64,000 nt of DNA from Thioalkalivibrio sp. ALJ16 (GCF_000377345.1 NZ_KB898037.1:1412-65411); one strand, 5' to 3'. Positions 1 through 64,000 are shown, counted from the stretch's first letter. Notes: a model not told the origin generated them from the letters alone. Numbers and translations: made by a program.

Positions 1-92
1 GCCGGCTTCGCCGGTCGATCCATTCACTTCACCCACCACGGGGACACCGTCCCTCGTGGGGGCGGTCTGTCCCCAACACTCGGAGACAGACC
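1..92 (+). promoter_or_regulatory. Repeated structured leader, copy A (left part cut off)
   Basis: This is the untranslated leader of the methyltransferase gene at 93. All 92 bases are identical to 2006-2097 in front of a different gene. It holds the shared core, in which CACGGGGA can pair with a nearby TCCC/CGTG block, while GGGGACA can instead pair with the distal TGTCCCC. It ends in the ribosome-binding sequence CGGAGA about 8 bases before ATG. The window begins inside the module, so the upstream hairpin block seen in copies B, E and F presumably lies off the left edge. Confidence 0.8.
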
Positions 93-1817
93 ATGTCCTT
101 TGAACAACTGCAGTTCTATCCAACCCCGAAGTCCCTGGCCAAGAAGGCCTGGTCCAAGTTCCGGGATCGCAACTTTGTTCGCGTCCTGGAGCCATCCGCC
201 GGCAACGGCGACCTGTTGGCCGCCGCGCCCTCGGATCGGCGGATGGGGAGATCCCCCATCGACTGCGTCGAGATCGACATCACCCGCCACCCGCGTTTGC
301 GGGACGAGGGTTACTCGGTCGTTGGGCTCGACTTCCTCCAGTTCAATTCCGGCTCGATGTACAGCCACGTCATTCTCAATCCACCCTTCGCCCAAGGCGT
401 GCATCACGCGCTGAAAGCCTGGGACTTGTTGTGGGATGGGGAGATCGTGGCGATTCTCAACGCTGAAACGATCCGAAACCCGTGCTCGAAAGAACGGGGC
501 CGTCTCGTCCAGCTTGTGGAGGCTCATGGCGAAGTGGAGTTCGTTGAAACCGCGTTTGCCGGGGAGGATTCCGAGCGGAAAACCAACGTCGAGGTGGCGC
601 TGGTGTATCTGCGGAAGACCGCTGACCTGGAGCAGGATCTGGCCGGGACGATCATGGAAGACCTTGAGCGGGACTCCATGACGGCCGCAGGGCTCGCGAG
701 CGGCTATCACGAGCCGCAGGAGCTGGCCCTGGGGGGCTCGACCATTGAAAACGCTGTGACCGCCTTCAACGCAGCCGTAAGGGCCGCGCGCGAGTCGGTC
801 TTTTCGGACGCAAGGGCTCGGCGGTACAAGGCCCTCCTGGGGCGCTCAATGGGCGCTGTGACCGGCGGATACTGTGATGATGCCTTCGGGGATAAAACCT
901 CGGTGGAATACGTCCGACGTGAGCTGGCCGAGCGCTACGACGACCTCAAGGATCGCGCATGGACCGGGATTCTCCGATCCTCGCGTGTGACCGACCGGCT
1001 GTCCTCGGCCGGGCAGAAGCAGGTTGAGTCGCACTTCGCTCAGATCAAGACCCTGGAGTTCACCGTGAGCAATATCTACGGATTCCTCTTGGGCGTGATC
1101 GAGAACCAGGGCGAGATCCAGCTCAAGATGGCGTGCAGCGTGTTCGACCAGATCACCCGGTATCACTCGGAGAATGCCGTGTACTACCGGGGGTGGAAGT
1201 CGAACGATCGTCACAGGGAAGCCGGGATGCGGATCAAGATGACCCGCTTCATCCTTCCTGGGCATGAAACGGCATCGTGGAGGCAGAGCCTCGATTTTGA
1301 TTCCCTTCGTCTACTGAGCGACTTCGACAAGGTCTTTGCGATGCTCGACGGCAAGCAAAAGCCGGAGTACGGCATTGAGGACGCCTTTACCAAGGAGTTT
1401 GAATCGCTGCGCTCGGGAGAGCGGGTGAGCAGCTCGTACTTCGACCTTCGGTACTACCCTGGCGCTGGAACGATCCACTTCTTCCCTCGCAACAAGGAGG
1501 TGGTGGATCGTCTGAACCGCCTGGTCGGTCGGCATCGTGAGTGGCTGCCGCCGGAAGATGCTCGCGTTAGCGAGGACTTCTGGCTTCAATACGAGAAAGC
1601 GGAGCGTTTCGACAAGGAGCTTCGAGAGGAGGTCCGGAAGACCCCGATGGAAAGGTTCTGCTGGGGGTCTCCTTTCGACCAGTTGTGCCGTCGGGACGAA
1701 GACGGAAAGCGCCGCGCCCACGAAGCAGTGGACCAGGCCATCGGGCGCGTGCTCGAACGCCATGGCATTGACGTGGACAGGGCGCTGGAAGCGTCTCAGA
1801 AGCGTCTCACTGCATGA
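93..1817 (+). CDS. N6-adenine DNA methyltransferase with DUF4942-like C-terminal region
   Basis: A 574-residue protein. The N-terminal third is a class I SAM-dependent methyltransferase: LEPSAGNGDLL (about residues 33-43) is the SAM-binding motif I, and NPPF (about 96-99) is the catalytic motif IV of N6-adenine or N4-cytosine DNA methylases. The C-terminal part, with YYRGWKSNDRHREAGMRIK, resembles the DUF4942 region found with such enzymes on mobile elements. ATG at 93 follows CGGAGA. A hairpin terminator follows the gene and no restriction endonuclease lies next to it, so it is probably an orphan methylase that modifies ICE DNA to evade restriction. The methylase fold is clear; target and role are inferred. 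Confidence 0.85.
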   Translation: MSFEQLQFYPTPKSLAKKAWSKFRDRNFVRVLEPSAGNGDLLAAAPSDRRMGRSPIDCVEIDITRHPRLRDEGYSVVGLDFLQFNSGSMYSHVILNPPFAQGVHHALKAWDLLWDGEIVAILNAETIRNPCSKERGRLVQLVEAHGEVEFVETAFAGEDSERKTNVEVALVYLRKTADLEQDLAGTIMEDLERDSMTAAGLASGYHEPQELALGGSTIENAVTAFNAAVRAARESVFSDARARRYKALLGRSMGAVTGGYCDDAFGDKTSVEYVRRELAERYDDLKDRAWTGILRSSRVTDRLSSAGQKQVESHFAQIKTLEFTVSNIYGFLLGVIENQGEIQLKMACSVFDQITRYHSENAVYYRGWKSNDRHREAGMRIKMTRFILPGHETASWRQSLDFDSLRLLSDFDKVFAMLDGKQKPEYGIEDAFTKEFESLRSGERVSSSYFDLRYYPGAGTIHFFPRNKEVVDRLNRLVGRHREWLPPEDARVSEDFWLQYEKAERFDKELREEVRKTPMERFCWGSPFDQLCRRDEDGKRRAHEAVDQAIGRVLERHGIDVDRALEASQKRLTA

Positions 1818-1824
1818 AGACCAC

Positions 1825-1856
1825 ACCCGCCCAGGCATTTGCCTGTGGCGGGTTTT
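1825..1856 (+). terminator. Rho-independent terminator after the adenine methylase
   Basis: ACCCGCC (1825-1831) pairs with GGCGGGT (1847-1853). An inner stem, CAGGCA with TGCCTG, extends it with one bulge. The hairpin runs straight into TTTT. It ends transcription 8 bases after the stop codon. Confidence 0.75.
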
Positions 1857-1901
1857 ATGACAGAGTTTGAACCACCGCGGCCCTTGCCATTGGCTAGGGG
1901 T

Positions 1902-2097
1902 GGCGTCATTCCCGAGGGTCGCGCGCGGCCCTGGGGAATGACGGCTTTACCGCCCGCCTGAGCGTATCAGGCCCCTGAAAGCACCCCCGGATCGGGCAGG
2001 GGTGCGCCGGCTTCGCCGGTCGATCCATTCACTTCACCCACCACGGGGACACCGTCCCTCGTGGGGGCGGTCTGTCCCCAACACTCGGAGACAGACC
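1902..2097 (+). repeat. Full repeated trailer/leader module, copy B
   Basis: A 196-base intergenic module nearly identical to 4359-4558 and 4986-5182. In order it contains: a long hairpin of about 20 pairs (CGTCATTCCC at 1904 with GGGAATGACG, inner arms AGGGTCGC/GCGGCCCT); a small CCTGA/TCAGG hairpin; GCACCCC/GGGGTGC; CCGGC-TTC-GCCGG; and finally the leader core CACGGGGACACCG to GCGGTCTGTCCCC plus CGGAGA. The last 92 bases are identical to copy A. See findings for covariation and alternative pairing. Confidence 0.85.
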
Positions 2098-2433
2098 ATG
2101 ACTGCGCGTATCAAGATCACGTTCGAGCGATGGAAGCCCGTCGATCTGGAACTTGGCGAACCCTCACAGCGGGGATGGATCGATTCCGAGGGCGTCCGAA
2201 TGGACCCCGAAGATCCCGAGGACCGGTCGGCGGTCGAAGCGGCCGTGGAGTTCCTCAACCGCAAGGGAGCTGTTCACCCCTCCAGTGATCCCCCAACCGG
2301 CATCGACCTGTGGTTCTCCACTGAACCCGAGATCGATTTCGAGACCGGGGATCAGGAGATCCGGAGTTACCACCTCAAGGGGTTTTCCGTGGAGGAAGAA
2401 CTCCAGGTGTTCCACCGGATCCGGTACGGCTAA
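2098..2433 (+). CDS. Unknown acidic ICE cargo protein
   Basis: 111 residues starting at ATG 2098, chosen because the repeated leader and its CGGAGA site end just before it. The longer open frame upstream only translates the leader. The protein is acidic (repeated D, E and P, for example VRMDPEDPEDRSAVEAAVEFLN), with no signal peptide or membrane segment. I recognise no family. It sits between two DNA methyltransferase genes, each with its own leader, so a role in ICE defence evasion or stability is possible but unproven. Confidence 0.65.
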   Translation: MTARIKITFERWKPVDLELGEPSQRGWIDSEGVRMDPEDPEDRSAVEAAVEFLNRKGAVHPSSDPPTGIDLWFSTEPEIDFETGDQEIRSYHLKGFSVEEELQVFHRIRYG

Positions 2434-2475
2434 CGCCCCGGGCGGCAGACGCGATCTGCGCGCCCACTTTCTTTT

Positions 2476-2540
2476 ACCCACCACGGGGACAACCGATCCC
2501 CGTGGGGGCGGTCTGTCCCCTCCATGCAGGAGATAGACGT
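2476..2540 (+). promoter_or_regulatory. Repeated structured leader, copy C (core only)
   Basis: Only the leader core is present, without the upstream hairpin block. CACGGGGA pairs perfectly over 8 bases with TCCCCGTG across a 7-base loop, and GGGGACA can instead pair with TGTCCCC (2514-2520). The end, CAGGAGATAGACGT, carries the ribosome-binding site for the cytosine methylase at 2541. Confidence 0.8.
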
Positions 2541-3935
2541 ATGGCAACGACAGTGATTTACACGACCCTGGGCGAACGCAAGGGGACCAAGCGGTTGTGG
2601 CTGGAAGGCCGACGGCTGGCGCGGGCCGGAATCAGTCCCGGCCAGCATTTCGAGCTTACGAGTCTCGATAACGTGAAGGGCTCGCATGACGGCCTCACCC
2701 TTCGATTCACCCCAACGGGTGACCGGAGGGTGTCCCGTCGCAAACGCGGCGACCAGGAATTGCCCGTTATCGACGTGTCGGGCGAAACACTGGTGACCGC
2801 TTTTGGCGAAGCGAAACGGGTCCGCGTCGTTATCCGTCCTGGCTCGATCGAGATCCGGGTCCACCATCACGATCGAGCAACGGCTGAACGCTCGAAACGG
2901 CTTCTACAACGCCTGAATCAAGGCGATCCGCTACGCATGGCGTCTCTGGCCCATGGTGGCGGCATTCTGGACCACGCGCTCCATCGAGGCCTTGCCGCCG
3001 CCGGTGTCCCCGTCGAGCTGGCCTTTGCCAACGAGTCGGACGGTGACTACCTGGAGGCATCGCTGGCGAACAACCCGATCTGGAAGTCGGATTCGATCGC
3101 CATCGAGGCTCCAATGCAGGATGTGGAATGGCGCAAGCTACCGGCCATCGACATCCTCGCGGCGGGGCTTCCCTGCACAGGGGCCTCCCTCTCGGGTCGA
3201 GCGAAAAACCGCTTGGCGAAAGCCGAGGAGCACGAAACCGCTGGTCCTTTGTTCGTCGCGTTCCTAGCGGCGATTCAGACCTTGCGGCCGAGTGTGATCC
3301 TGCTGGAGAACGTGCCTCAGTACGGCACCACGACCAGCATGACGGTGATCCGGTCCATCTTGAGCAGCCTCGATTACGAGCTGCACGAGACGGTTCTCGA
3401 CGGATTTGAGCTGGGCTCGATGGAGCGCCGCAATCGGTTCTGCATGATTGCAACCAACCCGGAGGTTCCATTCTCGTTCGACGGGCTGCGTGCCGTTCGG
3501 GATCGTGAGTCGTGCATCCGGGACATCCTGGAGGACATCGACCCTGACGATCCTGCCTGGAAGGCCTACAGCTACTTGGCCGAGAAGGAGGTCCGCGACA
3601 AGGCCGCCGGTAAAGGCTTTCGGCGGCAGCTCCTCGATGGATCCGAGGAAAGCCTCGGGACCATCGGGCGCGGGTACGCCAAGGCGCGGTCCACCGAGCC
3701 GTTCATTCGACATCCGAGCGACCCGGCACTCACTCGGTTGCTGACACCGAAGGAGCATGCCCGCGTCAAAGCGGTTCCCGAGTCCCTGATCGAAGGGCTC
3801 TCCGCCACGCGCGCGCATGAAATCCTGGGTCAGTCTGTGGTGTACGCCGCATTTGAAGCCGTCGGAATGCACCTCGGGCGTGCGCTCGCAGCCTTGCGGG
3901 ACTCGATGCAGCCACATCAATCCGTCGCGGCATAA
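2541..3935 (+). CDS. DNA C5-cytosine methyltransferase
   Basis: 464 residues. About 135 N-terminal residues of unknown function precede a C5 methylase core. It has the catalytic Pro-Cys loop (GLPCTGASLSG; the usual family motif is PCQxxS), the ENV motif (LLENVPQYG) and, near the C-terminus, LTPKEHARVKAVPE, which fits the terminal conserved motifs. Start ATG 2541 follows CAGGAGA at the end of the leader. It is the second orphan methylase in the cargo block and no partner endonuclease is visible. The N-terminal extension is unusual. Role in protecting transferred DNA from restriction is inferred. Confidence 0.88.
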   Translation: MATTVIYTTLGERKGTKRLWLEGRRLARAGISPGQHFELTSLDNVKGSHDGLTLRFTPTGDRRVSRRKRGDQELPVIDVSGETLVTAFGEAKRVRVVIRPGSIEIRVHHHDRATAERSKRLLQRLNQGDPLRMASLAHGGGILDHALHRGLAAAGVPVELAFANESDGDYLEASLANNPIWKSDSIAIEAPMQDVEWRKLPAIDILAAGLPCTGASLSGRAKNRLAKAEEHETAGPLFVAFLAAIQTLRPSVILLENVPQYGTTTSMTVIRSILSSLDYELHETVLDGFELGSMERRNRFCMIATNPEVPFSFDGLRAVRDRESCIRDILEDIDPDDPAWKAYSYLAEKEVRDKAAGKGFRRQLLDGSEESLGTIGRGYAKARSTEPFIRHPSDPALTRLLTPKEHARVKAVPESLIEGLSATRAHEILGQSVVYAAFEAVGMHLGRALAALRDSMQPHQSVAA

Positions 3936-3951
3936 CCCTTGTCGCTCCGTC

Positions 3952-3988
3952 CGTGCTCACCCAGCGATCTGCTGGGCGAGCACGCTTT
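3952..3988 (+). terminator. Terminator hairpin after the cytosine methylase
   Basis: CGTGCTC (3952-3958) pairs with GAGCACG (3978-3984), and CCCAGC pairs with GCTGGG inside, with a single-base bulge on each side and loop GATCT. A short CTTTC follows. The next leader starts at once, which insulates the neighbouring genes from each other. Confidence 0.65.
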
Positions 3989-3989
3989 C

Positions 3990-4053
3990 ACCCACCACGG
4001 GGACAGCCGATCCCCGTAAGGGCGGTCTGTCCCCTCCATGCAGGAGACTGAGC
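3990..4053 (+). promoter_or_regulatory. Repeated structured leader, copy D (core only)
   Basis: Core leader with CACGGGGACAGCCGA followed by TCCCCGTA. The proximal stem loses its last pair here (GTA in place of GTG), while the distal GGGGACA/TGTCCCC pairing is intact. It ends with CAGGAGACTGAGC, the ribosome-binding region of the small membrane-protein gene at 4054. Confidence 0.75.
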
Positions 4054-4218
4054 ATGTTCGATCTCGCACGAATCCAGGAAGGCCTGCGGCAGGCTGGCAT
4101 ACTGCTGGCTGTTGCCGGGATCCTGGCTCTGTTCATCGAACGTGGATTCACCGCAGGAGGACTCAGCACCGTGGTCCTGGGCCTGATCCTCTGGCTCGTG
4201 GGCTGCTGGGAGAGCTAA
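4054..4218 (+). CDS. Small two-helix membrane protein
   Basis: 54 residues: about 13 residues of amphipathic start (MFDLARIQEGLRQ), a first hydrophobic helix (AGILLAVAGILALFI), a polar turn (ERGFTAGG), and a second helix (STVVLGLILWLVGCW). CAGGAGA lies 9 bases upstream of ATG. It is followed one base later by a second tiny membrane protein, and both share the single leader at 3990-4053. No family is recognised. The pair could act at the membrane during conjugation or entry exclusion, which is speculation. Confidence 0.65.
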   Translation: MFDLARIQEGLRQAGILLAVAGILALFIERGFTAGGLSTVVLGLILWLVGCWES

Positions 4219-4219
4219 G

Positions 4220-4327
4220 ATGATGCTCATGGAAGACTTCGGCGTGTTCATTGGGCTGGCACTGATCGGGATCGTGATGATCGGCGCCTACCTGATCGCC
4301 CGCCGGCAAAACCGTCGGCGCCATTGA
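4220..4327 (+). CDS. Tiny single-span membrane protein
   Basis: 35 residues beginning MMLMEDFGVF, with one hydrophobic stretch (FIGLALIGIVMIGAYLI) and a basic tail (ARRQNRRRH), so the C-terminus should face the cytoplasm. ATG at 4220 lies one base after the stop of the previous gene, so translation is probably coupled. It is too short for usual gene-calling cut-offs. Function is unknown. Confidence 0.55.
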   Translation: MMLMEDFGVFIGLALIGIVMIGAYLIARRQNRRRH

Positions 4328-4358
4328 CCAACCGCCACTCCCGCCACTGGCGCGGGGT

Positions 4359-4558
4359 GGCGTCATTCCCGAGGGTCGCGCGCGGCCCTGGGGAATGACG
4401 GCTTTACCGCCCGCCTGAGCGTATCAGGCCCCTGAAAGCACCCCCGGATCGGGCAGGGGTGCGCCGGCTTCGCCGGTCGATCCATTCACTTCACCCACCA
4501 CGGGGACACCGTCCCCCGTGGGGGCGGTCTGTCCCGAAACTCTGAGGAGACCGCTATA
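4359..4558 (+). repeat. Full repeated trailer/leader module, copy E
   Basis: The same sequence of hairpins as copy B: the CGTCATTCCC/GGGAATGACG long stem (4361 onward), the CCTGA/TCAGG hairpin, GCACCCC/GGGGTGC, CCGGC-TTC-GCCGG and the leader core. It is almost identical to copy B up to the distal TGTCCC. It then diverges to end in GAGGAGACCGCTATA before ATG 4559. Confidence 0.85.
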
Positions 4559-4933
4559 ATGGAAAGCATGATTGCGTTCGACACCCATGCCTACGTCAAG
4601 AAGCTCCGCTCCGCCGGTGTATCGGAGGAGCAGGCGGAAGTGCAGGCGCAGGCGATGCTGGAGCTCATGGAATCGAGAGTGGCCACGAAGGAGGATTTCC
4701 GGCTCCTTCGCGAGCAGATGGCCACGAAGGAGGACCTCCGAGAACTGGAAGCCCGTATGGCCTCCAAGGAGGACCTCCGGGAGATCGGATCGAGGATCGA
4801 TTCGATCGAGTCGCGTATGGCCTCCAAGGAGGACCTAAAGGCGTTCGTGACCCGTGCCGAAATGTATCGGGCCCTGCTCATTCAAACCGGCGCGATCCTG
4901 GCCTCCATGTTCGCCATGCTGCAGTTGATGTGA
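4559..4933 (+). CDS. DUF1640-like coiled-coil protein with C-terminal membrane anchor
   Basis: 124 residues. N-terminal FDTHAYVKKLRSAGVSEEQAE is the typical opening of DUF1640/CCDC90-type proteins. The middle is a coiled coil built from repeats around ATKEDFRLLREQM, ATKEDLRELEARM, ASKEDLREIGSRI and ASKEDLKAF. The end is a hydrophobic anchor (YRALLIQTGAILASMFAMLQLM). ATG 4559 has GAGGAGA 8 bases upstream; ATG 4568 is an alternative. Such proteins are frequent on plasmids and ICEs, with unclear function. It is preceded by its own copy of the repeated module. Confidence 0.75.
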   Translation: MESMIAFDTHAYVKKLRSAGVSEEQAEVQAQAMLELMESRVATKEDFRLLREQMATKEDLRELEARMASKEDLREIGSRIDSIESRMASKEDLKAFVTRAEMYRALLIQTGAILASMFAMLQLM

Positions 4934-4985
4934 CCACCGGATCCTCTCCGGGGAGTCCCTTTCCTTAAAACGACGCCCCTTCGGG

Positions 4986-5182
4986 GGCGTCATTCCCGAG
5001 GGTCGCGCGCGACCCTGGGGAATGACGGCTTTACCGCCCGCCTGAGCGTATCAGGCCCCTGAAAGCACCTCCGGATCGGGCAGGGGTGCGCCGGCTTCGC
5101 CGGTCGATCCATTCACTTCACCCACCACGGGGACACCGCTCCCCGTGGGGGCGGTCTGTCCCCTCCATTCGGAGACAGACAC
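4986..5182 (+). repeat. Full repeated trailer/leader module, copy F
   Basis: Same structure as copies B and E. The inner arm reads GCGACCCT instead of GCGGCCCT, so a G-U pair becomes A-U and the stem is kept. A GACGCCCC-TTCG-GGGGCGTC hairpin (4972-4991) with a UUCG-type loop overlaps its left edge and could serve as a terminator for the DUF1640 gene, although no T-run follows. The module ends in CGGAGACAGACAC before ATG 5183. Confidence 0.85.
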
Positions 5183-5827
5183 ATGCGCTACTCTCAATTT
5201 CATGCCTGGGAACCCCTGGACGGGCAACTGCTGGACACCGTGGACAACTTCCGGCGTTTCATCGAAAACGCCGTTGCGTGCCGTCATCCGGAGAACAGCA
5301 TTGAATACTGGTCGAAGCCCCGCGACATGAACGGCCAAGGCCTCCATGAGTATCTTTCACAGATCCACCACTGCGCCGTCTACGCCCATCCGGGCGGGTC
5401 GGAGGGCGACATCATTCGGGTATCGTTTGCGACCCGAGACGGGGAATACATCCCCGTTTGTTTCGCCAAGCTGTTAGGGCCGGAGTTCGAGGTCTGGGAC
5501 ATCACGAAGACCGTCGCCGAGGCGGTCAATGGAATGATCCTCTACCAAGAACAGCCCATGCTTCCCCGTTTGGCGAGCCGTTTCGTTCGTCTCAACCAGG
5601 GACCCAGCCTGATCGAACGACCGGACGGCAAAACGCTGATCCTCGAACTGGATGGCAACGGCGATCTCGTCGTGTCCATGGCTGGGGAGCCCCTGAAACC
5701 GGAAGCCCACCATCAAGTCGCGGACAAGCCGTGGCTTTTGGAGGCTCTGCTCCGCGAGTACAAGCAGTTCTTCGGAGATATGGGCAACCACCCCCTCGAC
5801 TTCGTGACGAAACCCGTCACCACGTAA
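5183..5827 (+). CDS. Unknown ICE cargo protein
   Basis: 214 residues, soluble, no signal peptide or membrane helix. ATG 5183 follows the leader and CGGAGA. A central stretch (VYAHPGGSEGDIIRVSFATRDGEYIPVCFAKLL) and the later ILELDGNGDLVVSM look like beta-rich segments. No family was recognised. It has its own full leader module, like the methylase genes, which suggests it is co-controlled with them. A short hairpin-forming stretch follows the stop. Confidence 0.65.
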   Translation: MRYSQFHAWEPLDGQLLDTVDNFRRFIENAVACRHPENSIEYWSKPRDMNGQGLHEYLSQIHHCAVYAHPGGSEGDIIRVSFATRDGEYIPVCFAKLLGPEFEVWDITKTVAEAVNGMILYQEQPMLPRLASRFVRLNQGPSLIERPDGKTLILELDGNGDLVVSMAGEPLKPEAHHQVADKPWLLEALLREYKQFFGDMGNHPLDFVTKPVTT

Positions 5828-5900
5828 GCCAGCCCCCTTTACCAAGGGGCCCGATCGGTCCATGGATCCATCGGTATTGCCGGTGGGTCCATGACGTTTA

Positions 5901-5964
5901 TTCACCCCAAGGGGACACCGTCCCCATGGGGGCGGTCTGTCCCCTCCATGCAGGAGACAGACAC
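5901..5964 (+). promoter_or_regulatory. Repeated structured leader, copy G (divergent core)
   Basis: The most divergent leader. The outer CAC/GTG pairs are lost, but AAGGGGAC-ACC-GTCCCCATG keeps a proximal stem, and GGGGACA can still pair with the distal TGTCCCC. The invariant 3' half and CAGGAGACAGACAC lead to ATG 5965. Upstream, at about 5872-5899, another hairpin (TGGATCCA with TGGGTCCA) takes the place of the CCGGC-TTC-GCCGG hairpin. Confidence 0.75.
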
Positions 5965-6420
5965 ATGCACACCTATGAACTCGCGGAGCTGTATCGCGAC
6001 CCGCTGTACCAGAAGCGACTCCTGGAGGTCGGCACACGCGCGGAACTGCTTGCCTGGGCCGCCTGGAAGGACCCCAATGGGATGTTTCTCGACCTAGACT
6101 GTGATGCCGAGGGGTTGCCTCGGCTGAGCCGCACGGAGGCCGCCAACGCGGTTTCAGGGATGATCGATTTACCCCGGATCGCGGCGGCATCGCTTCCTTC
6201 GCCGGAATACCGCACCCTGCGGGTGTCCGACGAGGGCTCACCCCTGGTGGGCGATTACGTCGCCACGCTTCCTGCTCCGGACGCTCTCGGGAGACTGAGG
6301 ACGCTGCGGAAGGAGGCGAAGGCACTCGGCGGAACTGCGTGGAGCAATGCGCGCGCGGACGTGGTCGAGCTTCCTTGCGCCGCCGGCGAGCGACTGCAAC
6401 ACGTCTTCCGCTGGATCTAA
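5965..6420 (+). CDS. Unknown ICE cargo protein
   Basis: 151 residues starting MHTYELAELYRDPLYQ. It is predicted soluble, mixed alpha/beta, with no recognised domain. ATG 5965 has CAGGAGA 10 bases upstream inside the repeated leader. It is the last cargo gene before the gene-free regulatory region and is followed directly by a hairpin and a split copy of the trailer block. No function can be assigned. Confidence 0.6.
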   Translation: MHTYELAELYRDPLYQKRLLEVGTRAELLAWAAWKDPNGMFLDLDCDAEGLPRLSRTEAANAVSGMIDLPRIAAASLPSPEYRTLRVSDEGSPLVGDYVATLPAPDALGRLRTLRKEAKALGGTAWSNARADVVELPCAAGERLQHVFRWI

Positions 6421-6423
6421 TCT

Positions 6424-6573
6424 GACGGCCTTCGGGCCGTCATTCCCGAGGGTCGCGGGCGGCCCTGGGGAATGACGGCTGATTTTCAACATTTTGAGCC
6501 GGGAGGATTGCCCGGAATAGACCCTTGCGGTTGAATGCGTATTACACCGCCCGCCTGAGCGTATCAGGCCCCT
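6424..6573 (+). repeat. Split trailer block, copy H
   Basis: A GACGGCC-TTCG-GGCCGTC hairpin follows the stop codon of the upstream gene. The CGTCATTCCC/GGGAATGACG long stem (6438-6477) is present with a CGCGGGCG centre. The next block of the module (ACCGCCCGCCTGAGCGTATC, from 6546) is separated from it by about 65 bases instead of 2. The leader core and a downstream gene are missing. This is the degenerate right-hand end of the repeated series. Confidence 0.75.
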
Positions 6574-6664
6574 TGCCGGCGCCCGTCGGCAAAAGCCCCT
6601 ACGCGCCGAGAGTGGGGGCGCCGCGACCCCGTAGGCGGCCCGGTGCTAACGGCTGGCCCACTTT

Positions 6665-6685
6665 TGTCCCTGGCTCGGGTCAGTC
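6665..6685 (+). repeat. 21-base direct repeat, left copy
   Basis: TGTCCCTGGCTC-G-GGTCAGTC matches 43440-43460 at 20 of 21 bases in the same orientation. The other copy lies between the integrase gene and the tRNA-Thr. Its meaning is unknown; an integrase, excisionase or transfer-protein binding site is possible. Confidence 0.5.
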
Positions 6686-6772
6686 GATCAATACCGAGCC
6701 TCGGTGGAGGCTCACAAGTCAACTCGTTGGGCCCTCCGGGCCCGGCACGAGTTCTTCTCGAATGGTTTAGGG

Positions 6773-6817
6773 AGGTCTCCCCACGGCGGGTGCAATGCGT
6801 CCGCCGTGGGGAGGCCT
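6773..6817. other. Long perfect hairpin, possible oriT or protein site
   Basis: CTCCCCACGGCGG (6777-6789) and CCGCCGTGGGGAG (6801-6813) are perfect inverted copies around an 11-base loop. Flanking bases extend the stem to about 17 pairs with one G-U. No T-run follows, so it is not a normal terminator. Such hairpins are typical of relaxase or single-strand initiation sites, but that role is inferred. Confidence 0.5.
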
Positions 6818-7152
6818 TGGTCTCCGTGATCAAAATCACTGGCCGCCCACCGCCAGATGCAGCGTGGGTCCCTTTGTGCGGCACTGCCGCGCCATTCGAG
6901 ATAGATCCATTCCCCCAAACCATGGATCGCCGGAAGACGACTCGCTACTGCAGGAGGGTGAGATCGATCCGCCCCGGGGACGCCTCCCATTCGACCGGGC
7001 CATCGCACAATCGACGCGCCCGGTCCTGACGCACCTCAATCGAAGTCAACTCGCGGATCAGCCACCCCCGACCAACCGGGGTGGCTGGTTACGTTTTGCC
7101 CACCTTTGGCAAGTCCTTGTTCCCTCGCTTTCTTCCCCCTCTTTTCCGTTCA

Positions 7153-7177
7153 GTTATCCACAGTTTTTGTGGATAAC
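7153..7177. other. Palindrome of two perfect DnaA boxes
   Basis: GTTATCCACA (7153-7162) and its exact reverse complement TGTGGATAAC (7168-7177) flank GTTTT. Each arm contains TTATCCACA, the high-affinity DnaA box consensus. It lies 3 bases before the promoter-like element of the first transfer gene cluster. It could mark an ICE replication origin, a DnaA-controlled promoter, or simply a hairpin. Confidence 0.55.
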
Positions 7178-7179
7178 TC

Positions 7180-7215
7180 AAAAACCCTTGGCGCTCGATT
7201 CAGGATTTTTCGTAG
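7180..7215 (+). promoter_or_regulatory. Transfer-operon promoter-like element, copy 1
   Basis: AAAAACCCTTG (7180-7190), 11 variable bases, then AGGATTTTTCGTAG (7202-7215). The same two blocks with the same spacing occur at 14273-14308 before the second transfer gene cluster. It lies 130 bases before the first conjugation gene. The shared spacing argues for a common promoter or activator site; which bases act as -35 and -10 is not clear. Confidence 0.6.
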
Positions 7216-7231
7216 CCGCCGCAGACGGGGT

Positions 7232-7326
7232 ACGGACAATACGCCTTGTCCGTTGCCTTGGCATCGGATAGCCCATACCCGTAGGGCTGGTGCCCGCGCC
7301 TGCCTCCGATGGCGCGGGCCTTTATT
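7232..7326 (+). terminator. Operator-like repeat and terminator ahead of the first transfer gene
   Basis: ACGGACAA (7232-7239) and TTGTCCGT (7246-7253) are perfect inverted copies. Further on, GCCCGCGCC (7292-7300) pairs with GGCGCGGGC (7311-7319) and is followed by CTTTATT, a terminator shape. As it lies between the promoter element and ATG 7346, transcription of the operon may be attenuated or a short leader RNA may be released here. Confidence 0.5.
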
Positions 7327-7345
7327 CCAAGCAGGCGAGGAAGAC

Positions 7346-8077
7346 ATGCGAAAACGGTTACCCGCACTCCTTGTGGCGCTGGCGTTCACCTCCTGGGGGA
7401 GCGCCGCCGCTACTGATATTCAGGTGGGCCGATACCTGACCGCCGCTGACGCACCCGCGCCCGAGCAGGTGCAACCCCTGCAGGTCACGGTCCAGATGGA
7501 TTTTCCCTCGGACATCCAACACGTCGGCGCGGCACTCACCTACCTCCTGACACACAGCGGGTATCGACTGGAGGACCCCGCGACGGCGGACCCTGCCATG
7601 CGGGTGCTGCTGACTCGTCCGCTTCCCGAGGTGCATCGAGAACTCGGCCCCTTGAGCCTTGAGAATGCGCTCACCACCCTCGCCGGCTCCACCTGGCGTT
7701 TGGTCGTTGATCCCACCATGCGCGAGATCTCCTACGAGCCTCGTGAGCCCTACGCCGAAGCCGCGCGCGCTCGCGGCCGAGCGATCGAGGCCGATAACGT
7801 GCGCGACGTGCTCGCACCGAAGCCCCCAACGACCCGCATGTATGGCCCGGTGCAGCGCGGCGAGACTCTCCGCTCCATCGCCGAGGCGATTTCGCCGGGG
7901 CAACCGGTGCGTATGGCCGCAGCACTGTTCGAGGCCAACCCGCACGCCTTCTTCCCGGCCAATGCACCGAATCCCAATCAGCTCCGCACCGGCGTCGAGC
8001 TGGAAATCCCCAGCGATGCGGCGGCCAACCACCACAGCCCGTCGCGCGCCCGGTCGATTCTGCGAGGTGACCAATGA
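7346..8077 (+). CDS. ICE PilL-domain protein with C-terminal LysM/FimV-like region
   Basis: 243 residues. Signal peptide MRKRLPALLVALAFTSWGSAAA, then an ICE PilL-type region (TIGR03748-like: VTVQMDFPSDIQHVGAALTYLLTHSGYRL), then a LysM/FimV-like segment (YGPVQRGETLRSIAEAISPG). ATG 7346 is the start because the upstream frame only covers the leader region. It is the first gene of the transfer cluster in PFGI-1-like elements and acts in the envelope, probably on peptidoglycan or the outer part of the apparatus. It overlaps the next gene by 4 bases. Confidence 0.78.
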   Translation: MRKRLPALLVALAFTSWGSAAATDIQVGRYLTAADAPAPEQVQPLQVTVQMDFPSDIQHVGAALTYLLTHSGYRLEDPATADPAMRVLLTRPLPEVHRELGPLSLENALTTLAGSTWRLVVDPTMREISYEPREPYAEAARARGRAIEADNVRDVLAPKPPTTRMYGPVQRGETLRSIAEAISPGQPVRMAAALFEANPHAFFPANAPNPNQLRTGVELEIPSDAAANHHSPSRARSILRGDQ

Positions 8078-8781
8078 GCACCACCGAGAAGTCGGAACCC
8101 CGTCCATCCCCTCGGCCCGTCCCGCGCTGGCTCAAGGTTGGCGGACCCGTCGCCGGGCTCGCCGTTGTGGTGACATTGCTCCTGATCTTCATGGGCGGCG
8201 GTGGCGACGAGACCGAGGAGCCCACCCTCGACGCCCTTGAGCCGGTAACCGAGGACGACGCCAATCGCGTCAACGATCTGGAATTGCTGCTTGCGTCCCT
8301 GGAAGCGCGGGTCGCCAGTCAGGACGACGAGCTGCGTACCCTTCGCTCGGAGCACCGTGCGCTCCGGGAGACGCTCAACGGCCTGGAGTCGGCGATCGAC
8401 AACCGAGACCCCGACCAGGCAGTGACCGATCAACTGAACGCCTTGCAGGGCGAACTGGCGAAGCTGCGGGACGAGGTGGAGCCCTCGGGATCCACCGATC
8501 CCATCGAGGCCTTGAGGGACGACCTGGACGCCACACAGCGCCGGGTGACCCGCCTGGAGGCCGTTCCGGAGACACCGGAACCGAATGCCACCCTGACGGG
8601 CATCGAACACTGGGGGTCTCGACACTTCGCCATCCTGGAAGGCGCGAACGGTCGCGAGCGGATCCGTGTTGGTGACCGCTACGGGCAATGGACGCTGGAA
8701 AGCCTCGACTCGGACGCCGGCGTTGCGGTCCTCCGGCACCCGCGCGGGTTCATGCACGCCCTCGCCATCCACGACGAGTAG
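8074..8781 (+). CDS. Inner-membrane coiled-coil protein of the transfer cluster
   Basis: 235 residues: a short cytoplasmic start, one membrane helix (VAGLAVVVTLLLIFMGGG), a long acidic coiled coil (about residues 60-165, rich in LEALEARV-type heptads), and a small C-terminal beta domain (FAILEGANGRERIRVGDRYGQWTLESLDSD) reminiscent of PilP/GspC-like periplasmic domains. ATG 8074 overlaps the previous stop. Probably a periplasmic spanning component; no precise family assigned. Confidence 0.65.
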   Translation: MSTTEKSEPRPSPRPVPRWLKVGGPVAGLAVVVTLLLIFMGGGGDETEEPTLDALEPVTEDDANRVNDLELLLASLEARVASQDDELRTLRSEHRALRETLNGLESAIDNRDPDQAVTDQLNALQGELAKLRDEVEPSGSTDPIEALRDDLDATQRRVTRLEAVPETPEPNATLTGIEHWGSRHFAILEGANGRERIRVGDRYGQWTLESLDSDAGVAVLRHPRGFMHALAIHDE

Positions 8782-8796
8782 GAGCAGGAGAGCATC

Positions 8797-9036
8797 ATGG
8801 GTGGAGCTGTCGTTTTACTGTTGATTGGGGTCGGCGTCATCGCGGCCACACACGATCCGGAACCCGAGGTAGCACCCGAGCCGGCCCCCGTCGAGCCCGT
8901 CGCAATCCCGGAGCCACCCCCCACCTGCCTCGATCGGCTCGCGGAGCAGGCCCGGGTCGAAGCGGATCTTTCGTCCTCCTGGGAGCGGCGGACCTATTTC
9001 ATTGACGGCCGCCCCTGCATGCGGGGGCACCCATGA
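8797..9036 (+). CDS. Small proline-rich membrane-anchored protein
   Basis: 79 residues. N-terminal hydrophobic helix (MGGAVVLLLIGVGVIAA), a Pro/Glu-rich linker (PEPEVAPEPAPVEP), and a C-terminal part with two cysteines (TCLDRL, RPCMRG) that could form a disulfide in the periplasm. A GGAG site precedes ATG and the 3' end overlaps the next gene by 4 bases, which fits an operon member. Function unknown. Confidence 0.6.
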   Translation: MGGAVVLLLIGVGVIAATHDPEPEVAPEPAPVEPVAIPEPPPTCLDRLAEQARVEADLSSSWERRTYFIDGRPCMRGHP

Positions 9037-9803
9037 CCCGGTCTCGCTACTGCGTGATCGCGTCACTGGTCGCGGTCGGCCTGGCCGGAACCGTTCAGGC
9101 CGGTTCGGTCGAGTCCGACGCAACCCGCGCCGAGGCCCGCGCGTCCGAGGGTGTCGAGTCGGCACCGGCCCGGACCCAACATTGGGATCTATCCGACACC
9201 GAATGGGAACGATACGACTCCATCATGGAGGGTCCACGAGGACTCTGGACGCCGGATCTGGATCCGATATGGGTCCTGGGTATCCATGCAGAGACCGAGC
9301 GCGAACGGCGGTACTACGCCGAGCTGGCCGTGGAGCAGGAGCGGGACCGCGTCACCGGGGAGCTGGCTTTCCAGCATGCCTACGATGCCGCGTGGGATCG
9401 CCTGTACCCGGACCGGGTGCTGATTGAGCCCCGTGATCGGTCCGGCGATGCGGGCCGCTCTGCGTCTCGGATCAGTGAACCCAGCGCCCCCACCTTGGCC
9501 GACCTTCATGCCGACGATCGCGTGGTACTGGTCGCTGCCCGCGACTGTGCGGCCTGCGCGGAGATCCTCGACCGTGCCGTGGAGCGGTTGCAGGGCGGAG
9601 CGCAATGGCGGTTGGACATCTTTCTGACGGATACCGATGCGGATCAGGAGGTGCGCCGATGGGCGGCGGAGAATGCGATTCCGATCGATCTGGTGCGAGC
9701 CGGTCGTATCACCCTCAACCACGACGACGGCACTCTGGCCGATCACGACACCCCCTCGCTGTTGCGGCAATCCGGACAGCGCTGGCAGCCGGTCTTGCCC
9801 TAG
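9033..9803 (+). CDS. ICE conjugation protein, PFL_4693 family-like
   Basis: 256 residues with a signal peptide (MTRSRYCVIASLVAVGLAGTVQA). The segment HWDLSDTEWERYDSIMEGPRGLWTPDLDPIWVLGI is characteristic of the TIGR03759 family found in PFGI-1-like elements. A later DRVVLVAARDCAACAEIL, with a CxxC, resembles a thioredoxin-like region. Periplasmic; exact role in transfer unknown. Gene order matches known elements, with a transglycosylase next. Confidence 0.8.
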   Translation: MTRSRYCVIASLVAVGLAGTVQAGSVESDATRAEARASEGVESAPARTQHWDLSDTEWERYDSIMEGPRGLWTPDLDPIWVLGIHAETERERRYYAELAVEQERDRVTGELAFQHAYDAAWDRLYPDRVLIEPRDRSGDAGRSASRISEPSAPTLADLHADDRVVLVAARDCAACAEILDRAVERLQGGAQWRLDIFLTDTDADQEVRRWAAENAIPIDLVRAGRITLNHDDGTLADHDTPSLLRQSGQRWQPVLP

Positions 9804-10282
9804 CGCTTGCAACCAAGGCGGCGGCGGGAGTGCCCGAGGGTTACCACCGTGTTGCGCAGGCCGAGGGCGTCCCAGCGGATGTTCTGTACGCCCTGGCCGC
9901 CGCCGAGTCTGGCGCGCGGCTCTCTACCGGTGTCGCACGGCCTTGGCCCTGGACCCTCAATGTGGGTGGACGACCGGAGCGATACCGGACCTACCAAGAG
10001 GCCCTGGAGGCCCTGGAGCGTCACCTCGCGGCCGGAAAGCGAAACATCGATATAGGACTCATGCAGGTCAACTGGCACTGGCACGAGGAACGGCTCCGGG
10101 ATCCAGCGCTGGCCCTCGACCCCTATAGAAACCTCCGCATCGGTGCCGCCATTCTGCGTGAACAGTACGAACGCAGCGGCCACTGGCTGGAAGCCAGCGG
10201 CCTCTATCACGCGCCCTCGAACACCGCCCACGCCGCCCGTCATCGGGCCCGCGTCCAACACCATCTGGAGGCCCTGCCGTGA
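9659..10282 (+). CDS. Conjugation-associated lytic transglycosylase (start uncertain)
   Basis: A soluble lytic transglycosylase of the SLT type that opens peptidoglycan for the secretion channel. ALAAAESGARLS carries the catalytic Glu, and IGLMQVNWHWHEERLRDPAL and NLRIGAAILREQYERSG are family motifs. A good signal peptide (IRTALAAGLALALATKAAA) begins near 9770, but no ATG, GTG or TTG lies at its start. The nearest upstream ATG in frame is 9659, deep inside the previous gene. A rare start such as ATC 9770, or translation coupled to the upstream gene, is possible. Confidence 0.75.
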   Translation: MGGGECDSDRSGASRSYHPQPRRRHSGRSRHPLAVAAIRTALAAGLALALATKAAAGVPEGYHRVAQAEGVPADVLYALAAAESGARLSTGVARPWPWTLNVGGRPERYRTYQEALEALERHLAAGKRNIDIGLMQVNWHWHEERLRDPALALDPYRNLRIGAAILREQYERSGHWLEASGLYHAPSNTAHAARHRARVQHHLEALP

Positions 10283-10351
10283 TCGCGATCGATGTTCCCG
10301 CAGCCGGTGACTCCAGCACCGGGAGACTCCGGTTCCAAAAAGGAGACTGCA

Positions 10352-10606
10352 GTGAATCCCGAATCTCACTGGCTCTACTACCTGCGCGGCGCGCAAGCGG
10401 TCGGATTGATCGCGGCGTTTCTCGTCGCACTGGCGTTGATCCACGTCGCGCTGATCCTTGCCGGATTCAGGTATCTGGCCGGCGTAGAGCTAAACCCCCG
10501 ATCTTTCGGTGTCTGGATCGGCGCACTGGTACTCGTCGGTCTGACCACGCGGATCGCATGGTGGACGTTTGCTCGCCGACGCCGCTCCACGGAACGCGAG
10601 GAGTAG
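10352..10606 (+). CDS. Small two-helix membrane protein of the transfer cluster
   Basis: 84 residues from GTG 10352, preferred because AAGGAGA lies just upstream. The protein has two hydrophobic helices (AVGLIAAFLVALALIHVALILA and FGVWIGALVLVGLTTRIAWW) and a basic C-terminus (ARRRRSTEREE). Genes for similar small membrane proteins sit at this place in PFGI-1-like transfer clusters. Role unknown. Confidence 0.65.
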   Translation: MNPESHWLYYLRGAQAVGLIAAFLVALALIHVALILAGFRYLAGVELNPRSFGVWIGALVLVGLTTRIAWWTFARRRRSTEREE

Positions 10607-10706
10607 CGAACGCCAACGTGTGTAACCAGCGCCGTGACGCTATCGCGCCGCTTGCTGCGCGCACCCTCCACCGGTCCCAAGTTCACCACACGTTTGAGGT
10701 CCTGCC

Positions 10707-11237
10707 GTGATTCCGAAACCCCTTGTGGCTGCTCTGCTGTCCTTCCTCCTTGTGCCCGCTTCTGCGCAGGCCCTGGAGGTGATCCTCGACACTGGCGAAG
10801 GCCAACCGGCCGGCCCGTACCTGGAGCGGCTGGAGGGAGCCGAGGAGCCCGCCCCTCGCAGCAGGGCCGCGCTCCCCCCGTTGAATGACGCGGCCGAGCG
10901 CATGCTGCCCATCGAGCCGTCCCGCTTGCGCGTGGCACCGCTGCAGGGACAGCCGCCGGCGCATGTGCGCGAGACACTCCGGAATATGCCCCGTCCGCTC
11001 TGCCTGGTGGGATCGGACTCGCAATCGCTCGCCTGGCTGGAGCACCACCGCGCGGCCCTGCTGCAGGCAGGGGCCGTGTGCATGCTCGTTCAGGCAGAAA
11101 CCTCCGAGGACCTCGAGCGGGTGCGCGACACCGCGAACGGGATCCCGGTGCAGCTCTCGCACGGTGATGATTTGGCCGAGCGGTTGCAGCTCGACGTCTA
11201 CCCGGTCCTGATCTCGCGCGAGGGGATCGAGCAGTGA
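10707..11237 (+). CDS. ICE conjugation protein, PFL_4695 family-like
   Basis: 176 residues from GTG 10707, with a signal peptide (MIPKPLVAALLSFLLVPASAQA). The core PLCLVGSDSQSLAWLEHHRAALLQAGAVCMLVQAE and the end LDVYPVLISREGIEQ match the TIGR03765 family of integrating conjugative elements. Periplasmic. It overlaps the coupling-protein gene by 4 bases, as in relatives. Confidence 0.78.
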   Translation: MIPKPLVAALLSFLLVPASAQALEVILDTGEGQPAGPYLERLEGAEEPAPRSRAALPPLNDAAERMLPIEPSRLRVAPLQGQPPAHVRETLRNMPRPLCLVGSDSQSLAWLEHHRAALLQAGAVCMLVQAETSEDLERVRDTANGIPVQLSHGDDLAERLQLDVYPVLISREGIEQ

Positions 11238-13315
11238 GTCAGTTGCCCGTCGAGGCCCTGCTGCGGCCGCCGATCGAGTTCTATTCCGCCTTTGTGGCCG
11301 GTGCCGCCGCCGTCATCGCAGTCGTCGCACCCTGGGCCTTGATGATGACCCCCTCGATCGCCTGGGTCGCGGCGGCTCTGCTTGGGGCGCTGGCCGTACA
11401 CCGAGCGCGACAGGGATGGAGGATCATGCGGTATCACCGCCACCTCCGACAGCTGCCCGAGTTTTCAATGAGCGCGAAACAGATCCCCGTCTCGCGCCGG
11501 AAGCTCTACCTCGGGCGAGGGTTCCGTTGGACGCAGAAGCACACGCAGCGCCTGCGGGACACGATCCGACCCGAGGTCCAGCATTACGTGGACCCCGGCC
11601 CTCTGTACCGCTGGGCGCGTCGCAAGGAAGTTCAGTGGGAGTCCACTCCCGGCCTGCGCGGGATCGCGCGGGCCCTCGGGAAACGATCCTGGTGGAACCC
11701 TGCGGCCCCCCTGCCCCCCGTGGGCGGGAAACCCGCGTTGCACGCCGTTGAGCCGGACGAGGAAGACGCCTGGACGGATCTCGGGGAGCGCGTGGGGCAT
11801 ACCCTGGTCCTGGGCACGACCCGGGTGGGCAAGACGCGCCTGGCCGAAGTCTTGATCACTCAAGACATCCGGCGTGGCGACGTCACCATTGTCATCGACC
11901 CCAAGGGGGATGCCGAGCTGCTCAAGCGCATGTATGCCGAAGCCCGCCGCGCGGGGCGCGAAGACCAGTTCTATATGTTTCACCTCGGTTACCCGGACCA
12001 CTCCGCGCGCTACAACGCCGTCGGATCGTTCAGCCGAATCACCGAGGTCGCCACCCGTGTCTCGAACCAGCTCCCGAGCGAAGGCAACAGCGCCGCCTTC
12101 AAGGAGTTCGCGTGGCGGTTCGTGAATATCGTTTCACAGGCGATCGTGGCCCTCGGCCGACGCCCGGATTACCAACAGATCCTCCGACACATCACCTACA
12201 TCGAGCCCCTGCTGATCGAATACTACGAGCACTGGCTCCCTCGCGTAGCGCCCGAAGGCTGGAAAGAGGACGTGGAGCGGCGTGAGGCCAACACCAATGA
12301 ACGCCAGCTGCCGCGCAACCTGCAGGGTCGGGACCGGCGTGCCGTCGCGCTGATGCTCTACGCCAAGGAGCAGGGGCTTTTCGACCCCGTGGCCGATGGC
12401 TTGCGCAGCGCGTTCGAGTACGACAAGACCTACTTCGACAAGATCGTGGCCTCGCTGCTCCCCCTGATGGAAAAGCTGACCACCGGCAAGACGGCGGAGC
12501 TGATCGCCCCCGACTATCTCGACACCGACGACCCTCGCCCGATCTTCTCCTGGCGGGAGATCATCCGCACCGGCGGCATCGTCTACGTGGGCCTCGACGC
12601 GCTCTCGGATGCCGACGTGGCGGCGGCCGTGGGTAACTCGATGTTCGCGGATCTCTGTTCCGTCGCGGGCCAGCTGTACAAGCATGGGCAGGACGACGGC
12701 CTACCGGACGGTGGCCGGTCGGGGCTCCCGACGGTCAATGTGCATGCCGACGAGTTCAACGAGCTGATCGGCGACGAGTTCATCCCCCTGCTGAACAAGG
12801 CCGGTGGAGCGGGATTCCAGGTCACGGCCTATACGCAGACCTGGTCCGACGTCGAGGCTCGAATCGGATCCAAGCCCAAGGCCGGCCAGGTTGCCGGTAA
12901 CTTCAACACACTGGTCATGCTGCGGGTGAAGGAGTACGAGACGGCCGAAATGCTCACGGCGCAGCTTCCGCAGGTCGAGATCAACACGCTCATGCAGGTA
13001 TCCGGGACCAACGACTCGGCCGACCCCGAATCGGACCAGCACTTCTCCAGCCGCAACGAAGATCGCATCACGGTTTCCGAGGTTCCGCTGCTCACGCCGG
13101 CCGACATCGTCACCCTGCCCAAGGGCCAGGCCTTCGCCCTGATCGAGGGGGGGCAGCTCTGGAAAATCCGCATGCCGCTCCCCGATAGCAAAGCGGATCC
13201 GGTGATGCCCGGGTCCCTCGCCGACATCGCCGAGCGCATGCAGCGCGATTACACCACGGCCGAGCACTGGTGGCAGGACGCCGCCATGCCGGTCGGTCCG
13301 CAGGAATCCGCCTGA
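11234..13315 (+). CDS. traD: Type IV coupling protein TraD (SXT/TOL type)
   Basis: 693 residues. The VirD4-like ATPase links the relaxase-DNA complex to the secretion channel. Two N-terminal membrane helices lie around residues 15-55. The Walker A loop is LVLGTTRVGKTRLAE (about 190-204), DVTIVIDPKGD follows, and the Walker B region is TVNVHADEFNELI (about 500). GTG 11234 overlaps the previous stop by 4 bases, and the stop overlaps the next ATG by 1. Strong match in size and motifs to the TraD subfamily of PFGI-1/SXT-like ICEs (TIGR03743). Confidence 0.9.
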   Translation: MSQLPVEALLRPPIEFYSAFVAGAAAVIAVVAPWALMMTPSIAWVAAALLGALAVHRARQGWRIMRYHRHLRQLPEFSMSAKQIPVSRRKLYLGRGFRWTQKHTQRLRDTIRPEVQHYVDPGPLYRWARRKEVQWESTPGLRGIARALGKRSWWNPAAPLPPVGGKPALHAVEPDEEDAWTDLGERVGHTLVLGTTRVGKTRLAEVLITQDIRRGDVTIVIDPKGDAELLKRMYAEARRAGREDQFYMFHLGYPDHSARYNAVGSFSRITEVATRVSNQLPSEGNSAAFKEFAWRFVNIVSQAIVALGRRPDYQQILRHITYIEPLLIEYYEHWLPRVAPEGWKEDVERREANTNERQLPRNLQGRDRRAVALMLYAKEQGLFDPVADGLRSAFEYDKTYFDKIVASLLPLMEKLTTGKTAELIAPDYLDTDDPRPIFSWREIIRTGGIVYVGLDALSDADVAAAVGNSMFADLCSVAGQLYKHGQDDGLPDGGRSGLPTVNVHADEFNELIGDEFIPLLNKAGGAGFQVTAYTQTWSDVEARIGSKPKAGQVAGNFNTLVMLRVKEYETAEMLTAQLPQVEINTLMQVSGTNDSADPESDQHFSSRNEDRITVSEVPLLTPADIVTLPKGQAFALIEGGQLWKIRMPLPDSKADPVMPGSLADIAERMQRDYTTAEHWWQDAAMPVGPQESA

Positions 13316-14058
13316 TGGCAAGCGCGAGCCGACAGGCATCGAAACACCCCGCGCAGCAGCGCGAGCCGGGGCTGATCGGCCGCACGCTGAACCTCGTCGG
13401 CCAAATCCTCCTTTGGCTGGTCGCGGCGCTGTTGTTCTCCCTGATCGCGGAATGGGTCGGAATGACCTGGATCTGGCCGGACCAGGGCATCCAGCACAGT
13501 CAGCAGATGCTCGAACGCGAGATCGGCTACCTGAACGAGGATTTTCGCCAGTCGATGTTGACCTCGAATCCGGCGGACTTCGCCCGTAGCTTCGCGGATG
13601 TGTCCTATCGCTTGATGTTCGAGTACACGGGTATCCATTCCCTGGTCGAATGGCTCTCGGTCCCGGCGCACCCCGAAGATGGTCGATTCGCCCACTCCCT
13701 GCGCAACGGGTTTGTCGCGGTGGAGCCCTATGTGCTGGCCGGTATGGCAATCACACAGGTCTTCGCACTCCGCCTGGGGGTGCTGACCCTCGCCATGCCC
13801 GTGTTCGTCCTGTTCGCCCTGGTGGCGATGGTGGATGGACTCGTGCAGCGCGATCTGCGCCGCTGGGGGGGTGGCCGCGAATCGTCGTTCGTCTACCACC
13901 ACGCGAAACGACTGATGGCACCCTCGATCGCCATGGCCTGGGTGGTCTACCTCGCCCTGCCGTTTTCGGTCCACCCGAATTGGGTCATTCTCCCGTTCGC
14001 CCTGCTCAATGCGATCACCATCGCCATTACGGCTTCGAGCTTCAAGAAATACCTCTGA
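13315..14058 (+). CDS. ICE integral membrane protein, TIGR03747-like
   Basis: 247 residues starting at the ATG that overlaps the traD stop. It has four predicted membrane helices (LVGQILLWLVAALLFSLIAEW, PYVLAGMAITQVFALRLGVL, PVFVLFALVAMVDGLV, SIAMAWVVYLALPF) and a conserved middle (REIGYLNEDF-like stretch and QRDLRRWGGGRESSFVYHHAKR). It fits the family that always follows traD in PFGI-1-like elements. It is the last gene of the first transfer cluster. Confidence 0.8.
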   Translation: MASASRQASKHPAQQREPGLIGRTLNLVGQILLWLVAALLFSLIAEWVGMTWIWPDQGIQHSQQMLEREIGYLNEDFRQSMLTSNPADFARSFADVSYRLMFEYTGIHSLVEWLSVPAHPEDGRFAHSLRNGFVAVEPYVLAGMAITQVFALRLGVLTLAMPVFVLFALVAMVDGLVQRDLRRWGGGRESSFVYHHAKRLMAPSIAMAWVVYLALPFSVHPNWVILPFALLNAITIAITASSFKKYL

Positions 14059-14367
14059 GAACCCCACCCGCCTCGGCGAGTGTCACGAGCGCACCGCGTT
14101 TCTCCAGTCCCGGACGGCCGGACGCCAAACCCCTTTCCACCGACGTTCGACACCGCACGCCCGCTCGGCCGTGCGATACAGCCCGCGCGACCCGCCCACG
14201 TTTCACCCTCGCCAAACCCGCCCTTTCAAAGCCTCGACTGGCACGGTGCCAGGGCTCCACCCATGGCGTCCGAAAAACCCTTGCGATCGGTTTAAGGATT
14301 TTTCGTAGTCGTCACGGATGGAAATCACAAGACTGTGGCTCACGCTAACGCCTGGGAGTCACACGTC
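14059..14367 (+). promoter_or_regulatory. Intergenic region with transfer-operon promoter-like element, copy 2
   Basis: No gene is seen in these 309 bases. AAAAACCCTTG (14273-14283) and AGGATTTTTCGTAG (14295-14308) repeat the element found at 7180-7215 with identical spacing. They lie 60 bases before the ATG of the second transfer cluster. Unlike copy 1, no palindrome of DnaA boxes and no terminator accompany it, so the shared blocks are probably the essential promoter or activator site. Confidence 0.6.
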
Positions 14368-14670
14368 ATGCACAGGTCCCTTGTCGCGCTCGCTACGGGC
14401 GTGGTGATGATCACCCTCACACCAGCGGCGCTGGCCGACCGCGATGCGGAACGCGAGAGCTTGAGCCGACTCGCCCACGAGATCCAGGCCCTGCACGCGC
14501 TGGTTGACCGGGCCGAAGCTCATGCCGACCCCGACGCACGGATCCGCTTCCAGTACGACTGGCTGCGCCACGACCTGGAGCGGGTGCAAGCCGGCATCGA
14601 GGAGCACCTCCGGGCACCGCGCGCCCAACCCCGCCGGGTGGAGCCCCTCAGCGGTGATTACCGCCGGTGA
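14368..14670 (+). CDS. RAQPRD family ICE protein
   Basis: 100 residues with signal peptide (MHRSLVALATGVVMITLTPAALA), a helical core (RLAHEIQALHALVDRAEAHA, then RFQYDWLRHDLERVQAGIEEHL), and the diagnostic motif RAQPRR near the C-terminus, which gives the RAQPRD family its name. Periplasmic; role in transfer not known. First gene of the second cluster; it overlaps the next gene by 4 bases. Confidence 0.82.
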   Translation: MHRSLVALATGVVMITLTPAALADRDAERESLSRLAHEIQALHALVDRAEAHADPDARIRFQYDWLRHDLERVQAGIEEHLRAPRAQPRRVEPLSGDYRR

Positions 14671-14900
14671 GCGGGAACGCCTCCAGTCAGTTCGAGCAGT
14701 GGGCCGGCGCGAGTGGCGCCGACCTCGGGCTCGCGATCGCGGCGATTGTCGCGGTCACCTACCTGATCTGGCTCATGTGGGTCGTGATGGGCCAATTCCG
14801 CGCCTGGAGCGATCGCGAAATACCGATGTTCGACCTGCTTTGGGTCGCGATTCGAGCCGCCGTGGTGGTGATGCTCGTGGGTTTTTTCATCCGTCCATAG
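14667..14900 (+). CDS. Small ICE membrane protein, TIGR03758-like
   Basis: 77 residues from GTG 14667, overlapping the previous stop. Two membrane helices (LGLAIAAIVAVTYLIWLMWVV and LLWVAIRAAVVVMLVGFFI) are joined by GQFRAWSDREIPMFD. Size, position and sequence fit the small family (DUF3262-type) located before the pilin gene in PFGI-1-like clusters. Confidence 0.75.
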   Translation: MSGNASSQFEQWAGASGADLGLAIAAIVAVTYLIWLMWVVMGQFRAWSDREIPMFDLLWVAIRAAVVVMLVGFFIRP

Positions 14901-14912
14901 GAGGACACAACG

Positions 14913-15290
14913 ATGTTGAGTACCTGTAAACGCTCTTGGGCCCGCGCCCGCACCATGTTCCTGAGTGGCGCGGTGCTCGCTCTGCACAGCACGCCCGCCT
15001 GGGCGCAGAACCTGCCCACGGCGCCCGAGCCCGACGGAGGCTTCGAGGCCGGCAACTGGATCGACCTCATGCGCGGCTACCTCTACGAGGGAGCGACCCT
15101 CCTCGGGACGCTGATCGCCATCGCTTCCTTCCTGTGGGTCTCCTGGACAGCGCTGACCAAGTTCAACGAGGCGCGGCAGGGCAAGGCCGAATGGGGCGAA
15201 GTCGGTCTGCTCGGCGTGGTGGGTGCTGTGATCCTCCTCGTCCTGAGCTTCTTCGTCACTCAGGCCATGTCGATCATGCAGTCGCCCTGA
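14913..15290 (+). CDS. VirB2-like pilin candidate, TIGR03745-like
   Basis: 125 residues with a long signal peptide ending LHSTPAWAQ, then two hydrophobic helices (EGATLLGTLIAIASFLWVSWTAL and GLLGVVGAVILLVLSFFVTQAM) separated by a charged loop (TKFNEARQGKAEW). This layout is typical of VirB2/TraA pilin subunits. A GGAGG site precedes ATG 14913. Pilin role is inferred from layout and gene order. Confidence 0.75.
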   Translation: MLSTCKRSWARARTMFLSGAVLALHSTPAWAQNLPTAPEPDGGFEAGNWIDLMRGYLYEGATLLGTLIAIASFLWVSWTALTKFNEARQGKAEWGEVGLLGVVGAVILLVLSFFVTQAMSIMQSP

Positions 15291-15301
15291 GCTTCTTCGT
15301 C

Positions 15302-15661
15302 ATGGCGACACCCGGACTCGAAAACCGAATGGCCGAGCGGCTCAACGAGGAGCCGCCGATCTTTCGCGGCTGCTCCTCCAGTGAGCTGCTCGCCATTCTC
15401 GCGCTCGCCGTGATCGGCTGGCTGCCGGTCGGGATCCTGATCGGTTTCGTGGTCGGTGCCCCGATGATGGGTGTCGGAATCGCCGCAGTCGCCGTGCTGG
15501 GGACCGTGTTCATTACCGCCACGGTCTTCCAGAAGATCAAGCGGGGCCGACCCACCGGCTATTACCAACAACGCGCCATGCTCGCCCTGCACCGGAGCGG
15601 GCTGCGCAAGGTTCCGGTGACGCTGCGCAGCGGCACCTGGGACCTGGGGAGACGTTCGTGA
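15302..15661 (+). CDS. VirB3/TraL-like membrane protein, TIGR03750-like
   Basis: 119 residues: cytoplasmic start (LENRMAERLNEEPPIFRGCSSSEL), two helices (LLAILALAVIGWLPVGILIGFV and MMGVGIAAVAVLGTVFITATVF), and a basic tail (QKIKRGRPTGYYQQR). The layout fits VirB3/TraL proteins that work with the VirB4-type ATPase. It overlaps the next gene by 4 bases. Confidence 0.75.
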   Translation: MATPGLENRMAERLNEEPPIFRGCSSSELLAILALAVIGWLPVGILIGFVVGAPMMGVGIAAVAVLGTVFITATVFQKIKRGRPTGYYQQRAMLALHRSGLRKVPVTLRSGTWDLGRRS

Positions 15662-16284
15662 GATACCGCAAGGAACTCGACAGCGCCCGATCGCATATCA
15701 ACACCCTGCGGGGCGTCATCGCCGTCATGGCACTCGTGGCCCTCGGCCTGTGGTGGGGATGGCAGCAGGCCCCCGATCGCCTGACGGTGCATGTCCCCCC
15801 GGATCTGCGCACCGGCGGCGTAATGCAGGCCGGAGAGGTACATCCCGCTTCGGTTTACACCTTCGCGTTCTATATCTGGCAGCAGATCCATCGCTGGCCC
15901 GAGGACGGCCGCGAGGACTATTCGGACAACCTCTGGTCGCTGCAGGCGTTCCTGACCCCACGGTTCCAGCAGACCCTCGAAGCGGACCGGGAGCAACGCG
16001 AACGGCGCGGCGAGCTGCGGGATCGCAGCCGGTCCATCCGCGAGATTGATGGCCTGCGCTACACCCCGGATCGCGTGCAGGCCACGGGTGACGGTACGTG
16101 GACCGTATGGCTGGACGTGGAGGTTGAGGAACGCATCGACGGCGAGCGGGTTAAGCAGGTCTTCATCCGGTATCCCCTGCGCATCGTCGCTTACGACATC
16201 GACCCCGAATCCAACCCCTGGGGGCTCGCCCTTGCGGGCTTCGCCCAAGACCCCTATCGCATCGACCCGGAGGAGGAGCAGTAA
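15658..16284 (+). CDS. TraE/VirB5-8-like channel protein, TIGR03746-like
   Basis: 208 residues from GTG 15658: short cytoplasmic start, one helix (LRGVIAVMALVALGLWWGW), then a periplasmic domain (VYTFAFYIWQQIHRWPEDGREDY, later VWLDVEVEERIDGERVKQVFIRYPLRIV). This is the DUF2895-type component that bridges the inner membrane and periplasm in the G-type system. Operon overlap on both sides. Confidence 0.78.
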   Translation: MRYRKELDSARSHINTLRGVIAVMALVALGLWWGWQQAPDRLTVHVPPDLRTGGVMQAGEVHPASVYTFAFYIWQQIHRWPEDGREDYSDNLWSLQAFLTPRFQQTLEADREQRERRGELRDRSRSIREIDGLRYTPDRVQATGDGTWTVWLDVEVEERIDGERVKQVFIRYPLRIVAYDIDPESNPWGLALAGFAQDPYRIDPEEEQ

Positions 16285-17066
16285 TGCGCCCGATCCTCGC
16301 CATTGCCCTTATCGCGGCCCTCGCGGGGCCGGTGTCGGCCACCGCCGGCGACAGCCCCGACCGCATTACGTGGGACGGCACGCCCGTCCAGGTCACCCTG
16401 CCCGTGGGCCAGGAGCGGCTGATCCGCTTCCCGGCCGGGCACGTCCGCGTGGGGCTTCCCCCTCACATTGATGATCAGGTCCGAGTGTTCTCGAACGATG
16501 GGATCGTCTACCTCAAGGCGCAATCCTCGTTCGCTTCCGCCCGTGCCGTCATCGCCGATGTCGAGTCCGGGGCGACCTTCATGCTCGACCTTTCGGCCGA
16601 AGAAGGTGCCCGCGCCAATGAGGTCGTCATTCATCGGCCGGGGAGCCGGCGAGACCACGCCACCGACGCCCCGGACTCTGAACCCGACCACCAGAACCTG
16701 GACTACGTGGCGCTGACACGCTTCGCGGCCCAATCCCTGTACGGCCCCAGCCGGCTCGCCCCGCAGATGCCCGGCGTGCGCCAGGTGTCGCTGAACCAGG
16801 AGCCGGTCCGGCTGGTCCGGGGCGCGGCCGTCACCGCCGAACCGCTCGCGGCCTGGCGCGGCGGGCGCTGGTACGTCACCGCCGTCAAGCTGCGCAACGC
16901 CACGGAGTCCCCGGTCACGCTCGATCCCCGAGACCTGCGGGGCGACTGGCTGACGGCCACCTTTCAGCATGCGCGGCTGCATCCGGCCGGTCACGAAGCC
17001 GACACGACCGCCGTGTACGTCGTGTCCGATCGCCCCTTTGACGAGAGCTTTTGGGGGGTGCGCTGA
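16284..17066 (+). CDS. TraK/VirB9-like periplasmic protein, TIGR03749-like
   Basis: 260 residues with signal peptide (MRPILAIALIAALAGPVSATAG). A beta-rich region follows (VQVTLPVGQERLIRFPAGHVRVGLPP, then the C-terminal RWYVTAVKLRNATESPVTLDPRDLRGDW). The latter resembles the secretin-associated domain of TraK/VirB9 proteins. It is thought to form the outer-membrane core complex with the TraB-like protein encoded next. Confidence 0.8.
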   Translation: MRPILAIALIAALAGPVSATAGDSPDRITWDGTPVQVTLPVGQERLIRFPAGHVRVGLPPHIDDQVRVFSNDGIVYLKAQSSFASARAVIADVESGATFMLDLSAEEGARANEVVIHRPGSRRDHATDAPDSEPDHQNLDYVALTRFAAQSLYGPSRLAPQMPGVRQVSLNQEPVRLVRGAAVTAEPLAAWRGGRWYVTAVKLRNATESPVTLDPRDLRGDWLTATFQHARLHPAGHEADTTAVYVVSDRPFDESFWGVR

Positions 17067-18454
17067 TGGTTTCCACCCAAGGGAATCGACTTCTCCCGAT
17101 CATCGGCTTGGTCGTCGGGGTGTTGATGATTCTGGTGATGTTTCGCTCCTGCGGCACCGAACCCACGGCCGAGGCGCCGGAGTCGCTGGACCAGCGACAG
17201 ACGGCGGCGCAGCCGGACGCGGACACCGCCATCGACACCATCCGCACCCTGACGGCCGAGCAGCGCGAGACGCGCCGACAGCTGCGCGAACTGCGCGAAG
17301 ACAACCAGCGGATGCGCGAGCAGCTGGCCGAGGAGGCACGCCAGGAACCGGATCCGGAGCGCCAAAGCCACCTGGAGGGACTCCTCGGGCGCATGGACCA
17401 ACTCAGTTCCCGCGTACAGGACATGGGGCAGCAGCTGGAGCAGCGCGACGAGGATCCCGACCTGGTGCCCGGGAGCGACATCCCGATCGGGCTGGGCATC
17501 CGGGAGGACGAGGCCCCGGTCATTCGGGACCGCACCCGCACGGCCGAACCCGAATCCGCCGATACCCTGCGTTGGACGAATCCCGTGGGCTACGACCCCG
17601 AGGAAGAAGGGGGCGGTCTTCTCGATCGCAGCCGGTCGGCGGCCGGCACCATCCGGGATCGTGGGACCGCCGGGGTGGAACGCGCGCGTGACACGGCGGC
17701 TCGCGCCACCGGCACGGATACGCCGGAGGAAGATCCTCGGTACACGGTGCCGCGCAATTCGACCCTGATGGGCTCCACTGCCATGACGGCCCTGATCGGC
17801 CGCGTACCGCACGGCGGGACGGTCGAAGACCCGGTGCCGTTCAAGGTGATCGTGGGCGAACGCAACCTGGCCGCCAACGACATCGACATCCCCAATATCG
17901 AGGGAATGATCTTCTCTGGGACCGCGATGGGTGACTGGACGCTGTCCTGTGTCCGGGGCTCGGTGGAGTCGGTCACCTTCGTCTTTCAGGACGGCACCGT
18001 TCGCACTCTGCCGGATCCCGATGGGGATTCCGGTGACACCCTCGGCTGGATCTCGAATGAGCAGGGCGTGCCCTGCATCCCGGGCGATCGCATTTCCAAT
18101 GCGCCGGCCTACCTGGCACAGGCCACCGGCATCGTGACGGCACAAGCCGCTGCGGACGCCGCCGCTGCCGCGCAGACCACGCAGATCGTGGGCCAGGAGG
18201 GATTCACACAGAACATCGTCACCGGCGACACCGGGGAGTTCATTGCCGGCCGCGCAGCTTCCGGTGCCGCCCGCGAAGTCGCGCAGTGGCTGCGGGAACG
18301 TCAGGAAAGTCACTTCGACGCGGTCTTCGCCCCCGCCGGCGAGACGGTCGCCGTCCACATCGACCGGGAACTGAGGATCGATTATGAACTTGAAGGCAGA
18401 AGGGTCTCCCATGAAGCGTTCGAGCGCCGCTCTACCTATCGCACTCTTGATTAG
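17066..18454 (+). CDS. TraB/VirB10-like core complex protein, TIGR03752-like
   Basis: 462 residues. One N-terminal helix (LLPIIGLVVGVLMILVMFRSC), a coiled coil (about residues 55-130), a Pro/Thr-rich linker, then a beta domain beginning YTVPRNSTLMGSTAMTALIGRVP, typical of VirB10/TraB proteins. The end is a helical extension. It spans inner and outer membranes. ATG 17066 overlaps the previous stop by 1 base. Its last 44 bases overlap the lipoprotein gene. Confidence 0.85.
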   Translation: MVSTQGNRLLPIIGLVVGVLMILVMFRSCGTEPTAEAPESLDQRQTAAQPDADTAIDTIRTLTAEQRETRRQLRELREDNQRMREQLAEEARQEPDPERQSHLEGLLGRMDQLSSRVQDMGQQLEQRDEDPDLVPGSDIPIGLGIREDEAPVIRDRTRTAEPESADTLRWTNPVGYDPEEEGGGLLDRSRSAAGTIRDRGTAGVERARDTAARATGTDTPEEDPRYTVPRNSTLMGSTAMTALIGRVPHGGTVEDPVPFKVIVGERNLAANDIDIPNIEGMIFSGTAMGDWTLSCVRGSVESVTFVFQDGTVRTLPDPDGDSGDTLGWISNEQGVPCIPGDRISNAPAYLAQATGIVTAQAAADAAAAAQTTQIVGQEGFTQNIVTGDTGEFIAGRAASGAAREVAQWLRERQESHFDAVFAPAGETVAVHIDRELRIDYELEGRRVSHEAFERRSTYRTLD

Positions 18455-18830
18455 TGCGGTCCTGACCGCCGGCTGCGCCTCCACATCGGCGGACAAGGTG
18501 ATCCCGAAGGACGGGCCCACCATGGACGAGGTGTACGAAGGACACTTCGAGTCCATGGGGCGTACCAATGTCGATGATGCACGTCAGGCGCTGCAGCAGC
18601 CGATCGGCCGAAACGTCCACGACGGCACGGCGGATCTCGCGGGCTACACCCGATCCGCCCACGACGAAATCGAGACGCGATTCAGTCGGGTCCCCAATCC
18701 GACGCTGGTGATGTTCGTCTACCCGCACCTGGCCGGTCGTGACGAGGTCCCGGTGCCCGGGTATTCAACGTCGTTCCCGATGTACGACCGCCACCACTAC
18801 GCACTTCCCGGAGAGGCGGGCGCCCGATGA
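18411..18830 (+). CDS. ICE lipoprotein, TIGR03751-like
   Basis: 139 residues. Lipoprotein signal MKRSSAALPIALLISAVLTAGC with the acylated Cys in a TAGC lipobox, then KVIPKDGPTMDEVYEGHFES, a hallmark of the family. ATG 18411 is preferred over an earlier in-frame ATG because the basic start and lipobox then lie at normal distances. Probably the VirB7-like partner of the outer-membrane complex. Confidence 0.8.
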   Translation: MKRSSAALPIALLISAVLTAGCASTSADKVIPKDGPTMDEVYEGHFESMGRTNVDDARQALQQPIGRNVHDGTADLAGYTRSAHDEIETRFSRVPNPTLVMFVYPHLAGRDEVPVPGYSTSFPMYDRHHYALPGEAGAR

Positions 18831-21568
18831 TGTTGAAGATGCTGACTTCGCTCCTACCGGGTCGCTCAACCCAGGGTGACGACGAGAGCCAGGGGCCTAA
18901 TCCAAACCTCGGTGGGTCGCGTCCGGTGACGCATGCCGAGGTCAAGGACCTCTACCGCCGGCCCAACTCGTTCACGGACCTGTTGCCGTGGACGGACTAC
19001 GATCCGGCGACTCAGGTGTTCCTCCTGGAAGACCGCAACAGCGTTGGTGCGCTGTTCGAGCTGACCCCGGCCAGCTCCGAGGCGCGCACGCCCGAGTACA
19101 TGGAGGACCTGCGCCAGCAGATCCAGGGCGCGCTGACCGATTCGGTTCCCGAAGTGGACGGGTCCCCGTGGGTGCTGCAGGTGTTCGTGCAGGACGACCC
19201 CGCTCTCGGCGGCGTCACGGAGCACATCCGCTCCTATGCCCGCGAGCGGTCCGAGGACAGTCCGTTTCGGGACGCCTACCTTGCAGAGGTGGACCACCAC
19301 CTCCACCGGATCTCGCAGGAGGGCGGGCTCTTTGTGGATCAACAGGTGACCGGGGGCGCATGGCGCGGGCAGAAACGCCGCGTGCGCGCCTGCCTGTACC
19401 GTCGCTCGATCGCGGGTGATCTGTCCCCCGACGAGACCCTCAACCAGGTGGCCGCCCAATGGGCGACCTCCCTGGAGGCCGTTGGAGTCGGCGTGAAGCG
19501 CTGCAAGGCGCAGGACCTGTATGAGTGGCTCGTCCCGTGGTTCAACCCTCGCCCCGAGGTCGCCGATGGCGACCCGGAGAAGCTGCTGAACGTCGCCCCC
19601 TATCCGGGGGACGAGGATCTCCCGTTCGGCCGCGACCTGGCCGAACTGTTCACCTACTCGATGCCGGTGTCGGATGCCGAGGCCGGCGTCTGGCGCTTCG
19701 ACGGGATGCCCCATGCGGTGCTGAACGTCCAGAGTCTGCGGCAAGCCCCCAAGACCGGGCATTTCACGGCGGAACGCCAGGCCGGCGAGAACATCTATGC
19801 GCTGTTCGACCGAGCCCCCGAAGGCACGATCCTCTCGGTCACGATCACCATTCAGCCGCAGGACCAGGTCTCCAACCATATCGGGCAGATCCACGCCGCG
19901 TCCCGTGGGGACAACATCGAATCCCGGCTGGCACTGGAGGAGGTGGAGACCGCGCAGGAAGAACTCGCGCGCGGCAACAAGCTCTACCCCACCCAAATCG
20001 CGTTCTACATCCGCGCGGAGGACGACACGCAGCTGGTGCGCCGGCGCAACGAACTGGCCTCGCGGCTGGTGGCGAACGGCCTGCAGATCATCACCCGAGA
20101 GGCCGAGCTGCTCCCGCTGGATACCTATCTGCGCGCGCTGCCGATGGCCTATGACCCGTCCCTGGAGCGTGTCACACGCCGGAGCCGCTACGTGTACGCG
20201 GACCACCTCGCCGCCCTGCTCCCCCTCTACGGGCGCACGAAGGGGACGGACCACGCCGGTTTTCTGTTCTACAACCGGGGGGCCGAGCCCCTGATGTTCG
20301 ATCCGCTGCATCCCTCGGACCGGAAGAAGAACGCCCACGCGCTGATCCTCGGCCCCACCGGAGCCGGCAAATCCGCCCTGCTCACCTATCTGATCCTCCA
20401 GATGGTGGCGGTCTACCGGCCCCGGATCTTCATCATCGAGGCCGGCAACTCGTTCGGTCTGCTGGGCCGGTACCTGGACCACCGGGGCGTCTCGGTCAAT
20501 CAGGTCTCCCTTACCCCCAAGGAGCGGGTCAGCCTGCCGCCGTTCGCGGCGGCGACCCAGCTCCTCGATGACCCCCTGGTAGACAAGAAGATCGAGGAAG
20601 ACGTCCCCGACGAGGACGAGGAGGACGACATCGAGGAGGGACGCGACCTGCTCGGCGAAATGCAGATCGCGGCGAAGATTATGATCACCGGCGGCGATCC
20701 TCGCGAGGAGGCGCACATGCGCCGCCCGGACAACACCGCCATCGCCAACGGCATCCTCCGTGCCGCCAAGAACGTCCGCGCAGCGGGACGCGAGCAGGTC
20801 CTGACCGAGGACGTGGTCGCCGGGTTGCATGAGGTGGCGAAGGAAGAAGATTCCCCCGAACGCCGCAAGCGCGTCAGCGAAATGGCGCAGTCCATGGAGG
20901 TGTTCTGTCACGGGTTCGCCGGCAAGGTCTTCAACCGGCCCGGCGAACGCTGGCCGGAGGCCGACGTGACGATCGTTGATATGGGGATCATGGCGCGCGA
21001 GGGCTACGAGGATCAGCTCACGGTGGCCTACGTCGGCCTGATGAACCATATCAACGACCTGGTCGAGCAACACCAGCACTCCGAACGCCCGACCCTCGTG
21101 CTCACCGACGAGGGGCACATGATCACGACCAATCCATTGCTTGCGCCCTACGTCGTCAAGATCACGAAGATGTGGCGCAAGCTCGGGGCCTGGTTCTGGA
21201 TCGCCACGCAGAACCTTGAGGACTTCCCGGATGCGTCCCGGAAGATGCTCAACATGATGGAGTGGTGGATGTGCCTGGTGATGCCCAAGGAGGAGATCGA
21301 GCAGATCGCCCGCTTCAAGGACCTCACCAACGAGCAGAAAAGCCTGCTGCTCGGAGCCCGCAAGGAACCCGGCAAGTACGTCGAGGGCGTGGTTCTCGCC
21401 GATCAGGTCGAAACGCTGTTCCGCAACGTACCGCCGCCGATCGCCCTGGCCCTGGCGATGACCGAGAAGCACGAGAAGTCGGAGCGCCGCAAGATCATGG
21501 ACGAGCTGGGATGCTCGGAAGTCGAAGCCGCCGAAGAAGTCGCGCGCCGGATCGGGGGAGGTGCGTGA
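18827..21568 (+). CDS. traC: VirB4/TraC-type conjugation ATPase, TIGR03744-like
   Basis: 913 residues. The main ATPase of the pilus and channel. Walker A is LILGPTGAGKSALLTYL (about residues 505-521), Walker B is TLVLTDEGHM (about 754-763), and the N-terminal half is the usual VirB4 domain. An acidic insert (EEDVPDEDEEDDIEEGRDL) lies between the two motifs. Size and motifs fit the family well. It overlaps both neighbours, which indicates one long operon. Confidence 0.9.
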   Translation: MMLKMLTSLLPGRSTQGDDESQGPNPNLGGSRPVTHAEVKDLYRRPNSFTDLLPWTDYDPATQVFLLEDRNSVGALFELTPASSEARTPEYMEDLRQQIQGALTDSVPEVDGSPWVLQVFVQDDPALGGVTEHIRSYARERSEDSPFRDAYLAEVDHHLHRISQEGGLFVDQQVTGGAWRGQKRRVRACLYRRSIAGDLSPDETLNQVAAQWATSLEAVGVGVKRCKAQDLYEWLVPWFNPRPEVADGDPEKLLNVAPYPGDEDLPFGRDLAELFTYSMPVSDAEAGVWRFDGMPHAVLNVQSLRQAPKTGHFTAERQAGENIYALFDRAPEGTILSVTITIQPQDQVSNHIGQIHAASRGDNIESRLALEEVETAQEELARGNKLYPTQIAFYIRAEDDTQLVRRRNELASRLVANGLQIITREAELLPLDTYLRALPMAYDPSLERVTRRSRYVYADHLAALLPLYGRTKGTDHAGFLFYNRGAEPLMFDPLHPSDRKKNAHALILGPTGAGKSALLTYLILQMVAVYRPRIFIIEAGNSFGLLGRYLDHRGVSVNQVSLTPKERVSLPPFAAATQLLDDPLVDKKIEEDVPDEDEEDDIEEGRDLLGEMQIAAKIMITGGDPREEAHMRRPDNTAIANGILRAAKNVRAAGREQVLTEDVVAGLHEVAKEEDSPERRKRVSEMAQSMEVFCHGFAGKVFNRPGERWPEADVTIVDMGIMAREGYEDQLTVAYVGLMNHINDLVEQHQHSERPTLVLTDEGHMITTNPLLAPYVVKITKMWRKLGAWFWIATQNLEDFPDASRKMLNMMEWWMCLVMPKEEIEQIARFKDLTNEQKSLLLGARKEPGKYVEGVVLADQVETLFRNVPPPIALALAMTEKHEKSERRKIMDELGCSEVEAAEEVARRIGGGA

Positions 21569-21993
21569 TGGTCAACCGACTCCACCTTTGGGCCAGCGAC
21601 TTCGCCTGGACCGAATGGCTGCTGGTCGCCGGCGGCCGCAAGGGCCTGTTCCTGATGCCCGGCCACGACGGCGGCCCGGAGCGCCTGGAGATCCATACCC
21701 TGCCTCTGCAGGGAGAGGGGCAGCTGATCCACAAGGGCGGGTGGCTCACCGACCCCCACCGCGACGTCGTGCTGATGGAGCTGACCGTTCACGGGCGCAC
21801 GCCCGAGACACTGGCACGCGAGGTCGAGCGTGGCGACGTCCCGACAGGGCCGCTGCGGGATCTGGCGATACGTCTGGCGAATGCAGAAGGCCACGTATGC
21901 GAGCGCATGCTGAATGAGCCCCAACAGCGCTTCCGGGCGCAGCTGCAACTTCCTCCGAAAGCCAGCGCAGGAGGCCGCTCATGCGACGAATGA
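21568..21993 (+). CDS. Unknown protein of the transfer operon
   Basis: 141 residues, no signal peptide, mixed alpha/beta (LHLWASDFAWTEWLLVAGGRKGLFLMPGHDG). ATG 21568 shares its A with the previous TGA, and the 3' end overlaps the next gene by 13 bases, so it is clearly translated within the operon. No family recognised. Possibly an accessory factor of the ATPase encoded before it. Confidence 0.65.
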   Translation: MVNRLHLWASDFAWTEWLLVAGGRKGLFLMPGHDGGPERLEIHTLPLQGEGQLIHKGGWLTDPHRDVVLMELTVHGRTPETLAREVERGDVPTGPLRDLAIRLANAEGHVCERMLNEPQQRFRAQLQLPPKASAGGRSCDE

Positions 21994-22385
21994 TGGCCGT
22001 TCTACTCCTGGTGGGGGTCAGCCCCGTCAGCGCCGACCCGGGGCAGATCGAGGTCTTCGTGACCACCGGTACGACCGTGTCCACCACGCCGGCCGACCGC
22101 CGGGGGATCCCCGTCGAGATCCATCATGTGGACGCAGTGGACCGCGCAACGGAAGCCCTGAGTCAGGGGCTTCCCGCCGACCCCGACGCCGCCGCCGCGA
22201 TCGCCCAGGAGCGCCTGGACGCCCAGGCGCACCGTGATCTTGAAGCCGCCTACGAGCCGCTGCTGCGCGCCTATCGCCTGAACATTGAACAGGTGCCGGC
22301 TATCGTCTTCGACGGCCAGGCCGTGGTGTATGGCACGACGGACCTCGCGCGCGGCCTGCGCGAGTATGAACGGTGGCGGCAATGA
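21981..22385 (+). CDS. Periplasmic thioredoxin-like ICE protein, TIGR03757-like
   Basis: 134 residues with a short signal peptide (MRRMMAVLLLVGVSPVSA). IEVFVTTGTTV begins a thioredoxin-like fold, and the end (YRLNIEQVPAIVFDGQAVVYGTTDLARGL) is the conserved part of the family (DUF1525-type), similar to TrbC of F-type systems. No CxxC is present, so it is not an active oxidoreductase. Confidence 0.78.
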   Translation: MRRMMAVLLLVGVSPVSADPGQIEVFVTTGTTVSTTPADRRGIPVEIHHVDAVDRATEALSQGLPADPDAAAAIAQERLDAQAHRDLEAAYEPLLRAYRLNIEQVPAIVFDGQAVVYGTTDLARGLREYERWRQ

Positions 22386-23419
22386 TCCGGGGTTCCGTGC
22401 GTAGCACCGGCGTCGGGATCGTGGCCGCGCTCTGCCTGCTGGTGGGAAGCCCCGCGAAGGCCGAGGACCCGGACACGATCAGTACCGCCCAGATCACTTC
22501 GCAGACGAGCAGCGCCCTCTCGTCCTGCCTGAATTGGGAAATCATCGGAATCTGTCTGTGGCTGCGCTGCACCATTACCGGCTGCAGCGTAGTCACGACC
22601 GAGCGGATCCGGCATTACGTCCCGGATGCCGTCATTTCAGCCTATCAGAACACGGGCGAAAACCCGTGGGCGGAGATTCGGGGAGCGCTCGGATCCGCGC
22701 AGCAATCCGCCGCCGAATCGATCCTGTCCTTCGACGCTTTCGTGGGCGGCGGAAACACGCTGGAGGGGCGTCATTCCCGCGATGCGCGCCAACTGCGCTT
22801 CAAGGAAGCGGATGTGGTCGGGCATCCCTTCATGGAGATCCTGGAGTACATCGACGTCCCCTATATCTGCCCGGGAGCCGCGACGGCCGAAGCCTTCTAC
22901 CCCTACTACCAGTCCGCGAGCAGCGTACTCGCCTGGCGCTACGCGGTGCCCGAAATGTTCTACACCGAATCGCTCGTGGAGGGTGAGCGGGAAATAGGGG
23001 AATGGGACGACTACACCTGGGGCGCGCTGTATCCCCGCTCCGGCTATGTCTCCCAGCCCGAAGATGCCAAGGCGGCGGCGATCGTCGCCCAGCGGGCGGG
23101 TGACATCACCACGCGCGAAAGCCAGTCGGGGCATGTCTACGAGCAGCTCCCGGGCGACGACGTGGTGCATGAATCCGGATACCGCGTCTGGCTCCCCCCC
23201 GAACTGGTGGAGCGGGACGAAGAAACCGGCACCTTCCAGATGCACATGCCCACAAGCACCAACACCTGCGAAGTGTTTGGGGAAGACGACACCGGGGACA
23301 AGGATGGCTGGTCCAGCGACAAGACGAACCTCAAGGGCAACTACGTCTGGACGCTTTGGCGCCCGTACAACTGCTGCGAAATCGGGGGCCAGGTTTACCT
23401 CGGCTCCGTCACGTTCTAG
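22382..23419 (+). CDS. TraU-like cysteine-rich periplasmic protein, TIGR03756-like
   Basis: 345 residues with signal peptide (VAALCLLVGSPAKA). IGICLWLRCTITGCSV, PYICPGAATAE and later NTCEVF and YNCCEIGG supply many cysteines for disulfides, as in TraU proteins. It acts in the periplasm in pilus assembly and DNA transfer. It overlaps the upstream gene by 4 bases; a GGAG follows for the next gene. Confidence 0.8.
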   Translation: MIRGSVRSTGVGIVAALCLLVGSPAKAEDPDTISTAQITSQTSSALSSCLNWEIIGICLWLRCTITGCSVVTTERIRHYVPDAVISAYQNTGENPWAEIRGALGSAQQSAAESILSFDAFVGGGNTLEGRHSRDARQLRFKEADVVGHPFMEILEYIDVPYICPGAATAEAFYPYYQSASSVLAWRYAVPEMFYTESLVEGEREIGEWDDYTWGALYPRSGYVSQPEDAKAAAIVAQRAGDITTRESQSGHVYEQLPGDDVVHESGYRVWLPPELVERDEETGTFQMHMPTSTNTCEVFGEDDTGDKDGWSSDKTNLKGNYVWTLWRPYNCCEIGGQVYLGSVTF

Positions 23420-23429
23420 GAGACGGATC

Positions 23430-24773
23430 ATGCGGATGCGGAAAACACTGATCGCTGCTACAGCCTGCGCGGCGCTTTGGGGACCTACCGCCGGCCATGC
23501 CCTCGTGCCGTCCGAAGACGGGTTCTGGTACTACGAAGTGGGCGGGGCCGAGCCTATTTCCAATGCCCCGAATCCCAATGTCACGACGATCCGACTCGCG
23601 TTCGGAGCGGAGGCCAGCGCGGGATACAGCTGCGGCAGCTTCGACCCCCTTCTCAGCGTCGAAAACACCCTGAACGAAGTCGCCCAGGGGATGGAAGACA
23701 TGGTCGATCAGATGGTTCAGGCCGCCACGAATGCGATCGCCTCTCTACCAGCCATGGTGCTCCAGCGGTCCAATCCGGGTCTGTACGACCTGTTCCAGAA
23801 CAACCTGCTGCGAGCCGAGGAGGAGCTTTCGCTCGCGACGCAGAGCTGCGAGGAAATGGAGGCCGCGATCGCCGACGGCCGCAATCCCTACCAGGAATGG
23901 GTCACCCTCTCGAAGGGGGAGGACTGGCGTTCCGCCATGGGTACTGGCGGCGACATCGTACAGGTCCGGCAGGACATCGATGCAAATGCCGGGAATAGCG
24001 GGGTCGGATGGATTTCCGGGAAACGCGGCGGACAGGATCAGGAGCCAATCGACGTGATCAGCGATACCGTCCGGGCGGGCTACAACATCACCCTGGATCG
24101 GCCACCGAACGCCGGCACGCCCTATGCCGGCAGTGGTGAAACACCCCTCCTGGCACGGACCTGGAACACCCCACAGGAAGCGCAGGAGTGGGCAACCCGG
24201 GTGATCGGAGACAAACACATCCGCACATGCGACGGCTGTAGCAGCGAGACCACCCCCGGCGTGGGCCTCCTGCCCATCCTCGAAGAAACCAACCAGCAGG
24301 TCCGCGAGGATCTGATGCAGCTCGTCTCGGGGGCGACCAACCCCACCCGCAGCAACCTGCGCGACGTCTCGGCGCCCGGTGTAGCGGTATCGCGTGGCCT
24401 GATCGAGGCACTGCGCGAACTCCCGGAGTCCGACCGCATGGTGGCGGCCGGACGGCTCGCACAGGAGGTCGCAACGGCGCGCACGATGGAACAGGCCCTG
24501 CTGACCCGCCGCATGCTGCTGAGTGGCCGAAAGGCACCGGAGATCAATGCGGCCGGAGTCGCCCGCGAAGACATCCGGGACGGCATCGAGGAGATCACCT
24601 CCGAAATCGAAACGCTGATGATGGAAATCGAGGCGCGTCAGGCCGTGGTGTCGAACACGGCCAGCTCGATCCTGCGTGAAGCACAGCGCCGTACCCGCGC
24701 ATCCGTCGGGACGCCGTCACCGCTGCCGCAAGACACGGACCCCGTCCGTGGCGGCGTGGTGCCACGGCCATGA
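23430..24773 (+). CDS. TraH-like pilus assembly protein, TIGR03755-like
   Basis: 447 residues from ATG 23430 (ATG 23436 possible), with AGGAGA upstream. Signal peptide (KTLIAATACAALWGPTAGHA), then GYSCGSFDPLLSVENTLNEV, the typical TraH-like Cys motif, and a long helical region ending in a coiled coil (EEITSEIETLMMEIEARQ). Periplasmic, probably with the TraU-like protein. It overlaps the next gene by 4 bases. Confidence 0.8.
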   Translation: MRMRKTLIAATACAALWGPTAGHALVPSEDGFWYYEVGGAEPISNAPNPNVTTIRLAFGAEASAGYSCGSFDPLLSVENTLNEVAQGMEDMVDQMVQAATNAIASLPAMVLQRSNPGLYDLFQNNLLRAEEELSLATQSCEEMEAAIADGRNPYQEWVTLSKGEDWRSAMGTGGDIVQVRQDIDANAGNSGVGWISGKRGGQDQEPIDVISDTVRAGYNITLDRPPNAGTPYAGSGETPLLARTWNTPQEAQEWATRVIGDKHIRTCDGCSSETTPGVGLLPILEETNQQVREDLMQLVSGATNPTRSNLRDVSAPGVAVSRGLIEALRELPESDRMVAAGRLAQEVATARTMEQALLTRRMLLSGRKAPEINAAGVAREDIRDGIEEITSEIETLMMEIEARQAVVSNTASSILREAQRRTRASVGTPSPLPQDTDPVRGGVVPRP

Positions 24774-25108
24774 GAGCCCGTATCCCATTCCACCTCCTGC
24801 TCGGGGTCACCGCCGCCTTTGCGATCGTCATCGTGGCGGGACTCGCGTGGAACATGATCGAAGGCGCAGAGGTCGTGCGGGCGCGTCTCGACCGGATTGA
24901 ATGGATGCTGGCCGGTTGGCGCTGGGTCCTGATCGCGGTCGTGGTGTTCGGTTGGCGGTACTGGGTCAGCTGGCTTGGTGGGCACCTGCCCCACGAGGCA
25001 CAACGACGTCTGGTGGATGCACGTTGGAGGGTCGCGGGCTGGCTCGTGATCCTGGAAATCCTGCTGGGACAGAACCTGCTGGGCCACACAGTGGAGCTAA
25101 TGCTATGA
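24770..25108 (+). CDS. Small membrane protein between traH-like and traG
   Basis: 112 residues with three predicted helices (FHLLLGVTAAFAIVIVAGLAW, WRWVLIAVVVFGWRYWVSWL, GWLVILEILLGQNLLG). ATG 24770 overlaps the previous stop, and its TGA overlaps the ATG of traG. A similar small membrane gene sits here in PFGI-1-like elements. No defined function. Confidence 0.7.
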   Translation: MRARIPFHLLLGVTAAFAIVIVAGLAWNMIEGAEVVRARLDRIEWMLAGWRWVLIAVVVFGWRYWVSWLGGHLPHEAQRRLVDARWRVAGWLVILEILLGQNLLGHTVELML

Positions 25109-26640
25109 ACGTCGGTCATCCCCTCGAGGCCTTCACGACCATCTTCGGCTGGATGCAGTTCCAGAACCTGTGGGACATCCTGGTGTTCTCGGGGATCGCG
25201 TTCGTCCCCTTCCTGCTCATCGTGGTCCGCGCGTTCGTGGACAACTACACCGGGCAGGAGGCCAAGGCCGGAACGCGGAAGTCCGTTCACATGATGGAGG
25301 TCGAGATCGTCAAGGCGCTCTCGGTCGTCGTGCTGGCTGCGCAGCCGATCTGGCCTCTTGCCCTCAATGAACTGGAGTTCGATAACAGCTGCGATCAGGT
25401 CCCGGACATTTCCAACATCGAGGACACTACCTACCAGGACTCCTTCGATGTATCGAATGCCACCGTGCCGGTCTGGTGGTACGCAACCATGGCGATCTCG
25501 AAGGGGATCACAGGTGCCGCGATCGCGGGGATCGGATGCTCCGAGGATATGGTCCGGACACGAATCGAGCTGGATCTCCAGCGGATCTCGGACCCGGAAG
25601 TGGCGCAGAACGTCCAGCGCTTTACGAACGAATGCTTTGTCCGGGCACGGTCCCGCTTCCAGAATGATCGCCCGGACGTCGAGTCCCTTCTGGATCAGCA
25701 CGGCATCGATGACCCGGAGTTCGTCGGTTCCCGCGTGTATCTGCAGACCGAAGGATTCTACGACTACTATCGAGCGGCCCGCCCCGTGCCGGGGTTTGAT
25801 TACATCGCCGCCCGTGACGACCCCGACTACAACGAGGGGGCCGAGCCGGACTACGGGCGTCCAACGTGCGAGGACTGGTGGAACGGGGATACGGGCCCGA
25901 GCCTGCGGGGGCAGATCCTGGAGCAAATGGACGCAACGTTTTGGGAGGGTGCCCGTGATCGTATGTCCGGGTGGTTTGGAGCGTCAGACGAGGAACTCGA
26001 GGATCGGATGATCCGGCGACTGGTCGCGGAATCGGAAGTCAACGCTCCTGTCGCTACGGGCGGCCTGACTAATGCCGATTCAAATGCCGGGGGGTTGTCG
26101 GGGATGTTCTCGATGGTTGCGGCGTCGATTGGAGTCGGCGCGCACGAAATGTTTACCCATGGCCCCATGATGTTCACCATCCGCGAGGCGGCACCTATGG
26201 TGCAGAGCTTCCTGCTCATGGGGATCTACATGCTGCTCCCGATCCTCCTCGTTTTGTCGCTGTACTCCTGGGGTCCGGTGTTCATCGCGACGGCCTCGAT
26301 CCTCACGATCACCTTTTGGAGCTACTTATGGGCCGTCAGCCGCTGGCTGGAGGACAGTATGATGGCGGCGTTGCATCCGTCCACGAGTTCCTACTTGGTG
26401 GCATCGAATCTAGGGTCTCTGCTGTCCGCTGATGGAGGGACAAGAGCAAGCATCCTTAACATAGTGATCGGGATGTTGCACATTGGTTTGCCCGTGCTTT
26501 TCAGTATGATTGTCGGTTGGGCGGGTTACAAGGTGGCCGATTCCGTCGCTGCAGCCGACAAAACGACGGGGCCAATGGCTAACGCTGGGCCCGCCACAGC
26601 CTCCGCCGCCGGTCGTTTTGCTAGTCGAGGGAAGAAGTAG
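25105..26640 (+). CDS. traG: TraG-like mating-pair protein
   Basis: 511 residues. Several membrane helices: one near the start (LWDILVFSGIAFVPFLLIVV), a pair near 60-80, and a C-terminal cluster (FLLMGIYMLLPILLVLSL, WGPVFIATASILTITFWSYLWAVSRW, LNIVIGMLHIGLPVLFSMIVGW), with a large periplasmic middle. It fits the TraG N-terminal family that ends the second transfer cluster in PFGI-1-like ICEs. The last part is less GC-rich than its neighbours. A hairpin follows the stop. Confidence 0.85.
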   Translation: MNVGHPLEAFTTIFGWMQFQNLWDILVFSGIAFVPFLLIVVRAFVDNYTGQEAKAGTRKSVHMMEVEIVKALSVVVLAAQPIWPLALNELEFDNSCDQVPDISNIEDTTYQDSFDVSNATVPVWWYATMAISKGITGAAIAGIGCSEDMVRTRIELDLQRISDPEVAQNVQRFTNECFVRARSRFQNDRPDVESLLDQHGIDDPEFVGSRVYLQTEGFYDYYRAARPVPGFDYIAARDDPDYNEGAEPDYGRPTCEDWWNGDTGPSLRGQILEQMDATFWEGARDRMSGWFGASDEELEDRMIRRLVAESEVNAPVATGGLTNADSNAGGLSGMFSMVAASIGVGAHEMFTHGPMMFTIREAAPMVQSFLLMGIYMLLPILLVLSLYSWGPVFIATASILTITFWSYLWAVSRWLEDSMMAALHPSTSSYLVASNLGSLLSADGGTRASILNIVIGMLHIGLPVLFSMIVGWAGYKVADSVAAADKTTGPMANAGPATASAAGRFASRGKK

Positions 26641-26675
26641 CACTCCGCGCTCGTTGTTGGCGAGGGAGGAGTGCT
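26639..26675 (+). terminator. Hairpin at the end of the transfer operon
   Basis: AGCACTCC (26639-26646) pairs with GGAGTGCT (26668-26675), with an inner CTCG/CGAG stem. No T-run follows, so strength is uncertain. The convergent gene at 26713 ends just beyond. Confidence 0.5.
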
Positions 26676-26712
26676 GTCAGACGATGATGGGCATCAACAG
26701 CTTATAAGCCCA

Positions 26713-27099
26713 TCACTCCTTGGTGGCATAGTGCGCGTAATCATTTTCGCCGTAGTAGCTCCCAGGGGACATGGCGATGTCCTCTGATGGCGTTCCGAAG
26801 GCGGAAAAATCGTCGCTTCCGCCGCCTTCTGCTGCGGCGGATTCCAGAAGCACCGCCAATAGTTCTCCCGAACTAACCCCCGATGCCAATGGCTCAACGC
26901 CGTTTTGTGCTTGTGGTGAAACGGGCGCCGCGACGGCGTTTCGACCAACAGCCTGCGCCACACCTGAGCCCAAGCCCGCAGAGGCCACACCGAACTGCCG
27001 CACGCCAGCCTTCCAGCCTCGTCGGCGGATCGAAGTGACGAGTCCCGCGGCCAGAAACACGGCCAAGGGGGCAAGAATGAGTGTTGTAAGTACCAACAT
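26713..27099 (-). CDS. Putative membrane protein, opposite strand to transfer operon
   Basis: 128 residues. N-terminal helix (LVLTTLILAPLAVFLAAGLVTSI) followed by basic RRRGWKAGVRQ, then a Gly/Ala/Ser-rich region and a disordered acidic tail (SPGSYYGENDYAHYATKE). It faces the end of traG. No family recognised, and the ribosome site is weak, so the gene is plausible rather than certain. Confidence 0.5.
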   Translation of the reverse strand: MLVLTTLILAPLAVFLAAGLVTSIRRRGWKAGVRQFGVASAGLGSGVAQAVGRNAVAAPVSPQAQNGVEPLASGVSSGELLAVLLESAAAEGGGSDDFSAFGTPSEDIAMSPGSYYGENDYAHYATKE

Positions 27100-27218
27100 G
27101 CTTTATCCAGTCGTTTTCGTCCTTAACTACACCATTAGCGCACGCTGCGGCGAGATTCAAGGTCTAGGCATTCAACCCACGACGAGTGGCACAAGCGGTT
27201 GAAGCCCAGACCCCGTAC

Positions 27219-27512
27219 TCAGTAACCGGCCTCTTTCTGGTGCCGGAAGGCAAGGACATACACGGCGTCATCGGCTGGTTCGTGACGGTAGAGGGCCACA
27301 AATCCGGAGTCGCCGAAGGCAATCACCAACTCACGCAGTTCGGGGATCACAGGGTCCGGCCGCCCCATATCGGGCGTCGTTTCCAGCAGCAGGAATTGCC
27401 GCTCGATCGCCTGCCCCGCGCGCCGGGCGGCACCCGGGGCTTTCATGGCGAGCGCGCGCCTGCATCGTTCCAAACCTTCTACGGCGCTTGCAGTGACGAT
27501 TACTCGTGGCAC
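27219..27512 (-). CDS. ParE/RelE-superfamily toxin
   Basis: 97 residues. VIVTASAVEGLERCRRAL at the start, GQAIERQFLLLETTPDMGRP in the middle and FVALYRHEPADDAVYVLAFRHQKEAGY at the end follow the ParE-type toxin pattern, with the usual final basic beta strand. It overlaps the upstream RHH antitoxin gene by 13 bases, the classic arrangement. Targets of ParE toxins are gyrase; here that is by family only. It probably stabilises the ICE. Confidence 0.8.
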   Translation of the reverse strand: MPRVIVTASAVEGLERCRRALAMKAPGAARRAGQAIERQFLLLETTPDMGRPDPVIPELRELVIAFGDSGFVALYRHEPADDAVYVLAFRHQKEAGY

Positions 27513-27772
27513 TCGGGCACGGCTCTTTCATCGTCAGTGCCCCATGTACTCAACCAATCTCGGGCTTCCTGCCCGGTCAGGTGTTGACCGGTTTCCCGGT
27601 AGGCCGTCCAGGACGCCTGGGCTTCCTCCCGGAAACTTTCGCGAGCCTCCTCCCGCTCAACGTATTGGCGGATGGCTTCGAGCATGATCCAGTGGGGCGA
27701 CCGCCGGCGTTGGGCGGCCAGATCCTTGAGGCGACCTTTCAGCGCGTCATCGATTTTCAGGGACGTTGCCAT
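27500..27772 (-). CDS. Ribbon-helix-helix antitoxin
   Basis: 90 residues from ATG (complement of 27770-27772). MATSLKIDDALKGRLKDLAAQRRRSPHWIMLEAIRQYVEREE is a CopG/ParD-like DNA-binding domain. The C-terminal half would neutralise the toxin encoded next. It represses its own operon in known systems. Confidence 0.8.
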   Translation of the reverse strand: MATSLKIDDALKGRLKDLAAQRRRSPHWIMLEAIRQYVEREEARESFREEAQASWTAYRETGQHLTGQEARDWLSTWGTDDERAVPECHE

Positions 27773-27860
27773 GGCGGCCCTCGTATAACCGGGTAGTACC
27801 TCGGAATACTCTAGCGCGGCCTCCTGCCCTCGTCCACTCCTACGACTACTCAACAGGCGG

Positions 27861-27993
27861 TCTCAAAAACGATCGTTTTCGAGATGGACAGGCCGAACCC
27901 AGCGGAGCGACTCGATTTCTTCCGGCTCGGTGTCTCAAAACCATGTGTTGAAACCTAGTGTCGCAAAACCTAGCATGGCCATGAGTTTCGAGA
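27861..27993. other. Candidate res recombination site
   Basis: Three related sites precede the resolvase gene. The first (27861-27884) is a near-perfect palindrome, TCTCAAAAACGA followed by TCGTTTTCGAGA. A second runs from TCTCAAAACCATG (about 27932), and a third from TCGCAAAACC (27961) to GAGTTTCGAGA (27993). Three inverted-repeat subsites next to the gene are the normal layout of a Tn3-type res site. Confidence 0.5.
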
Positions 27994-28003
27994 GGCCAAG
28001 CCT

Positions 28004-28585
28004 ATGAAAGTCGGATATGCACGCGTTTCTACACGGGACCAGGACCCATCGCTCCAGACCGATGCCCTGCGGCAGGCCGGGTGCGACCGACTCTACGAGG
28101 ACCGCGCATCGGGAGCCCAGCGTGATCGCCCGCAGCTTCGGGAGGCCCTGGACTACATGCGGCAGGGCGACGTCCTGGTGGTCTGGAGACTGGACAGGCT
28201 TGCCCGATCCATGCGGCAGCTCATTACCACCGTTGGGGATCTGGAGGAGCGCGGGATCGAGTTCCAGTCCCTCACCGAGTCCATCGACACGACGACGCCA
28301 GGCGGGAAGCTGGTCTTTCACGTATTTGGCGCAGTGGCCGAGTTCGAGCGCTCCATCATGCAGGAGCGGACCCGTGCGGGCCTAGACGCCGCGCGCCAGC
28401 GTGGCCGCACCGGCGGACGGCCCCCAGCGCTTACCGACGAACAGCTGGCCTTTGCGTCGACAGTCCTTTCCCATTCCGGTGCCCCCGTGCGGGAACTCGC
28501 CAAGCAGCTGGGCGTTTCGCCCGCCACGCTCTATCGCCACTTTCCCGGCGGTCGGGCCGCGCTCCGTGACAATGGCGATGAATGA
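28004..28585 (+). CDS. Serine recombinase (Tn3-type resolvase/invertase)
   Basis: 193 residues. The N-terminal catalytic domain opens with KVGYARVSTRDQDPSLQ, with the nucleophilic Ser in ARVST, and continues with VWRLDRLARSMRQL and EFERSIMQERTRAGLDAAR. A Hin-like helix-turn-helix ends the protein (VRELAKQLGVSPATLYRHF). A candidate res site lies directly upstream, but no transposase gene is present. It could resolve ICE dimers or be the relic of a Tn3-like element. It overlaps the WGR gene by 14 bases. Confidence 0.88.
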   Translation: MKVGYARVSTRDQDPSLQTDALRQAGCDRLYEDRASGAQRDRPQLREALDYMRQGDVLVVWRLDRLARSMRQLITTVGDLEERGIEFQSLTESIDTTTPGGKLVFHVFGAVAEFERSIMQERTRAGLDAARQRGRTGGRPPALTDEQLAFASTVLSHSGAPVRELAKQLGVSPATLYRHFPGGRAALRDNGDE

Positions 28586-28820
28586 GGTCCGTCTGCGCAA
28601 GGTCGCCCCTGACCGCAACCAATTCCGGTTTTACCGGATGTTCATTCAGCGAGGCCTTTTCGGTGGGTATGCCGTCTGTCGCGAATGGGGTCGTATCGGA
28701 CACCCAGGAACCACTCGCGAAGACTGGTGCAGCACCATCGAGGAGGCAAAGGCGAGCCTGGGGCAAAGGACCGCGGCCAAAGTCCGGCGCGGCTACACCG
28801 GTTGGTCGCAGGATGCTTAG
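28572..28820 (+). CDS. Small WGR-domain protein
   Basis: 82 residues from ATG 28572 (or 28578), overlapping the resolvase gene. FYRMFIQRGLFGGYAVCREWGRIGHPGTTREDWCSTIEEA is a WGR domain with its namesake motif; these domains bind DNA ends or nucleic acid. Proteins with only this domain occur on plasmids and ICEs. Coupled translation with the resolvase suggests a joint role in DNA processing. Confidence 0.78.
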   Translation: MAMNEVRLRKVAPDRNQFRFYRMFIQRGLFGGYAVCREWGRIGHPGTTREDWCSTIEEAKASLGQRTAAKVRRGYTGWSQDA

Positions 28821-28902
28821 GGCAAAAGGGAAAGGCCCGGGAAGGGAATGGTAGAGAGAATGGCAAGGGGCTTACCCTGAAAGGGCCGGACAAGCCCGGA
28901 AA

Positions 28903-31142
28903 CTTCTACGGGGCGGGAAACTGTGCCCACGGCCGCGCAGCGGCTGTGCACACCTTCTAAGCCGCCCACGGGGCGGGAAACTCGTAGCACTGCACCTGCC
29001 GTGCGCGCTCCTGCTTCTAAGCCGCCCACGGGGCGGGAAACGCCTTTTCACCGCACACCAGGATCGTCGTCTTCTTCTAAGCCGCCCACGGGGCGGGAAA
29101 CACGGCATATCCACTTGGGTGTCCGCGTCCAAACTTCTAAGCCGCCCACGGGGCGGGAAACCAACGGTCCAGGCGGGCGCGGCGTTCCTCGCGCTTCTAA
29201 GCCGCCCACGGGGCGGGAAACAGGTTGCGGCCCTTCTGCTGCACGAACTGGTCCTTCTAAGCCGCCCACGGGGCGGGAAACGAAGTGCTGCGCCCCAACC
29301 GGCACCTGCTCAAATTCTAAGCCGCCCACGGGGCGGGAAACGGTGGTTTTGGTCATGCCGTGCGCTCCGTCCGCTTCTAAGCCGCCCACGGGGCGGGAAA
29401 CAATCGTGAGAGCCGCGAGGCCGTGGATGTGGCCTTCTAAGCCGCCCACGGGGCGGGAAACGACGATCTCCTGCGCCGCTTTGTTCGCGGCGACTTCTAA
29501 GCCGCCCACGGGGCGGGAAACGAGTCGAACCTGAGCACCCTCTTCTTCAGCGACTTCTAAGCCGCCCACGGGGCGGGAAACTCCATGGCGCACCCAGCCA
29601 ATCACCTCCAGTGCTTCTAAGCCGCCCACGGGGCGGGAAACGACTACCTGTGCGTCAACAAGCGCGCGTTCCTCTTCTAAGCCGCCCACGGGGCGGGAAA
29701 CTGTCAGTATCCTGCTCGGGGCTGACTCCGCCGCTTCTAAGCCGCCCACGGGGCGGGAAACATTGACGAGCTGTGCGAGCGGATCAATACCTCCTTCTAA
29801 GCCGCCCACGGGGCGGGAAACCGCGACATACAAATAATTCGCCGGGTTTTGTCCTTCTAAGCCGCCCACGGGGCGGGAAACTCATAGTCCTGCTGCCATC
29901 CACCTGTCCCCCACTTCTAAGCCGCCCACGGGGCGGGAAACACCAAAGTTCGGAAGGACCTGCATCGATTGGTCTTCTAAGCCGCCCACGGGGCGGGAAA
30001 CGAAGGAGACTCGGAGCCGCGGGTCGTTCTGGACTTCTAAGCCGCCCACGGGGCGGGAAACACGTTTCGGTCGTGTCGGCTGGGATCGGTGACCTTCTAA
30101 GCCGCCCACGGGGCGGGAAACCCGGCACCGCTTGCCGTCCGCCAATTCTATGCCTTCTAAGCCGCCCACGGGGCGGGAAACTCCAGGATCTCGCTCACGT
30201 CCGCGTGGAACCACTTCTAAGCCGCCCACGGGGCGGGAAACGCAGAAGCTCGAGGTCAAAAGGCGCTCGGACGCTTCTAAGCCGCCCACGGGGCGGGAAA
30301 CCGCCCCCGACACTCATAAACACCCCGGCGACTCTTCTAAGCCGCCCACGGGGCGGGAAACCTGGCGGCGAAACTCACCCCACCCCTGGTCGACTTCTAA
30401 GCCGCCCACGGGGCGGGAAACCCGGAGTGGCGACGTACTCCGCGCGCTTCTGACTTCTAAGCCGCCCACGGGGCGGGAAACGAAGTGCGCATCCGCGAGA
30501 TCGACCTGGTGCTCTTCTAAGCCGCCCACGGGGCGGGAAACGGATGTCGACTCAGTGCGCCCTCGCTCTGCAACTTCTAAGCCGCCCACGGGGCGGGAAA
30601 CTACCCTCGACCGCACCCTGGCCTCCCTTGAGACTTCTAAGCCGCCCACGGGGCGGGAAACGCTGCCCATGTCGTCTTTAGGGGCGGCCTCGAGCTTCTA
30701 AGCCGCCCACGGGGCGGGAAACCGAATGTGTTAACGCAGGCAGACTATATCGCACTTCTAAGCCGCCCACGGGGCGGGAAACCCTTCTTCCGCGGCGTCC
30801 TATCCTCCGATCTCCTTCTAAGCCGCCCACGGGGCGGGAAACGGCAGCTTATATCGCTGTCGCACAAGCCGCGACTTCTAAGCCGCCCACGGGGCGGGAA
30901 ACCTGCGGAGTCTTGTTCGGCTGAGACTTCTGCACTTCTAAGCCGCCCACGGGGCGGGAAACTGCTGCTGCTTTTCGCTCTGCGCGGATGCGCTCTTCTA
31001 AGCCGCCCACGGGGCGGGAAACCCGTTCGACGTCGACCGCGCCGGTGCCGCGCTCTTCTAAGCCGCCCACGGGGCGGGAAACTTCCGTTTCTTATATCAG
31101 AGATAGCAGACATGCTTCTAAGCCGCCCACGGGGCGGGAAAC
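28903..31142 (-). CRISPR. Type I-F CRISPR array, 37 full repeats plus one decayed
   Basis: The 28-base repeats begin CTTCTAAGCCGCCC and end GGGGCGGGAAAC on the + strand. They start at 28954 and recur every 60 bases, so spacers are 32 bases; one spacer (30662-30694) is 33. The reverse complement resembles the known I-F repeat with its GCC/GGC hairpin, so transcription is leftward from the leader at 31143 onward. The repeat at 29314 begins with A instead of C. The far-left copy (28903-28921) has lost 9 internal bases, as expected at the old, leader-distal end. There are 37 spacers, counting the one next to the decayed repeat. Confidence 0.97.
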
Positions 31143-31281
31143 CGTAGCAAATCAGCTCTAAAACGTGGATTTCAATAGAAAAAACAGAACAGAAAGAGAT
31201 ATAACCATACGAAAAGAAATGCTATGTAAGTAGTTGTTTTGTTGGTTGATAAAAAACGGTAAGGAAAACATGGTTGTTTCG
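31143..31281 (-). promoter_or_regulatory. CRISPR leader
   Basis: A strikingly AT-rich stretch in a GC-rich region, with runs such as AGAAAAAACAGAAC and GATAAAAAAC. It lies between the array and cas1, at the end where repeats are intact. Transcription of the array would run leftward from here. No gene fits. Confidence 0.75.
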
Positions 31282-32217
31282 CTAGAGGCAGAACGATTTC
31301 ATCGTGTCGATCATCCTGGACAACGCCCTGGTTTCATGTGCCGAATCGATCACACTCCTCCTAAATTCACGGTTCAGGTGGCGGTCGCCCCCTTTCTTGA
31401 CGGCCATCTCGAAAGCCACGGGCAAAACCAGAGAATCCTTTACGAGATCCGCAACATCGAAAACCAGGCCCCCTCGGCGCGTCTTGCCGTGAAGAACGGG
31501 CATCGCGTAAGGAATGCCGAGCGCGTGGAGCGCAGTGGCCGCATAGCCGTAAGCAAGGTAATTGCCATGGTCGATGAGCCCGTTTGCGACATCGGCGGCC
31601 GAACCCGTGGCCTGCTTGCCCTCATCACGGTGAAAGTCGCGGATGGACCAGTGCCGCGCGAGGAAGCCGTAAAGCCCCTTCGCCCACTGCGCTTCCGCGG
31701 ACAATAGCTGGGTGGCGGTACCGGCCTTCTGGATGCTGGATTCCAGCCGATCACAGAGGTCCGCAGGCAAAGCCAGTCCATGCGCCGACCACGCCTCACG
31801 GGCCCATTCCATACGAATACGCAAAAGCGATCGCCCCACATCAATGCGCGCGTGTTCATCCGCCCAGATCCGCATCCATGCCTGCATGTACTCCGTCGGA
31901 CGATACTCGTCCTGGGGCAGCAAGAACGTCATGTCACACGCCGCCACCAGGGGTGAGCCACCGCCACCGGCAAACCCCACGACCACATTGGACTCAGAGA
32001 GCTTGCGGATCGCGGAGTTGGTGATCGATGTACCCGTGCCCAGAAGGAGGAACGCCGTGTTCCGATCCGGGATGTTGAAGTAGGACTCCACATCCTCGCC
32101 CGTGTCGGTCAGGTACACGACGGATTCGTTGCGCTGGAGGACTCGACATCGCTCCAGGTAGAAAACATTCGCCCGCTTGCTCAGGATGACCGAGCGCGGG
32201 CGTTCCTGCTTCTTCAC
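31282..32217 (-). CDS. cas1: Cas1 integrase of type I-F
   Basis: 311 residues from GTG (complement of 32215-32217), which overlaps the cas6f stop. The long upstream extension of the frame belongs to cas6f in another frame. Conserved parts are RPRSVILSKRANVFYLERC, LLSAEAQWAKGLYGF with the metal-binding Glu, and VLHGKTRRGGLVFDVADLVKD with the conserved His and Asp. With the Cas2 domain of Cas2-3 it inserts new spacers next to the leader. Placement after cas6f and next to the leader differs from the common I-F order, where cas1 comes first. Confidence 0.93.
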   Translation of the reverse strand: MKKQERPRSVILSKRANVFYLERCRVLQRNESVVYLTDTGEDVESYFNIPDRNTAFLLLGTGTSITNSAIRKLSESNVVVGFAGGGGSPLVAACDMTFLLPQDEYRPTEYMQAWMRIWADEHARIDVGRSLLRIRMEWAREAWSAHGLALPADLCDRLESSIQKAGTATQLLSAEAQWAKGLYGFLARHWSIRDFHRDEGKQATGSAADVANGLIDHGNYLAYGYAATALHALGIPYAMPVLHGKTRRGGLVFDVADLVKDSLVLPVAFEMAVKKGGDRHLNREFRRSVIDSAHETRALSRMIDTMKSFCL

Positions 32218-32816
32218 TTCTCTCCGCCCTGGCGCAGGACGGGGAGCCAGAAAGGATGCGCGGCACTCGAAAGTCCGTATCCGTTCAAGGCGCCCTGTTC
32301 CAGCGGAACACCGGGCTCGGCGGGCATTCGTCGAATGGACAGGCCGAAGGAACCCCCTTTGTCGCGCGCAGTGCGCCACGGAATGGTCGGAAGCTGCTCC
32401 GCCTCCGCCACCGCCTCCGCCCGGGCCCGGGAGCGATTGGCAAAACACGCATCCGTGTCGCGCGCGCGCCGCCCCCGGTTTGGAACACGGAAGCGGGTGA
32501 AGGCCGCCCACTCCTCGATGCCTTCCGGGACCGCATGGATGGAACGATCAACATGCAGCATGTCGGACATGCTGCGCAGCCCGTTGATACGACCCATGAC
32601 GGCGCCAAGGTCCAGGCTCTCGTCCGAGAACACCTGGAACACGCGCCCGGGGTGTGGGGGCGAACCCTCCTTCATGCCGGGGAGCGCCAGTGCGACCGAG
32701 CCCGGCGCATCCTGGAGGTGGCCGTGGACCTGACGAACCACGGCGGACGCCAGATCCCAGATGGAGGTACCCGCTACGGGTCGCAGGTGAACACTGATGT
32801 AATGCGATGGCTGCAT
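32214..32816 (-). CDS. cas6f: Cas6f (Csy4) crRNA endoribonuclease
   Basis: 200 residues from ATG (complement of 32814-32816), preceded by GGGAGG. HYISVHLRP at the start and NGYGLSSAAHPFWLPVL at the end resemble Csy4. His31, in VVRQVHGHL, lines up with the catalytic His of known enzymes. It cuts the repeat hairpin and stays bound to the crRNA. It overlaps cas1 by 4 bases. Confidence 0.9.
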   Translation of the reverse strand: MQPSHYISVHLRPVAGTSIWDLASAVVRQVHGHLQDAPGSVALALPGMKEGSPPHPGRVFQVFSDESLDLGAVMGRINGLRSMSDMLHVDRSIHAVPEGIEEWAAFTRFRVPNRGRRARDTDACFANRSRARAEAVAEAEQLPTIPWRTARDKGGSFGLSIRRMPAEPGVPLEQGALNGYGLSSAAHPFWLPVLRQGGEK

Positions 32817-32830
32817 TCCAACCTCCCTGT

Positions 32831-33952
32831 TCACTTGCTGGCTTTCTCGGCGCTATCGGACTTCCCCGTTTCCCCGTAGACGCCACCGCGAATCAGGCAG
32901 CCGATCATGTACTTACCATCATCGGAGTTCGGGTCCAGGTTCCCCATGTCACGCGCCAGACGGAAGGACGAAGAGCTGCCCCCTTTCGCCTTGTGCTTGC
33001 GGAAAAACTGCATGGCATTGAGGCTCGCACCCTCTGGCTCGATAGCAATCGGCTCGTAGTCGTTGTCCTCGGCTCCGGGGTACCAGGTGTCGATCGTGCG
33101 AAGGGCATTGCCGATCTTCTGGTCACGCAGGGCCGCAATTCCCATCACGCGCACATCGTTGAATCCAATGTTGCTCCCGGCAGCATTCACGGGGTGCGCC
33201 CGCCCGACCTTGTACAGCGGACGCGCGAACCCCTTCGGCTTGTTCTCGACGTAGTTCTGGCTGGGGAACACCTCAATCGACCCCTTGAAACCGGCGTCGA
33301 TGACCGCTTCAACGGCAAACGAGAGCATCTTCGCGTCCTTGTCTCCCGCCAGAGCCCCCTGGATATACCCAGCCAGGGTCTTCTCATCGTCGGAGTAGTC
33401 ATTGAAATGCAGGAGCGGGACATCCAATGCGGCCGATTGGATCGTGTCTGCCGGATACCGGTCGGAGTCCGCCTTGTTGCTCACAACCACCTTGATATCG
33501 ATCCGCTGGCCGAGACTGCGGTTACGCCACAGCCAGCGCCCATTCAGGATGTTGCGCGCGATGCGCCGGCTGACTTCCGCCAGGCCGTCGCTCTCCACCG
33601 CGGACGTCACAAACCGCTGGAAATGTTCGCGCATCTGCTGAGCCTCATCCCCTGCGCAACTGTGGATCGCCTCCTTGATCGGCAGGAAGCGAAGCCCAAA
33701 CCGCACCCCGAAAGCCGTGGCATCTTCCGAGGTGCGCGCCGTTTCGGTGATCTGGATGTTGGAGACGTCGCGGGCCTTGCTCGACTCCTTGTTGACGTTC
33801 TGGGTGCCCCGGATTCCATGTCGAATGACCTCGAGCGGGGTTTCGCCAGATTCAGCGCCAACGTTGAAGAAGGTACCGTCGCTCACGATCAAGCCACGCT
33901 GAAAGCTGGTGACGCCGGGGATTTTTGCCAGAGAGGCGATGTTGTCGTCCAT
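32831..33952 (-). CDS. csy3: Cas7f (Csy3) backbone protein
   Basis: 373 residues. It begins MDDNIASLAKIPGVTSFQRGLIVSDG, with FGVRFGLRFLPIKEAIHSC and ARNILNGRWLWRNR, and ends CLIRGGVYGETGKSD, all in the style of Csy3. Six copies normally coat the spacer part of the crRNA in the type I-F effector complex. It lies 12 bases after csy2 and 14 before cas6f in the leftward operon. Confidence 0.93.
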   Translation of the reverse strand: MDDNIASLAKIPGVTSFQRGLIVSDGTFFNVGAESGETPLEVIRHGIRGTQNVNKESSKARDVSNIQITETARTSEDATAFGVRFGLRFLPIKEAIHSCAGDEAQQMREHFQRFVTSAVESDGLAEVSRRIARNILNGRWLWRNRSLGQRIDIKVVVSNKADSDRYPADTIQSAALDVPLLHFNDYSDDEKTLAGYIQGALAGDKDAKMLSFAVEAVIDAGFKGSIEVFPSQNYVENKPKGFARPLYKVGRAHPVNAAGSNIGFNDVRVMGIAALRDQKIGNALRTIDTWYPGAEDNDYEPIAIEPEGASLNAMQFFRKHKAKGGSSSSFRLARDMGNLDPNSDDGKYMIGCLIRGGVYGETGKSDSAEKASK

Positions 33953-33964
33953 GATTGCGTTTCC

Positions 33965-34855
33965 TTATTGAGACGGATTGGATTGAAGTTCCGGGAGATC
34001 GACGTCCTGATCGAGCATGAACGCCGCCTCATGCGGCCAGGAATACCGCCAGAAGAGGTCTTCGGGGTTGAGGTCGGGGTGCTCCTGGAGTGTCCGAAGG
34101 CCGATGTATTCGACCAACCCCACCATGGGCTCGCAGTAGGCGTGCGGCAGGTCGTTGCGGACATTGGCGCGCGACTCCACGGAAGAGGTGAGCGCATACC
34201 CTAGAACCGCCGGAGTGAGCCAGCCCGAGAAAGGCTGCGCGCCACTGGCCTCCGGGTCGGGGTCATTTCCCGCCAGTGCCAGAAGCCGATCGATCCGGGT
34301 ATGCGGCCCCTTCCCTGTCAGGAGTGAACTGCGATCCGCAAGGATATGCCCGCCGCCCACCACTCGATCGATCACACCCCAATTCGATCGATCACCCCCG
34401 CTGCGCCCCTTGAGCGAATACCCCAGAACCGGGTCTCGGTAGTCAACGATCAACCCACCCGCGAGGCGGCCACGCTGAAGAAATGTGTGGACCTTGCGCA
34501 GAGCGCGTTCCGGGAGGTCCTCATCGAAGCGCAGCACCAGGGACCACTCGAGGTCCATGGTCGCCGTCGGCTGGAGAGACAACGTCGGGTCCTTGGAATG
34601 GGAGCTGTAATCATCTCCATCGATGTAGGTGGAGGCACGGAATTGATGCGGGTGACGGTCATCCCCGAAGGATTCGGCGCGAAGATAGGCGTCATGGTGG
34701 ATGATGGCGACACCGGATGGCTGAACCTTCAGGGCGCGCCCCAGGGCGTGGCTCATCAGTACCGCGGCCATGACCGGGCACAGCGAAATCATCCACTGGG
34801 TCGAGAGAGCATTGGCCTGCTGCACCTGAAGGTGCGGAAGGGCGAGATACATCAT
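33965..34855 (-). CDS. csy2: Cas5f (Csy2)
   Basis: 296 residues. LYLALPHLQVQQANALS-type start (here MMYLALPHLQVQQANAL), SGVAIIHHDAYLRAESFGDD and CEPMVGLVEYIGLRTLQEH are typical of Csy2. It caps the 5' handle of the crRNA with Csy1. The start overlaps the csy1 stop by 4 bases. Confidence 0.92.
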   Translation of the reverse strand: MMYLALPHLQVQQANALSTQWMISLCPVMAAVLMSHALGRALKVQPSGVAIIHHDAYLRAESFGDDRHPHQFRASTYIDGDDYSSHSKDPTLSLQPTATMDLEWSLVLRFDEDLPERALRKVHTFLQRGRLAGGLIVDYRDPVLGYSLKGRSGGDRSNWGVIDRVVGGGHILADRSSLLTGKGPHTRIDRLLALAGNDPDPEASGAQPFSGWLTPAVLGYALTSSVESRANVRNDLPHAYCEPMVGLVEYIGLRTLQEHPDLNPEDLFWRYSWPHEAAFMLDQDVDLPELQSNPSQ

Positions 34856-36030
34856 TCGGCGCCTCCTTGTGCCAGTGCGTCAGCCATGCGGCGAGCATCG
34901 CTGTCATCCAGCTCGAAGATCCGGTGCGGCTCGAACGACCGCCCTCGAACCATTGAAACAATGTCATCGGCGATGATTCGGCTGACGCCCTCTCGCCATT
35001 CGCGCGAACGCTTGTCGGGGTCCAGCCACCCTTCCAGAAAAGCGTCTTTCTCCAGCGCCGGCAGCGGATTCGGGAGATCTTGTGCATGCTCGGAGAGGCA
35101 TTCGCGTACATCCGCGGCCTGCCGTTCAATGGCCCTCCAGAGGGCGCTCAGACAGACTTGTTCGCGCTCGCGGTTACGCATCGTCCACGAGATCTCGGAT
35201 GCCTTGGAGGCGGTGCCATCGTCCATCTCGGCGAGGAGGGATTGGTGCTCCGAGACGAGCTGCACCGGGAGTCGGTAGTGAAATCCGGAATACGCGAGAT
35301 GGAAGGCGCGTTTCAGACCAGCCCCCATCCTGGGAACGGAATCAAAGACCAGGGGCCGGCGCGTCCACTCGCCCACGCGCACCCCGGCGTTTTGCGGCTT
35401 GGACCCACCGACCGAAAACTGAGAGACCCGAGGAATGCGTCGGGTAACAGCCCCCTCCCCCGCCTTCAGCCGAGCGAAGAAGTCATCGTCCCGCGCGCGG
35501 ACCGCGCGACTCACGGACAGCCCGACACCGGTCGACGTCAATGGCGTTACGGCCAGGTAGTCATCATTCCGGGGAAGAAGGATCTGCCGCAGACGGGGCG
35601 AAAGCCGATCACCATTGAGGACGGCGGGTTGGCGGCTTGCCACTTCCGCATACGCCTCGAGTAATTCCGTCTGTGCTAACAGGTCGAGCGCAGGCGGCGC
35701 GTCCATCTTCACCGATTCGCCGCGGAGGAAACGGACAGCCGTCAGCAGCTTTGAGGGCCCCACGCGAGCATTCTTGGATGCATCATGTCGGTCAGGCCCG
35801 GAAACAGCGAGATTGGCCGTGCAATCCAGGCCGCTCAGGACTTCATTAGCGAAATCATCGCGCTCGCAAAGGGCCGTGTGCGCGCAAATATGGGGAAAAT
35901 GGAGCTTCTGATCCTGGCTAATTCGGACGCCGCCACCGGGGGATATATTGGTGTTGACGACCTTGAAACTATAATGAACTAGCTGTTGCGAAAACCATTG
36001 CCGGATCGTTTCAGTATCGGGTAACTGCAC
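34852..36030 (-). CDS. csy1: Cas8f (Csy1) large subunit
   Basis: 392 residues from GTG (complement of 36028-36030), which has GAAGGAG 6 bases upstream; the longer frame runs into the cas2-3 gene on the other strand and is unlikely. SQFSVGGSKPQNAGVRV is the hallmark GGxKPQN motif of Csy1. It recognises the PAM and recruits Cas2-3. First gene of the leftward cas operon. Confidence 0.9.
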   Translation of the reverse strand: MQLPDTETIRQWFSQQLVHYSFKVVNTNISPGGGVRISQDQKLHFPHICAHTALCERDDFANEVLSGLDCTANLAVSGPDRHDASKNARVGPSKLLTAVRFLRGESVKMDAPPALDLLAQTELLEAYAEVASRQPAVLNGDRLSPRLRQILLPRNDDYLAVTPLTSTGVGLSVSRAVRARDDDFFARLKAGEGAVTRRIPRVSQFSVGGSKPQNAGVRVGEWTRRPLVFDSVPRMGAGLKRAFHLAYSGFHYRLPVQLVSEHQSLLAEMDDGTASKASEISWTMRNREREQVCLSALWRAIERQAADVRECLSEHAQDLPNPLPALEKDAFLEGWLDPDKRSREWREGVSRIIADDIVSMVRGRSFEPHRIFELDDSDARRMADALAQGGAE

Positions 36031-36106
36031 GCCCGCTCCTTCGGTTGTAGGTAAAGTCCATTTTAATGCACAGTAGCAGATTGAAAAAGGGACAGGAAGA
36101 GCACGG
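36031..36106. promoter_or_regulatory. Divergent promoter region between csy1 and cas2-3
   Basis: These 76 bases must contain the starts of both cas transcripts. A strong ribosome site (GAAGGAG, minus strand) serves csy1, and GACAGGAAG (plus strand) serves cas2-3. Clear -35 and -10 boxes were not identified. Confidence 0.5.
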
Positions 36107-39100
36107 ATGCAAGTGATATTGGTCTCGCTTTGTGAGAAAAAAGCGATCCGGAAGACACGCCGAGTCCTGGATCGATACGCCATTCGCAATGGGGGTCGGT
36201 CCTGGATAACACCCGTCACCCAGGAGGGCCTGGAAGAGACCCGGAAAGCCCTTCGTCGAACCGCCTCTCGCAGCACAGCCGTAGGCTGCTACCAGGTCGA
36301 CCGAAGCCGTCATCACCTCTTGTGGGTTGTCGGGCGGCGCAGTGCCTTTGGGTATGCCGGCGAAACCGCTGTAGGCGAAACCAAGCGCACCCGGCGTAGC
36401 CCACCATCGCCCTGGGTGCGGAAGACAGCCCTCGTAGCCGCAATGGCCGGCCTGGCGCACGACATTGGAAAGGCCACTCCGCGCTTTCAGGGAAAGCTCC
36501 GAGCGGCCGTTTCGGGGCGCCCTAACGAGGGCATGGCGGACCGAATTCGGCACGAGTGGGTATCCACGCGCGTCCTGGAAACATGGCGTGAATTACAAAA
36601 AGAAAGTGTGTCCCCAGTTTCGTTAAAACACGCATGGACCAAGATCGGAAAGATGGAGCGCTACCCCAGTCTTTTCGAGAACGGCGACGCAGACGGCTTT
36701 GATCCGTTTGATGATGAAGAAAACTCGCCTCGTATTGATAACGTTCATGCCGCCGTCGATGCAGCGGTTCTTACTCATCACGGCCTGCTGGGCCCGCAGA
36801 AATCAGATGGTGCCGCTGGCGGAGCGCACGAACCCCAGCACAATCGCCATGTGCGCGCGCCTGCCAATTACCCAAATCAGGGTGCAGACCAATACAGCGG
36901 TGTGTTTGAATCCCGGGAGTTCAGCGAGAACGTCGAGAAAAAACTTCGGGGTATGCTCAAGCGACTGAACAGGCTCGAAGAAAAGGACGATGAACTGTAC
37001 TGGCGCGCAACCACCCTGCTCGCCCGTGTCGCCTTGATTGCAGCCGACCATCAAGTCTCACAAAGGATCGCTCCCGAATGCCCGGATCCTGATGCGCTGT
37101 TCGCCAACACTGCACGGGGAGCCCCTGGCGTCCCGTCACGGCTGAACCAGACACTTGATTATCACCTCGATCAAGTCGGGAAGCAGGCTCAGGAGTGGGT
37201 GTACCGAATCGATCACCTGGATCTTCCGGGACTCCATCGGGAGACACGAGAGCAGCTCCAGATGCGCTCCGGATCCGGGCGATTCCAGTGGCAGGATGAA
37301 GCCGTCGATCACCTCGATCGCCAGCGTGGACACGAAGGCCCCTGGCTGGTCCTGAATAACGCGGAAACCGGTGCGGGGAAGACGCGCGCGAATCTCCGTG
37401 CGATTGAAGCGATGACCCCCGAAGGGTGCCCGATGCGCGCATCCATCGCGCTGAACCTGCGGTCACTGACGCTGCAAACGCATGACGCCTTACAGAACCA
37501 GCTCGGGCTCGGGGACGACGAGCTGGTCTGCCTGGTGGGGGATTCGTTTGCTCGAGCCGCGTTCAACGAGGCACAGGAAGCCCGCTACGACAATGACGAA
37601 GATGAGGACGAGACCGAGCAAGGCGAATTTCAGGTAGTGGGCGAACCGAACGCCCCTGATCTCCCTGAATGGCTGGAACACTGGGCGCCGGGGCCTGCGG
37701 GTACACGAACGCGAACACTGCTGGGATCGCCACTCCTGGTATCCACCATTGACTACCTCATTCAATGCGGAGAACCGGGGCGGCAGGGCCACCATGTCAA
37801 AGCATTCCTCCGCATCGCGCAAAGTGATCTGGTGCTTGACGAGATCGACAGCTACGAGCCCAAAGCGCTGGTCGCGGTACTGCGCCTGGTCGTGATGTCC
37901 GCCATGATGGGCCGACGCATCGTTGCATCCAGCGCAACCCTGTCCAGCCCTGTGGCGAACGCACTGGTGACGGCTTTTAACGTCGGGGCCCGGATGTACG
38001 CCGCGCTGCATGAGCAGCCCGCGGGGGCGACACCCGGCCGGGTGTCCGTGATGGATAACCGGCTCCCCCCGGAGTCGAAACCACTCGAATCCCTTGAGGG
38101 CGTCACGCAGTGGTATGAGCGTCGCGTCAACGAAATGATGCGCAGCGTCCTGGAAGACGAGCCCCGGCGGCGGGCCTTTATCCAGGAGGTGGACGAAGGG
38201 GAAGACGATGTCGATGCCCGTTTCCATGCTGCGGTGGAGGCAGCCGCCCGCGCCTTGCATCGTAACCAGCGCTGGCAGCACCGGAGCGGAACCTGGGTGT
38301 CGTTCGGGCTGGTCCGTGTTGCCAACGTGCCGCCCTGCGTGGCACTGGCGAAGGCCCTGAACGACCGGCTGGACATCCACGCCTCGGCCTACCACTCGAT
38401 GGACGTGAAGGCGCGTCGCGCCATGAAGGAGGCACGTATGGACCGCCTCTTTCAGCGCTCAGGCCCGGACGATCCGCTGGCACTGGACCCCGAGATTGAG
38501 GCGATGATCGAGGCCTCCGGCGAAGACGAGCTGATCTTTGTAGTGGTGGCAACGCCCGTTGAGGAAATCGGGCGCGACCATGATTTTGACTGGGGCGTGA
38601 TCGAGCCATCGAGTACGCAGTCCATCGTGCAGACGGCGGGACGCGTGAACCGGCATCGAAGGACAAGCGTGAAGGCTGCCAATGTCGCAATCCTCGACCG
38701 CAACCGGCGGTCGCTGCTGCACGGTGAGGGCGAGGACTGTTTTGTGATGCCGGGGAACGGCTATGCCTACACCGATGCGGAGAGGGGGGAACACCGGATG
38801 AGCCGCCTGCTGGCGCAGGCGCCTGGATGGAGCACTGACGGCCTGCTAGACCTCACGGCCGCAGTTCATTTCGGACTTGAGGGGCAAAAAGCCCGGTTCG
38901 CGGAAATGGACGATGCAGCCGTCGAGCGAGCGCTTCGGGGCGGAATGGACGTAATCCAGGGCGAGGACGCCATGAACATGGCGTGGATGGTGATGGCGCA
39001 CTACCGCGATTACCCTCTGCGCGATGAAGGCGGGACCGTGACATTCGAGTTCGCGGAAGACGACGGGCGGTTTGAGGTGTACAGGGTTAGCCGGGACCAC

Positions 39101-39298
39101 GAAGATCAACTGTTGGACGATAGCGGCTTCCAGATCCGGGAAGGGAATCGATCCTGGCTCTCATGGAGTCTTCCGGAAGCGAAAGCCTACGCGGAAAAGA
39201 TCGGTATGCCGAGGCTGGGTATGCAGGTAGAGGTATCCGATACGATTGCGAACGGTCGCACCGCCATCCGGTTCGATGAGTGGGAAGGAGGGCGATAG
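36107..39298 (+). CDS. cas2-3: Cas2-Cas3 fusion nuclease-helicase of type I-F
   Basis: 1063 residues. Residues 1 to about 95 are the Cas2 domain (MQVILVSLCEKKAIRKTRRVL). The HD nuclease follows with LAHDIGKATPRFQGK (His118, Asp119). The helicase has Walker A ETGAGKTRANL (about 420), DEID (about 577), SSATLS, VEEIGRDHDFDW and QTAGRVNRH (about 841). It destroys targets marked by the Csy complex and joins Cas1 in spacer uptake. All key residues are present, so it looks active. It is divergent from csy1, unlike the usual co-directional I-F locus. Confidence 0.95.
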   Translation: MQVILVSLCEKKAIRKTRRVLDRYAIRNGGRSWITPVTQEGLEETRKALRRTASRSTAVGCYQVDRSRHHLLWVVGRRSAFGYAGETAVGETKRTRRSPPSPWVRKTALVAAMAGLAHDIGKATPRFQGKLRAAVSGRPNEGMADRIRHEWVSTRVLETWRELQKESVSPVSLKHAWTKIGKMERYPSLFENGDADGFDPFDDEENSPRIDNVHAAVDAAVLTHHGLLGPQKSDGAAGGAHEPQHNRHVRAPANYPNQGADQYSGVFESREFSENVEKKLRGMLKRLNRLEEKDDELYWRATTLLARVALIAADHQVSQRIAPECPDPDALFANTARGAPGVPSRLNQTLDYHLDQVGKQAQEWVYRIDHLDLPGLHRETREQLQMRSGSGRFQWQDEAVDHLDRQRGHEGPWLVLNNAETGAGKTRANLRAIEAMTPEGCPMRASIALNLRSLTLQTHDALQNQLGLGDDELVCLVGDSFARAAFNEAQEARYDNDEDEDETEQGEFQVVGEPNAPDLPEWLEHWAPGPAGTRTRTLLGSPLLVSTIDYLIQCGEPGRQGHHVKAFLRIAQSDLVLDEIDSYEPKALVAVLRLVVMSAMMGRRIVASSATLSSPVANALVTAFNVGARMYAALHEQPAGATPGRVSVMDNRLPPESKPLESLEGVTQWYERRVNEMMRSVLEDEPRRRAFIQEVDEGEDDVDARFHAAVEAAARALHRNQRWQHRSGTWVSFGLVRVANVPPCVALAKALNDRLDIHASAYHSMDVKARRAMKEARMDRLFQRSGPDDPLALDPEIEAMIEASGEDELIFVVVATPVEEIGRDHDFDWGVIEPSSTQSIVQTAGRVNRHRRTSVKAANVAILDRNRRSLLHGEGEDCFVMPGNGYAYTDAERGEHRMSRLLAQAPGWSTDGLLDLTAAVHFGLEGQKARFAEMDDAAVERALRGGMDVIQGEDAMNMAWMVMAHYRDYPLRDEGGTVTFEFAEDDGRFEVYRVSRDHEDQLLDDSGFQIREGNRSWLSWSLPEAKAYAEKIGMPRLGMQVEVSDTIANGRTAIRFDEWEGGR

Positions 39299-39341
39299 CC
39301 CTCCCCCGTTTAGCGGGCCGGCCGCGAGAGCAGGAGCACGA

Positions 39342-39572
39342 TCAAATCGGCTCCCACTCCCCATCCGCCGTCTTGCAGGCGGTGGTTTGCTGGAACTGGT
39401 CCGCCTGCCCCTCCGGAAGATTCGAGGCATCCACGGTGAAGTCGACGCAGGTGCGGCCATTCGCATGGACGTACCGTTCACCCTTCTGGATATCGATATT
39501 CATCGCCCGAACATCCTCGTAGGAAATCGAAGACTCCCCCTTAGCGGGAAAACCACAAAAACAGGCGACCAT
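39342..39572 (-). CDS. Possible small exported protein
   Basis: 76 residues from ATG: MVACFCGFPAKGESSISYEDVRAMNIDIQKGERYVHANGRTCVDFTVDASNLPEG. The frame stays open upstream as LIAVSRAVL, which would complete a signal peptide if a rare start were used. No good ribosome site is visible and no family is known. Two later cysteines could pair. It is offered as a weak candidate for the 340-base gap after cas2-3. Confidence 0.35.
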   Translation of the reverse strand: MVACFCGFPAKGESSISYEDVRAMNIDIQKGERYVHANGRTCVDFTVDASNLPEGQADQFQQTTACKTADGEWEPI

Positions 39573-39638
39573 AAGGACGGCTCTTGATACAGCTATGAGC
39601 CTGTCGATGTCTCAGATGAACCGCCGGCGGGGTATGCC

Positions 39639-39788
39639 ATGAAGGTCACGGCCACCCCGCTCTATCTGCCCGGCAATCTGAAGCCGTTTCCCTGGCGGGA
39701 TGGGCGCGCGATCGCCAGCGCCGGCAACGCTGGGCAGGCATGGGGTAAGGCCCTGGAGTGGGCGCTACCAAAGGAACGGGAGCGATAG
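39639..39788 (+). CDS. Small protein upstream of the relaxase
   Basis: 49 residues: MKVTATPLYLPGNLKPFPWRDGRAIASAG and onward, ending ALPKERER. Soluble, no known domain. It lies 109 bases before the relaxase gene on the same strand. A 34-codon frame (39793-39897) fills the gap between them, but I give it little weight. The composition looks coding; function unknown. Confidence 0.45.
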   Translation: MKVTATPLYLPGNLKPFPWRDGRAIASAGNAGQAWGKALEWALPKERER

Positions 39789-39897
39789 AAACATGGACGA
39801 TTCATTCGAGAAAAGCGGCAGAGCGCGAAAAGGGATTTTCCCGACATCAGCGCCGCGAAGCCAGCATCATCACACGGTCCCCATTTCTGGCTGAACC

Positions 39898-41730
39898 ATG
39901 CTGCGCCTGTTTCGTCGATCGACCCGTCCAGATGGCCCGAAGCTCAAGCCGCCGATTGACGGCCTGCTTCCCGTCCTCACGCCCGACGATCTGCTGCAGC
40001 CACCCCACCGTCAGGCACTACTGCGCCAGATCACCGGCCTGCTCGCGCTTCCGTCGGATTGCGCCGAACGGTATGTCGCCTCGGCCCTGCGCAAGTACGC
40101 AGCATTCGTCCAGGAAGTACCCGCGTCCGAGGTACACCACCACTCCGGTCGCGGGGGCATGCTGGACCACGGCCTTGAGGTGGTGCTCAAGGCGCTTCAG
40201 ATCCGCCGGGGATACGTCCTGCCACCCGGGGCGGAACCCGAGCGGCTGTCACACGAGGCGGATGTGTGGTCCTACGGCGTCTTCTCGGCAGCTCTGCTGC
40301 ACGACGTAGGCAAGCCCGTGGTTGACCAGGAGATCGTACTGTACGACCGCTCAGGAGACCGCCTGGGGCGCTGGGAACCCTGGCACGGGCCGATGACCGA
40401 GCGGCCGGGTGCGTACTGGTACTCCGTTCGGTACAGACGCGGTCGCGTTCACAAACTCCACGAACCGGTATCCAGTCTCATGGCCCATTGGATCCTGCCG
40501 CCGGAAGGCATGTCCTGGGTCGGTGAACACCAGGAGCTGCTGCAGTCATGGATCCATGCAATCCACGGGCACATGGAGGATGCGGGGGCGCTGGGACAGA
40601 TCATCCTACAGGCCGACCGGGAGTCGGTGGCGCGGAACCTGGGCGGCGAATCACCGGACCGACTTCCGACGCCCACGAAGCCGCTTCACGAGAAATTGAT
40701 GACATCGCTTCGGCACCTGCTGAGCAGCGCGGATCTGCCGCTGAATCGCAACGGGGCGGCAGGCTGGCGCACGGAGTCGGATCTGTGGCTCGTATCGAAA
40801 CGCGCGGCCGACGCGCTGCGGGCACAGCTCCGTGAGGAGGGGCATTCCGGTATTCCGTCGAGTAACGACCGGATCTTCGACACGCTGCAGGAACACGGAC
40901 TGTTGGTCGCCAATGGGGATCGGGCCATCTGGAGGGCACAAGTTGCCGGTGACGGCTGGTCGCACGAGCTGACGCTGATCCGCCTGCCGGTGGCCCGTCT
41001 CTGGTCCGAACCTGAGACGATGCCGATGGTGTTCGAGGGTTCTGTGACTCCGCTTGGCGAGGCATCGACCGAGGAGACAACGGAATCTGCGAACGCAACG
41101 CCAAGTCCCCCGGCACCAGAAGGGGCGAACGCCCCCGCGTCAGATCCGGCCCCCGTCGAACCCGTCGCGATCCAGACGGGTCAGTCTGGCGTGGTGGCGG
41201 AAAGCCACTCAAACCCCCACCCGGCCATTTCGGCCGGTGTTGAGGATCTTCCGCTCCCTCCGGGGCTCGACGGTGCCCTGGAAAAAACCGCTGACGAACC
41301 GACAGCCGAGCCACCATCGCAGGCGATGTCGTCCTGCGATACGGATGCGGACACTCGCTTGCCCGAAGATCCGGGCGACGCCTGCCTCGAATGGATCCAG
41401 CGAGGCGTGGCGGATGGTTCGCTCCTGGTGAACACGCGAGAAGCCCGGATCCACGTCGTCCCCGAGGGCGTGCTCCTCGTCAGTCCCGGGATCTTCCGCG
41501 ACTTTGCGAGTGCGACTGGCCACACGTGGAACGCGGCCCAGAAGCGCTTTCAGCGGTTACAGCTGCACGAGAAGTCCTCCGAGGGCACCAACATCCATCG
41601 CTATGTGGTGAGGGGCGAACGCCAGACCAGCCGGATCAACGGTCTCCTGATCCGCGACGTCTCCGTTGTCTTCGGTCCAGACTGGACACCCTCACCCAAC
41701 GACCACCTGACACCCGCCGCCGAAGCGTGA
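39898..41730 (+). CDS. traI: MobH/TraI-type relaxase with HD fold
   Basis: 610 residues. The N-terminal TraI_2-like domain carries the MobH metal-binding set: VHHHSGRGGMLDHGLEV (His80-82, Asp90, His91) and AALLHDVGKP (His135, Asp136). A Pro/Ala/Glu-rich linker lies around 400-490. The C-terminal domain (WIQRGVADGSLLVNTREARIHVVPEGVLLVSPGIFRDF) matches the TraI_2 C-terminal region. It nicks oriT and leads the strand into the coupling protein. The gene sits near the integrase, 13 kb from the secretion genes, with the CRISPR-Cas locus in between. Confidence 0.9.
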   Translation: MLRLFRRSTRPDGPKLKPPIDGLLPVLTPDDLLQPPHRQALLRQITGLLALPSDCAERYVASALRKYAAFVQEVPASEVHHHSGRGGMLDHGLEVVLKALQIRRGYVLPPGAEPERLSHEADVWSYGVFSAALLHDVGKPVVDQEIVLYDRSGDRLGRWEPWHGPMTERPGAYWYSVRYRRGRVHKLHEPVSSLMAHWILPPEGMSWVGEHQELLQSWIHAIHGHMEDAGALGQIILQADRESVARNLGGESPDRLPTPTKPLHEKLMTSLRHLLSSADLPLNRNGAAGWRTESDLWLVSKRAADALRAQLREEGHSGIPSSNDRIFDTLQEHGLLVANGDRAIWRAQVAGDGWSHELTLIRLPVARLWSEPETMPMVFEGSVTPLGEASTEETTESANATPSPPAPEGANAPASDPAPVEPVAIQTGQSGVVAESHSNPHPAISAGVEDLPLPPGLDGALEKTADEPTAEPPSQAMSSCDTDADTRLPEDPGDACLEWIQRGVADGSLLVNTREARIHVVPEGVLLVSPGIFRDFASATGHTWNAAQKRFQRLQLHEKSSEGTNIHRYVVRGERQTSRINGLLIRDVSVVFGPDWTPSPNDHLTPAAEA

Positions 41731-41876
41731 GCTAGCCGTCTTGCCCAAATAGTTATGGGCGTGTGACACGGGAGCCATAACGGAATAGTCTGCATGGCTT
41801 CTTCCGGCATCATAAAAATCGAATATTCGGAAGAAATGCGGAGGAACAAGCAAGGAAGCACCGAGGAGGAAAAGGA

Positions 41877-42188
41877 ATGTTGGTTGTGACCCTGAAGGAC
41901 GGGGAAGCGCTGTACGTGGGGGATAGCGCCCTCGTGGTCGCGGTGCAGACCCAGGAAGCACCCCTTCGACTGTCGGCGTGCGCGCCCGGTCTCAATGTCG
42001 ATTGGGACAGTGCAGGTAGCCGAATCACGCTTCACCACCCGGACGGCCCTGTCCGTATGGAGTACATCGATCATCGCAAGGCGCGCCTTGGCATCGAGGC
42101 CCCCGAAAGCGTAGAGATCGTGCGCGAGGTATTGCGCGAACGACGTCAATCCTCCCAGGAAATTTCGACTCCATCGCAAACGGAGTAG
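41877..42188 (+). CDS. CsrA-like RNA-binding protein with internal duplication or insertion
   Basis: 103 residues after the strong ribosome site GAGGAGGAAAAGGA. The start (MLVVTLKDGEALYVGDSALVVAV) resembles the first strands of CsrA. Residues 69-88 (ARLGIEAPESVEIVREVLRE) resemble the CsrA end, with Arg83 at the place of the RNA-binding Arg44. About 35-40 residues in between look like a second, worn CsrA core (RLSACAPGLNVDWD, then RITLHHPDGPVRMEY). Normal CsrA has about 60 residues. Csr paralogues are known on Legionella ICEs. The assignment rests on sequence pattern only. Confidence 0.6.
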   Translation: MLVVTLKDGEALYVGDSALVVAVQTQEAPLRLSACAPGLNVDWDSAGSRITLHHPDGPVRMEYIDHRKARLGIEAPESVEIVREVLRERRQSSQEISTPSQTE

Positions 42189-42292
42189 GCGGTTTCACTG
42201 CTGAATTCGTGAGGACGCGCGCCTGGCAGGGAGACCGTGTGCTAATTTCAGTGATGCCAGGGGCGTGACTTGTACCCGTTACAGGGGAGGGC

Positions 42293-43231
42293 ATGCCCGC
42301 GATGGAAACCCACCGCACCCTAGACGACCTGGTGCAGACTTATCTGCGCGAGCGGATCCTGCGGCCTGAGACCGCAATGCGCTATCAACAGGTCGCTCGT
42401 CAATTTCAGAATGATTTGGGCCCCAGGACGCTGGAGACGATCCAGCGCGAGACACTGCTGGAGTGGCGAAGCCTGGTCCTGCAGCGCGCCCGTGCGACGA
42501 CCTGGAACTACTACCGGCGCCATTTTCGTGCGATGTGGCGCTTCGCCATGGAAGCGGAATGGATCAGCCACGACCCGCTGGAACGGGTGGATGCGGCTCC
42601 TGAAGATCGCCGGATCAAGACGGTTTCCCGAGACCTGCTGGATCAGGCGATCACCGCGCTGGACGATCCCGAGAACCGATGCCTTGAGCCCCGCTGGTTC
42701 TGGCACGTGGTGCTGCTCACCTTCTACTACACCGGCATGCGACGGCGGCAACTGGTGGCACTGACCTGGGGCGACGTGTGCTGGAAAGAAGGCGAGCTGC
42801 GGCTTTCAGCAGCGGGATCCAAAACCCACCGCGAGTGGGATATTCCGATCCCCGCACCCTTGATGGAACCGTTACGGGAACTATACGGGCGCACCATCGC
42901 GCTACGCAGTCCCCGGGGCCTTGAGAAAGCTCCAGTATTCGACCTGGGCCTGCATCGAGGCGAAACGCGCTACCAGGGAGACGGCATCCGAGTAGGACAG
43001 GTCAGCGGCTTTTTTCGGAAGCTAGGCGAGGTACTGGGACAGCCCATATCACCGCACCGTCTCCGGCATACGCTGGGGACCGAGGTGGGGCGGCGGGAAA
43101 ATCCGCCGCTTCGTGCGCTGCAACACTTGCTGGGACACACCAACCTCTCGACTACCATGCAGTACGTAGAGCCCGACATGGGGCAGCTGCGGCAGCTGGT
43201 TGACCACCTGCCGCAGCCAGGGCGGTCGTAG
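42293..43231 (+). CDS. int: Tyrosine integrase of the ICE
   Basis: 312 residues. The full catalytic set is visible: Arg150 (TGMRRRQL), His255 and Arg258 (SPHRLRHTLG), His282 (LLGHTNLST) and Tyr291 (TMQYVEP), plus an N-terminal SAM-like arm domain. GGGGAGGG lies directly before ATG 42293; ATG 42302 has better spacing and may be the true start. It is the gene closest to the tRNA-Thr, as expected for an integrase acting on the tRNA 3' end. XerD-like size rather than the larger P4 type. Confidence 0.9.
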   Translation: MPAMETHRTLDDLVQTYLRERILRPETAMRYQQVARQFQNDLGPRTLETIQRETLLEWRSLVLQRARATTWNYYRRHFRAMWRFAMEAEWISHDPLERVDAAPEDRRIKTVSRDLLDQAITALDDPENRCLEPRWFWHVVLLTFYYTGMRRRQLVALTWGDVCWKEGELRLSAAGSKTHREWDIPIPAPLMEPLRELYGRTIALRSPRGLEKAPVFDLGLHRGETRYQGDGIRVGQVSGFFRKLGEVLGQPISPHRLRHTLGTEVGRRENPPLRALQHLLGHTNLSTTMQYVEPDMGQLRQLVDHLPQPGRS

Positions 43232-43388
43232 CCTTAGTTCGGGTTGCGGCAAACAAGCAAACCCTGCCTTGACTATGGGTTCAGGTATGGGATAGTAACG
43301 GGCTAAGCGGCCTTGTGCCGCCAGCAGCCAGTCAGCACGTGCCACCTGACGGCACGCCTCGACATTGTGAGCGGGGGACGCAAAAAAG

Positions 43389-43415
43389 AAGGGCGGTGCT
43401 CACAACACCGCCCTT
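43389..43415 (-). terminator. Terminator for leftward transcription beyond tRNA-Thr
   Basis: AAGGGCGGTG (43389-43398) and CACCGCCCTT (43406-43415) are perfect inverted copies. On the minus strand the hairpin is followed by CTTTTTTG, so it stops leftward transcripts such as that of the tRNA gene. Confidence 0.75.
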
Positions 43416-43439
43416 CCGATGGTCCGAATAGGGCGGACC

Positions 43440-43460
43440 TGTCCCTGGCTCTGGTCAGTC
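43440..43460 (+). repeat. 21-base direct repeat, right copy
   Basis: TGTCCCTGGCTC-T-GGTCAGTC differs at one base from 6665-6685. It overlaps the inverted repeat that lies beside the tRNA-Thr. Confidence 0.5.
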
Positions 43461-43487
43461 ATCGTCCCCTTGATCTGACGATGACTG
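43456..43487. other. Perfect inverted repeat next to the tRNA 3' end
   Basis: CAGTCATCGTC (43456-43466) and GACGATGACTG (43477-43487) flank a 10-base loop. The site is 6 bases from the tRNA-Thr 3' end. It might be part of the attachment region (integrase or excisionase site) or a weak terminator of the tRNA; no T-run follows. Confidence 0.5.
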
Positions 43488-43493
43488 CAAGTT

Positions 43494-43569
43494 TGGTGCC
43501 GGCGAGAGGAGTCGAACCTCCGACCTATCGATTACGAATCGATTGCTCTACCAACTGAGCTACACCGGC
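43494..43569 (-). tRNA. tRNA-Thr(CGT)
   Basis: The minus strand folds into a complete cloverleaf: acceptor GCCGGTG with CGCCGGC, anticodon loop TTCGTAA (anticodon CGT), T arm GGTTCGACTCC, and encoded CCA. Its 3' end points toward the ICE, so it is the likely integration target. Confidence 0.95.
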
Positions 43570-43659
43570 GAAGCGCGACATGATAGCGAGGGGCGGGGGC
43601 GACCACAATGCAGGGCCGCCGCGCCGCGTGTTCCCGGGCCATGATGCCCGGGGCGCGAC

Positions 43660-44097
43660 TCAGGACCGCGGGCGCCCCACCCGAATGATCACGTCCACCC
43701 CCTGCAGCGCCTTGCCTTCCGGCAGGGGCGGCAGGTCGGAGAGATCGACCCGCGCCGGGTCCACATCCTCCAGTTCACCGGTATCGGTGTGGAACAGGTG
43801 GTGATGGGGGTTCAGGTTGGAGTCGTAGAACAGCTTGGCGGGATCGATCAGCACCTCGCGCACCAGTCCCTTCTCGGCAAACAGGTTCAGGGTGTTGTAC
43901 ACCGTGGCCTTGGATACCCGCGAATCATGCCGCACCAGCTGCGCCAGGATCTGCTCGGCGCTGAGGTGCTGGTGCCGGGCAAACATCACGCGCGCGATCT
44001 CGACGCGCTGCTCGGTCGGGGAGATCGCGTGGTCGCGCAACAGGGCGCGGGCCTCGTCCACCGGCAGAAGATCCGAGCTGTGGGGTACAGTGCTCAT
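43660..44097 (-). CDS. Fur-family transcriptional regulator
   Basis: 145 residues from ATG (complement of 44095-44097). Winged-helix part: AISPTEQRVEIARVMFARHQHLSAEQILAQL and SKATVYNTLNLFAEKGLVREV. The metal and dimer part has NPHHHLFHTDTGELEDV. The CxxC pairs of many Fur proteins are absent, so it fits the Irr/PerR/Fur-like branch without structural zinc. Whether it senses iron, haem or peroxide cannot be told. Confidence 0.85.
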   Translation of the reverse strand: MSTVPHSSDLLPVDEARALLRDHAISPTEQRVEIARVMFARHQHLSAEQILAQLVRHDSRVSKATVYNTLNLFAEKGLVREVLIDPAKLFYDSNLNPHHHLFHTDTGELEDVDPARVDLSDLPPLPEGKALQGVDVIIRVGRPRS

Positions 44098-44244
44098 GAA
44101 ACGGAAGATATAACAGGGATCTGGAGCAAGTCCATATCCCGCGGTCGCGGCAGGCCGGGGCCCGCGATCGCCGCGAGACCCGCGCAAACGGCGGTGCGCG
44201 GAACGCTCGAACCGGCGCACACGGCAGCCCGGCTCGAAGGCGTT

Positions 44245-44265
44245 CGAGCACGAGTGTGTACATTG
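44245..44265. repeat. Fragment of the dispersed inverted-repeat element
   Basis: CGAGCACGAGTGTGTACATTG matches the right arm of the element at 45497-45793 at about 19 of 21 bases. It lies 18 bases beyond the 3' end of tRNA-Gly, in the spacer before the Fur-family gene. Confidence 0.5.
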
Positions 44266-44283
44266 CGCAGCGGTTCCCTAAAA

Positions 44284-44357
44284 TGGAGCGGGTGATGGGA
44301 ATCGAACCCACATTAAGAGCTTGGGAAGCTCCCGTTCTACCATTGAACTACACCCGC
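44284..44357 (-). tRNA. tRNA-Gly(CCC)
   Basis: Minus-strand cloverleaf: acceptor GCGGGTG with CACCCGC, D loop AGTTCAATGGTAGAAC, anticodon loop TTCCCAA (anticodon CCC), T arm GGGTTCGATTCCC, encoded CCA. 74 bases. Confidence 0.95.
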
Positions 44358-44423
44358 TTGAGCCGGCGATTGTAGGCCTTGTCGGCCTCCGGCTCAACGG
44401 CTTCGAACGCCGGACGACCAACC

Positions 44424-44630
44424 ATGCAGATCCAGCTGAACGGTGAACCCTTCGAACTCCCCGACGATCGCGCGCCCACGCTGGCCGCGCTGATCGAGGC
44501 CCGTGGCCTGGGGGATCGCCGCCTGGCGGTGGAGGTCAACGAGGAACTGGTGCCACGCAGCGCGCATGCCGCGCACCCATTGCATCCCGGCGATCGTGTG
44601 GAAATCGTGCAGGCGATCGGGGGCGGGTAG
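44424..44630 (+). CDS. thiS: Thiamine biosynthesis sulfur carrier ThiS
   Basis: 68 residues from ATG 44424. Ubiquitin-like fold ending in the essential Gly-Gly ([10 protein letters not shown]). [15 protein letters not shown] is a typical ThiS start. It carries sulfur as thiocarboxylate to ThiG, encoded next in the same direction. Confidence 0.9.
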
Positions 44631-44689
44631 GAGAATACGTTTCGCCCGGCCGCAGCCCGTCCGCAACCACCTTCAACCAAGGAATCACC

Positions 44690-45496
44690 ATGACCGAATC
44701 GGCCGCCGCGTCTGCCGACGATCTCTTCCGCGTGGGTTCACGCGAGTTCACCTCCCGTCTGCTGGTGGGCACCGGCAAGTACCGCGACCTGGATCAGACC
44801 CGTGATGCCATCGAGGCCAGCGGGGCAGAGATCGTCACGGTCGCGATCCGCCGCACCAACATCGGCCAGAACCCGGACGAGCCCAACCTGCTGGACGTGA
44901 TCTCGCCGGAGCGCTACACGCTGCTGCCGAATACCGCCGGCTGCTTCAACGCCGAGGACGCGATCCGCACCTGCCGCCTGGCGCGCGAGCTGCTGGACGG
45001 GCACAACCTGGTGAAACTGGAGGTGCTGGGCGACGAGAAGACCCTGTATCCGGACGCATTCGAGACCGTGAAGGCCGCGGAGATCCTGGTGGCCGAGGGC
45101 TTCGACGTGATGGTCTACACGACCGACGACCCACTGCTGGCCCGGCGCCTCGAGGACATCGGCTGTCAGGCCATCATGCCACTGGCCGCCCCGATCGGCT
45201 CCGGGCTGGGCATCCAGAATCGCTACAACATCCGCGAGATCGTCGAAACCGCCAACGTTCCGGTGCTGGTCGATGCCGGCGTCGGTACAGCCTCGGATGC
45301 CGCAATTGCGATGGAGCTGGGCTGCGACGGCGTACTGATGAACACCGCCATCGCCGCCGCCGAGGATCCGGTGATGATGGCCTCGGCCATGCGCCACGCA
45401 ATCATCGCCGGGCGTCAGGCCTACCGTGCCGGGCGCATGGCGCCGCGCCGCTACGCCTCGGCCTCCTCGCCGCAGACCGGCCTGTTTTTCAGCTGA
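44690..45496 (+). CDS. thiG: Thiazole synthase ThiG
   Basis: 268 residues. TIM-barrel enzyme that makes the thiazole ring of thiamine. [20 protein letters not shown] at the start, [16 protein letters not shown] with the Schiff-base Lys, [12 protein letters not shown] and [20 protein letters not shown] (phosphate-binding) are all present. AAGGAAT precedes ATG 44690. The stop codon abuts the inverted-repeat element. Confidence 0.95.
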
Positions 45497-45793
45497 GGGA
45501 GACACTGATCAATGTACACACTCGCGTTGGTACCCCAGGTTTTCCGAGACAAGGCGCGTCGTGCAGCGGGTAGTGGTTCTACCCGCAAGGGGCGCAACGC
45601 AGGATCGGGGAACCTGGGGTGCCAACCCCACAACTTAATGAACGAAGGGGCTCGGCCGACCGTGATTATCAAAAACGGGCGCGCGCACTGCGTTGCGGCT
45701 CCCTTGTGCAGAATGACTGCACGGCGGTCACCGCGCCTTGTTCGCACGCAAAAGCGACTCGAGCGCGAGCGTGTACATTGGTCAGTGTCTCCC
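45497..45793. repeat. Paired inverted-repeat element (MITE/REPIN-like)
   Basis: The ends GGGAGACACTGATCAATG (from 45497) and its near reverse complement CATTGGTCAGTGTCTCCC (ending 45793) match over 30 bases at 28 positions. Inside are two head-to-head units with similar order: the AATGTACAC end, AAGGCGCG, a variable hairpin, then CAAGGG and GCAACGCA. The left unit adds ACCCCAGGTT/AACCTGGGGT (45532 and 45611). No protein is encoded. It fills the thiG-trmB gap completely. Confidence 0.7.
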
Positions 45794-45798
45794 TTGGC

Positions 45799-46527
45799 AT
45801 GAACGATCCGGACAGCCCCGCGACGCAAGACAAGCCGTTCTACCGCCGTATCCGCAGTTTCGTGCGCCGCGAGGGGCGGCTGACGCCGGGCCAGCAGCGC
45901 GCGCTGGACGAGCTGCTGCCACGCTTCGGGCTCGCACTACCGGAGCCCGCGGCACCGCTGGACCTGGCGACCGTCTTTGGCCGCGAGGCGCCGGTGACGC
46001 TGGAGATCGGTTTTGGCGATGGCGAGAGCCTGGCCGAACAGGCGGCGCAGAACCCGGGGCGTGACTACATCGGCACCGAGGTCCATCGCCCGGGCGTGGG
46101 CCACCTGCTGCGCGAGGTGGAACAGCGCGGCCTGACCAACGTGCGTGTCTCCGACCACGATGCCGTGGAACTGCTGGAGCACTACATCGCGCCGGCGGCC
46201 CTGGACGGCGTACAGGTGTATTTCCCCGACCCGTGGCACAAGAAGCGCCACCACAAGCGCCGCCTGATCCAGCCGCCGTTCGTGCGTCTGCTGGCCTCGC
46301 GCATGCGTCCGGGCGGGCGGCTGCATCTGGCGACCGACTGGGCCGAGTACGCCGAGCACATGATGGCGGTGCTGGAGGAATGCGCCCCGTGGTTCGAGCC
46401 GGACGGCCCGGTGCCGGCCCCGGGGCGGCCGCCGGAGCGGCCAGTGACCAAGTTCGAGCGCCGCGGGGAACGCCGCGGTCACGCGGTGGCCGACCTGCTC
46501 TACCGACGCACGACCGCACCCGCCTGA
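45799..46527 (+). CDS. trmB: tRNA (guanine-N7)-methyltransferase
   Basis: 242 residues from ATG 45799, six bases beyond the inverted-repeat element. LEIGFGDGESLAEQA is the SAM motif, and YFPDPWHKKRHHKRRLIQPPF is the TrmB signature. The C-terminal PVTKFERRGERRGHAVADLLY is also typical. It methylates G46 of tRNAs. Any promoter must lie in the repeat element. Confidence 0.93.
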   Translation: MNDPDSPATQDKPFYRRIRSFVRREGRLTPGQQRALDELLPRFGLALPEPAAPLDLATVFGREAPVTLEIGFGDGESLAEQAAQNPGRDYIGTEVHRPGVGHLLREVEQRGLTNVRVSDHDAVELLEHYIAPAALDGVQVYFPDPWHKKRHHKRRLIQPPFVRLLASRMRPGGRLHLATDWAEYAEHMMAVLEECAPWFEPDGPVPAPGRPPERPVTKFERRGERRGHAVADLLYRRTTAPA

Positions 46528-46539
46528 GGCGAACCGCGA

Positions 46540-47388
46540 TCAGACGTTCTTGACCACCAGCACCGGGCGGTCGGCACCGCCGATCACACGCTCGGAGACG
46601 CTGCCCATCAGCAGGCGCTTGAGGCCGGTGCGGCCATGGCTGCCCAGCACGATCAGGTCACGGTGCTCGCGCGCGGCCACATCCAGCAGGGTGACCTCGG
46701 GGCGCCCCTCCTCGAAGGTCGCATCCGCCTCCAGTCCCTTCTCGCGAGCCTCGGCCTGCAGGCGCTGGATCGCTTGAACGCCCTCCTGACGCCGCTCCTC
46801 GTTCTGCCCCGGAACCGCAACCGAGACGATGGTCAGCGGCAGCTGGCAATACCCGGACAGCTCGATCGCGGCGCGCGCGGCCTGGTCACCCAGTTCGGAA
46901 CCATCGGTCCCCACCAGCAGCCCGCGATGCGGCGCCTGGGCGCCACGCGGAATGACCATCACATTGCACGGGGCGAGGCCGATCACCTTGCGCGTGGCAT
47001 CCCCGACCATCAGACGCGAGAGGTCACCGCGGTCGCGGCGCCCGATGACAATCAGGCCGGCCTTGAAGTCCTCGGCAATGGCCACGATCTCCTGATGCCG
47101 GTCGACCCCGTGACGCAGAACCATGGAGGCATCGATCCCGGCCTCCCGAGCGCGCTTGTCCAGCGTATCCAGATGCGCCTGGGCTTCCTTGCTGGCCTCG
47201 CCGCCACGCGGCGGCGACAGGGCGTCATGCTGGGTGTCCGTCGGGATGATCCGCGCGGCCACCAGCCGCGCTCCGCAGCGTTGCGCAAGATCCAGTGCCA
47301 CGTTCTCCGCAGCTTCGCTGTACTCGGAACCGTCGGTCGCCAGGAGAATGGTCTCGAAGCGGCACAGCGGGGCATCGGAATCGGACAT
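46540..47388 (-). CDS. Tandem universal stress protein
   Basis: 282 residues with two UspA domains. The first runs from FETILLATDGSEYSEAAENVAL to NVMVIPR, with GRRDRGDLSRLMVGDATRKV. The second runs from GLLVGTDGSELGDQAARAAI to DRPVLVVKNV, with LGSHGRTGLKRLLMGSVSERV, the ATP-binding glycine motif. Cytoplasmic stress protein; the second domain looks nucleotide-binding. Confidence 0.9.
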   Translation of the reverse strand: MSDSDAPLCRFETILLATDGSEYSEAAENVALDLAQRCGARLVAARIIPTDTQHDALSPPRGGEASKEAQAHLDTLDKRAREAGIDASMVLRHGVDRHQEIVAIAEDFKAGLIVIGRRDRGDLSRLMVGDATRKVIGLAPCNVMVIPRGAQAPHRGLLVGTDGSELGDQAARAAIELSGYCQLPLTIVSVAVPGQNEERRQEGVQAIQRLQAEAREKGLEADATFEEGRPEVTLLDVAAREHRDLIVLGSHGRTGLKRLLMGSVSERVIGGADRPVLVVKNV

Positions 47389-47654
47389 GCGGGGTCTCCA
47401 CCTGATCGTTTTTTCTCAGCATAACCGACACACCGGCAAACGCCACCACCGGTGCGCGGGAGGGCTGCAATCGGCGCGGTCACGGAAGCACGCCCCCCGC
47501 GTTTTTTGCGTCAAGGCGCGCGGAATGAAATAATCCCGCGCTTTCAAGGGAAAGGCGCGCCCCGGTCGGCCAGCAGGCCCGGCATGCGCACGCGCCACCT
47601 TCGGCTTCCGGCCCCGCGCCGTCCGGCACGGGCCTTCAGGACACGAATCGATAC

Positions 47655-49493
47655 ATGGAAAACCTTACGCTGACCACCGAGATGATCGTGGTGCTCGCGC
47701 TGCTGGCGTTCACCATCTTCCTGTTTGTTACGGAAGTCATCCGCGTGGACCTGGCCGCCATATCGGTGATGGTGCTGCTCGGCCTGCTGACGCTGGTACC
47801 CGGGCTCGGGCTGCTGGTCGCGCAGGATCAGCTGTTCAGCGGTTTTGCCTCCAACGCCGTGATCGCGATCATCGCGGTGATGATCATCGGCGCCGGGCTC
47901 GACAAGACCGGCGTGATGCACAAGGTGGCCGCCTTCATCATGCGCGTGGGGGGCACCACCGAGAAGAGCATCATCCCGACCGTGTCCGGCACCGTCGGGG
48001 TCATCTCGAGCTTCATGCAGAACATCGGCGCGGCGGCGCTGTTCATGCCGGTGATGAGTCGGATCTCCAGCCGCCTCGGCATCCCGCTGTCGCGCCTGTT
48101 GATGCCGATGGGCTTTGCCGCGATCGTCGGCGGCACCATCACCCTGGTCGGTTCCAGCCCGCTGATCCTGCTGAACGACCTGCTGCCGTCGGACATGGAG
48201 CCCTTCCAGCTGTTCGACGTGACCCCGATCGGCCTGGCCCTGCTGGCCACCACCATCGTCTATTTCGTGCTGCTGGGCCGCTTCGTCCTGCCGTCGGTCC
48301 AATCCAAGTCCGCGCAGCGCGAGAGCGCACAGGAATACTTCCAGCGCGTGTACGGCCTGTCCTACGAGATCCACGAGGTCTTCGTGCCCGAGAAGGACCC
48401 GCTGGTGGGCCGCACCGTGGCCGAGATCGAACGCGAAACCGGGATCGCGATTGTCGGCACCTACGTGCGCGACGAGCTGCGCATGGCGCCCTGGACCGGC
48501 TACGAGATCCAGGCCAACTCGCACCTGGCTATACTGGCCAGCCCCGCACGCATGGAAAAGCTGTGCGAGGGCACGCGCAAACGCCCGACCACGCGCCTGG
48601 ACGTGTTCGCGAACGCGCTGGATACGGGCCGCTCGGGGGTCGCCGAGGTCGCCATCGCCCCCGGCTCCAACCTCGCCGGCAAGACCGTAACCGAACTGGC
48701 CATGCGCCAGACCTACGGCCTGTCGGTGATGCGCATCCAGCGCGGCAGCGAGACCTTCGGCGAGGGCCTGCGCGATATCCCGCTGGAGAATGGCGACATC
48801 CTGGTCGTGCACTGCACCTGGGAATCGCTGGCACGCCTGGAGACGGACCGCGACTTCGTGGTGATCACCTCCGACTACCCGCGCGAGGAACTGCGCCCCT
48901 CCAAGGTCCCGCATGCGCTGTTCTTCCTCGCGCTGACCGTGGGTCTGATCCTGTTCACCGACATCATGCTGTCGGTCGCGCTGCTGACCGGCGCGCTGGG
49001 CATGATCCTGACCGGGGTCATCAGTATCGACGACGCCTATCGCTCGGTGAGCTGGAAGACGGTTTTCCTGCTGGCCTCGCTGATACCACTGGGGATGGCG
49101 GTGGAGAACACCGGCACCGCCGCCTGGATCGCACAGAACACGCTGGAGATGCTGGGGACCGTCCCGCCCTGGGTGCTGCAGGCGACAATCTTCGCGCTGG
49201 CCACGTTCTTTACCCTGGTCATGTCCAATGTCGGTGCGACCGTGCTGCTGGTGCCGCTGGCGATCAACTTCGCGATCGCCGCACAAGCCGCAGGCATGGA
49301 GGCCGACCCCCGCGTGTTCGCGCTGACGGTGGCGATCGCCACCTCGAATTCCTTCCTGATCCCGACCCACCAGGTGAACGCCCTGATCATGGGTCCCGGC
49401 GGCTACCGGGTGAAGGACTTCATGAAGGCCGGCGGCATCATGACCATCCTGTTCGCCGTGGTCGCCCTGATCATGCTGAATCTCGTTTTCTAG
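47655..49493 (+). CDS. SLC13/DASS-type permease with TrkA-C domains
   Basis: 612 residues. About eleven membrane helices in two halves (EMIVVLALLAFTIFLFVTEVI at the start; ALFFLALTVGLILFTDIML later). Between them are two cytoplasmic RCK-C/TrkA-C domains (about residues 215-400, with GRTVAEIERETGIAIVGTYV and GKTVTELAMRQTYGLSVMRI). FLIPTHQVNALIMGPGGYR near the end is typical. Probably a sodium-coupled anion transporter; sulfate would fit a sulfur oxidiser, but this is inferred. Confidence 0.85.
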   Translation: MENLTLTTEMIVVLALLAFTIFLFVTEVIRVDLAAISVMVLLGLLTLVPGLGLLVAQDQLFSGFASNAVIAIIAVMIIGAGLDKTGVMHKVAAFIMRVGGTTEKSIIPTVSGTVGVISSFMQNIGAAALFMPVMSRISSRLGIPLSRLLMPMGFAAIVGGTITLVGSSPLILLNDLLPSDMEPFQLFDVTPIGLALLATTIVYFVLLGRFVLPSVQSKSAQRESAQEYFQRVYGLSYEIHEVFVPEKDPLVGRTVAEIERETGIAIVGTYVRDELRMAPWTGYEIQANSHLAILASPARMEKLCEGTRKRPTTRLDVFANALDTGRSGVAEVAIAPGSNLAGKTVTELAMRQTYGLSVMRIQRGSETFGEGLRDIPLENGDILVVHCTWESLARLETDRDFVVITSDYPREELRPSKVPHALFFLALTVGLILFTDIMLSVALLTGALGMILTGVISIDDAYRSVSWKTVFLLASLIPLGMAVENTGTAAWIAQNTLEMLGTVPPWVLQATIFALATFFTLVMSNVGATVLLVPLAINFAIAAQAAGMEADPRVFALTVAIATSNSFLIPTHQVNALIMGPGGYRVKDFMKAGGIMTILFAVVALIMLNLVF

Positions 49494-49564
49494 GGCGGCG
49501 CTGGCGCGCACCCGGACGCCCTTTCCATCATCTTTAGGCAACGCTGTTTGCAAGGAGAAAACCC

Positions 49565-50455
49565 ATGTCCCAGAAACATCCCGTGATCGCGGTGACCGGC
49601 TCCTCGGGTGCCGGCACTTCCACCGTCAAGCGCTCGTTCGAGTCCATCTTCCGCCGCGAGCAGATCAACCCGGTGGTGATCGAAGGCGACAGCTTCCATC
49701 GCTATGACCGCAAGGCGATGAAGGAGGCCATGCAGAAGGCCGCCGATGACGGCAATCACCACTTCTCGCATTTCGGCCCCGAGGCCAACCTGTTCGATCG
49801 CATCGAGGACCTGTTCAAGACCTACGGCGAGACCGGCCAGGGCCAGAAGCGCTACTACCTGCACTCCGACGACGAAGCCGCTGCTCACAACGAGCGCCTC
49901 GGCACCAGCCTCGGCCCGGGCGAGTTCACCCCCTGGGAAGAGATCCAGCCGGGCTCCGACCTGATGTTCTACGAAGGCCTGCACGGGCTGGTGGTCGACG
50001 GTGAAGTGAACGCCGCGCAGCACGTGGACCTGGGCATCGGCGTGGTGCCGATCGTGAACCTCGAGTGGATCCAGAAGATCTTCCGCGACAACGCCGAGCG
50101 TGGCTATTCCGCCGAGGCCATCGTGGACACGATCCTGCGCCGCATGCCGGACTACGTGAACTACATTACCCCGCAGTTCTCGCGCACCGACATCAACTTC
50201 CAGCGCGTGCCCACCGTGGACACCTCCAACCCGTTCATCGCCCGTGACATCCCCACCCCGGACGAGAGCATGGTGGTCATCCGCTTCGAGGATCCGAAGA
50301 AACTCGGCGTGGACTTCCCCTACCTGCTGAACATGCTCCCGAACTCGTTCATGTCGCGCCCGAACACCATCGTGGTGCCCGGCGGCAAGATGAGCTTCGC
50401 GATGGAGGTCATCCTCGCGCCGATCATCCACGACATGCTGTCGCGTCGCGGCTGA
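49565..50455 (+). CDS. prkB: Phosphoribulokinase
   Basis: 296 residues. AVTGSSGAGTSTVKRSFE is the P-loop; VVIEGDSFHRYDRKAM and MFYEGLHGLVVDG carry catalytic and substrate-binding residues. Length fits class I bacterial enzymes. It makes ribulose 1,5-bisphosphate for the Calvin cycle, which supports an autotroph. AAGGAG lies 8 bases before ATG; a strong terminator follows. Confidence 0.95.
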   Translation: MSQKHPVIAVTGSSGAGTSTVKRSFESIFRREQINPVVIEGDSFHRYDRKAMKEAMQKAADDGNHHFSHFGPEANLFDRIEDLFKTYGETGQGQKRYYLHSDDEAAAHNERLGTSLGPGEFTPWEEIQPGSDLMFYEGLHGLVVDGEVNAAQHVDLGIGVVPIVNLEWIQKIFRDNAERGYSAEAIVDTILRRMPDYVNYITPQFSRTDINFQRVPTVDTSNPFIARDIPTPDESMVVIRFEDPKKLGVDFPYLLNMLPNSFMSRPNTIVVPGGKMSFAMEVILAPIIHDMLSRRG

Positions 50456-50480
50456 TCCGGTTGCGCCGGAGAAGTTCCCA

Positions 50481-50505
50481 GGCCCCGCTTCGGCGGGGCC
50501 TTTTT
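50481..50505 (+). terminator. Terminator after phosphoribulokinase
   Basis: GGCCCCGC (50481-50488), TTCG loop, GCGGGGCC (50493-50500), then TTTTT. A textbook rho-independent terminator. Confidence 0.9.
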
Positions 50506-50562
50506 CGTTTGCGGCCGGCATTCGGCTACGATTCGGGCTTTCCCCAACCAGGTGGATATGGC

Positions 50563-51021
50563 GTGTTCGGACTCTTCGGGCCACGGCCGGCCCAGCAGAT
50601 GGAACGCTTTCGCGACCGCTACACCGGGCGCTCCCTGATCGTCCATCAGGGCTTCGCCGGCGACTGGCTGGAGGAGCTCCTGAAACAGCCCGGGGGCGGT
50701 GGCCATTTCCGGATCGACAGCCGCCCCCTGCCGCGGCGGCGTCCGTCTCCGGTGGAGTGGCTGGTGCAGACCCACATCCTGCCCCTGGGGCTGCCGCAGC
50801 CACTGTTCCTGGACGTGCGTGAGGGCGCCATCCTGGTGCGCCACCTCACCCGTGGCGAGCATGCGGTGCACCCCTCCGAGATCGCCTGGTTCCTGGAGGA
50901 GCTGGACACCCGCCACCATGCGCGCCTGACCCTGGACGGGGATGCCGCGCCGCAGGTGCAGTACGGCCTGCCGGTTAACGATAACGAGGCCCTCAGCATG
51001 CCGGAGCAACTCGGTTTATGA
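50563..51021 (+). CDS. Unknown protein preceding the FIST gene
   Basis: 152 residues from GTG 50563, chosen because the longer frame would begin before the prkB terminator. No signal peptide or membrane helix. It contains GRSLIVHQGFAGDWLEELLKQPGGGGHF and LDVREGAILVRHLTRGEHAVH. No family recognised. It overlaps the FIST-domain gene by 4 bases, so the two probably act together. Confidence 0.7.
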   Translation: MFGLFGPRPAQQMERFRDRYTGRSLIVHQGFAGDWLEELLKQPGGGGHFRIDSRPLPRRRPSPVEWLVQTHILPLGLPQPLFLDVREGAILVRHLTRGEHAVHPSEIAWFLEELDTRHHARLTLDGDAAPQVQYGLPVNDNEALSMPEQLGL

Positions 51022-52148
51022 CCTCGACTTTCCGCAGTGCATCCGCCACCGGAACCGAACCCAAGGCCCTGGCCGCGGACCTGGTCGATCGCCTGGGCAG
51101 CCTGCTGCCGTGTCCGGACGGTCAGACCCGGATCGGTTTTATCTATCTCTCCGACGCGCTGTCGCGGCATGCCCGCAGCCTGCTGCAGCAGCTGCGCGAG
51201 ACCCTGGACATCGAGCACTTCGTCGGCGGCATGGGCATGGCCGTGATCGGCCCGGATGCCGAGCTGTACGAGACGGCCGGAGCGAGCCTGATGGTCGGGG
51301 ATTTGCCCGCCGCCAGCGTGCGCGTGATCGCCCGCCCGGTGCGCTCGCTGGATGATCTCCGGCGCGAGCTGGACGGCTTCCTGGATCCGCAGTCCCCGGG
51401 GCGGCTGCTGCTGAACGCCGACCCGCGCATGGAGGGTCTGGAGGCAGTCCTGACCGCCATCGGCGAGGAGACCGCCTGGTTCGCCACCGGGGGGGTCAAT
51501 TCCGGCGCCGACGGGATGGTGCAGATCGCCGACGGTGTCGCCGCCTCGGGTATCACCGGCCTGGCCCTGCGCGACGACGTAACCATCGCCGCGCGTCACA
51601 GCCAGGGCTGCACGCCCCTGCCCGGCAAGCACGAACTGACCGAGACCTGGCGCAACATCATCGTGCGCCTGGACGGGCAGCAGGCCCTGCCGGCGTTCAA
51701 GGGCATCATCGGCGACGTGCTCTCGCGCGATCTGGAGCGGGCGCTGGGCTACATCCTGGTGGGCTTCCCGATCCCCGGCTCCGACACCGGCGACTATCGG
51801 GTGCGCAACATCATCGGGGTGGACCTGGACCAGGAGGTACTGGCGGTTGGCGAGATGCTGGAACCGGGTGCGGAAATCCTGTTCGTGCGCCGCGACGGCC
51901 AGGCCGCGATCGAGGACCTCGAGCGCATGCTGGAGCAGATCCGCGCCCAGGCCCCGAACGGGATTCGCGGGGCCATCTACGTCTCCTGCGTCGGGCGCGG
52001 GCGCCATCAGTTCGGTCAGGAGGGCGCGGAACTGGCGATCGTGCAAAAGGGTCTGGGAGATGTACCCCTGGTCGGCTTTTTCGCCAACGGCGAGATCTTC
52101 GCCAACCGCCTGTATGGCTACACCGGGGTCCTCACCCTGTTCACCTGA
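51018..52148 (+). CDS. FIST-domain sensory protein
   Basis: 376 residues with FIST_N (IGFIYLSDALSRHARSLLQQL, HFVGGMGMAVIGPDAELYE) and FIST_C (RRDGQAAIEDLERMLEQIRAQ, GAIYVSCVGRGRHQFGQEGAELAIV, VGFFANGEIF). FIST domains are thought to bind small ligands such as amino acids in signalling. No output domain is attached, so it may pass a signal to the partner encoded upstream. Confidence 0.85.
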   Translation: MTSTFRSASATGTEPKALAADLVDRLGSLLPCPDGQTRIGFIYLSDALSRHARSLLQQLRETLDIEHFVGGMGMAVIGPDAELYETAGASLMVGDLPAASVRVIARPVRSLDDLRRELDGFLDPQSPGRLLLNADPRMEGLEAVLTAIGEETAWFATGGVNSGADGMVQIADGVAASGITGLALRDDVTIAARHSQGCTPLPGKHELTETWRNIIVRLDGQQALPAFKGIIGDVLSRDLERALGYILVGFPIPGSDTGDYRVRNIIGVDLDQEVLAVGEMLEPGAEILFVRRDGQAAIEDLERMLEQIRAQAPNGIRGAIYVSCVGRGRHQFGQEGAELAIVQKGLGDVPLVGFFANGEIFANRLYGYTGVLTLFT

Positions 52149-52174
52149 ACCGCCCGCGAAGGCGAGGGACTGAC

Positions 52175-53209
52175 ATGCAATACCGCAAACTGGGACGCAC
52201 CGACATCGACGTCAGCCTGATCGGCCTGGGCACCATGACCTGGGGCGAGCAGAACACCGAGGCCGAGGCCCACGAGCAGCTGGACTACGCGCTCGGCCAG
52301 GGCGTGAACCTGATCGATGCCGCCGAGATGTACCCGGTGCCGCCGCGCGAGGAGACCCAGGGCCTGACCGAGACCTATATCGGCAACTGGCTGGCGAAGC
52401 GCGGCAACCGCGACCGCGTGGTGCTGGCCAGCAAGGTCGCCGGCCCCGGGATGATCGACTACCTGCGCGGCGGCCCGCAGCTGAACCGCGAACACATCGA
52501 GCAGACCCTGAACGACAGCCTGAAGCGTCTGCAGACCGACTACCTGGACCTCTACCAGGTCCACTGGCCGGCGCGCGCCACCAACTTCTTCGGCCAGCTC
52601 GGCTACGTCCACAAACCGGACGAGAGCGCGACTCCGATCGAGGAGACCGCGGCGGCGCTGAAGGCCGTGGTCGAGAGCGGCCGCGTGCGCACCATCGGCA
52701 TCTCCAACGAGACCCCGTGGGGATTCATGGAGTGGATCCGCGCCCATGACCGCGGCCTGTCCGAACGCATCGTCTCCATCCAGAACCCCTACAACCTGCT
52801 CAACCGCAGCTTCGAGGCGGGACTGGCCGAGATGGCCATCCGCGAGGAGGCCGGCCTGCTGGCCTATTCGCCGCTGGCCTTCGGCATGCTCTCCGGCAAG
52901 TACCTGGACGGGGCGAAGCCTGCGGGGGCCCGCCTGACGCTGTTCGAACGCTTCCAGCGCTACAGCAACGAATCCGGCCTGGCCGCGACGGCGGAGTACG
53001 CGCGCCTGGCGCACGAACATGGCCTGACCCCGTCGCAACTGGCACTGGCCTTCGTCAACCAGCAGCCGTTCGTGACCAGCAACCTGATCGGGGCGACCAC
53101 CATGGAGCAGCTGCGCGAGAACATCGCGACCGTCGACATCACCCTGTCCGATGCCGTGCTGGAGGCCATCGAGGCCATCCACGCCCGCTATACCTACCCC
53201 TGTCCGTAG
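52175..53209 (+). CDS. Aldo/keto reductase (Tas-like)
   Basis: 344 residues, NADPH-dependent reductase with a TIM barrel. LGRTDIDVSLIGLGTMTWGEQNTEAEAHEQLDYAL at the start; INLIDAAEMYP-type catalytic region (Asp and Tyr), VVLASKVAGPG with the catalytic Lys, YLDLYQVHWPAR with the His. Length and the long loop fit the Tas/YghZ branch. Substrate unknown. Confidence 0.9.
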   Translation: MQYRKLGRTDIDVSLIGLGTMTWGEQNTEAEAHEQLDYALGQGVNLIDAAEMYPVPPREETQGLTETYIGNWLAKRGNRDRVVLASKVAGPGMIDYLRGGPQLNREHIEQTLNDSLKRLQTDYLDLYQVHWPARATNFFGQLGYVHKPDESATPIEETAAALKAVVESGRVRTIGISNETPWGFMEWIRAHDRGLSERIVSIQNPYNLLNRSFEAGLAEMAIREEAGLLAYSPLAFGMLSGKYLDGAKPAGARLTLFERFQRYSNESGLAATAEYARLAHEHGLTPSQLALAFVNQQPFVTSNLIGATTMEQLRENIATVDITLSDAVLEAIEAIHARYTYPCP

Positions 53210-53220
53210 GACCACCGCCG

Positions 53221-54003
53221 GTGCACCTGATCGATACGCATGTCCACCTGGACCTGGACGCGTTCGATCCGGATCGCCCGGCGGTGCTGGACCGCGCCCG
53301 CGCCGCCGGGGTGCGGGAACTGGTCCTGCCCGGCGTCACCCGCGCGCGCTGGCCGGACCTCGACGCCCTTTACCAACAGCACACGGGTCTGCATGTCGCC
53401 TACGGCCTGCACCCGATCTTCCTGCAGGCACATGCGGACGCGGACCTCGACGCCCTGGAGGCCTGGCTGGATACGCACCCGGAGACCATCGCCATCGGCG
53501 AGATCGGGCTGGATGGCTACCAGGACGGACTGGACTGGGACCGGCAGTGGCGGTTCTACACGCGGCAACTGGCCATCGCCCGCGAACACGACCTGCCGGT
53601 GATCGTCCACAGCCGCCGGGCGCTGGACGCGGTGCTGAAGGGCCTGCGCGAGCACCCCGGCGTGACCGGCATCCTGCATGCCTTCATCGGCTCGCCGCAG
53701 CAGGCCCGGCAGGCCGCCGACCTTGGCTGCTGCCTGGGCATCGGCGGGCCGGTCACTTACGAACGGGCGAAACGACTGCACCGCGTCGTGCGCGAAGTCC
53801 CGCTGGAGGCCTTGGTCGTGGAGACCGATGCCCCGGACCAGCCACTGGCCGGGCACCAGGGCGAGCGCAACGAACCGATGATGACCGCCGAGGTAAACCG
53901 CCATCTGGCGCGCCTGCGGGACATCGACCCGGCCGAGATGGCTATAATCACGTCACAAAACGCACGCCGGGTCCTCCGGCTCCCAGGTGACCCGGAGTCA
54001 TGA
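53221..54003 (+). CDS. TatD-family metal-dependent hydrolase
   Basis: 260 residues from GTG 53221. HLIDTHVHLDLDAF gives the first two metal His; AIGEIGLDGYQ has the Glu; DLPVIVHSRRALDAV and GILHAFIGS supply further His; LVVETDAPDQP has the last Asp. Likely a DNase or related phosphodiesterase. Its end overlaps tcdA by 4 bases. Confidence 0.88.
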   Translation: MHLIDTHVHLDLDAFDPDRPAVLDRARAAGVRELVLPGVTRARWPDLDALYQQHTGLHVAYGLHPIFLQAHADADLDALEAWLDTHPETIAIGEIGLDGYQDGLDWDRQWRFYTRQLAIAREHDLPVIVHSRRALDAVLKGLREHPGVTGILHAFIGSPQQARQAADLGCCLGIGGPVTYERAKRLHRVVREVPLEALVVETDAPDQPLAGHQGERNEPMMTAEVNRHLARLRDIDPAEMAIITSQNARRVLRLPGDPES

Positions 54004-54734
54004 GCACACCTCACAACCCTTACAGCGAACGCACCGACCTGCTGCTGGGCGCGGACGTCACCGCAAGCCTGCGCGACCGGCACGTGTTCATTGCCGGCCT
54101 TGGCGGGGTTGGGAGCTACGCGGCCGAGGCGATCGCCCGTGCCGGCGTGGGACGCCTGACGCTTGCGGATCATGACGTGGTTGCGGCCTCCAACCTGAAC
54201 CGTCAGCTCGTTGCGCTGCGCTCCACCGTCGACCGCCCCAAGACCGAGATCATGACCAACCGGATCCATGACATCGATCCCGACATCGAGGTCACGGTGC
54301 GCCACGAGTTCCTGCAGCCCGATACCATCGCCGATCTGGTGCCGGAGGATGCCGACTTCGTCCTCGACGCGATCGACTCCATCGTCTGCAAGGCGGCCCT
54401 GGTGGCCACGGCACAGCAGCGCGGCCAGGCGGTGATCTCGAGCATGGGGGCCGGCGGCCGCATTGACCCCACCGGCGTGCGGGTGGGGCCGCTGTCGGGT
54501 ACCCGCGTATGCCCGCTGGCGCGCCAGATGCGCAAGCGCCTGCGACGCCTGGGTGCGCATCTCGACTACCCGGTGGTGTTTTCCATCGAACAGCCGCGCA
54601 AGGGCACCGAGCATCGCCCGGTCGACGGCGGCGGGCGCCCGCGCTCGGTCAACGGCACGATCTCCTACCTGCCCGCGATCTTCGGCCTGACCGCCGCCGG
54701 CCACGTGATCCAGACCCTGATCGCCCGCGCCTGA
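54000..54734 (+). CDS. tcdA: tRNA threonylcarbamoyladenosine dehydratase
   Basis: 244 residues. E1-like fold: HVFIAGLGGVGSYAAEAIARAGVGRLTLADHD binds ATP, ASNLNRQLVAL follows, and PRSVNGTISYLPAIFGLTAAGHVI is the conserved end. It cyclises t6A to ct6A in ANN-decoding tRNAs. Translationally coupled to the TatD gene. Confidence 0.92.
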   Translation: MSTPHNPYSERTDLLLGADVTASLRDRHVFIAGLGGVGSYAAEAIARAGVGRLTLADHDVVAASNLNRQLVALRSTVDRPKTEIMTNRIHDIDPDIEVTVRHEFLQPDTIADLVPEDADFVLDAIDSIVCKAALVATAQQRGQAVISSMGAGGRIDPTGVRVGPLSGTRVCPLARQMRKRLRRLGAHLDYPVVFSIEQPRKGTEHRPVDGGGRPRSVNGTISYLPAIFGLTAAGHVIQTLIARA

Positions 54735-54747
54735 CGCGGCGCAATCC

Positions 54748-55386
54748 TTAGTCGAACACGGCCTCGATGCGGGCCTGGATGTGCTGGTCGGCGTCCGGGC
54801 CGTACTGCGTGCTGGCCGGATCGAAGCGATCGCAGAAGGCGTAGGCGAACTTCAGGTCCTTCACGCCCAGGGCGCCGAACAGGCGCGCCTCGAAGGAGTG
54901 ATCCTCCGGCGTGTGGATCAGCGTGGGCCAGCCATCCTCCCCCGGTGCCAGCGCCGGGCCGAAGAACACCACCCCCGGCAGGTTTTTCAGGCGCAGGGCA
55001 CAGGTGCCCTCGGTCACCCCGGCCATCGGCAGGAAATCGATGGTGCGCGAAAGGCGCTGTTTGCGGTTGAAGGCGATGTCGATCTCGCCGCCGGCCGCGC
55101 GGATCGCCGGCGCCTCCGCCTCGAACGCCAGGGTCTCGAGCCCAGCCGCCCGCCAGGCCTCCAGGTCCTGCGCGCCATGGCGGCTGGGCAGGAAAAGGTA
55201 CGCGGGCTTGGTGATGGCCCGGATCGCCGCCAGCAGGGGTTCCGAATACGCCGGTGCGTTGACCAGGATCCCGCCCAGTTCGAGGTCGTCGATCAGCCAG
55301 ACCGCCGGCACGCCATCGCCGATGCGGTAAATGGTGCGGTCACGCAGTTCGACCAGGGGGGCGCTGATCACGGGTTCATTCGCCAT
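54748..55386 (-). CDS. Unknown protein, possibly metallo-beta-lactamase-like
   Basis: 212 residues from ATG (complement of 55384-55386). IYRIGDGVPAVWLIDDLELGGILVNAP and PAYLFLPSRHGAQDLEAW hint at a metallo-beta-lactamase-type sandwich, but the HxHxDH metal motif is missing, so catalysis of that type is doubtful. It overlaps the plsC start region by 11 bases. Function not assigned. Confidence 0.65.
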   Translation of the reverse strand: MANEPVISAPLVELRDRTIYRIGDGVPAVWLIDDLELGGILVNAPAYSEPLLAAIRAITKPAYLFLPSRHGAQDLEAWRAAGLETLAFEAEAPAIRAAGGEIDIAFNRKQRLSRTIDFLPMAGVTEGTCALRLKNLPGVVFFGPALAPGEDGWPTLIHTPEDHSFEARLFGALGVKDLKFAYAFCDRFDPASTQYGPDADQHIQARIEAVFD

Positions 55387-56131
55387 GCGTTTGCTCCGAT
55401 GACTGCCGGGCGGGACGCGGTTCGATCCCGGCCATGGTGCTCTCGATCCATTGCTCGGCCTCGCCAAGGACCTCCACCGGCTTGCGCCCGGCGGTCTCGA
55501 GCGGCGGTCCGATCACCACCTCGATGGTGCCGGGGTAGCGCCGGAGGCCCTTTTTCGGCCAGAAGCTGCCGCTATTGAGCGCCACCGGCAGCACCGGATA
55601 ACCGGTGCGCACCGCCAGCATCGCGCCGCCCTGGCGGTAGCGGCCGTGCTCGCCCGGGGCCACGCGCGTGCCCTCGGGGAAGACGATCACCCAACGTCCC
55701 TGGTCAAGGCGCTGCTGGCCCTCCGCGACCAGGTTCTCCAGCGTCTGCCGCCCACCTTCGCGGTCGATCGGGACCGGGTCCAGCATGGACAGCGCCCAGC
55801 CAAACAGGGGGATGCGCATCAGCTCGCGCTTGAGCACCCAGGTCTGCATCGGAAAGATCGCCACAAAGGCGATCGTCTCCCACGCGGACTGGTGCTTGGA
55901 CAGCACCACATGCGGCCGCGAGGGGTCGATGTGCTCGGCGCCGCGCACCCGGTAGTCCACGCCGCAGGTGATGCGCAGCCACCAGATATTGAAGTGGCCC
56001 CACTGGGTCAGCACCCGGTAGCGCGCCGGGCGCGTAAGCGGCCAGATCAGCGGCGGCACCAGCAGGCCGAAGACCAGCGTGGAGCCGATGAACCCCAGCT
56101 GGAACAGCAGGCCACGGATCAGGGGAAGCAT
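55376..56131 (-). CDS. plsC: 1-acyl-glycerol-3-phosphate acyltransferase
   Basis: 251 residues. N-terminal helix (LLFQLGFIGSTLVFGLLVPPLIWPL), the catalytic NHxxxxD-type motif as SKHQSAWETIAF (His with Trp-Glu in place of the more usual Asp context), and VFPEGTRVAPGEHGRYRQGG, the phosphate-binding motif. It makes phosphatidic acid at the inner membrane. It follows glyS by 9 bases. Confidence 0.88.
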   Translation of the reverse strand: MLPLIRGLLFQLGFIGSTLVFGLLVPPLIWPLTRPARYRVLTQWGHFNIWWLRITCGVDYRVRGAEHIDPSRPHVVLSKHQSAWETIAFVAIFPMQTWVLKRELMRIPLFGWALSMLDPVPIDREGGRQTLENLVAEGQQRLDQGRWVIVFPEGTRVAPGEHGRYRQGGAMLAVRTGYPVLPVALNSGSFWPKKGLRRYPGTIEVVIGPPLETAGRKPVEVLGEAEQWIESTMAGIEPRPARQSSEQTHGE

Positions 56132-56140
56132 GCGGCGACG

Positions 56141-58222
56141 CTAGCCCGTGGCCAGGCGGCCGATGTCGGCCACGGTCTCGAAGGCGCGGCGCAGCTCGCG
56201 CAGCAGGGCGAGGCGGTTGCGCCGCTCGGCGGCATCCTCGGCCATCACCATCACCTGGTCGAAGAAGGTATCCACCCGATCACGCAGGCCCGCCAGCTCG
56301 CCCAGGGCGTGCAGGTAGTCGCCATCGGCCACGGCCTGCTCGACGCCGGGACGCACCGCCTGCAGGCCCTGGTAGAGCTGACGCTCCTCCTCCAGCGCCA
56401 GGGCCTCCGGGTCGAGGTCAGCCTCGGCCTCCTCGCCGGCCTTGCGCAGCAGGTTGTGGATGCGCTTGTTCGCCGCGGCCAGGGCCTCGGCCTCCGGGCG
56501 CTCGCGGAACAGGCTGACCGCGCGCACCCGGCGGACGAAGTCCAGCGGGGTATCGGGCGCGACCGCGGCCACCGCCTCGATGGTCTCGTGCGCCTGGCCC
56601 TGCTCCAGCAGGTAGCCACGCAGGCGCTCCAGGATGTACTCGCGTACCGGCTCCACCGCCTGGTCGGCCTCCGGCACCCGTTCGCGGATCGGCTCGGCCG
56701 CCGCCTGCAGCAGCGGGGTCAGGGCCAGCGGCAGCTCGCGCTCGACCAGGATGCGCACCAGCCCCAGCGCAGCGCGGCGCAGGGCGAACGGGTCCTTGGT
56801 GCCGGTGGGCTGCTTGCCGATCGCGAAGATCCCGACCAGCGTATCCAGCCGGTCCGCCAGCGCCAGGGCCTGGGCCAGCGGGACGTCCGGCAGTTCCGAG
56901 CCGGACTGGCGCGGCCAGTAGTGCTGCTCGATCGCGGCCGCGACCGCGTCGTCCTCGCGGTCGTGCAGGGCGTAGTAGCGGCCCATCGTGCCCTGCAGTT
57001 CGGTGAACTCGAACACCATCTGGGTCACGAGATCACACTTGGCCAGGCGCGCGGCGCGCGCGGCCAGCCCGGCATCCAGCCCCATCAAGCCGGCCAGGCG
57101 CTGCATCAGGGCCTCCAGCCGCACGGACTTGTCGCGCAGCGTGCCCAGGCGCTTCTCGAACACCACGGAGTCCAGCGCGTCCAGCCGTTCCTCCAGGCGC
57201 TTCTTGCGGTCCTGCTGCCAGAAGAACTCGGCATCGGCGAAGCGCGGGCGCAGCACGCGCTCGTTGCCGTCACGCACTGCGTGCGGGTCGCGCGACTCGA
57301 TGTTGCTGATCACGATGAAGTGCGGCTGCATGCGCCCGGCCTCGTCGACCACCGGGAAGTATTTCTGGTTGTCCTGCATGGTGGAGATCAGCGCCTCCTG
57401 CGGGACATCCAGGAAACGCGGATCGAAGCCGCCGGTCAGGGCCACCGGCCACTCCACCAGTGCGGTCACCTCGTCCAGCAGATCGGCATCGACCAGCGCG
57501 CGCCCGTCCAGGGCCCTGGCCTGCTCGTGTACCTGGGCCAGGATGTTCTCGCGCCGCGCCTCGAACGACGGCTCGACAAAACCGGGGCTGCGCAGCCGGT
57601 CGGCGTAGTCGTTGCCGCGCTTCAGCTCCAGCGCGCCGGGCTGATGGAAGCGGTGGCCGTGGGTGGCCCGTCCGGAGGTCTGCTCCAGCACCGTCATCTC
57701 CAGCACCTCGGTCCCGTGCAGGACGACCAGCCAGTGCGCGGGGCGCACGAATTCGGTGCGGCTGCTGCCCCAGCGCATGCGCTTGGGCGTGGGCAGGGCC
57801 TCCAGCGCGGCCTCCAGCATCTCCGGCAGCAGCTCGCCGAGGGCGCGCCCCGGCTGCATCTGGCGGAAGACCAGGTATTCGCCCTTGTCGGTGGTCTCGC
57901 GTTCCAGGCGCTCGACCTCCACGCCGCAGGAGCGGGCAAAGCCCAGCACCGCTTTGGTCGGCTCGCCAGCGGCGTCGAAGGCGGCGGCCACGGCCGGGCC
58001 GCGACGCTCCTGCAACTGGTCCGGCTGCTGCCCCGGGACGTCCGGGAACAGCACCGCCAGCCGGCGCGGGGTGGCGAAGGCCTCGGGCGCGCCCGGTTCC
58101 AGCCCGGCCTCGCGCAGGCGGGTGGCCAGGCCATCGGCCAGGGCGTCACGCAGGCGCGGCAGGGCGGTGGGGGGCAGCTCCTCGGTGCCGAGTTCGATCA
58201 GGAGTTCGCGGGCTTCAGCCAT
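56141..58222 (-). CDS. glyS: Glycyl-tRNA synthetase beta subunit
   Basis: 693 residues. ELLIELGTEELPPTALPRLRDAL is the classic start; ISTMQDNQKYFPVVD and FADAEFFWQQDRKKRLEERL are well-conserved beta-subunit segments. A C-terminal DALR-like anticodon domain follows. Full length. It lies 61 bases after glyQ in the same direction. Confidence 0.95.
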   Translation of the reverse strand: MAEARELLIELGTEELPPTALPRLRDALADGLATRLREAGLEPGAPEAFATPRRLAVLFPDVPGQQPDQLQERRGPAVAAAFDAAGEPTKAVLGFARSCGVEVERLERETTDKGEYLVFRQMQPGRALGELLPEMLEAALEALPTPKRMRWGSSRTEFVRPAHWLVVLHGTEVLEMTVLEQTSGRATHGHRFHQPGALELKRGNDYADRLRSPGFVEPSFEARRENILAQVHEQARALDGRALVDADLLDEVTALVEWPVALTGGFDPRFLDVPQEALISTMQDNQKYFPVVDEAGRMQPHFIVISNIESRDPHAVRDGNERVLRPRFADAEFFWQQDRKKRLEERLDALDSVVFEKRLGTLRDKSVRLEALMQRLAGLMGLDAGLAARAARLAKCDLVTQMVFEFTELQGTMGRYYALHDREDDAVAAAIEQHYWPRQSGSELPDVPLAQALALADRLDTLVGIFAIGKQPTGTKDPFALRRAALGLVRILVERELPLALTPLLQAAAEPIRERVPEADQAVEPVREYILERLRGYLLEQGQAHETIEAVAAVAPDTPLDFVRRVRAVSLFRERPEAEALAAANKRIHNLLRKAGEEAEADLDPEALALEEERQLYQGLQAVRPGVEQAVADGDYLHALGELAGLRDRVDTFFDQVMVMAEDAAERRNRLALLRELRRAFETVADIGRLATG

Positions 58223-58283
58223 GTCGGGTCCGTGTCGGGTCCATCACGACCGCACGCAAGGGCGCGCGATCCGGAAAATAGGT

Positions 58284-59228
58284 TCAGGCGGCGTCGGGCT
58301 TGTTGGTGTCGTCGTCGGCGCATAGGGGGAAGCCCAGGGCCTCGCGCGACTCGTAGTACTTCTGCGCGACGTTTCGCGACAGTTCACGCACGCGCAGGAT
58401 GTAGCGCTGGCGCTCGGTGACCGAGATCGCGCCGCGCGCATCCAGCAGGTTGAAGCTGTGCGAGGCGCGCAGCATCTGTTCGTAGGCCGGCAGCGGCAGG
58501 CCCAGTTCGATCATCCGATCGCTCTCGGTCGCGTGCTGGTCGAAGGCGGCGAACAGGGCATCGCGATCGGCGTGCTCGAAGTTGTAGGTGGACTGCTCCA
58601 CCTCGTTCTGGTGATAGACGTCGCCGTAGGTCACCGGGCGACCGTCCGGGCCGACGGTCCAGACCAGGTCGAATACGCTCTCCACCCCCTGCAGGTACAT
58701 CGCCAGGCGCTCCAGCCCGTAGGTGATTTCGCCGGACACCGGGTGGCAGTCCAGCCCGCCCACCTGCTGGAAGTAGGTGAACTGGGTGACCTCCATGCCG
58801 TTCAGCCAGATCTCCCAGCCCAGCCCCCAGGCGCCAAGGGTCGGGGACTCCCAGTTGTCCTCGACGAAACGCACATCGTGGGTGAGCGTGTCGAAGCCCA
58901 GGGCCTCCAGGGAGCCGAGGTAGAGGTCCTGGATGTCCGGCGGCGACGGCTTCAGCAGCACCTGGAACTGGTAGTAGTGCTGCAGGCGGTTGGGGTTGTC
59001 GCCGTAGCGCCCGTCGGTGGGGCGGCGACTGGGCTGCACGTAGGCCGCGCGCCACGGCTCCGGCCCGATCGAGCGCAGGAAGGTCGCCGGATGGAAGGTG
59101 CCGGCCCCCATCTCCATGTCGTAGGGCTGCAGGACCACGCAGCCGTGGTCGTTCCAGTAATCCTGCAGTCGCCGGATCAGGTCCTGGAAGGTGGGGCTGC
59201 TGCTGGACGGGGTGCGTTCGTGCGCCAT
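58284..59228 (-). CDS. glyQ: Glycyl-tRNA synthetase alpha subunit
   Basis: 314 residues from ATG (complement of 59226-59228); the frame extends upstream but without family features. [39 protein letters not shown] and [29 protein letters not shown] are highly conserved. It forms the alpha2-beta2 enzyme with GlyS. Confidence 0.95.
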
Positions 59229-59392
59229 GCGGGATCCCGGGTCAGGGCAAAGCGGACAGTATATCGGCCGGGCTCCGGCTGCGGCCACCGCCAGGGCGGT
59301 ACGAAGGCCCATGGCGCGTCCTTCGCCAACCCGTATGCCCCACTTAACGGCAGACCGTTTGCGCCGGGCGGGAAGGCGCCCATACTGGGGGC

Positions 59393-60616
59393 TTGATCCG
59401 GTTCGGGAGAGCGGCCCTGAGCGAGCCCTACACCAATTCGGGACCGACGGAGACCACGGAGAACGGCCAACGCTACCGTGCCACGCGCCGGGTGACGCTG
59501 GTGGGCGCGACCGTGAACAGTTTCCTGGCCGTCGCCCAGCTGCTCAGCGGCTGGCTGCTGAACTCGCAGGCGCTGGTCGCGGACGGCGTGCATACGCTGT
59601 CGGACCTGGTCACCGACGGTGTCGTGCTGTTCGCCGCGCGCAAGGCCGCGGCGTCCCCCGACCAGGACCATCCGTACGGCCATGCCCGCATCGAGACCCT
59701 GGCGACGGTCATCGTCGGGGTCTTTCTGGCCCTGGCGGGCCTGGGGATCGCCTGGGCAGCCGGCAACCGGCTGGTCGATCCCGAGGCCATGACCGGTCCG
59801 GCGAATATGGCGATCTTTTTTGCCGCGCTGACCCTGGTCGCGAAGGAGGGCCTGTACCAGTACACCCACCGGGTGGCGAAGCGCCTGCGCTCGCGGATGC
59901 TGGATGCCAATGCCTGGCACCACCGCACCGATGCGATCTCGTCGCTGTTCGTGCTGGCCGGTGTGGGCGCGGCGGTGGCCGGCTTCCCGTGGGCGGACGC
60001 CCTGGCGGCGCTGATCGTCGCGCTGTTCATCCTGCATATCGCCGGGCGCCTGATCGTGCACGCCGCGGCGGAGCTGATCGACACCGCGCTGGAGCCGGAG
60101 AAGGTGGATCGCATTCACCGCACCATCCTGGACGTGCCCGGGGTGAAGGATGCGCACATGCTGCGCACCCGGCGCCACGGCAGCGACGTGGTGGCCGATG
60201 TGCACATCCAGGTCGCGCCGATGATCTCGGTCTCCGAGGGCCATCGCATCGCCGATGCGGTGTTCCATTCGGTGACCGACGAGCATGACCGGGTCAACGA
60301 CATCACGGTGCACGTAGACCCGGAGAATGACGCGGACCAGGCTCGCAGCTCATCCCTGCCGCTGCGCCCGGCCCTGGTGGAGGCCCTGCGCGAGGCATGG
60401 GCTGATGTCCCGGAACTGGACGCGATCGAGCATGTGTCCCTGCACTACCTTGGCGGCCGAGTTCACATGACGATCACCCTGCGCCTGGACCCGGCGACCG
60501 GTCCGGCCGACCTCCATGCGCGCACCCGCGAACTGGCCGATCGGCTGCAGCGCCACTCGGGGGTAGGCGACATGCTGGGCGAAGTAACGCTACTCTATCG
60601 TCCGTGCACCCATTAA
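59393..60616 (+). CDS. Cation diffusion facilitator transporter
   Basis: 407 residues from TTG 59393 (tentative). Six helices with the metal sites [20 protein letters not shown] and [14 protein letters not shown] (HxxxD), and [21 protein letters not shown] between them. The cytoplasmic C-terminal domain is followed by an extra ~100 residues that look like a second, similar domain, longer than the ~300 residues usual for CDF. Exports zinc, iron or similar divalent ions; the ion cannot be told. Its last codons overlap an NtrC site of glnA. Confidence 0.87.
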
Positions 60617-60752
60617 GTGCACGGGTAGCATTTATGCACTTATTTCGTGCACCACAGGCACCAAATCAGTGCACATAGACGGCGAAAGGCGGCGACAGTT
60701 GCCCGTTTTTCGCGCGCCGGCGCCGTTCCGTCCGCATGGCACGAAGCCTGCA
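60605..60752 (+). promoter_or_regulatory. NtrC enhancer sites and sigma-54 promoter of glnA
   Basis: Three NtrC-type 17-base sites lie in tandem: TGCACCCATTAAGTGCA (60605-60621), TGCACTTATTTCGTGCA (60635-60651) and GGCACCAAATCAGTGCA (60657-60673, one end base off). Then TGGCACGAAGCCTGCA (60737-60752) fits the sigma-54 -24/-12 consensus with GG and GC exactly 10 bases apart. This gives nitrogen-starvation control of glnA. Confidence 0.88.
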
Positions 60753-60834
60753 TAGGATACCGCGATGCCGCGCAGGATCACGCTGATCCGGCCGGCGACC
60801 ATTGAAGATGCAAGTCAAGACCAAGGAGATCCCC

Positions 60835-62244
60835 ATGTCCGCAGCCGAAGTGCTGAAGCAGATCAAGGAAAAGGAAGTGCGCTTTATCGACTTCCGCTTC
60901 ACCGACTCCAAGGGCAAGGAACAGCATGTGACTGTGCCGGCCCACGAGATCGAGGAAGAGACCTTCGAAGAAGGCAAGATGTTCGACGGCTCGTCCATCT
61001 CGGGCTGGAAGGGCATCAACGAGTCCGACATGATCCTGATGCCGGATGCCGAGTCCGCGGTCATGGACCCGTTCTTCGAAGACCTGACCATGAACATCCG
61101 CTGCGATGTGGTCGAGCCGGCCACCATGCAGGGCTACGACCGCTGCCCGCGCTCCCTGGCGCGCCGCGCCGAGGCCTACCTGCAGAGCACCGGCATCGCC
61201 GACACCGCGCTGTTCGGCCCGGAAAACGAATTCTTCGTGTTCGACGACGTGAAGTGGGGCTCCAGCCTGTCCGGCTCCTACTGCCGCGTGGACTCCGAAG
61301 AGGCCTCCTGGAACTCCGAGCGCGTCTATGAGGACGGCAACATCGGTCACCGTCCGGGCGTGAAGGGCGGCTACTTCCCGGTGCCGCCGGTCGACAGCCT
61401 GCATGACCTGCGCTCCACCATGTGCGAAGTAATGACCGAGATGGGCCTGGTCACCGAGGTACACCACCACGAAGTGGCGACTGCCGGCCAGTGCGAGATC
61501 GGCGTCGGTGCCGCGACCCTGACCCAGAAGGCCGACGAGGTGCAGATCCTGAAGTACGTGGTGCAGAACGTGGCCCACATCCACGGCAAGACCGCGACCT
61601 TCATGCCCAAGCCCATCGTTGGCGACAACGGTTCCGGCATGCACGTGCACCAGTCGCTCTCGAAAGACGGCAAGAACCTGTTCTCCGGCGACCTGTACGG
61701 CGGCCTGTCCGAGACCGCGCTGTACTACATCGGCGGCATCATCAAGCACGCCCGTGCGCTGAATGCCTTCACCAACCCGTCCACCAACAGCTACAAGCGT
61801 CTGGTGCCGGGCTTCGAGGCTCCGGTCATGCTGGCCTACTCCGCCCGCAACCGCTCCGCCTCGCTGCGTATCCCGTTCGTGATGAACCCGAAGGCCCGCC
61901 GCATCGAGCTGCGCTTCCCGGATTCCACCGCGAACCCCTACCTGGCCTTCGCCGCGATGCTGATGGCCGGCCTGGACGGCATCCAGAACAAGATCCACCC
62001 GGGCGAGGCGATGGACAAGAACCTCTACGACCTGCCGCCGGAAGAGGAAAAGGGCATCCCGCAGGTCTGCCATTCGCTGGACCAGGCGCTGGAAGCCCTG
62101 AACCAGGATCGCGAGTTCCTGACCCAGGGCGGCGTGTTCACCGACGACATGATCGATGCCTACATCGACCTGAAGATGGAAGACGTCACGCAGATGCGCA
62201 TGACCACCCATCCGATCGAGTTCGACATGTACTACAGCCTGTAA
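60835..62244 (+). CDS. glnA: Glutamine synthetase type I
   Basis: 469 residues from ATG 60835, with AAGGAGAT upstream. [57 protein letters not shown] and [22 protein letters not shown] are all family signatures. The adenylylation Tyr lies in NLYDLPPEE near the C-terminus, so activity is controlled by GlnE in the usual way. It assimilates ammonium. Confidence 0.97.
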
Positions 62245-62283
62245 GGCGCCCGCTTCCGGCCCCTCGGGGCCGCGAGGCCATCC

Positions 62284-62318
62284 GCCGCCGCGCCCTCTCC
62301 GGGGCCGGCGGCTTTTTT
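62284..62318 (+). terminator. Terminator after glnA
   Basis: GCCGCCG (62284-62290) pairs with CGGCGGC (62306-62312), followed by TTTTTT. Confidence 0.85.
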
Positions 62319-62374
62319 GTGCCCGTTGGACCGCCTACCGCGGACCCCATACGCGGCGGCCGCGCGAAATAGAT

Positions 62375-62440
62375 GGGCCTCGCGCATCCGGAGGATGCGC
62401 GAGGCCCAAAGAAAAGGGCCAGCAGTGAAACTACTGGCCC
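62375..62440 (-). terminator. Two hairpins ending the sox transcript
   Basis: Read leftward, GGGCCAG-type arms (62416-62440, about 11 pairs with one mismatch) form a hairpin followed by CTTTTCTTT, a terminator for soxA. Next to it, GGGCCTCGCGCATCC (62375-62389) and its perfect reverse complement (62393-62407) form a 15-pair hairpin with loop GGA. Together they separate glnA from the convergent sox genes. Confidence 0.75.
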
Positions 62441-62479
62441 AAGTACCCGTGCCGGGGTTGCGGCTTCCCTGCCAGGAGG

Positions 62480-63385
62480 TCAGTCTCGCGCGCTCGGTAC
62501 CGCGACCTCGTAGCCACTGCTAAGCGCATTCAAAAACACTTCGATGTCGTTGTAGGCATCGGCACCAAGCTGCAACGGCTGGGTTCCGGAGTTTCGGTTG
62601 CATTCGGTAAACCGCACCTGCAGCGACTGCAGTTCGTCCTTTGTGCGATAGGTCGGCCAGTGGGCCGCGTCACCGTAATGAGTGGTCAGTGCCTGACCGC
62701 GCAGACGCTCGCCGGCCGTTGTCGTGTGGCAGCTGGCGCAGGCCAGGTTCATGCGGCCAGTCCGCAGATGGAACCGCTCCTGCCCCCGCTTGTAGGCCTT
62801 CTTGAGTTCGCCTTCGGTGACGTCGATTTCGATCGGCATGCCGTTGCTGTGGGTGGCGACATACACCGAGATCGCGGAGTTGTCGTAACTGCCGTGCTTG
62901 AGCGTCTTGCCCTGCTCGGCGGCGCAATGCTCGATCATCATCTCCAGGTTCATGATCCGGCCCAGCTCTTCGTTGAACTGCGGATATTGCGTGGCGCGCA
63001 GCCCGGTCAGGTCACCATCTTCCGCCCCCAGACAGGCCGCGAAGGCGCCATTGTCATTGAGCTCCGCGAACAGGAAAGCCCCACGATCCTCGGCCAGGTG
63101 CCCACCGTGCAGCGACTGGTCGAAAGGCGGGTCCATGAACTTCCAGTTGGTCTTCCACTGGTCGCTTTGCGAGGCGACCATGGCGGCATCGAGCGCTGCG
63201 CGATCCTTCCAGTACTTGTAGGTCCCGGTATGGTCGTCCGACACGTGCGGATCATCGCCATAGTCCAGCATGGGCTGGTATTCGCGGTAAACGGTTTCAT
63301 CAGCGGTGGCCTGAACGATCCATGCCCCGGAGAGGGCGAGCGCGAGCGCTGCTGCGCCGGTAACCGCAATCTGCTTTTGTTTCAT
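62480..63385 (-). CDS. soxA: SoxA, c-type cytochrome of the thiosulfate-oxidising complex
   Basis: 301 residues with signal peptide (VTGAAALALALSGAWIVQATA). A single haem motif CASCH lies near residue 220, and RFTECNRNSGTQPL carries the conserved active-site Cys that becomes a persulfide. Only one haem site is present, so it is of the monohaem type. With SoxX it attaches thiosulfate to SoxYZ in the periplasm. It lies 21 bases after soxX. Confidence 0.93.
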   Translation of the reverse strand: MKQKQIAVTGAAALALALSGAWIVQATADETVYREYQPMLDYGDDPHVSDDHTGTYKYWKDRAALDAAMVASQSDQWKTNWKFMDPPFDQSLHGGHLAEDRGAFLFAELNDNGAFAACLGAEDGDLTGLRATQYPQFNEELGRIMNLEMMIEHCAAEQGKTLKHGSYDNSAISVYVATHSNGMPIEIDVTEGELKKAYKRGQERFHLRTGRMNLACASCHTTTAGERLRGQALTTHYGDAAHWPTYRTKDELQSLQVRFTECNRNSGTQPLQLGADAYNDIEVFLNALSSGYEVAVPSARD

Positions 63386-63406
63386 TCTGAACTCTCCTTT
63401 TGCGGG

Positions 63407-63961
63407 TTACTTGAGGGTCGCCATATACGCCATGACGTCGTGGATTTCCTGTTCAGTGAGATTGTTGAAGGCACCGAACGGCGGCATCAGCGTTCCCTCG
63501 TAGAAGACGCGCGCGTCATAGAGCATCTGATAGGTGTATTCGTCAGGCATGCCGCGAGCCGCGTAATCGGCCAGCGAGGGGCCGACGGTTCCGGTCTGCG
63601 CAACCCCCTCGACATAGTGGCAAGCCACACAGTTGCCTTCGGCCGTGGTCGTAAAGATCTCCTTGCCACGCTCCGGGTCGCCATTTACCGGGCCCTCGAA
63701 GGCAACCTCCGTGGGCTCCGGTATCCCGCGTCGATCCTCATAGCTAAGGCTCAGCCACTGGCGCAGATCTCGCCCGTGTGCCCGCAGTTCATAGGTCCCC
63801 GCGCCTTCGGTCGGGTAGGGCCAGGCGGTCTTGACGTCCAGGCTCTCGTCGATCAGCGCATTGCCCGGAAGCCCCGCAGTCGAGTTCGGCGAATCGGCGA
63901 CGGCGAATGGCACGGCCAGCATTGTCAGACCACCGGCCAGAAACAGCGCACTCCTCATCAT
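63407..63961 (-). CDS. soxX: SoxX, c-type cytochrome partner of SoxA
   Basis: 184 residues with signal peptide (SALFLAGGLTMLAVPFAVA). Haem motif CVACH and, later, the axial Met in GTLMPPFGAF. AGGAGA precedes ATG. Forms the SoxAX heterodimer and passes electrons on. Upstream sequence at the window edge shows no further gene. Confidence 0.92.
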   Translation of the reverse strand: MMRSALFLAGGLTMLAVPFAVADSPNSTAGLPGNALIDESLDVKTAWPYPTEGAGTYELRAHGRDLRQWLSLSYEDRRGIPEPTEVAFEGPVNGDPERGKEIFTTTAEGNCVACHYVEGVAQTGTVGPSLADYAARGMPDEYTYQMLYDARVFYEGTLMPPFGAFNNLTEQEIHDVMAYMATLK

Positions 63962-64000
63962 CGTGGGTGTCTCCTGTTGTTATTGGTTTCATCTGGGCCC

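Follow-up and report, generated by a model that had tools for sequence, protein, structure and literature searches.

A pseudoknotted leader built like radC RNA, with a putative Shine-Dalgarno switch, repeated ahead of accessory genes in a Thioalkalivibrio ICE

Why should one folded sequence stand, copy after copy, in front of nearly every gene of a mobile-element array, and what might it do there? The array belongs to an ICE of Thioalkalivibrio sp. ALJ16, and its interior forms the 5' end of the 64,000-nucleotide stretch analysed here (GCF_000377345.1 NZ_KB898037.1:1412-65411), referred to below as the window. Detection of PilL2, TraD, TraC (PFL_4706 type), TIGR03755, TIGR03759 and a MobH/PFGI-1 relaxase places the element in the PFGI-1 class; close relatives are Thioalkalivibrio strains ALE14 and ALMg11 and T. 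halophilus, and in the window an integrase gene (42293-43231) adjoins a tRNA. A sequence-only reading had listed seven leaders with a shared core, and all seven are present at the positions that it gave. The three that carry a nearly identical upstream block belong to a 215-nt repeat family (D1), whose copies share 94% and 85% identity. This block does contain the four hairpins proposed for it (1904-2039, 4361-4496 and 4988-5123), but it measures 136 nt, not about 110. The leader at the window edge has its 5' portion beyond that edge, in an assembly gap, and can be seen whole on contig C28 (97-293).

Table 1. Leaders, their parts and the genes behind them (window coordinates).
Feature	Position	Strand	Remarks
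3' part of full leader (H4, linker, platform)	1-92	+	precedes DUF4942 gene, ATG 93
DUF4942 protein gene	93-1817	+	PF13708, 5.9e-49
Upstream domain, full copy, of 111-aa gene	1904-2039	+	model R1, 166.3 bits
Hairpins of this domain	H1 1904-1943; H2 1956-1972; H3 1981-2005; H4 2006-2020	+
Pseudoknot of this domain	1989-1994 with 2021-2026	+	loop GGATCG with linker CGATCC
Platform of the same leader	2041-2097	+	detector score 22; MFE includes S2:S3; ATG 2098
Hairpin P1 of this platform	2041-2064	+	contains S1, GGGGACA, 2045-2051
S2 of this platform	2069-2079	+	GGTCTGTCCCC
S3 of this platform	2090-2097	+	GACAGACC; beside SD GGAG 2087-2090
111-aa protein gene	2098-2433	+	no family (Pfam)
Platform-only leader	2476-2540	+	detector score 22; precedes C5 DNA methyltransferase gene, ATG 2541
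C5 cytosine DNA methyltransferase gene	2541-3935	+	PF00145, 8.6e-26
Platform-only leader	3990-4053	+	precedes two small membrane-protein-like genes
Two small membrane-protein-like genes	4054-4218; 4220-4327	+
Full leader	4361-4558	+	domain 4361-4496 and platform; R1 166.3 bits; S3 AGACCGCT; 124-aa coiled-coil gene, ATG 4559
Coiled-coil protein gene	4559-4933	+	CCDC90-like, under Pfam cut-off
Full leader	4988-5182	+	domain 4988-5123 and platform; R1 165.8 bits; detector score 23; precedes 214-aa gene, ATG 5183
214-aa protein gene	5183-5827	+	no family
Platform-only leader	5901-5964	+	detector score 21; precedes 151-aa gene, ATG 5965
151-aa protein gene	5965-6420	+	no family
Interrupted domain copy	6438-6672	+	H1 at 6438-6477, H2 region 6546-6573; no platform; R1 40.8 bits

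The full module stands at the head of a gene or gene group, and the platform-only leaders (2476, 3990 and 5901) precede the genes that follow, an arrangement that would fit transcription units in which several genes share a single upstream domain but each has its own platform. In the several leaders that have no upstream domain, the domain may be dispensable or may be shared from the leader of the preceding gene. Further cargo genes of known family are ArdC and DUF3577/STY4534, and the ALMg11 relative has ArdB. Just beyond the window the same ICE contains at least eight further copies of the module; array copies are found at the contig start (C1:1-115, 285-350 and 1146-1311, in an array region spanning C1:1-1311), and contig C28 carries four additional copies of the upstream block together with divergent leaders. 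Throughout the 2.75-Mb genome, matches to the upstream block are confined to these two places, the C1/window array and C28. Copies ahead of ICE genes were also found in related genomes, as the sequence-only reading required. Its central proposal, a common structured control region that recurs in front of each gene or small group of genes of an ICE, is supported.

The upstream domain runs in the order H1 (40 nt), a near-invariant CGGCTTTACCGCCC, H2, CCCTGAAA, H3, H4 and CGATCC, and UUCG loops are present in H4. In an alignment of 20 distinct copies from four strains (A1) 91% of cells are paired and 12 pairs have changed on both sides; the covariation was reached in 0 of 500 shuffles. A comparison of H3-H4 in several families shows that the stems are kept, with two-sided changes in 11 of 13 pairs (covariation 0.596 vs 0.236, 0/500 shuffles). 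The H3 loop (GGAUCG) forms a pseudoknot with the linker after H4 (CGAUCC), with 99.1% of cells paired; most copies have GGATCG/CGATCC, and elsewhere it is replaced by GGACCG/CGGTCC or GGATCC/GGATCC. The segment 1902-2103 folds at -112 kcal/mol (z = -6.1), and none of 200 shuffles was as good. The covariance model of the domain, R1, matches other gammaproteobacterial families with several copies per element (G120, G160, G243 and the MAG contig L048) and gives single matches in G313 and G234; minus-strand matches were disregarded, as H1 is nearly self-complementary and alone matches either strand. A phylum-wide search with R2, a model of H3-H4-linker, added one weak genome (G723, E 8e-4). On the MAG contig (PKDC01000068.1) leader copies flank a group II intron at L048:10580-11139. 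In several copies a strong TTCG hairpin just upstream (window 4970-4993 and 6424-6441) overlaps the 5' arm of H1, so that the two must be mutually exclusive. The leader of the MKARTITK gene (L010:2493-2589, minus strand) has a different, longer nested hairpin, for which Rfam returned only microRNA hairpins by chance.

The platform between the domain and the gene, about 60 nt from P1 through to the start codon, contains a strand S2 with two possible partners: S1, which lies upstream of it, and the Shine-Dalgarno (SD) strand S3. The sequences of the three strands vary by gene while both pairings are retained, as in the triples (S1/S2/S3) GGGGACA/GGTCTGTCCCC/GACAGACC, GGGGAAAC/GTTTCTCC/GGAGAAAC, GGGGAGAGC/GTGCTCTCC/GGAGAGCAT and AGGGACGACC/GGTCGTCCCT/GACTGACC; platforms can be imperfect, the S3 GACTGACC being mismatched with its S2. 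A detector based on geometry only (S1:S2, S2:S3 at the SD, and S1 also within hairpin P1), with no sequence terms, scored at least 20 in 35 of 52 distinct leaders and in none of 2080 dinucleotide shuffles. Of the 424 SD-bearing starts in the remainder of the window, 2 reached this score, both in one place, 60114-60118 on the minus strand (score 22), a chromosomal-looking region where the signal is possibly due to chance. Pair counting could not be used, because S2 and S3 fell out of register in the MAFFT alignment of all platforms (A2), and the two duplexes were instead assessed separately by comparing cognate with non-cognate strands. For S2:S3 the cognate duplex has -15.9 kcal/mol vs -11.1 with leaders of other classes, and for S1:S2 the values are -16.6 and -11.3; the order was reversed in 0 of 2000 draws in each case. 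Both alternative pairings are therefore backed by covariation, and the predicted default fold covers the SD. The mean cost of opening the SD is 8.1 kcal/mol at leaders vs 3.1 in control genes (p 2e-9), with cheap opening (2.3-2.5 kcal/mol) at 2541, 4054 and 4559. On the covariation, the conserved structure of the module, including its pseudoknot and the hairpin over the SD, is close to certain.

The stability of the SD-hiding hairpin would also be consistent with plain insulation, in which the hairpin constitutively lowers expression, S1 resembles S3 simply because both are purine-rich, and nothing switches. Purine-rich, SD-like strands readily pair with pyrimidine strands and some match between S1 and S2 is to be expected. 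However, the cognate S1:S2 duplex was the stronger in all 2000 draws, which shows that S1 follows S2 beyond the constant GGGGA/TCCCC, and insulation would have no need of an attached domain in which a pseudoknot is conserved. We consider this explanation improbable.

Which strand folds, and in what form? In the helices G-T pairs outnumber A-C mismatches (43:12 and 25:8), which makes the coding-sense strand the folded one. The main alternative to an mRNA leader is a role for this strand as single-stranded DNA during transfer: on entry the leaders, like Frpo or ssi sequences, would offer a folded start for RNA polymerase or primase and so allow early anti-restriction expression. It is the main rival because the cargo fits. 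ArdC, ArdB and the DNA methyltransferase resemble the anti-defence genes of plasmid leading regions, which Frpo promoters, likewise folded sequences on conjugative elements, precede (PMC11541004); the cargo genes of the array are co-oriented, and the hairpins are strong and of one strand polarity. Frpo promoters are, however, defined by -35 and -10 boxes in the folded stem (PMC11541004), whereas a search of positions 1-7000 for a sigma-70-like promoter gave 0 sites with a consensus that may not be the host's. Furthermore, the structure here is tied to the SD and start codon, which the platform tracks exactly, and this would be needless in a DNA promoter. The tolerated G-T wobbles also fit RNA better, though not decisively. 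We regard the single-stranded DNA role as unlikely. The attachment to the SD and start codon, together with the polarity of the strand, makes it likely that the module acts as an mRNA leader controlling translation.

The sequence-only reading had named two Rfam motifs, radC and STAXI, as candidates for the module, and neither model matches at E up to 10. The radC RNA motif (RF01754) was described by Weinberg et al. in 2010 (PMC2864571). With its gathering cut-off of 40 bits the radC model has no match in the window, nor does it match the array at E<=10, contig C28 at E<=5 or elsewhere in the organism's own genome, and in intermediate taxa there was no match at E up to 5 to RF01754 nor to any Rfam leader family. 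The model does work, since it matches the RNAs in G296 and in Pseudomonas ICEs. Other Rfam matches at E<=10 (P2, PhotoRC-I and mir families) were rejected as chance. The STAXI model (RF01728) matched nothing in the genome, nor in the array at E<=10; this test is weaker than that for radC, as the positive control likewise gave none. STAXI RNAs consist of two to three tandem pseudoknots and occur in Enterobacteriales (RF01728; PMC2864571); they share with the present module a location near DNA-handling or anti-restriction genes and UUCG loops (in H4 here), but the module has one pseudoknot per leader and an SD platform. A BLAST search of the leader against plasmids and phages gave no match.

Comparison with the Pseudomonas ICEs of the same class nevertheless links the module to radC. 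There a true radC RNA occupies the equivalent leader position, ahead of DUF3577 (STY4534) and neighbouring genes, and the same S1/P1/S2/S3 platform is located between the radC RNA and the start codon. R2, which was built without radC sequences, was searched with its filters disabled against 91 kb of Pseudomonas ICE loci, and its top four matches all fell within radC RNAs and in register, although radC makes up about 1% of the searched strands; the register holds on five radC RNAs, with individually weak scores (E 0.07-7.4; 0.07 to 2.3 for the top four). Both RNAs have a hairpin, CCC, a hairpin with a GATC (or variant) loop, a variable hairpin and a linker complementary to the loop, and the loop-linker pseudoknot was found with covarying sequences in 15 radC RNAs (0/5000 permutations); an earlier drawing of it by Rfam or Weinberg et al. 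may exist. Both also lead DNA-handling genes on mobile elements, here ArdC, ArdB, the methyltransferase and DUF3577. They differ in the loop consensus (CCGGATCGGGAAG here, CACGATCTTCAAG in radC), in the 5' hairpin and in the extra H1 of the Thioalkalivibrio domain, and the 3' part of RF01754 (the GTTCGC..GCATCC..GCGAAC..GGATGC pairings) was not seen between the linker and P1 in the sequences inspected here. The upstream domain, which is built like radC RNA and probably homologous to it, lies outside RF01754 as defined, and we read it as a sister family that appears to be undescribed; no description of the module was found in the main texts of the open-access literature, though supplements may hold one.

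How would such a leader work? Each would act in cis, as RNA, at the start of an accessory mRNA of the ICE, with H2-H4 and the pseudoknot between the H3 loop and the linker making a sensor-like fold of the radC type. By default P1 would hold S1 while the S2:S3 hairpin covers the SD, keeping translation low; once freed, S1 would pair with S2, S3 would open and the ribosome could bind. The upstream domain presumably drives the release of S1, and the signal might be a small molecule, a protein, temperature or coupling to transcription. The anti-restriction and other accessory genes would in this way stay off until the element has use for them, e.g. when it enters a new host. In its working only, this resembles the translational riboswitches that sequester the SD, with a conserved upstream domain and mutually exclusive SD pairings; unlike them, the Thioalkalivibrio leader has no known ligand. 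What the sequence shows is the structures with their covariation, the position at the start codon, the plan held in common with radC leaders and, within this genome, the restriction to the ICE; an action as RNA, an exchange between the two states, its control by the upstream domain and silencing as the purpose are inferences. Against the reading stand the leaders that lack an upstream domain, the imperfect platforms, the low cost of opening the SD at three genes, the weak scores of single R2 matches to radC and the failure to find a sigma-70-like promoter in 1-7000. Taken as a whole, we think it probable that the leaders are cis-acting RNAs whose SD switch silences anti-restriction and other accessory ICE genes until needed. 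If this is true, a large class of ICEs controls such genes gene by gene at the RNA level, which bears on the survival of ICEs when entering cells with restriction systems. A more speculative extension, to which we would give only a small chance, is that ICEs of this class possess a regulon under RNA control. Its pseudoknotted sensor domains, radC in Pseudomonas and the new one in Thioalkalivibrio, would be interchangeable parts on one common SD switch; they would sense transfer or arrival in a new cell and then release anti-restriction proteins. Since its description in 2010 the radC RNA has remained an orphan, and the comparison provides it with a sister family, a covarying pseudoknot common to both and an output part: the three-strand SD switch just outside the Rfam model, through which radC leaders would act. 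A radC-type function can now be tested directly with simple reporters.

A further explanation is that the repeats are mainly recombination platforms for cassette exchange, their folds being incidental or serving a recombinase. Between strains the gene content of the array differs, cargo genes being gained or lost while the leaders remain. One and the same leader follows the same 52-aa gene in two strains and has different genes downstream (L009:348 and L038:4915), as if cargo had been exchanged at the leader. Similarly, the identity over 92 bases that the sequence-only reading noticed between two leaders of different genes extends to 95 nt (1-95 and 2006-2100). Recombination does not, however, require the gene-specific S1/S2/S3 triples to diverge and yet stay complementary; pairing is conserved more than sequence, and the leaders end at a start codon, which also speaks against this explanation. 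We judge it the least probable of the alternatives, and a translational role for the leaders remains the preferred reading.

At the array end, before the pilL2 gene, lies a mostly noncoding stretch of about 1.2 kb (6345-7500) that is rich in long inverted repeats, e.g. at 6773-6817. It could be the site of oriT or of another cis element. The 'split remnant' proposed at 6424-6573 lies within it, and this description was not upheld: the stretch is 89% identical in three other Thioalkalivibrio strains (L038, L039 and L040), so that a functional site at the array end seems more likely than a decaying copy. At the other edge, position 1 of the window comes right after a 100-N scaffold gap (L009:1311-1411; L010:1-95), and contig C28 has a complete leader and breaks off inside the DUF4942 gene that follows here. 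The contigs may therefore be misordered in the scaffold at this point, and how the array pieces follow one another is a matter of assembly. Further into the window, a Cas3f of type I-F CRISPR-Cas (TIGR02562, 1e-202; 36107-39298) apparently sits among ICE genes, ahead of the relaxase gene.
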